From assembly GCA_003644325.1 (NCBI GenBank), contig QNCA01000039.1:1-8983 (forward strand): 8,983 nucleotides of DNA. The letters are read 5' to 3'. Positions 1 through 8,983 of this stretch are shown here, in pieces. The stretch comes from Planctomycetota bacterium. GTDB taxonomy: Bacteria > Planctomycetota > B129-G9. Within the stretch, counting starts at the first letter, position 1. Each line of letters begins with the position of its first letter. A program made the position numbers and the translations under genes. A model generated the notes under the pieces. The model saw nothing but the letters and a program-made list of their open reading frames with translations. It did not search any database and had not been told where the DNA came from.

Positions 1-7
1 ACCTTAC

Positions 8-76
8 GGTGACAGTCACCAATCTACGATCCGTTCCGACAAGGTCGGAACGGCTCCGTAATTGGTGACAGTCACC
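8..76. repeat. Dispersed palindromic repeat, core copy 1
   Basis: Nested inverted repeat. The outer arms 8-23 and 61-76 both carry the 13-bp palindrome GGTGACAGTCACC and are reverse complements apart from the central base. The inner arms 31-40 (CCGTTCCGAC) and 44-53 (GTCGGAACGG) form a perfect 10-bp stem around a 3-nt loop. The reverse complement of this block aligns with 7767-7834, sharing GGTGACTGTC, TACGGAGCC, a central hairpin, TTGTAGA/TCGTAGA and GGTGACTGTC again, so it is a member of a dispersed family in the opposite orientation. It may be part of a longer element cut by the window start. There is no T-tract, so it is not an obvious terminator. Confidence 0.85.
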
Positions 77-204
77 GAGGTTAACAAAAACTCAGTCAAC
101 TTGAGATTCTTACATGCTCCCCGCGGCAAAATAGCATTTGATTTCCGGCGCTCTGCGTGGTTAAATCGCAGGTTTTCTGCTGTGAAGCGCGCAGGGAGAA
201 AGCC

Positions 205-1401
205 ATGAAAGAGATATCGAAAAAGGCCAAGAGCATAAATGACTCGATAACGCTTGCCCTGACCAGCAAGGGCAGGGAACTGAAGGCGAAAGGCGTGGAC
301 GTGATAAGTTTCGGCGCGGGCGAGCCGGACTTCGACACGCCGGCGCAGATCCGCGATGCCGCCAAACGGGCGCTGGACGAGGGTTTTACGCACTATACCG
401 CCGCCGCCGGCATCATGGAACTCCGCCGGGCAATAGCCGACAAGTTGCGCCGCGACAACGGCCTAGACTACACGCCGCAGCAGGTGGTGGTCACCGTTGG
501 CGGCAAGCAGGCCATATTCACCGCGATATACTGCCTGTGCGAGCCGGGCGGCGAGGTCATATTCCCCGCGCCCTACTGGGTCAGTTACCCCGAGATGGTC
601 AAGGCCGTGGGGGCCGGGCCGGTCGTCGTGGAGACCGGCGCAGCCAACGATTATAAGATTACCCCGGAACAACTCCAGGCCGCAATCACCCCGCAATCGC
701 GCCTGCTCCTGCTCAACTCGCCCAACAACCCAACCGGTGCGGTATACAGCGAAGCGGAACTCCGCGCCATCGGCGAGGTCGCCGTGAAGAACGATCTGGC
801 GATAGTCTCCGACGAGATATACGAAAAACTCACCTACGGTCAACCGCACGTGAGCATAGCGTCCCTGTCTGATGAGTTGAAACGGTGCACGCTCGTCGTC
901 AACGGCTTCAGCAAGGCCTACGCGATGACCGGCTGGCGCGTGGGCTACGCCGCAGGGCCGCCGGAGGTGATAGACGCCATGACGCGTCTGCAGGCCCACA
1001 TGATATCGAACGTGAACTCAATCGCGCAGAAGGCATCGCTGACCGCATTGAACGATGCATCCTCGGAGGTCGAGGCCATGCGGCGGCAGTACGCCGAACG
1101 CCGCGGCTACATCCTGTCCAGGCTGAAAGAAATACCGGATATTTCATATCCGGAGCCCGAAGGCGCATTTTACGTCCTGGTTGACGTATCCCGGTATTAC
1201 GGGCGAAAGGCAGGTAACATCGTAATCGATGACTCACTGGGATTCTGCGAGGCGTGCCTCGACGAAGCGCAATTGTTGCTGATCCCCGGCAGGCCCTTCG
1301 GCGCGGACCGGGCGGTGCGATTCTCCTTCGCCGCGTCCATGGAGGACCTCGAGCGCGGCCTTGACCGCTTCGAGCAGTTCCTCCGAAACCTCACGCCGTA
1401 A
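205..1401 (+). CDS. aspC: Class I PLP-dependent aminotransferase, aspartate/prephenate type
   Basis: A 398-residue cytoplasmic aminotransferase of fold type I, subgroup I-beta, very like the Thermus thermophilus aspartate aminotransferase. Visible landmarks are GAGEPDFDTP (37-46), PYWVSYPEMV, NSPNNPTG (171-178, with the PLP-ring Asn175), SDEIYEKL with Asp203 and Tyr206, the Schiff-base Lys237 in GFSKAYAMTGWR with phosphate-binding Arg245, and a C-terminal VRFSFA with Arg372 as probable substrate-carboxylate binder. Known members transfer amino groups from aspartate to 2-oxoglutarate, and some act on prephenate on the way to arogenate. I cannot separate these from sequence, so the symbol is provisional. 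The ATG at 205 is chosen because AGGGAG (193-198) precedes it and the family N-terminus begins there; a GTG at 157 in the same frame would add 16 atypical residues. It appears monocistronic: the next gene starts 234 nt downstream behind its own probable promoter. I found no convincing promoter upstream of it. Confidence 0.93.
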   Translation: MKEISKKAKSINDSITLALTSKGRELKAKGVDVISFGAGEPDFDTPAQIRDAAKRALDEGFTHYTAAAGIMELRRAIADKLRRDNGLDYTPQQVVVTVGGKQAIFTAIYCLCEPGGEVIFPAPYWVSYPEMVKAVGAGPVVVETGAANDYKITPEQLQAAITPQSRLLLLNSPNNPTGAVYSEAELRAIGEVAVKNDLAIVSDEIYEKLTYGQPHVSIASLSDELKRCTLVVNGFSKAYAMTGWRVGYAAGPPEVIDAMTRLQAHMISNVNSIAQKASLTALNDASSEVEAMRRQYAERRGYILSRLKEIPDISYPEPEGAFYVLVDVSRYYGRKAGNIVIDDSLGFCEACLDEAQLLLIPGRPFGADRAVRFSFAASMEDLERGLDRFEQFLRNLTP

Positions 1402-1508
1402 TCAACGGGCAGGCTTAACCCTCGCCGGCGCCTCATACCCCCGGACTTTACGCACACGCCCCGGATATCAGGGGCGTGAAAAAAAAGGCGGGAAACAGGC
1501 GGCGGCTG

Positions 1509-1517
1509 TGGTATACT
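1509..1517 (+). promoter_or_regulatory. Extended -10 promoter for ferredoxin gene
   Basis: TGGTATACT is an extended -10 element (TG-n-TATACT, hexamer 1512-1517). I see no good -35 hexamer at the right spacing, which extended -10 promoters can tolerate. Transcription would begin near 1524 and leave a leader of about 112 nt. The leader contains an 8-bp GC hairpin (1563-1570 with 1582-1589) that ends 46 nt before the ferredoxin start. The assignment rests on position and motif only. Confidence 0.4.
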
Positions 1518-1635
1518 ATATGTAAAGATTCCCGATAATGCGGCGTGACAGGACTGAAACGGCGGCGCGGATAAGGCAAAGCCGCGCCGGCGACCGTTCC
1601 CGTATGTTAGACTCTTTTACTTTCAGGAGGCATCA

Positions 1636-1809
1636 ATGATCAAGGTCAATCAGGAAGAATGCGTCGGATGTGAAACCTGTGTGCCGGTGTGCCCGGTGGA
1701 AGCAATTTCGATGAAAGACGATAAGGCATTCATCGACCCCGAAATCTGCACCGAATGCGAAACCTGCATCTCGGAATGCCCGGTGGAGGCCATCAAGAAG
1801 GAAGATTAA
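1636..1809 (+). CDS. 2[4Fe-4S] ferredoxin, clostridial type
   Basis: A 57-residue acidic protein with two classical [4Fe-4S] motifs: Cys9, Cys12, Cys15 followed by Cys19-Pro, and Cys38, Cys41, Cys44 followed by Cys48-Pro. Ligands one to three of each motif are spaced CxxCxxC and the fourth Cys-Pro completes the other cluster, as in bacterial dicluster ferredoxins. The two halves repeat CPVEAI, showing the usual internal duplication. It is a soluble low-potential one-electron carrier. The start is fixed by AGGAGG (1625-1630), 5 nt before the ATG. The gene stands alone between its probable promoter and the terminator at 1920-1961. It faces a POR beta subunit, and ferredoxins are the physiological acceptors of that enzyme class; partnership here is inference. 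It could instead be a PorD-like delta subunit, though no por gene is on the same strand. Confidence 0.95.
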   Translation: MIKVNQEECVGCETCVPVCPVEAISMKDDKAFIDPEICTECETCISECPVEAIKKED

Positions 1810-1919
1810 ACGGGCACTCACACGAGCGTATTCATGGTATCGCCCTGCTGCCCGGCGTATGCGCGGCCTGCGGTTCCGGGTAACAGGAAAACGGAGGCAT
1901 TGCGCCTCTCCCGACAAAG

Positions 1920-1961
1920 AAGGCGCCCATCCCGCTTAGTCGTGATGGGCGCCTTTTCTTT
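1920..1961. terminator. Bidirectional rho-independent terminator
   Basis: A perfect 12-bp stem (AAGGCGCCCATC 1920-1931, GATGGGCGCCTT 1944-1955) with a 12-nt loop. On the + strand it runs into TTTTCTTT (1954-1961), ending the ferredoxin transcript 110 nt after its stop. On the - strand the stem is followed by CTTCTTTG, so it can also end the transcript carrying porB and tRNA-Glu. It sits between two converging units, as expected for a shared terminator. Confidence 0.85.
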
Positions 1962-1966
1962 GCAAT

Positions 1967-2039
1967 TACCCCCAACGGGAGTCGAACCCGTGTCTCCAGA
2001 CTGAGAATCTGGCATCCTGGGCCACTAGACGATGGGGGC
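1967..2039 (-). tRNA. tRNA-Glu (anticodon CUC)
   Basis: A 73-nt cloverleaf on the minus strand. The acceptor is GCCCCCA pairing with TGGGGGT (a G-U closing pair) and discriminator A. The D arm contains TCTAGTGG. The anticodon stem CCAGA/TCTGG encloses loop TTCTCAG, with CUC at 2003-2005, and the T arm is CGGGTTCGACTCCCG. The CCA end is not encoded (AATTG follows), so it must be added after transcription. It begins 23 nt after the porB stop with no promoter visible in between, so it is probably the distal part of the porB transcript, ended by the terminator at 1920-1961. The acceptor start and the GCCTTT-type surroundings fit bacterial glutamate tRNAs. Confidence 0.95.
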
Positions 2040-2048
2040 GTGTCAAAC

Positions 2049-2081
2049 GAAACCTGAAGGGGTCAGACCTCTTCAGGTTTC
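2049..2081 (-). other. Hairpin spanning the porB stop codon
   Basis: A perfect 11-bp inverted repeat: GAAACCTGAAG (2049-2059) and CTTCAGGTTTC (2071-2081), with an 11-nt loop that contains the porB stop codon (2063-2065). Half the stem therefore encodes the last residues of PorB. On the - strand the stem is followed by GTTTGACACG, too poor in T for a standard intrinsic terminator. It may be a weak attenuator, a 3'-end stabiliser or a processing signal between the mRNA and the tRNA. Confidence 0.6.
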
Positions 2082-3001
2082 ACTTCGCATTTGTGCAGCA
2101 GTTTCTCCCAACGTTTATCGACCTTTTCCTGGATGGCGTCAAGAATGTGTTTGTTTTCGGGCTGCAAGACTTGCGCGAACCGGCCCTGTAATTTGGCCCA
2201 TTCTCCTATGGGGAGTTTTTCCTTGGGCTTGTAGTTCAACTTGTAGACGCCTTCGTCCACTTCGTACAGGGGCCAGAAGCACGTCTCCACGCCCAGGCGG
2301 CACACTTCCACGGACTGCTCGGGCTTGACGCGCCAGCCGCGGTTGCACGATGCCAGGATGTTGAGGAACGCGGGCCCGTCCTTTTCCTGTGCCTTCTGGA
2401 CTTTTGCCATCAGGTCCTTGAAATTGTGGATGCTGGCCTGTGCGACATAAGGGATTTCGTGCGCGGCGCAGATCTCCGTGAGGTTCTTGTCGAACTGTTC
2501 CTTGCCCTTGTGAACGGCCCCTGCCGGCGCGGTAGTGACGTTTGCGCCCATTGGTGTGGCCGATGAGCGCTGGGTGCCGGTGTTCATGTAAGCCTGATTG
2601 TCGTAGCAAACATACAGCATCCTGTGCCCACGCTCCAGGAAACCGCTTATCTGCCCCATGCCTATGTCAAAGGTTGCGCCGTCGCCGCCGAAGGCTATAA
2701 AGTAATACTTATCTTTTACCTTGCCGTCGCGGTTGAGTTTCTTCCATGCGGCCTCGATGCCGCACATCGTCGGCGCCGAGTTTTCAAAGGCATTGTGTAT
2801 GAAGGAGCATCGCCAGGCGGTGTAGGGATAAATCGTCGTGACCACTTCCATGCAGCCTGTAGCGCACGAGACGACGACGGGTGTCTTTGACGCCCGCATG
2901 ACCTGTCTCAACGCGATGCCGCCGCCGCATCCGGCGCAGGCACGGTGACCCGGCGCAAGCAATTCCGGTTTCTTCGACATTTCTTTCAAGTTTATTGCCA
3001 T
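2063..3001 (-). CDS. porB: Pyruvate/2-oxoacid:ferredoxin oxidoreductase, beta (TPP) subunit
   Basis: A 312-residue thiamine-diphosphate subunit of a 2-oxoacid:ferredoxin oxidoreductase, which oxidatively decarboxylates pyruvate (or a related 2-oxoacid) to acyl-CoA and CO2 while reducing ferredoxin. The TPP/Mg motif is GDG (106-108) through to DNQAYMNTGTQRS (from 134). The [4Fe-4S] ligands expected in PorB are Cys22 and Cys25 (ACAGCGGG), Cys50 (ATGCMEVV) and Cys219 (SCNRGW). The length matches stand-alone PorB proteins. The ATG at 3001 has TGAGG about 8 nt upstream and a good promoter further up (3076-3103). The partner alpha (PorA), gamma and delta subunits are not next to it: upstream is a divergent spacer and downstream a tRNA. 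The alpha subunit must then be encoded elsewhere, or this is a paralogue used with another complex. Pyruvate is the likeliest substrate; 2-oxoisovalerate is not excluded. Confidence 0.92.
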   Translation of the reverse strand: MAINLKEMSKKPELLAPGHRACAGCGGGIALRQVMRASKTPVVVSCATGCMEVVTTIYPYTAWRCSFIHNAFENSAPTMCGIEAAWKKLNRDGKVKDKYYFIAFGGDGATFDIGMGQISGFLERGHRMLYVCYDNQAYMNTGTQRSSATPMGANVTTAPAGAVHKGKEQFDKNLTEICAAHEIPYVAQASIHNFKDLMAKVQKAQEKDGPAFLNILASCNRGWRVKPEQSVEVCRLGVETCFWPLYEVDEGVYKLNYKPKEKLPIGEWAKLQGRFAQVLQPENKHILDAIQEKVDKRWEKLLHKCEVKPEEV

Positions 3002-3075
3002 GATGCAACCTCATTAAGAAGCAAAGAGCGATATGCGGCGGAAATCCGCACGCCTTCCAACTCATTAAATCGCGG

Positions 3076-3103
3076 ATTATAGCACCTCCTCGACAAAAAT
3101 CAA
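3076..3103 (-). promoter_or_regulatory. Sigma70-type promoter for porB (and tRNA-Glu)
   Basis: On the minus strand TTGATT (3103-3098) and TATAAT (3081-3076) are separated by 16 bp. Transcription would begin near 3069, leaving about 68 nt of leader before the porB ATG at 3001. It is the only strong promoter visible upstream of porB and of the tRNA gene behind it. Confidence 0.65.
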
Positions 3104-3218
3104 GGAACATCGGAAGGATTTTGGTGAGGGGATGCGCCTCGAAATCGCGGGCTCCACTCGTCCGTTCCCATCGGAAAAACGCCCACAGCGCAAATGCCTC
3201 GTCGTGGTCTTGTTCAAG

Positions 3219-3246
3219 TTGAACCCCCCGAATTTTCTGTTATAAT
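3219..3246 (+). promoter_or_regulatory. Sigma70-type promoter for the activase fusion gene
   Basis: TTGAAC (3219-3224), a 16-bp spacer and a consensus TATAAT (3241-3246). Transcription would start near 3253, giving a leader of about 109 nt before the ATG at 3362. It diverges from the porB promoter, with 115 bp between the two -35 boxes. I see no clear operator palindrome in that interval. The rest of the 3002-3361 gap holds no gene that I can support. Confidence 0.7.
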
Positions 3247-3361
3247 GCCGGACTCGTTTTGATTGCATCATTGGTGACCGCGGAAGATGCTCCTGTTGGC
3301 CGCGTCGGCGGGATGCTGTGGTCATGTAACATAGAGCATAGAGCGAAGGGAGGAATTCTAC

Positions 3362-6300
3362 ATGAATTTGGGCCTTGATATCGGCTCCGTCAGCGTCAAT
3401 GCGGTGTTGATGGATGATGAGAACAACGTAATCGATGAACTTTACCTGAGGACAAAAGGACAACCTGTCGAGACATCTCTCGAAGCAATCAACACATTCC
3501 TGGAGCGCCATCCAAATGCCGAGATAAAGGGTGTGGCGCTAACCGGCAGCGGCGGCAAACTGATGGGGCGCATCCTCAATGCCGGTTTCGTCAACGAAAT
3601 AGTGGCCCAGAGCAAGGCCACCGGCACGCTCTACCCCGAGGTGAAGACGATTATCGAGATAGGCGGCGAGGACTCTAAGCTCATACTGTTGGAACGGGAT
3701 GAGGACGGGTCGTTTCGCGTGAAAGACTTTGCGATGAACACGGTCTGCGCCGCGGGCACGGGTTCTTTTCTCGACCAGCAGGCAAAACGCCTGGGCGTGA
3801 ATATCGAGGGGGAGTTCGCGGAACTGGCGCTCAAGTCCGAGAGGCCTCCGCGCATCGCCGGGCGGTGCAGCGTCTTCGCAAAGACGGACATGATACACTT
3901 GCAGCAGGAGGGCACGCCCGACTACGATATAGTGGCGGGGCTCTGCTACGCCCTGACGCGCAACTACGTGGCGAATATCGGACGCGGGAAGGACTTTGAC
4001 AAGCCCATCGCCTTCCAGGGAGGCGTCGCCGCGAACAGGGGCATAATAAAGGCCTTTGAAGATGTCCTCGGCATGGAGCCGGGCGAACTCATCATACCGA
4101 AGCATTACGCCTCGATGGGCGCCATCGGAGCCGTTTTGACGCTGAGGGAAAAGGGGGAGATGAAGCCCTTTGCCGGCGTGGAGGCGATTGAAGGTTTCCT
4201 GCGCAATCGCACCGCCGCCGTCGATACCCTTAAGCCCCTTGTCGATAAAGACTATGAGTACGTGCTGGACACTGAGGAGATACCCGCGGGCGAGAAGGTG
4301 GATGCCTTCGTCGGGGTAGACGTCGGCTCGATAAGCACCAATGTCCTGGTCATGGACCGGAACAAGCGCATACTTGCGCGCCGTTACCTTATGACGGCCG
4401 GGCGTCCGCTGAAGGCGGTCACACGGGGGCTATATGAGGTCGGCCAAGAGATTGGGGACAGGGTAATCGTCAAGGGTTGCGCCACCACAGGTTCCGGCAG
4501 GTATCTCAGCGGCGAGTTCATCGGCGCGGACATCGTCAAGAACGAGATTACCGCCCACGCCACAGGCGCCATTGCCATTGATCCCGAGGTTGACACTATC
4601 TTCGAGATCGGCGGGCAGGATTCGAAGTACATCAGCATCGACAACGGCGCGGTGGTGGACTTCACCATGAACAAGGTCTGCGCGGCGGGTACAGGCTCGT
4701 TCCTCGAAGAGCAGGCCGAGAAACTGGGGATAAGCATAAAGGATGAGTTTGGGAAGATGGCGCTTGGCGCCAGGCAGCCCGCCCACCTTGGTGAACGCTG
4801 CACCGTCTTCATGGAATCGGACCTGAATCATCACCAGCAGAAAGGCGTATCCAAAGAAAACCTGGTCGGGGGGTTGTGCTACTCGATCGTCTTTAACTAC
4901 CTCAACCGTGTCGTCGAGGACCGCAGGATCGGGGACAAGATATTTTTCCAGGGAGGTACCGCCTTCAACCGCGGGGTGAAAGCGGCCTTTGAGGCCGTAA
5001 CCGGCAAGCCCATCATCATCCCGCCGCACCAGGACCTGATGGGCGCATACGGCTGCGCCATAATAGCCATGGAGCACATGGCGGCACAGGGTCCCGACGC
5101 GAAGAGCCGCTTTAAGAGCTTTGACCTCACCAAAAAGAAATACACGATGACTTCGTTTGAGTGCAAGGGCTGCTCGAACCGCTGTGAAATCCGCCGCGTG
5201 TCGGTCGAGGGCGAAAAGCCGCTCTATTACGGCAGCAGGTGCGGCAAGTATGACGAGGAATCAAAGCATTCAAAGGGCAAAAATATCCCCCGGCTTTTCG
5301 CGGAGCGTGAGAAGATGCTCCTGAACGCATATCCCAAAGATAAGCCCGACTTGCCCAACGGAAAGACCGTGGGCATTCCACGCTGCTCCCTTTTCTTTGA
5401 CCTGTATCCCTTCTGGAAAGCCTTCTTCACGGAACTCGGCTACCAGGTGGTGTTGTCCGACGAGACGAACCGAGACATCATCGACGTCGGTAGTAGAACC
5501 GTAACCAGTGAAACCTGCCTGCCCATCAAGGTGGGACACGGCCACGTGATGAACTTGCTCGACAAAGGTGTTGATTACATCTTCCTGCCGATGATCATCA
5601 ATATGGACCAGAAATATGACGGGCTCGTGCATTCGTACGCATGTCCGTACATCCAGGCCCTGCCATATCTGGTCAAGACCGCCATCGATATCGAATCGCG
5701 CGGCGCCAAACTGCTCGAGCCGGTTATACACATGGAACTGGGCCGGGATGAGATAGTGGCCGCGTATAGGGGGATGGGCAAGAAACTCGGCCTCCCGCTG
5801 CGGGACGTCAAGCGCGCTCTCAACGTTGCATTCGAGCGCCAGGAGAAGTTCGAGTCCGACCTGGTGGAGCGCGGTCGGGAAGTCATGGCGAACATTCCCG
5901 AGGGCGCCATTGCCATGGTCATCGTCTCCCGGCCGTACAACGGCTGCGATACGCGCCTGAACCTGAACATTCCCGAGAAACTCCGCGACATGGGCTGCCT
6001 GGCCATACCGCTGGACTTCCTGCCGATTGACATGGAGGCCGTAGCCCGGGATAACCCGCACATGTACTGGAAATACGGCCAGAAGATACTCGGCGCGGGA
6101 CGCATTATCCGCGACGACCCGCGCCTGAACGCCATATACATAACCAACTTCGGCTGCGGGCCGGATTCCTTCATCTCGAAATTTTTTGCCCGCGAACTCG
6201 GCGGCAAACCGTTTCTGACGATCGAGGTGGACGAGCACAGCGCCGACGTGGGCGCGATAACGCGCTGCGAGGCCTTTCTCGATTCGCTCAAGAGCGTCAA

Positions 6301-7588
6301 AAAGAGCAAGCGCCTCCCCCCCGCCCGCGTCAAAGAAGCGCGAAACATGGGTCTGTCGAAAAATCTGCGCATCTACATCCCGTACATGGACGACCACGGT
6401 TACGTCCTGGCCGCTTGTATGCGCCACTACGGCGTGGACGCCGTCGCCATGCCCATGGCCGATAGTGAAAGCATGGAACTCGGCCGCAAATACACTTCCG
6501 GCAAGGAGTGCTACCCCTGCATCATCACCACCGGCGATATCATCAGCATGACCCGCCGGCCCGATTTCGACCCGGAGCGCAGCGGCTTTTTCATGCCCAC
6601 CGCTTTCGGGCCGTGCCGCTTCGGCCAGTACAACAAGTTCCACCGCATGGTCCTGGACGACCTGGGCTACAAACAGGTGCCGATGATAGTCTTCGACCAG
6701 ACGGCGGACTACCATAGTGACCTGGAGACGCTCGGGACGGACTTCAAACGCTATGCCTGGAGCGCCATACTGCTGGTGGACATCATGCAGAAACTGCTGC
6801 GTGAAGCCCGGCCCTACGAAGTGACAAAGGGCGAAGCCGACGCCGTGTATGAGCAATGCCTGGGAGAACTACAGAAGATCGCAGAGCAAAAAGGTGACGT
6901 CTTCGACTTCGCACGCAAGGTCATGGATCGCTTCAGAGCCGTCGAGGTTGACCGCTCCCACCCAAAGCCGCGCATAGGCATCGTCGGCGAGATTTTCGTC
7001 CGCTCGAACCAGTTCACCAACAATTTCATAATGAGAAGGCTGGAAGCGTTCGGTTGCGAGGTCACTCTGCCCGCCTTTGAGGAATGGCTCAACTACATTT
7101 CCTTCGAGCGCGTCCGCGAGGCGAAGAACCACAGGAATTACAAGAATCTCGCCGTGGAATACGTCAGCAACCTCGTTCAGAAACGCGACGCCGACAAACT
7201 CAACAGGCCCTTTGCCGGCAACATACGGAACTTCGAGCGCGAGGTGCCCATCGACGACGTCCTCAGGTACGGCAGCCGTTATATCGACATCGCGTTCCGT
7301 GGCGAGACGATCCTCAGCATGGGCAAGGCCGTTGAATATGCCCACGCCGGGTACAACGGCATCGTGAACCTGGTGCCCTTTGCCTGTCTGCCGGGACATA
7401 TTGTCAACGCGCTGTTCACGAAATTTTCACGGGACTACCCCGGTCTGCCCGTCCTGAAAATGGACTACGACGGCACCAAGCAGGCGAACGAAGACACGCG
7501 TATAGAAGCATTTGTGCATCAGGCTCGTCAACACATGGAGACGCAACTTGCCTCCGAGGAAAGCCTCGAACCCATCGGCACCCGCTAA
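3362..7588 (+). CDS. Giant fusion: double acyl-CoA dehydratase activase, DUF2229 and HgdB-like domains
   Basis: A 1408-residue cytoplasmic iron-sulfur protein. Lobe 1 (about 1-265) and lobe 2 (about 316-585) are each a complete BcrA/BadF/HgdC-type ASKHA ATPase: LDIGS (5-9) and VDVGS (319-323), GGEDSK (101-106) and GGQDSK (417-422), VCAAGTGSFL with Cys129 and Cys440, RCSVF and RCTVF with Cys169 and Cys480, then FQGG. Next comes CKGCSNRC with Cys601, 604, 608 and a following Cys627, a probable metal or Fe-S site. A DUF2229-type domain starts at VGIPR (670-674) and includes SETCLPIK (Cys719) and YACPY (Cys761). The HgdB-like region has RPYNGCD (857-863), NFGCGPDSF (Cys932), EHSADVG (958-964), ECYPC (Cys1050, Cys1053), GPCRFGQY (Cys1085) and PFACLPG (Cys1342). 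Related activators use ATP to push an electron into 2-hydroxyacyl-CoA dehydratases or benzoyl-CoA reductases. Fused proteins of this size are known in anaerobes, but I know of no established substrate. GGGAGGA (3348-3354) precedes the ATG. The frame is intact and single-gene, with its own promoter and terminator. Confidence 0.93.
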   Translation: MNLGLDIGSVSVNAVLMDDENNVIDELYLRTKGQPVETSLEAINTFLERHPNAEIKGVALTGSGGKLMGRILNAGFVNEIVAQSKATGTLYPEVKTIIEIGGEDSKLILLERDEDGSFRVKDFAMNTVCAAGTGSFLDQQAKRLGVNIEGEFAELALKSERPPRIAGRCSVFAKTDMIHLQQEGTPDYDIVAGLCYALTRNYVANIGRGKDFDKPIAFQGGVAANRGIIKAFEDVLGMEPGELIIPKHYASMGAIGAVLTLREKGEMKPFAGVEAIEGFLRNRTAAVDTLKPLVDKDYEYVLDTEEIPAGEKVDAFVGVDVGSISTNVLVMDRNKRILARRYLMTAGRPLKAVTRGLYEVGQEIGDRVIVKGCATTGSGRYLSGEFIGADIVKNEITAHATGAIAIDPEVDTIFEIGGQDSKYISIDNGAVVDFTMNKVCAAGTGSFLEEQAEKLGISIKDEFGKMALGARQPAHLGERCTVFMESDLNHHQQKGVSKENLVGGLCYSIVFNYLNRVVEDRRIGDKIFFQGGTAFNRGVKAAFEAVTGKPIIIPPHQDLMGAYGCAIIAMEHMAAQGPDAKSRFKSFDLTKKKYTMTSFECKGCSNRCEIRRVSVEGEKPLYYGSRCGKYDEESKHSKGKNIPRLFAEREKMLLNAYPKDKPDLPNGKTVGIPRCSLFFDLYPFWKAFFTELGYQVVLSDETNRDIIDVGSRTVTSETCLPIKVGHGHVMNLLDKGVDYIFLPMIINMDQKYDGLVHSYACPYIQALPYLVKTAIDIESRGAKLLEPVIHMELGRDEIVAAYRGMGKKLGLPLRDVKRALNVAFERQEKFESDLVERGREVMANIPEGAIAMVIVSRPYNGCDTRLNLNIPEKLRDMGCLAIPLDFLPIDMEAVARDNPHMYWKYGQKILGAGRIIRDDPRLNAIYITNFGCGPDSFISKFFARELGGKPFLTIEVDEHSADVGAITRCEAFLDSLKSVKKSKRLPPARVKEARNMGLSKNLRIYIPYMDDHGYVLAACMRHYGVDAVAMPMADSESMELGRKYTSGKECYPCIITTGDIISMTRRPDFDPERSGFFMPTAFGPCRFGQYNKFHRMVLDDLGYKQVPMIVFDQTADYHSDLETLGTDFKRYAWSAILLVDIMQKLLREARPYEVTKGEADAVYEQCLGELQKIAEQKGDVFDFARKVMDRFRAVEVDRSHPKPRIGIVGEIFVRSNQFTNNFIMRRLEAFGCEVTLPAFEEWLNYISFERVREAKNHRNYKNLAVEYVSNLVQKRDADKLNRPFAGNIRNFEREVPIDDVLRYGSRYIDIAFRGETILSMGKAVEYAHAGYNGIVNLVPFACLPGHIVNALFTKFSRDYPGLPVLKMDYDGTKQANEDTRIEAFVHQARQHMETQLASEESLEPIGTR

Positions 7589-7647
7589 GCAAGGGTGGCT
7601 GTCATCATCCATCCGGACCGGCCCCCCGTTTCGCAAGAAGACGAAAG

Positions 7648-7692
7648 CGGCAACCCGGGATGTCTGACCCTCATGGTTGCCGTTTTTTTTTT
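7648..7692 (+). terminator. Rho-independent terminator of the activase fusion gene
   Basis: CGGCAACC (7648-7655) pairs perfectly with GGTTGCCG (7675-7682). The loop can add a short inner GGG/CCC stem. It is followed at once by ten T residues (7683-7692). It lies 59 nt after the stop codon of the 1408-residue gene. The last seven T also form a perfect palindrome, T7-GCGC-A7, with 7693-7703. Confidence 0.88.
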
Positions 7693-7703
7693 GCGCAAAA
7701 AAA

Positions 7704-7874
7704 GGTTCATCCGGGTTTCCCGGGGAAGGCGGGGATCCGCTTGGAAGATGTCGGCAGGCGAGCAATGGTGACTGTCGCCTTTACGGAGCCGGCCTCGATT
7801 TATCGAGGGCGGATTGTAGAAGGTGACTGTCGCCTTGCGGCGGTTACCCGCTCCCCGAAATTCCCGGAAGAACC
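7704..7874 (+). mobile_element. MITE-like element, copy A (core palindrome inside)
   Basis: A 171-bp non-coding element with imperfect terminal inverted repeats of about 24 bp: it starts GGTTCATCCGGG and ends CCCGGAAGAACC, followed by A7. The left arm (7704-7759) aligns without gaps to 8254-8309, about three quarters identical by my hand alignment. The right arm (7833-7878) aligns closely with 8380-8426, sharing CCTTGCGGCG, TTACCCGCT, CCCGAAATTC and GAAGAACCAAAA. The centre holds the palindromic core at 7767-7834. No transposase is present, so it would need one supplied in trans. It begins 11 nt after the T-tract of a terminator. Confidence 0.75.
7767..7834 (+). repeat. Dispersed palindromic repeat, core copy 2 (nested in copy A)
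   Basis: GGTGACTGTCGCC occurs at 7767-7779 and again at 7822-7834 as direct copies of a near-palindrome. Between them is a hairpin, CCTCGAT (7793-7799) with ATCGAGG (7802-7808). The block is homologous to the reverse complement of 8-76. The central stem differs in sequence but keeps its pairing, suggesting the structure is what is maintained. Confidence 0.85.
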
Positions 7875-8230
7875 AAAAAAATCCCCAAAGGCGCGAAAAC
7901 AAGTGAACCTTTTCGCCGCCCAACTGTTATAGATAGTGAGAACAGGAGGCGTGGCAAAAGGCGACCGGGAGTTGAAAGGAAATGCGTTCGACAACAGACA
8001 CGGAAAGGAGACCTTCGATGTGAGGATTCGGGGGCGAGGCTTGCGAGTTTGCCCCCGGGTCCGCCGTTTCGAGCGGAGGCATGGTTGAAGGGTTAAGGAC
8101 TGTGGGGGCGGCTCCGTCAAGGGATAGTCCGATGTCGCCATGGCGCCGGAACAGTTGAGGAAAGGAGGCGCTCGGCCATCCGGCTGCAAGACCATGGCAA
8201 AGCGTACTTTCTGCTATCATGCGGAGTGAG
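7875..8230. other. Intergenic segment, no gene recognised; GC-rich hairpins
   Basis: No convincing protein gene on either strand. The structure visible is a hairpin CGGGGGC (8029-8035) with GCCCCCG (8051-8057), a second TCCGC (8060-8064) with GCGGA (8073-8077), and a possible weak long-range pairing GGACT (8097-8101) with AGTCC (8126-8130). A weak promoter-like pair, GTGAAC (7903-7908) and TATAGA (7928-7933), has a 19-bp spacer, longer than ideal. Because a small intrinsic terminator follows at 8231-8252, a plus-strand non-coding RNA of about 300 nt is possible, but this is inference. Decayed mobile DNA is an equal alternative. Confidence 0.3.
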
Positions 8231-8252
8231 GGTCCGGCCGGGCCTTTTTTTT
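8231..8252 (+). terminator. Short GC-rich intrinsic terminator
   Basis: GGTCC (8231-8235), loop GGCC and GGGCC (8240-8244) form a 5-bp stem with one U-G pair, followed by eight T (8245-8252). No gene ends just upstream on the plus strand, so either it terminates an unrecognised transcript from 7875-8230 or the T-tract belongs to the repeat that starts at 8254. Confidence 0.5.
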
Positions 8253-8253
8253 A

Positions 8254-8422
8254 GGTTCTTCACTCAATTCCGGGGAAGACGGGGATGCACTTCAAAGACG
8301 TCGGCAGGCCCCGACCCGCCCCCGACAAGTTGGGGGCCTGCCAGGTGCTGGCCCGCATGGGTATGGGTCGGGGTACGGGCCTTGCGGCGATTTACCCGCT
8401 TCCCGAAATTCGTTGAAGAACC
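8254..8422 (+). mobile_element. MITE-like element, copy B (different centre)
   Basis: A 169-bp element with the same ends as copy A: it starts GGTTCTTCACTC and ends CGTTGAAGAACC, the outer 9 bases being perfect inverted repeats (GGTTCTTCA and TGAAGAACC). The centre is unrelated to copy A. It has its own palindromes: GGCAGGCCCC (8303-8312) with GGGGCCTGCC (8333-8342), and CCCCGACCC (8309-8317) with GGGTCGGGG (8365-8373). These overlap, so they are alternative folds. It begins one base after a T8 tract and ends 8 nt before the Shine-Dalgarno of the next gene, so it supplies that gene's upstream region. Confidence 0.75.
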
Positions 8423-8442
8423 AAAATTAAAGGAGATGCAAG

Positions 8443-8983
8443 ATGCGCACCTTAACATTTTTAGCAACGGCTGTGTTGTTGCTTATGGTTTCGCTTTTAG
8501 GCCGTCCGGGTTTGGCGGTTGAGGATGAAGCGGACACCCCCGGGCCAAATTTCTCCACCGCAGCAGAGGGACTGTCTTTTACTATTTTTCTTGACCGCCA
8601 AACGTACAAAGTAGGTGAGGAGATAAGTATCAAAGGAAAAATCGAAAACCTGACAAGGTACTATCGGAGCGGGGGTGGGCTGGCGGACACCCCAAGGTTC
8701 AAAATTACGCGCAACGGCACTCTTATAGAAGAGGGCGATACTGATTTTTGGCCAGGCCTCCGAATGGGTGGAGGAGTGCTTCTGCATCCCGGCAAGTCTC
8801 GGGTGTTTAGCTGGAGACTGACGGCAACTTTCTTCGAAGAGGAATTAAAAAAACCAGGTAAATATACGATCCAGGCCTCTTGGGCTCTGACATCTCCCGA
8901 AGTGTATTGGAATGCCGAGAAGAGCTTAATCTCCAATGTCGTTGAGTTTGAAATTCTTCCGCCGGAAGGCGAAAACGGGCGCG
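8443..8983 (+). CDS. Secreted protein of unknown function, 3' end cut by window
   Basis: An open frame of 180 codons that runs off the window. It has an N-terminal signal peptide: Met-Arg, a hydrophobic stretch at about 4-20 (LTFLATAVLLLMVSLLG), then RPGLA with likely cleavage near residue 25 before VEDEAD. The mature part begins with an acidic, Pro-containing linker and continues with a beta-rich pattern, LSFTIFLDRQTYKVGEEISI (from about 44), then KIENL, PGKSRVFSW and KPGKYTIQASW. This resembles extracellular Ig-like or BsuPI/macroglobulin-type domains (strand, YkvGE, N-x-s turn, PGkY strand). That is a pattern-level resemblance only and I assign no function. AGGAG (8431-8435), 7 nt upstream, supports the ATG at 8443; an ATG at 8436 is in another frame. 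Codons such as TTA, ATT and AAA are much commoner than in the neighbouring genes, which may mean a different origin. Confidence 0.8.
   Translation, partial: MRTLTFLATAVLLLMVSLLGRPGLAVEDEADTPGPNFSTAAEGLSFTIFLDRQTYKVGEEISIKGKIENLTRYYRSGGGLADTPRFKITRNGTLIEEGDTDFWPGLRMGGGVLLHPGKSRVFSWRLTATFFEEELKKPGKYTIQASWALTSPEVYWNAEKSLISNVVEFEILPPEGENGR

Follow-up and report, generated by a model that had tools for sequence, protein, structure and literature searches.

A common one-chain architecture joining two activase lobes to two predicted HgdB-like lobes: a probable ATP-driven iron-sulfur reductase

The window analyzed here, an 8,983-nucleotide stretch of DNA from a planctomycete contig, raises the question of whether an ATPase activator and the iron-sulfur reductase that it serves can reside on a single polypeptide. 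The open reading frame concerned (positions 3362-7588, on the forward strand, as are all features of the chain given below) starts with ATG, is a real gene and encodes 1408 amino acids; a Shine-Dalgarno-like GGGAGG can be read from the sequence at 3348-3353, 8 nt upstream of the start. The chain belongs, with no difference, to the DUF2229 family (PF09989; NCBI name 'acyl-CoA dehydratase activase'), which we take to be the same as COG3580/COG3581. Of the 7999 candidates scored, which were 0.55-1.75 times the length of the chain, 7961 are homologues at E <= 1e-3, and DUF2229 is present in 45 of 149 sampled genomes of the host's own phylum and in 116 of 148 of one other phylum. The family is not rare but widespread, and the fused one-chain architecture is common and was named earlier in databases, where it already carries the names 'acyl-CoA dehydratase activase' and 'CoA activase'. 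Lactococcus lactis, used as a positive-control genome, carries the family as well. Searches of one open-access paper collection turned up nothing published on what the family does.

A preliminary description had placed two activase lobes, a four-Cys motif, a DUF2229-type domain and an HgdB-like region on this chain, and the first of these is clearly borne out. BcrAD_BadFG (PF01869) is found twice by Pfam (260.4 bits against a cut-off of 31.5), as is TIGR00241 by NCBIfam (315.7 bits against 125.4), and solved activases align by phmmer with residues 4-260 and 317-574. Activase lobe 1 (3362..4156, residues ~1-265) matches MbdQ (9gai_D) at E 1.1e-28 and HgdC (1hux) at E 2.6e-27, activase lobe 2 (4310..5083, residues 317-574) matches 1hux at E 2.2e-30, and the two lobes match each other at E 8.8e-76 (hhalign). 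The predicted ligands of a bridging cluster, C129 and C169 in lobe 1 and C440 and C480 in lobe 2, align with the HgdC cluster cysteines C127 and C166 (C127, numbered by manual count, with C129 of lobe 1) and do not vary in any of the 144 near homologues. The ATP-site residues, whose loss across homologues would have told against the preliminary description, are likewise kept, some of those in the lobe 1 loops at 118-142 of 144. The phosphate loop of lobe 1 carries a glutamate, E103 (118/144), where solved activases carry a glutamine, and one ATP site may therefore differ. At the level of named activases, the chain missed the equivalog cut-offs for methanogenesis marker 15 (TIGR03286; 225.4 vs 455.75) and for BcrA, BcrD and BzdQ (TIGR02259, TIGR02261 and TIGR03192; 163.2 vs 578, 131 vs 312.85 and 117 vs 380.2, respectively).

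Between the activase and reductase halves lies, as anticipated, a four-Cys module (5135..5284, residues 592-641). Its spacing is C601-X2-C604-X3-C608-X18-C627, and all 144 near homologues have each of the four cysteines. It was modelled as a beta unit at a pLDDT of 64-85. Its sole Pfam match, the plant peptide family Stomagen (21.1 bits against a cut-off of 27), was judged to be due to chance and set aside. The module resembles a CX2CX3CX11-13C motif that is located between two fused domains (PMC11574389), a resemblance that we offer as a lead only.

The C-terminal half is, in the predicted models, two HgdB-like lobes paired as in HgdAB and BzdNO. The single HgdB-like region described earlier is thus predicted to be two lobes, as indicated by the models, the Foldseek matches and the alignment of the cysteines. 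Reductase lobe I (5312..6310, residues ~651-983) consists of the expected DUF2229 domain, at residues 669-886 (220.5 bits against a gathering cut-off of 29.4), followed by an HGD-D-like tail, and it contains C719, C761 and C932; reductase lobe II (6371..7546, residues 1004-1395) contains C1050, C1085 and C1342 and has no Pfam recognition. AlphaFold2 gave a pLDDT of 89 for residues 592-1395 and of 92 for lobe II modelled alone, and the only Foldseek matches of the models at E <= 1e-3 were subunits of 2-hydroxyacyl-CoA dehydratase, benzoyl-CoA reductase and double-cubane proteins, with the HGD-D-type subunit fold found in both lobes by Foldseek and VIA. The three cysteines of lobe I align with those of lobe II, each just before a helix, and both sets match the HGD-D pattern of two homologous units with three cluster cysteines each, placed at strand-helix linkers. 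By sequence, the relationship is fainter. HGD-D (PF06050) scored below its gathering cut-off (25 vs 28.4 bits, with the best stretch at 924-976 only), and profile comparison with stand-alone HGD-D proteins gave weak matches for lobe I (E 6.3e-4) and lobe II (E 0.016). Larger profiles gave E 0.0042 and 0.065, and as an activase control reached 0.12, the value for lobe II is not significant there. A PDB sequence search with the lobe profiles found no significant match within this family (for lobe I, DCCP came up at E 0.26; for lobe II, there was no family member); among the PDB comparisons of the lobes, the link came from the fold. Both lobes lie closer to the smaller subunits (HadC, BzdN) than to the larger ones (HadB, BzdO), and therefore the catalytic lobe was not assigned. 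Lobe II exists as a separate gene in some genomes.

The cysteines also bear on which cluster the lobes might hold. Fourteen of them (bridging, 2+2; linker, 4; reductase lobes, 3+3) occur without change in all 144 near homologues, and the same 14, with one exception, are also conserved in more distant relatives where these align, at identities as low as 22-29%. As DCCP chains rank high among the fold matches of each lobe, a double-cubane [8Fe-9S] reductase fused with its own activator was considered, but the double cubane of BzdN is held by six cysteines, whereas each lobe here conserves three. Of the further cysteines, C1053 is present in 97 of 144 near homologues, and C862 is present in 140 of 144 but accounts for only 15 of the 46 letters aligned there among more distant relatives. 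We consequently rejected the double cubane, which we regard as very improbable. The DCCP:DCCP-R system, for which PMC11971306 gives the physiological substrate of DCCP as unknown, is otherwise alike in the fold of both lobes and in forming a 1:1 complex; acetylene, azide and hydrazine are substrates of DCCP.

Taken together, the domain order, cysteine conservation and predicted folds agree with the proposal of an activator and a candidate acceptor on one chain, and the chain is most likely a single-chain ATP-driven Fe-S reductase. With two activase and two reductase lobes on the same polypeptide, it would pair a pseudo-dimeric activator with a pseudo-heterodimeric reductase at 1:1. From the domain order, the conservation of the cysteines and ATP loops, the predicted lobe folds and the gene splits, all of which were observed, we infer the metal, the electron path, the ATP coupling and the rest of the mechanism. 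The two activase lobes would hold one bridging [4Fe-4S] cluster at C129, C169, C440 and C480, which a low-potential donor (ferredoxin or flavodoxin) may reduce, perhaps via the four-Cys module C601-C627. ATP binding and hydrolysis at both lobes would change the inter-lobe angle and lower the potential, and the electron would pass to a three-Cys [4Fe-4S] site, either C719/C761/C932 or C1050/C1085/C1342, in one of the reductase lobes. From there it would move to the other lobe, where a substrate, presumably hard to reduce and not necessarily CoA-bound, may be reduced or turned into a radical.

Comparison with known systems shows how far this arrangement departs from them. In 2-hydroxyacyl-CoA dehydratase (HgdC with HgdAB; HadBC), the components are separate proteins, whereas here all are on one chain, with the extra four-Cys module and an HGD-D score below the cut-off. 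Class I benzoyl-CoA reductases (BcrABCD, MbdONPQ, BzdNOPQ) likewise combine two unlike activase and two unlike reductase subunits, with Mbd and Bzd chains matching the reductase lobes and MbdP and MbdQ the activase lobes, but they are encoded by four genes. The earlier view that activase and reductase are transient partners in such systems holds in part: in PMC11971306, transient association is predicted only for the BZD type, whereas the BCR and MBR types are described as permanent heterotetramers.

The genomic context was less informative as to substrate. Pfam and NCBIfam recognized no acyl-CoA pathway gene within the window, in line with the preliminary description, and none was found among the annotated recurrent neighbors at 28 + 40 loci, where annotation covered recurrent neighbors and a few single ones. 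The annotated recurrent neighbors were mixed (Asn synthase, LptFG, HD/HDOD, LeuD-like, glycerate kinase-like, B12 radical SAM, TPR, HEAT/PDZ, peptidase S9, ATP synthase parts, Mg-chelatase-like, RmuC, decarboxylase beta subunit and RNase E/G), and therefore no pathway could be read from them and an operon-based substrate assignment was dropped. The suggested neighborhood comparison thus yielded no recurrent pathway gene, although a radical-SAM gene does recur nearby. It adjoins or overlaps the fusion gene in many genomes and, in the phylum with DUF2229 in 116 of 148 genomes, lies within 6 kb of the DUF2229 gene in 29 of the 83 genomes that have both. The link is not obligatory: in the host's own phylum, the two occur together in 17 genomes but never on the same contig, and in the phylum of genome G151, 36 of 148 genomes encode the radical-SAM protein, which is absent from G151, the sole DUF2229 genome.

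This proximity, together with the open iron that three-Cys sites would leave and the description of TudS in PMC11971306 as a relative that performs sulfur transfer, could suggest that the lobes carry out sulfur or cluster chemistry as TudS ([4Fe-5S]) does, with ATP driving maturation or transfer, perhaps with the radical-SAM protein, rather than low-potential reduction. We consider this improbable, as TudS is described there as one domain of a reductase subunit only, and the chain keeps both ATPase lobes and the bridging cysteines, which serve electron transfer in characterized relatives. Somewhat less doubtful, yet still unlikely, is that the chain activates an acceptor other than itself, either a stand-alone HGD-D protein or some different enzyme, with its own C-terminal lobes docking or relaying. 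The host genome does encode a stand-alone HGD-D protein on another contig (L063:4654-5682), and in the host's own phylum a PF06050 match, which may itself be a lobe of the DUF2229 family, occurs in 37 of 45 genomes with DUF2229 vs 35 of 104 without it (raw counts, with kinship ignored). However, the match is absent from the other 8 of the 45 and from 6 of 8 genomes reached from fusion loci, all six cluster cysteines of the lobes are retained, and a stand-alone activase of the host (L064:2636-3466) could serve the stand-alone HGD-D protein.

Returning to the single-chain reductase that we favor, its broadest form is a speculation to which we give little weight, namely that the chain, with every part locked into one polypeptide, serves anaerobes as a general ATP-driven, non-CoA reductase that acts together with the radical-SAM enzyme, feeding it super-reduced electrons or completing its product. 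ATP-driven electron-transfer systems of this type reach potentials beyond the usual biological window, and a fixed 1:1 pair of activator and reductase on one chain would allow such electron transfer to be studied without a transient complex. For a widespread family with no assigned reaction in the literature searched, the question of the substrate can be put to the test with the map of domains, the conserved cysteines and the radical-SAM neighbor as starting points.

The frame at 3362-7588 (+) encodes 1408 residues, and its start codon is preceded by a good ribosome-binding sequence. The one-chain layout of the preliminary description was confirmed and extended: activase lobe 1 (residues 4-260, by alignment with solved activases) and activase lobe 2 (residues 317-574, by sequence comparison) are followed by a four-Cys stretch (C601, C604, C608, and C627), DUF2229 (residues 669-886), and a weak HGD-D (PF06050) tail (residues 924-976). 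The earlier reading of this chain as a single-chain electron pump is supported in part, and the fusion architecture is a working variant already in databases under a generic name. DUF2229 was matched in 45 of 149 sampled genomes of Planctomycetota, 116 of 148 of Thermodesulfobacteriota, and 1 of 148 in the phylum of the Bacteroidales locus L008, that one being the seed genome itself, but a match does not equate to a fusion, as frames carrying DUF2229 span ~230 to >2000 aa. Four control genomes, those of Thermus composti, Deinobacterium chartae, Thermotoga maritima, and Lactococcus lactis, also match, and several of these species are not strict anaerobes. No study of the function of the family was found in the open-access library searched, where just two papers contain its COG, DUF, Pfam, or InterPro numbers; an earlier mention of the fusion, for instance in subscription papers, is possible. 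Candidate fused homologues that receive brief mention are a Lactobacillus oligofermentans 'CoA-substrate-specific enzyme activase' described with a Rex-like motif (PMC4972977) and Streptococcus mutans SMU_0438c, reported as upregulated 2.2-fold on manganese depletion (PMC6952196).

Fifteen cysteines (C129, C169, C195, C440, C480, C601, C604, C608, C627, C719, C761, C932, C1050, C1085, and C1342) are invariant in all 144 full-length sequences, a set of near homologues only (about 43% identity or above) consisting of the query, 119 others of the 120 listed matches, and 24 of 28 loci. A wider group of 63 frames (22-60% identity, some split), taken from 20 + 40 additional stretches, keeps fourteen of these, all except C195, wherever aligned; the exceptions are a Thr at 604 in L076 and the rows of L075 and L123, which are misaligned or antisense. 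C195 and C862 are not kept in this wider group. The ATP-site residues were also checked for loss across the 144 near homologues, and the loops proved to be kept in both activase lobes, fully in lobe 2 at the positions checked and in lobe 1 with G4, D6, G8, and S9 at 141-142/144 and D104 at 134/144; position 103 of lobe 1 is Glu instead of Gln in 118/144. In predicted models, the three cysteines of each reductase lobe (I, residues ~651-983; II, 1004-1395) lie 1-2 residues ahead of a helix, and the cluster sites of the benzoyl-CoA reductase subunits BzdN/BzdO are described as built by strand-helix linkers (PMC11971306). A double cubane in these lobes is disfavoured because each has three, not six, conserved cysteines, which speaks for predicted [4Fe-4S] sites like those of 2-hydroxyacyl-CoA dehydratase (HAD) subunits and BzdO.

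Frames of ~1400 aa predominate among the planctomycete DUF2229 matches listed. At four planctomycete loci (L065, L066, L068, and L072), an activase-activase-lobe I gene (986-1223 aa) and a separate lobe II gene (414-681 aa) are one gene apart, and at two Thermodesulfobacteriota loci (L124 and L127) such genes are directly adjacent. At L075:627-2905 (-), lobes I and II are two adjacent genes, with no activase within the 9 kb examined, and this pair may represent a two-subunit DUF2229-type reductase. These natural split points match the lobe borders and suggest that the ancestral form was heterodimeric.

Within the window, an aminotransferase gene (157-1401) and a divergent gene for a PorB-like 2-oxoacid:ferredoxin oxidoreductase beta subunit (2063-3001, -; 351.6 bits, below the cut-off of 405) were found, the latter followed on the same strand by tRNA-Glu(ctc) (1967-2039, -); no other subunits of this oxidoreductase were recognised there. 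A 180-aa open frame (8443-8982, +), running past the window end, has a start that by eye resembles a signal peptide and no Pfam or NCBIfam match. The source genome is incomplete (2.28 Mb, 471 contigs, 79.7% complete). It also encodes the radical-SAM protein described below (contig C183), a stand-alone HGD-D protein (L063:4654-5682, -; contig C10), and a stand-alone activase (L064:2636-3466, +; contig C232) with a 3-dehydroquinate-synthase-like gene behind it. The family of this HGD-D protein is widespread, mostly 325-350 aa, with three invariant cysteines (C53, C80, and C290 in member P0121), and PF06050 is matched in 37/45 planctomycete genomes with DUF2229 versus 35/104 without (kinship ignored; a match may be a lobe of the fused family itself).

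The neighbourhood comparison proposed earlier gave no recurring pathway around 28 loci, with annotation covering recurrent neighbours. A flavodoxin-like gene lies directly 3' of the fusion, overlapping or within ~40 nt, at 9 of 12 Aerophobetes loci (L013:7175-7594, L014:4394-4810, L016:6753-7166, and six more), and its product is a possible electron donor, the family matches being weak (Pfam E 1.4e-5 to 1.3e-3 for three members, NCBIfam 3.9e-4 for a fourth). A TPR protein is often next. In two planctomycete records, a 3-isopropylmalate dehydratase small-subunit-like gene overlaps the fusion 3' end (L003:5653-6141 and L009:6963-7448).

The gene for a radical-SAM protein of ~313 aa (e.g., L089:2916-3869) lies beside the fusion gene at 13 of the 40 Thermodesulfobacteriota loci compared, which were drawn from the 116 DUF2229-positive genomes mostly on long contigs, with five short frames deliberately included; in L089, L092, L107, and L111 it overlaps the fusion start, by mechanical start calls. 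The protein has a MoaA-like core and a weak winged-helix-like tail, and no relative of solved structure was found at E <= 0.01. An RNase E/G gene is near the fusion at six of the 40 loci (L089:8081-9574 and five more), in five of these with the radical-SAM gene on the opposite side. In this phylum, DUF2229 and radical SAM lie <= 6 kb apart in at least 29 genomes versus ~0.3 expected, kinship ignored, and their co-occurrence is modest: 83 genomes have both, 33 have DUF2229 but no radical SAM, 16 have the reverse, and 16 lack both (Fisher p 0.03). The corresponding planctomycete counts are 17, 28, 4, and 100 (p 3e-7, kinship ignored), and the two never share a contig in the 17 genomes with both. 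Because 36 of 148 genomes in the phylum of L008 carry the radical-SAM protein without DUF2229, its link to the fusion is a lead, not a rule.

In HAD systems, as described in PMC11574389, the activase dimer holds one [4Fe-4S] cluster bound by two cysteines from each monomer, and the dehydratase has a three-Cys cluster per subunit, the clusters being 12 A apart and that of the beta subunit serving electron transfer and storage. By comparison, the fusion carries every HAD ligand set (2 + 2 activase and 3 + 3 reductase cysteines) in one chain, and their 2:2 proportion equals that seen in solved structures of the double-cubane cluster protein (DCCP) with DCCP-R (three entries, with 12 chains of each). 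The four-Cys module, between the activase and reductase halves, would be a useful spot for a relay or entry cluster. Given the ligand sets on one chain and the DCCP:DCCP-R-like proportion, the fusion most likely works as a two-lobe reductase that is activated by ATP-driven electron transfer within its own chain.
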